Below, one piece after another: positions 1 through 5,806 of a stretch of 5,806 nt of DNA. The DNA comes from Methanosarcinales archaeon (GTDB lineage Archaea > Halobacteriota > Methanosarcinia > Methanosarcinales > Methanogasteraceae): contig DTYY01000291.1 in NCBI GenBank assembly GCA_012961645.1, positions 1 through 5,806 of the forward strand. Reading direction: 5' to 3'. Position numbers and translations under genes: made by a program. The notes beneath the pieces were generated by a model that saw only the letters and a list, made by a program, of their open reading frames with translations, searched no databases and was not told where the DNA came from. Each line of letters begins with the position of its first letter. The stretch's first letter is position 1.

Positions 1-140
1 AGAAGAAAAATGGCGTTGTCTCGCATGTTGGTATCTATCTAGGAGGAGGCAACTTTATTCATGCTAGTTCTGGTGCTGTTGCCGGTATCCAGAACAACAT
101 CGCCAATGGATATCACATTGCTCTGTGCTGCCAACCCTGA
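1..140 (+). CDS. NlpC/P60-family hydrolase, C-terminal end (5' part outside window)
   Basis: An open frame enters from the left edge (first full codon at base 3) and ends at TGA 138-140, giving 45 residues. It contains VSHVGIYLGGGNFIHASSG, the signature of the second half of an NlpC/P60 papain-like domain: the catalytic His in SHVGIY (codon 24-26), then the glycine turn and FIHA, whose His (60-62) is at the usual third polar position. The catalytic Cys would lie upstream, outside the window. Family members are usually secreted peptidoglycan or pseudomurein-type peptidases or related amidases; in archaea the substrate is often unclear. The tail after HASSG, ending in CCQP, does not resemble the usual NlpC/P60 C-terminus and overlaps a plausible minus-strand secreted ORF, so the gene may have been truncated or joined to other DNA near base 70. 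It converges on the hdr operon. The domain is fairly sure; intactness is not. Confidence 0.68.
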   Translation, partial: KKNGVVSHVGIYLGGGNFIHASSGAVAGIQNNIANGYHIALCCQP

Positions 141-218
141 TGCGGCAGTGAGCATGAGCATGCCCACCACCATGAAGAATCTCAACCTATGATGGAAAGC
201 TGATGCAAAATTCGTCAT
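39..218 (-). CDS. Short secreted ORF with signal peptide, possible N-terminal remnant of a surface protein
   Basis: The minus strand encodes 59 residues from ATG at 218 to TAG at 41-39. The N-terminus has a textbook secretion signal: a basic stretch (HHRLR, residues 9-13), a hydrophobic core (FFMVVGMLMLTAASG, 14-28) and a small-residue cleavage region (LAAQ, 29-32). The mature part begins NVISIGDVVLDTGNST, resembling the first strand of cohesin-like or other beta-sandwich domains of archaeal surface proteins, then stops abruptly. No good Shine-Dalgarno sequence precedes residue 1; Met16 (173) is an alternative start but would lose the basic region. A weak TATA-like AGTATATT lies about 20 nt upstream, compatible with a leaderless transcript. 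It lies antisense to the NlpC/P60 end with codons in register, so one reading may be an artefact of the other. I favour a truncated gene remnant over a functional 59-residue protein; product unknown. Confidence 0.4.
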   Translation of the reverse strand: MTNFASAFHHRLRFFMVVGMLMLTAASGLAAQSNVISIGDVVLDTGNSTRTSMNKVASS

Positions 219-347
219 AAAATGGTTTTATCGCCTGCAATATACTGAAAAATGGTTGTTGAGAGAATTTTGAACAGTGCCAAAGATAACAATTGTGAGG
301 GTCTGTAAAAAGTTTCTTACAAACCCTCGGGGACAATTCATTGACGA
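219..347. other. Intergenic region downstream of hdrA
   Basis: There is no convincing gene between the hdrA stop and the small secreted ORF. The stretch is AT-rich, contains the hdrA-proximal stem-loop (297-328), a short palindrome ACAATTGT (289-296), and two copies of AAAATGGTT (219-227 and 249-257) 30 nt apart. It is the convergent gap between the leftward hdr operon and the rightward NlpC/P60 gene. Confidence 0.6.
297..328 (-). terminator. Stem-loop 3' of hdrA, probable operon end
   Basis: In the minus-strand transcript GAGGGTTTGTAA pairs with TTACAGACCCTC, a 12-bp stem with one G-U pair, extendable by another G-U, around a loop of about 6-8 nt. It begins about 20 nt after the hdrA stop. 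Read on the plus strand the same positions give a C-A mismatch, so the structure is better in hdr mRNA, which suggests it belongs to that transcript. No strong U-run follows immediately, so it may act as a 3'-stabilising structure rather than a simple intrinsic terminator. Confidence 0.55.
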
Positions 348-3300
348 TTACGCAGCCGTCATCTCGCCTGACGCACCCTCTTTTACGTCTGCAAACGCCA
401 TGATCGACTTAAGCATCATATCGATCGTGAAGTGCTGCGCTGTGATCGCGTTTGCCGGACATGCAGAGGCGCATGATCCGCAGCCCTTGCAGAGCGTCGG
501 GTTGATCTCTGACTTCTTGGTGGTGTAGGTGATCTCCTCAACCGTCACGGTGACGTCCTTTAAGGATGGTGCCTCATACGGACAGACCGTGACACAGGTC
601 CCGCAACCGATGCAACGTTCAGGATCGACCACGCTTATATTACCCATCGTCTCGAGCGTATCTCTGGTGAGGATGGTGCACGCCCTTGATGCAGCACCTG
701 AAGCCTGCGACACCGACTCATCAATGAGCTTTGGCGCCTGTGCGGTTCCGCAGAGGAAGACGCCGTCGGTCGCAAAGTCCACCGGTCTTAGCTTGATATG
801 CGCCTCAAGGAAGAAGTTGTTGTTTCCAAGCGGTACCTTGAACTGCTCAGAGAGCTCCACATTGGATTCTGGAGTCACCATCGGTGCACTCAGCACCACG
901 AGGTCTGCTGCGATCTCCACATCCCTGCCGAGCAGATGGTCGAATACGTTTACCACGCCATCGCCAACCTCGGGTTCCTGGTCCTCGGTGTATCGCATGA
1001 AGTAGACGCCGAGTTCCCTTGCCCTGATGTATAACTCCTCCCATACGCCGTACGTCCTGATATCCCGGTACAGCACATAGATGTTTGTTTCAGGACTTTC
1101 CTCCTTGATCCGGATCGCGTTCTTCATGGCGCTGATGCAGCAGACCCGTGAGCAGTACGGGCGTTCATCGTTTCTTCCGCCTGCGCACTGTATCATCACG
1201 ACCGTCCCTATATCCGCATCCAGACCCCTCTCAAGCATCTCCTCAAGCTGCAACTGGGTGACCACATTCTCGTACTTCCCATAAGAGAAGTAGCCCTCTG
1301 GCTCAAACTCGTGAGCGCCTGTTGCGATGACCGCAGCACCAAACTCGATCTCCTTGCCACCTGTTAGCGTTGCCCTGAAGTTGCCCATCGCACCCTCCAC
1401 ACTCTCCAGCATAGTTCCGGTGTACACGGTGACCTTTGGGTTACCCTCCACCTTGGTCACCATCTCGCTTAACACATCAGAGGCTCTCTGCCCGGTGTGC
1501 AGATTCTTAATGCTCCGTAACATGCCGCCGAGTTCTGGCTCCTTCTCGATAAGCGTCACCTCAAAGCCGTTGTTTGCGATATCGAGTGCGGCGGTCATAC
1601 CCGCGATACCTCCGCCGACCACCAGCGCCGACTTGGTGAGTGCGAGTTCCTGGGTGTAGAGCGGTTCTGCCAGACTCGATTTTGCGACTGCAATCCGCAC
1701 GATGTCCTTTGCCTTGACCGTCGCCTTCTCTGGCTCGTTCTGGTGCACCCATGAGCAGTGCTCCCTGATGTTTGCAAGCTCGAAGAGGAATGGATTGAGT
1801 CCTGCACTCCGGCAAGTCTCCTGAAACAGCGGTTCATGCGTTCTTGGAGTGCATGATGCGACCACAACCCGGTTGAGGTTGTGTTCCTTGATCATCTCCC
1901 CTATCCGCTCGTGAGAGTCTCCGCTGCACGCATAGACCTCTTCTTTGGAGACTACAACCCCCGGGAGCGTGTCCGCATACTCAACAACAGCAGGCACGTC
2001 CACGATATTGCCGATGTTGATACCGCATCTGCAGATCACGACACCGATTCTTGGTTTGTCCCCGTTCAGCGGCATCTCCTCTGGATATGTCTTCTTGGTC
2101 ACGAGTGTGCCCCGTACATCCGCAAGCATCGATCCTGCCTTGGCTGCCGCTCCGCTTGCGTCTGCCACGGTGTCAGGGATGTCTTTCGGACCCTGGATGG
2201 TGCCTGATGCAAAGATTCCAGGCACGCTCGTCTCGACCGGATTGGTCAGATCGGTCTTGATGTTCCCAAACTCGTCCAGCTCGATGCCAGCCATCTCAGC
2301 GAGCTTTCTGGTCTCTTCGGACGGAGTAAGCCCGATGGAGAGTACGATCATGTCGAACTCTTCACGTTCGATCGTTCCTTCCTCTGATTCGTACTTGACA
2401 TAGACATTGCCCGTCACTGGATCGATATCCACGCCGTTTGGTCTTGATCTGATATATCTGACGCCCGCATTCTTTGCTCTCTGATAGAACTCCTCAAATC
2501 CCTTCCCGAATGCTCTCACATCGATCACAAAGATCGTCATGTCCAGATCGGGTTCGTGTTCCTTTGCGACCATCGCCTCCTTGGTGGCGTACATGCAGCA
2601 GACCGCAGAACAGTACGGGTTGCCGATCTCAGGGTTCCTTGAACCGACGCACTGGATCCATGCGATGCGCTCTGGTCTTGTTCCGTCTTCAAGCTCGATA
2701 TGCCCACCTGTAGGACCTGAAGAACTGAGCATCCGTTCGAACTGCATCGACGTGATGACCTTCGGATTCTCGATATGGTACTGCTCCAGCCTGACCGGAT
2801 CAAATGGCTTGAATCCCGAGGTGAGGACGATCGCGCCAACCGGGATATTGATCAATTGATCCTTCTGCTCGTAATCAACAGCGCCTGCATCACATGCTTT
2901 CGCACAGTTGCCGCATTTGCCCTTGGTCAGGTACAGACAGTGTTCGGCATCGATTACCGCAATCTTTGGCACAGCCTGCGGGAACGGGAGATAGATCGCC
3001 TTGTGCTTCCCGAGCAGTTCGTTGTACTCATCAAGCACCTTCACAGGACACTTGGCAAAGCAGACCTCGCACCCGATACATTTGGTCTCGTCGATGTAAC
3101 GTGCCTTCTTGTTGACCGTGACCGTGAAGTTGCCTTCCTCGCCGCTGATCGCGTTCACATCGCAGTACGTCATCAGTTCGATGTTCGGGTGCCGCTCGGC
3201 ATCGACCAATTTTGGCGAAAGCGTACACATCGCACAGTCCATCGTCGGGAATGTCTTGTCAAGCTGGGACATCTTCCCGCCGATACTCGGTCCTGACTCG

Positions 3301-3404
3301 ATTAAGTACACCTTAATCCCGCTGTCTGCCAGATCCAGCGCCGACTGGATGCCCGCGATGCCGCCACCGATGACAGCCGCCGCACCGACCTTATCGCCAG
3401 CCAT
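348..3404 (-). CDS. hdrA: CoB-CoM heterodisulfide reductase subunit A, tandem two-module fusion
   Basis: This is the iron-sulfur flavoprotein that bifurcates or confurcates electrons in cytosolic Hdr complexes. It has 1018 residues, against roughly 650-670 for a usual HdrA. Module 1 (about 1-440): FAD-binding GGGIAG (13-18), an inserted ferredoxin domain with C109/C112/C115/C119 and C156/C164/C167/C171, and the HdrA-type cluster motif C252, C265, C269, C270 followed by K275. Module 2 (about 450-1018): a full HdrA N-terminal domain (CRCGINIGN at 458-466; C493, C518), FAD-binding GGGIAG (597-602), cluster motif C740, C751, C755, C756 with K761, and a C-terminal ferredoxin domain with C931/C934/C937/C941 and C972/C975/C978/C982. 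Module 1 lacks the N-terminal and C-terminal domains; module 2 lacks the inserted ferredoxin. The start is fixed by GGAGGTGA six nt upstream, inside hdrB; the ATG overlaps the hdrB stop (TAATG). The frame is unbroken and no key residue is obviously missing. Identity is secure; the mechanism of the fused form is inference. Confidence 0.95.
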   Translation of the reverse strand: MAGDKVGAAAVIGGGIAGIQSALDLADSGIKVYLIESGPSIGGKMSQLDKTFPTMDCAMCTLSPKLVDAERHPNIELMTYCDVNAISGEEGNFTVTVNKKARYIDETKCIGCEVCFAKCPVKVLDEYNELLGKHKAIYLPFPQAVPKIAVIDAEHCLYLTKGKCGNCAKACDAGAVDYEQKDQLINIPVGAIVLTSGFKPFDPVRLEQYHIENPKVITSMQFERMLSSSGPTGGHIELEDGTRPERIAWIQCVGSRNPEIGNPYCSAVCCMYATKEAMVAKEHEPDLDMTIFVIDVRAFGKGFEEFYQRAKNAGVRYIRSRPNGVDIDPVTGNVYVKYESEEGTIEREEFDMIVLSIGLTPSEETRKLAEMAGIELDEFGNIKTDLTNPVETSVPGIFASGTIQGPKDIPDTVADASGAAAKAGSMLADVRGTLVTKKTYPEEMPLNGDKPRIGVVICRCGINIGNIVDVPAVVEYADTLPGVVVSKEEVYACSGDSHERIGEMIKEHNLNRVVVASCTPRTHEPLFQETCRSAGLNPFLFELANIREHCSWVHQNEPEKATVKAKDIVRIAVAKSSLAEPLYTQELALTKSALVVGGGIAGMTAALDIANNGFEVTLIEKEPELGGMLRSIKNLHTGQRASDVLSEMVTKVEGNPKVTVYTGTMLESVEGAMGNFRATLTGGKEIEFGAAVIATGAHEFEPEGYFSYGKYENVVTQLQLEEMLERGLDADIGTVVMIQCAGGRNDERPYCSRVCCISAMKNAIRIKEESPETNIYVLYRDIRTYGVWEELYIRARELGVYFMRYTEDQEPEVGDGVVNVFDHLLGRDVEIAADLVVLSAPMVTPESNVELSEQFKVPLGNNNFFLEAHIKLRPVDFATDGVFLCGTAQAPKLIDESVSQASGAASRACTILTRDTLETMGNISVVDPERCIGCGTCVTVCPYEAPSLKDVTVTVEEITYTTKKSEINPTLCKGCGSCASACPANAITAQHFTIDMMLKSIMAFADVKEGASGEMTAA

Positions 3405-4294
3405 TACTGTTCACCTCCGATCTTCTTCAGAAATTCATCGTTCTTAATGTAATTCATATCAATTCCCATCTCCTCCGGCGTAAAGCCCATCGAAAGCCCG
3501 AGCAGTTGGGAGTAATGCAGTACAGGCAGATTATACTCTCTTCCAAACTTCTTTGCAATCTCTGTCTGCCCAACGTCCAGTTCCAGATGACAGAACGGAC
3601 AAGCATCCACGAAACAGTCAGCCCCTGCCGCGACCGCATGCTGTACCTTTGCCTCAGCCATCTGCAATGCTGTCTCAAGCACTGCGGTTCTTGCACCGCC
3701 ACCCGCACCGCAGCACGCAAGTTTATCCTCGTAATCGATCGACTCCGCACCAACCGCTTCCACCAGTTCATCAAAGAATCTGGGATTCTCAACGCTTCCG
3801 AGATGCCGTTCCTTGGATGGCTTGATCAGGTGGCATCCATAATGCACAGCAACCTTCAGGTCGACTGGCTTGACCACCGCCTCTTTGATCTTGTCGACAC
3901 CGACATCGCGGTGCAGAAACTCTATGATATGCCGCACAGCTATGGTCCCCTTGAACTCGTGCCCGATCTCCTTTAAAACCTTGTTCACCTCCGCCCTCAA
4001 CTTCTCATCTTCCTTTAGGAGGTTGTTGGCATCCACAAGAGAGCCGAAGCAGCCGTTGCAGACCGTCAGCAGATCATAGCCCAGTTCTTCTGAGAGAACG
4101 ACGTTTCGTGCAGCCATCGCAAGCCACGTGGCTTTGTCAAATGATCGAAAAACTCCGGGCGCAGGACAGCAGCTTGCACCGGGCAGTTCCACGAGTTCGA
4201 CGTCCAGTTTCGCAAGAGTTTGTTTCGTAGCGATCTCGATGCCCGGATATCGGTTGGGCATTATACACCCGAGAAAAAATGATAATGTTGGCAT
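3404..4294 (-). CDS. hdrB: CoB-CoM heterodisulfide reductase subunit B
   Basis: HdrB reduces the CoM-S-S-CoB heterodisulfide (or runs the reverse reaction in methane oxidisers) at two non-cubane [4Fe-4S] clusters. Taking the ATG at 4294 gives 296 residues, the usual size. Both CCG domains are complete: C10, C42-C43, C79 and C82 in the first; C154, C194-C195, C232 and C235 in the second. The start MPTLSFFLGCIMPNRYPGIE matches the characteristic HdrB N-terminus. An in-frame GTG at 4303 would add three residues, but AAGGAG (4308-4303) would then overlap the start codon; with ATG 4294 the spacing is 8 nt, so I prefer the ATG. It follows the hdrC stop by 5 nt, and its own TAA overlaps the hdrA ATG by one base, indicating translational coupling. 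Because all cluster ligands are kept, catalytic function is likely, although the exact disulfide substrate cannot be read from sequence. Confidence 0.95.
   Translation of the reverse strand: MPTLSFFLGCIMPNRYPGIEIATKQTLAKLDVELVELPGASCCPAPGVFRSFDKATWLAMAARNVVLSEELGYDLLTVCNGCFGSLVDANNLLKEDEKLRAEVNKVLKEIGHEFKGTIAVRHIIEFLHRDVGVDKIKEAVVKPVDLKVAVHYGCHLIKPSKERHLGSVENPRFFDELVEAVGAESIDYEDKLACCGAGGGARTAVLETALQMAEAKVQHAVAAGADCFVDACPFCHLELDVGQTEIAKKFGREYNLPVLHYSQLLGLSMGFTPEEMGIDMNYIKNDEFLKKIGGEQ
3411..3418 (-). promoter_or_regulatory. hdrA ribosome-binding site inside hdrB
   Basis: On the minus strand GGAGGTGA lies within the last codons of hdrB and ends 6 nt before the hdrA ATG. It is close to a perfect anti-Shine-Dalgarno match, indicating independent strong initiation on hdrA in addition to coupling through the TAATG overlap. 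Confidence 0.8.
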
Positions 4295-4299
4295 GATAC

Positions 4300-4818
4300 T
4301 CACTCCTTGGTCAATTCATCGAATTTTGTTATTCCGATCAGCTTACGCACTTCTTCCAGACTTTCAGGGAACCTGTGCACCGTGTATGGCAGTTCCTCGA
4401 GCCCAAGTTTCTTGCGCTTCTCTTTGGCGTCATCATTTATCGGCACCGCATGTCCATGTTGAATTACAAGTTGTGCCACAGCCCTGTGCTTCGGCAGCAT
4501 GATCCCGTTCTTGACTGCAATGGTGCGTATCTTCAGCATGGCATCCACGTTCTGCACACCCTGCGGACAGCGTTCCTGACACTTGTAGCAGGTGGTACAG
4601 TACCAGATATAAGGATTGTTGAGCACCTCGTCCTTCATCCCGAGACTCGCCATCCTGAGAATCTTTCTGATGTTGTACTGCGCCTCCAGATTTGCCATTG
4701 GGCAGCCCGCGGTACATCCGGTACAGTTGAAGCACAGAACGATCCTCTCAGCACCTGGCTCTTCTCCGATCTCTTTTATGAAATCATGATCCAAATCGGC
4801 TGTTTTTATCGTATCCAT
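4300..4818 (-). CDS. hdrC: CoB-CoM heterodisulfide reductase subunit C
   Basis: HdrC is the small ferredoxin-like subunit carrying electrons between HdrA and HdrB in the cytosolic complex. The 172-residue product has two classical [4Fe-4S] motifs, C29-x2-C32-x2-C35-x3-C39P and C74-x2-C77-x2-C80-x3-C84P, separated by a helical segment, followed by the alpha-helical C-terminal half (HRAVAQLVIQHGHAVPIND, about 111-129) typical of the family. There are no membrane segments, consistent with the soluble HdrABC type rather than membrane-bound HdrDE. The ATG at 4818 is preceded by AAAAAAGGAGG with a 10-nt spacer, a strong archaeal ribosome-binding site. It is the first gene of the tight hdrCBA block and lies 267 nt downstream of mvhD; the gap may contain its own promoter or a processing site. 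Confidence 0.94.
   Translation of the reverse strand: MDTIKTADLDHDFIKEIGEEPGAERIVLCFNCTGCTAGCPMANLEAQYNIRKILRMASLGMKDEVLNNPYIWYCTTCYKCQERCPQGVQNVDAMLKIRTIAVKNGIMLPKHRAVAQLVIQHGHAVPINDDAKEKRKKLGLEELPYTVHRFPESLEEVRKLIGITKFDELTKE
4303..4308 (-). promoter_or_regulatory. hdrB ribosome-binding site (decides the start)
   Basis: AAGGAG on the minus strand, at the 3' end of hdrC, sits 8 nt before the ATG at 4294. It overlaps the alternative in-frame GTG at 4303-4301 and therefore argues against that start. Confidence 0.75.
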
Positions 4819-4984
4819 TATTCAGTAGCCTCCTTTTTTGATGTTCGACTATCTCAAATTGATTATCTTGATTGTCTTGATGCGAGTATCCATAACGGTA
4901 GCTGGCGTCCGTATAATCAGAATAAAACGACATACACAACGACATATCCGACCCGTACAGGGAGCATCCGGATGTTTTAGACAT
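4784..4984 (-). CDS. Doubtful small ORF overlapping the hdrC start
   Basis: A 66-residue frame starts at ATG 4984, preceded by AGGTG about 9 nt upstream, and runs out of frame into the first codons of hdrC. The peptide is rich in Ser, Tyr, Asp, Asn and Gln, has three cysteines or fewer, and no hydrophobic segment or motif that I recognise. Its last dozen residues simply read hdrC in another frame. If translated it could couple ribosomes into hdrC or act as a leader peptide, but composition and lack of similarity make a chance ORF more likely. Confidence 0.15.
   Translation of the reverse strand: MSKTSGCSLYGSDMSLCMSFYSDYTDASYRYGYSHQDNQDNQFEIVEHQKRRLLNNGYDKNSRFGS
4829..4839 (-). promoter_or_regulatory. 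hdrC ribosome-binding site
   Basis: AAAAAAGGAGG on the minus strand ends 10 nt upstream of the hdrC ATG at 4818. The A-run just before it should keep the site unstructured. Confidence 0.75.
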
Positions 4985-5040
4985 GTATTAAGCACCTGCT
5001 TATTCGTTATGGTTTTACCGCACGGGTAGTACTAAAACAT
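4890..5040 (-). repeat. Set of interlocking inverted repeats in the mvhD-hdrC gap
   Basis: Three arm pairs occur. ATGTTTTAG (5040-5032) pairs with CTAAAACAT (4980-4972). ACCCGTGCGG (5027-5018) pairs with CTGTACGGGT (4960-4951) over 10 positions including two G-U. CCATAACG (5012-5005) pairs with CGTTATGG (4897-4890). Along the minus-strand RNA the arms follow in the order 1, 2, 3, 1', 2', 3', so the pairings cross: they would form pseudoknot-like or mutually exclusive structures rather than nested hairpins. The arms are visible in sequence; a function is not established. Confidence 0.4.
4989..5002. promoter_or_regulatory. Dyad TAAGCA-CC-TGCTTA, candidate operator
   Basis: Two perfect 6-bp arms flank a 2-bp centre, a shape typical of sites for dimeric helix-turn-helix regulators. 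It lies about 170 nt upstream of hdrC, next to a weak TATA-like CTTAATACA. Dyads of this size arise by chance about once in a few kilobases, so support is positional only. Confidence 0.25.
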
Positions 5041-5085
5041 TTCGATGTTGAAACGCCGCACTAAATGAAGATGTAGATACGAAGA

Positions 5086-5499
5086 TCACGTCGTATTCAG
5101 CGGACTTGGTCCGATCTTCCTGATCTCTTCGGTGAAGTCGCTGACGACCTCTGCAAAGCGGGATCCCTCGCTTGCAGATACCCACTCAAGGCGCAGTCTG
5201 TTATCCAGTCCCAGACGCTTGAGTGCTTCCTTGGTGTTCTTGATCCTTACCTCGGCATTCACATTCCCTTCGAGATAATGACAGTCTCCGATGTGGCAGC
5301 CCATAACCAACACACCATCGACTTTGTCCTTGAACGCCTCAAAGATGAATGCAGGTTCGATCCGTCCGGAGCACATCACCCTGATGATCCGGATGTTTGG
5401 TGGATACTGGATCCGGCTGACCCCGGCAAGGTCAGCCCCGGCGTACGAACACCAGTTACAGCAGAACGCCAGTATGCTTGGTTCAAATTCTTCGGTCAT
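5086..5499 (-). CDS. mvhD: MvhD/FlpD-type [2Fe-2S] adaptor subunit
   Basis: MvhD is the small iron-sulfur protein that connects an electron-delivering enzyme ([NiFe] hydrogenase MvhAG, formate dehydrogenase or an F420-dependent subunit) to HdrA. From ATG 5499 the product has 137 residues, the normal length. It starts MTEEFEPSILAFCCNWCSYA, the family hallmark, with C14 and C17 of CNWC, C43 in RVMCSG, and C68 and C73 in GCHIGDCHY, which together supply the [2Fe-2S] ligands; C13 is an extra cysteine. The frame is open 54 codons further upstream, to an ATG at 5661, but that extension is unlike any MvhD, and GAGGT (5511-5507) lies 7 nt before ATG 5499, so I take the shorter start. It is the first gene of the cluster in the window, and no hydrogenase or formate dehydrogenase gene accompanies it. 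The symbol denotes the family; the true partner is unknown. Confidence 0.93.
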   Translation of the reverse strand: MTEEFEPSILAFCCNWCSYAGADLAGVSRIQYPPNIRIIRVMCSGRIEPAFIFEAFKDKVDGVLVMGCHIGDCHYLEGNVNAEVRIKNTKEALKRLGLDNRLRLEWVSASEGSRFAEVVSDFTEEIRKIGPSPLNTT

Positions 5500-5506
5500 G
5501 TGTGAT

Positions 5507-5511
5507 ACCTC
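5507..5511 (-). promoter_or_regulatory. mvhD ribosome-binding site (decides the start)
   Basis: GAGGT on the minus strand is 7 nt upstream of the ATG at 5499. It supports the 137-residue product over the in-frame ATG at 5661 or the one at 5568. Confidence 0.65.
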
Positions 5512-5718
5512 GTCTTTGGTTGCACACAGATCTGACTGTTGATCGATCTTGCGCTCTGCGCCGACCATATCCCGCCCTCGACTGCGTATCAGAACACAGG
5601 CGCGCATCTGTAGGATGTTGCCTTGACTGCACTTTAGAAAACAGTATCGGTGGCGCTGCAAGCGTTGCCAGATCCGGGTGCAAGGTTCGTTCCATTTTAG
5701 TATGGCTCATGATGGTGA

Positions 5719-5730
5719 GATATAGTAAAG
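5719..5730 (-). promoter_or_regulatory. TATA-like element, proximal candidate for mvhD promoter
   Basis: The minus strand reads CTTTACTATATC, a moderate match to an archaeal TATA box, about 220 nt upstream of the mvhD ATG. The palindrome at 5737-5746 lies just upstream, where activators often bind. It is weaker than the distal candidate. Confidence 0.25.
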
Positions 5731-5736
5731 GTTACT

Positions 5737-5746
5737 CTGATATCAG
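5737..5746. promoter_or_regulatory. Palindrome CTGATATCAG near the putative promoter
   Basis: This is a perfect 10-bp palindrome, extendable to ACT/AGT flanks if one base is bulged. Perfect 10-mers of this kind occur several times by chance in a window this size, so only the location next to a TATA-like box makes it a candidate operator. Confidence 0.2.
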
Positions 5747-5750
5747 TAGT

Positions 5751-5775
5751 TCCGAATACCCCTACCTCCGAATAC
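5751..5775. repeat. Direct repeat TCCGAATAC x2 with 16-bp period
   Basis: Identical 9-mers occupy 5751-5759 and 5767-5775 and lie between the two TATA-like elements. Tandem 9-mers this close are not expected often by chance in a few hundred bases. They may be paired binding sites for a regulator. Confidence 0.35.
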
Positions 5776-5793
5776 ATTATATATTCTATAAAA
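5775..5793 (-). promoter_or_regulatory. TATA-like element, distal candidate for mvhD promoter
   Basis: The minus strand reads TTTTATAGAATATATAATG, the most TATA-rich stretch in the window. A start about 25 nt downstream would place the mRNA 5' end near 5750. The motif is AT-symmetric enough to serve a rightward gene as well. Confidence 0.35.
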
Positions 5794-5806
5794 CATAGTC
5801 GTCTCA

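Follow-up and report, generated by a model that had tools for sequence, protein, structure and literature searches.

According to a proposal for HdrABC dimers, a mobile arm formed by the N- and C-terminal domains of one HdrA serves the flavin of its partner, with the high-potential electron leaving via HA4' to the heterodisulfide and the low-potential electron passing via HA3 of the arm to HA5'; the inserted ferredoxin is the anticipated exit for the latter (available text of PMC12350162). The arm mechanism has the status of a proposal in the structural papers themselves. Cys197 of one HdrA serves as a ligand for the N-domain cluster of its partner (PMC9012536), and the roles assigned below to this residue and to the bifurcation residues E356/K409 are those given in the available parts of PMC9012536 and PMC12054007.

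Fusions of two HdrA modules into one chain are already in print. They include the ANME HdrA3/HdrA4, with complementary loss of Cys197 and the N-terminal domain (PMC9012536), type II HdrA (PMC12054007), and two-module HdrAs in Asgard/TACK archaea (PMC11237513) and acetogens (PMC9430772), and the novelty that an earlier note on the present DNA had considered uncertain can therefore no longer be claimed. Fusions of HdrA with glutamate synthase (HdrL) have been known since 2009 (PMC2702500). Equivalents of E356/K409 in both modules are reported for 75% of type II sequences, and PMC12054007 states, in its available text, that no biochemistry exists for type II HdrA. The fused HdrA analysed here is a real, ordinary example of this published kind; what we add is a reading in which the chain holds a single electron circuit, together with a residue survey that supports it.

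Gene cluster and parts of the fused HdrA

The window, i.e., the whole stretch of DNA that was analysed, is an entire contig of 5806 bases from a genome of 1.66 Mb that is 82% complete. It carries the genes mvhD-hdrC-hdrB-hdrA in this order, all on the minus strand, with overlaps of 4 bases between hdrC and hdrB and of 1 base between hdrB and hdrA:

5086..5499, minus strand: mvhD/flpD, 137 amino acids from a conserved ATG, the start being set by comparison with L028 (PF02662, 182.2 bits)
4300..4818, minus strand: hdrC, 172 amino acids (TIGR03290, 188.1 bits, cut-off 160)
3404..4303, minus strand: hdrB, 299 amino acids (TIGR03288, 468.8 bits, cut-off 345.15)
348..3404, minus strand: fused hdrA (type II / HdrA3-like), 1018 amino acids (open reading frame, domain matches, solved HdrA, relatives)

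Near matches of the fused HdrA bear the names Methanogaster or ANME-2, and the host is apparently a relative of the methane-eating ANME-2c archaea, judged by these neighbours rather than by a marker tree. McrA (TIGR03256) was not found in the window's genome, but an Mcr-free organism was rejected as an explanation: the absence is most likely a gap, because 10 of 17 genomes of the family match the model (7 above cut-off) and the genome at hand is only 82% complete.

The fused hdrA is a single open frame (ATG at 3404, stop at 348) that encodes two thioredoxin-reductase-type FAD domains, with GxGxxG motifs beginning at residues 13 and 597 and 33-36% identity over their two longest aligned stretches. 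Having two such domains, it lies outside type I HdrA, which has one per chain, and over the fusion none of the NCBIfam HdrA models reaches its cut-off (best NF040770, 994.9 of 1100 bits). The N-terminal half is A6-like, with the inserted ferredoxin present and both the N-domain and the C-terminal ferredoxin missing, and the C-terminal half is A12-like, with the N-domain and C-terminal ferredoxin present and the inserted ferredoxin missing. Its parts are as follows:

2112..3404, minus strand: module 1 (residues 1-431), FAD core with inserted ferredoxin, without N-domain or C-terminal ferredoxin (superposition on 8rwn_A)
3225..3236, minus strand: Cys57..Cys60, with Cys60 equivalent to Cys197 in a gapless alignment to 5odc_A; predicted fourth ligand of the module 2 N-domain cluster
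2877..3095, minus strand: inserted ferredoxin of module 1 (residues 104-176, eight Cys), predicted ferredoxin exit
2736..2738, minus strand: Glu223 of module 1, equivalent to E356 (5odc_A alignment); Glu in 258/258 rows (matches listed plus loci)
2580..2651, minus strand: thioredoxin-reductase-domain cluster of module 1, Cys252/265/269/270, with Lys275, equivalent to K409 (motif, relatives)
2052..2120, minus strand: linker (residues 429-451), 22-23 residues long in 218/228 rows among the matches listed, the window counted
1650..2057, minus strand: N-terminal HdrA domain (residues 450-585; Cys458/460/493), half of the predicted arm (5odc_A alignment, relatives)
651..1649, minus strand: FAD domain of module 2 (residues 586-918), without inserted ferredoxin or Cys197
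1122..1187, minus strand: module 2 cluster, Cys740/751/755/756, with Lys761; Lys changed in 16/258 relatives (matches listed plus loci)
435..632, minus strand: C-terminal ferredoxin (residues 925-990, eight Cys), half of the predicted arm (domain matches, relatives)

The cysteines of the inserted ferredoxin (109-171) and of the C-terminal ferredoxin (931-982) each occur once in the chain. Module 2 carries Glu721 besides Lys761, so that equivalents of E356/K409 are present in both modules of the window.

Alignment to the solved HdrA of M. thermolithotrophicus (5odc_A) places residues 449-623 on its N-terminus, residues 8-374 on the core with the inserted ferredoxin, and residues 862-1002 on the C-terminal part with the ferredoxin. 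Counted along this alignment, Glu223/Lys275 fall on the published E356/K409, in agreement with the match to the Methanothermococcus HdrA flavin site that the earlier note had pointed to, and Cys60 of module 1, which that note had missed, falls on Cys197. In an alignment of the modules, no module 2 row out of 29 has Cys in the Cys197 column; across the inserted ferredoxin, 29/29 module 2 rows are empty (0 residues) and 29/29 module 1 rows have 68-76 residues. Together with the 5odc_A alignment, this bears out the single inserted ferredoxin, N-domain and C-terminal ferredoxin that had been read from the letters, as were, correctly, the unbroken frame, the FAD motifs at 13 and 597, and the two cysteine sets (252/265/269/270 and 740/751/755/756) with Lys275 and Lys761. 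Of the two objections foreseen at the time, an inserted ferredoxin in module 2 is missing from all 29 rows, and an assembly join is excluded by the relatives.

The predicted fold of the fused HdrA (pLDDT 88.7, pTM 0.89) superposes with residues 4-431 on residues 149-576 of the arm-less core chain 8rwn_A (420 residues, 1.6 Å) and with residues 449-1009 on the whole HdrA of 5odc_A (550 residues, 2.5 Å), and this model fits a division into one arm, one servable core and one extra flavin. The loop around Cys60 is modelled at low confidence (mean pLDDT 56 over residues 51-60); therefore, the crossed ligand rests on the alignment.

Conservation, neighbours and published counterparts

The fusion is widely conserved and also occurs in a Methanosarcina sp. 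protein (P0114). We compiled 227 relatives of 930-1100 amino acids from 353 fetched proteins; the 120 matches obtained with module 1 and 6 shorter sequences obtained with module 2 were omitted, and 3 of the 227 lack their first residues. Each protein set comprises the best 120 of about 8000, in order of similarity to the window, so that distant bacteria are under-sampled. Among these listed matches, all 227 align end to end and share the cysteines and their order: the inserted-ferredoxin cysteines and both cluster sets are kept in 227/227, Cys60 in 226/227 (with one gap), Cys458/460/493 in 226, 227 and 227, respectively, and the C-terminal-ferredoxin positions in at least 225. Within the family, a full-length open fused frame was found in 12 of 17 genomes, a piece in three and none in two; in G007 and G016 the fused frame is a 61-62% identical copy. 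The same-genus genome G013 (locus L073) has the four genes arranged as in the window, with a whole fused HdrA that is 89% identical.

A split pair of A6-like and A12-like genes does exist in three relatives, as might be expected if the frame were an assembly join of two neighbouring hdrA genes, but the same-order fusion in the 227 listed relatives and the full-length frames in 12 of 17 family genomes have already refuted this explanation, to which we attach virtually no weight. Chance and assembly error are excluded because the 227 relatives are collinear and the same-genus genome has the whole fusion.

In eight genomes of other genera, the order is HdrD-HdrC-HdrB-HdrA-MvhD (L058-L063, L070, L071; in L070 and L071 one outer gene each is cut by the contig end). 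MvhD comes first in the window and in L028/L073, and HdrD was not found around the latter two loci. In L058 the fused cluster has a type I HdrA-MvhD-FdhB-FdhA cluster next to it, and in L082 (G013) and L083 (G002) such a cluster is found on a different contig. Here the name of the HdrD query rests on weak BLAST matches to HdrC/HdrB, and the names FdhB and FdhA on resemblance by eye. The window, which ends 307 bases above mvhD, has no open reading frame for an fdhB or molybdopterin gene, and a tblastn search with the L058 proteins found no FdhB- or FdhA-like genes in 18.9 kb around L028.

These features can be compared with the systems described so far. The locus shares with ANME HdrA3/HdrA4 (PMC9012536) and type II HdrA (PMC12054007), as far as their available text describes them, two modules in a chain of about 1000 amino acids, a complementary N-domain and Cys197, an inserted ferredoxin in the A6-like half, an N-domain and C-terminal ferredoxin in the A12-like half, and HdrBC and MvhD as neighbours. 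It differs from HdrA3/HdrA4 clusters in that no FdhB/molybdopterin gene occurs in the window or in the 18.9 kb around the nearest relative's cluster. The available part of PMC9012536, as printed, assigns the N-domain to the N-terminal half and Cys197 to the C-terminal one, the reverse of the window and its relatives; since the aligned relatives share the order of the window, we read that sentence as a slip or a different convention.

The checked domains and the cluster and flavin residues all have counterparts in the HdrA of the Methanothermococcus HdrABC-MvhAGD complex (5odc) and the Elp-Hdr complex (8rvu, 8rwn). However, those complexes have one HdrA per chain and a dimer of equal copies, whereas the fusion has two unequal modules, one arm and one inserted ferredoxin. 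Two HdrA-type flavin domains are likewise present in the MetVF-Hdr HdrAs of Sporomusa ovata and Moorella thermoacetica, whose partners are MetVF; according to the available text of PMC9430772, the S. ovata protein keeps the Glu/Lys pair in the first flavin domain only and lacks the inserted ferredoxin, co-reduction of ferredoxin or NAD(P) tested negative in that organism, and the Moorella protein has a GltD insertion. Two long bacterial proteins, L053 (1477 amino acids) and L041 (1495 amino acids), were considered as a new giant HdrA, but their pyridine-nucleotide-oxidoreductase and Fer4_20 insert matches the described Moorella layout. The Asgard/TACK duplications also fuse two HdrA domains but, unlike the window, 17 of 54 have MvhD fused to the C-terminus (PMC11237513, available part).

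A probable single electron circuit and a flavin that may be free to change

Module 2 thus contributes the only arm of the chain and a partial core with FAD and cluster motifs, and module 1 contributes a full core. We consider it fairly probable that the chain folds into an asymmetric pseudo-dimer with one complete electron-bifurcating circuit, which in ANME archaea would likely be confurcating. A pseudo-dimer of this kind had been suggested in the earlier note, and as the likely reading it is supported by the 5odc_A alignment, the relatives, the module alignment and the superposition of the predicted fold. Module 1 most likely holds the bifurcating flavin. In this arrangement, MvhD and the module 2 arm would hand electrons to the module 1 FAD, from which the high-potential electron would cross the Cys252-270 cluster to reach HdrC/HdrB and the CoM/CoB disulfide, and the low-potential electron would arrive at ferredoxin by way of first the C-terminal and then the inserted ferredoxin. 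The whole path may instead run in reverse; in ANME archaea the reaction would be a confurcation, as has been suggested (PMC9012536, available text). Cys60 of module 1 would complete the module 2 N-domain cluster, tying the arm to the core that it serves, and the module 2 FAD, with neither arm nor ferredoxin exit, would most likely be a structural or relay flavin. The donor or acceptor on the MvhD side may be F420, through an FdhB-like protein encoded elsewhere, which is a guess from the gene neighbours of relatives.

If the module 2 flavin has no arm or exit, its Glu/Lys pair is expected to be free to change, and the losses that we observed agree with this expectation. We surveyed 258 rows, i.e., the 227 listed matches and 31 locus rows (21 from named records and 10 from family genomes); L041, L053 and cut or unfused HdrAs were set aside, some ANME-2c locus rows probably duplicate rows of the protein set, and the six words of the genome scan contain none of the four counted residues. 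Two incomplete rows (L032_0 and L037_0) were counted where letters exist and kept out of the tree. Across these matches and loci, Glu and Lys of module 1 are unchanged in 258/258 rows, and module 2 shows a changed Lys in 16 rows and a changed Glu in 18, 12 of the latter to Asp. On a quick tree of 59 rows with weak support in places, the module 2 Lys requires at least six changes and the Glu at least seven. In the module alignment, 11 of 16 bacterial rows are changed at the module 2 Glu or Lys, and two of four Asgard rows at the module 2 Glu. The A6-length proteins, some of which are perhaps pieces of fused proteins, keep the pair in 57/57 rows.

Module 2 is not simply faster-evolving, because total change over 34 paired control positions is nearly equal (276 in module 1 vs 272 in module 2), although single positions relax one-sidedly in both directions (Gly254/742, 0 vs 25; Glu304/789, 42 vs 0). 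The GxGxxG motif is kept in all 16 rows with a changed Lys. The near-invariance of the module 2 cluster cysteines points to a use of this site and, like the one-sided changes at single positions, counts against the single-circuit reading.

The main alternative has both flavins bifurcating, either serially or in parallel. PMC12054007 proposes this for type II HdrA in its available text, and the available part of PMC9430772 reports a comparable proposal for the HdrA homologue of Geobacter benzoyl-CoA reductase. The window and its 120 nearest relatives (120/120, the best 120 of about 8000) keep Glu/Lys in both modules; therefore, the second flavin may still bifurcate in this lineage. Against two bifurcations per chain, module 2 lacks the inserted ferredoxin and module 1 lacks the arm, which leaves the second flavin without a known entry and exit, and among the 258 rows of matches and loci the pair is lost only in module 2. 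We consider this alternative rather unlikely. The proposal of the earlier note that one FAD bifurcates and the other relays accordingly finds support family-wide, where the pair was lost only in module 2 of the rows examined; the window itself has both pairs intact. It is also conceivable, if quite improbable, that the fusion pairs in trans with a second HdrA, either a further fused copy or the type I HdrA encoded in the FdhB/FdhA-like cluster, to form a larger working unit. The adjoining or separate type I cluster in L058, L082 and L083 would fit such a partner, as would the published clusters that join HdrA2 and HdrA3, but the fused cluster stands alone in the same-genus relative (L028, L073), and one chain already holds one complete set of parts.

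Whether fused HdrAs in general are minimal bifurcators, in which fusion let one of two crossed circuits be discarded and the second flavin repeatedly decays in bacteria or gains a new task in ANME archaea, is in our judgement an evenly balanced question. If they are, "two flavins, two bifurcations" would be wrong for this family, and nature itself would have supplied, in the fusion, the proof of arm action across the dimer. The domain losses and the proposed arm-across-dimer mechanism single out the likely bifurcating flavin and predict which residues can be lost, so that the question of whether a two-flavin HdrA bifurcates once or twice, and where, is reducible to two mutants; the answer bears on the re-oxidation of CoM-SH/CoB-SH and ferredoxin in ANME archaea. 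We found no statement of the single-circuit reading in the literature covered, namely search listings and the available text of PMC9012536, PMC12054007, PMC12350162, PMC9430772, PMC11237513, PMC5861303, PMC2702500 and PMC10553843.

Origin of the fusion and the split gene pair

In a quick tree of 85 rows, module 1 is placed with A6-length HdrAs, and module 2 joins the C-half of a split gene pair (SH-aLRT 100 for each), and ordinary type I and Ia HdrAs fall outside both groups; one long-branched row labelled A12-like (L052_2) is placed among the type I rows. The earlier note had left tandem duplication and two paralogues side by side as sources of the modules. Tandem duplication, taken as a clade of the fused modules and the split pair alone, was weakly rejected (AU p 0.034, for a group named after the tree was seen), and a clade that also includes the A6-length rows has a support of 9. 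By contrast, one clade each is possible for the fused module 1 rows (AU p 0.69) and the fused module 2 rows (AU p 0.71), and the trees held to a single fusion origin scored above the free quick tree. These AU results fit a single ancient fusion, the conclusion reached by PMC12054007 in its available text.

The split pair was found in G007, G014 and G016, where a 433-amino-acid A6-like gene ends in TAG and an A12-like gene starts with its ATG immediately afterwards (602 and 598 amino acids in two genomes, cut by the contig end in G014). Readthrough of this TAG as pyrrolysine was rejected, because the ATG directly after it is accompanied by a GGAGGTG just upstream at 3/3 loci (motif read by eye). 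The split pair, which may be a forerunner or a late fission, shows a picture of the unfused arrangement, and in G007 and G016 the fused copy comes after it.

Split and interrupted counterparts of the fused hdrA

In three family-genome loci, the A6-like and A12-like HdrA modules are encoded by two separate genes that lie in the same frame and abut directly, with TAG followed immediately by ATG in all three junctions:

L066 8146-8148, split-pair junction
L064 17036-17038, split-pair junction
L067 8177-8179, split-pair junction

By eye, a GGAGGTG motif was also found 5' of the A12-like ATG in each of the three. The window's hdrA appears to have its unfused counterpart in this gene pair. In addition, the region of the window-hdrA orthologue seems to lie in pieces on contig C45 of family genome G007:

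L064 5376-7466, apparent piece of the orthologue region
L065 3844-6077, apparent piece of the orthologue region

Here, about 16 kb, including a second Hdr cluster, separates the N-domain, module 2 and MvhD from HdrB and HdrD. The orthologue looks interrupted, by either an insertion or a misassembly.

Gene order around the fused hdrA

In the window (mvhD at 5086-5499) and its same-genus relative, mvhD lies upstream of hdrC; in sister genera (L058-L063, L070 and L071), mvhD lies downstream of the fused hdrA and an HdrD-like gene heads the cluster. A further gene runs off the contig end:

Window 3-137, plus strand, NlpC/P60 domain gene, C-terminal end only (PF00877, 24.2 bits; cut-off 23)

Arrangement of the halves in other HdrAs

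HdrA3/4 is printed with the N-domain first in section 15 of PMC9012536, the reverse of the half order in our 227 aligned relatives, which are the best rows of longer listings. Bacterial MAGs encode two longer fusions:

L053:9995-14428, fused HdrA, 1477 aa
L041:2552-7039, fused HdrA, 1495 aa

In both, module 1 is interrupted by a second oxidoreductase domain (Pyr_redox_2, Fer4_20), a layout similar to the published one of Moorella HdrA. In module 2, the L053 protein retains the Glu/Lys pair and the L041 protein has lost it. One Peptococcaceae contig carries a second HdrA, perhaps likewise a fusion:

L039 13328-15307, second HdrA, cut at the edge of the fetched stretch

Its N-domain and module 2 are present, and the flavin pair of module 2 is changed (Lys to Arg, Glu to Gly).
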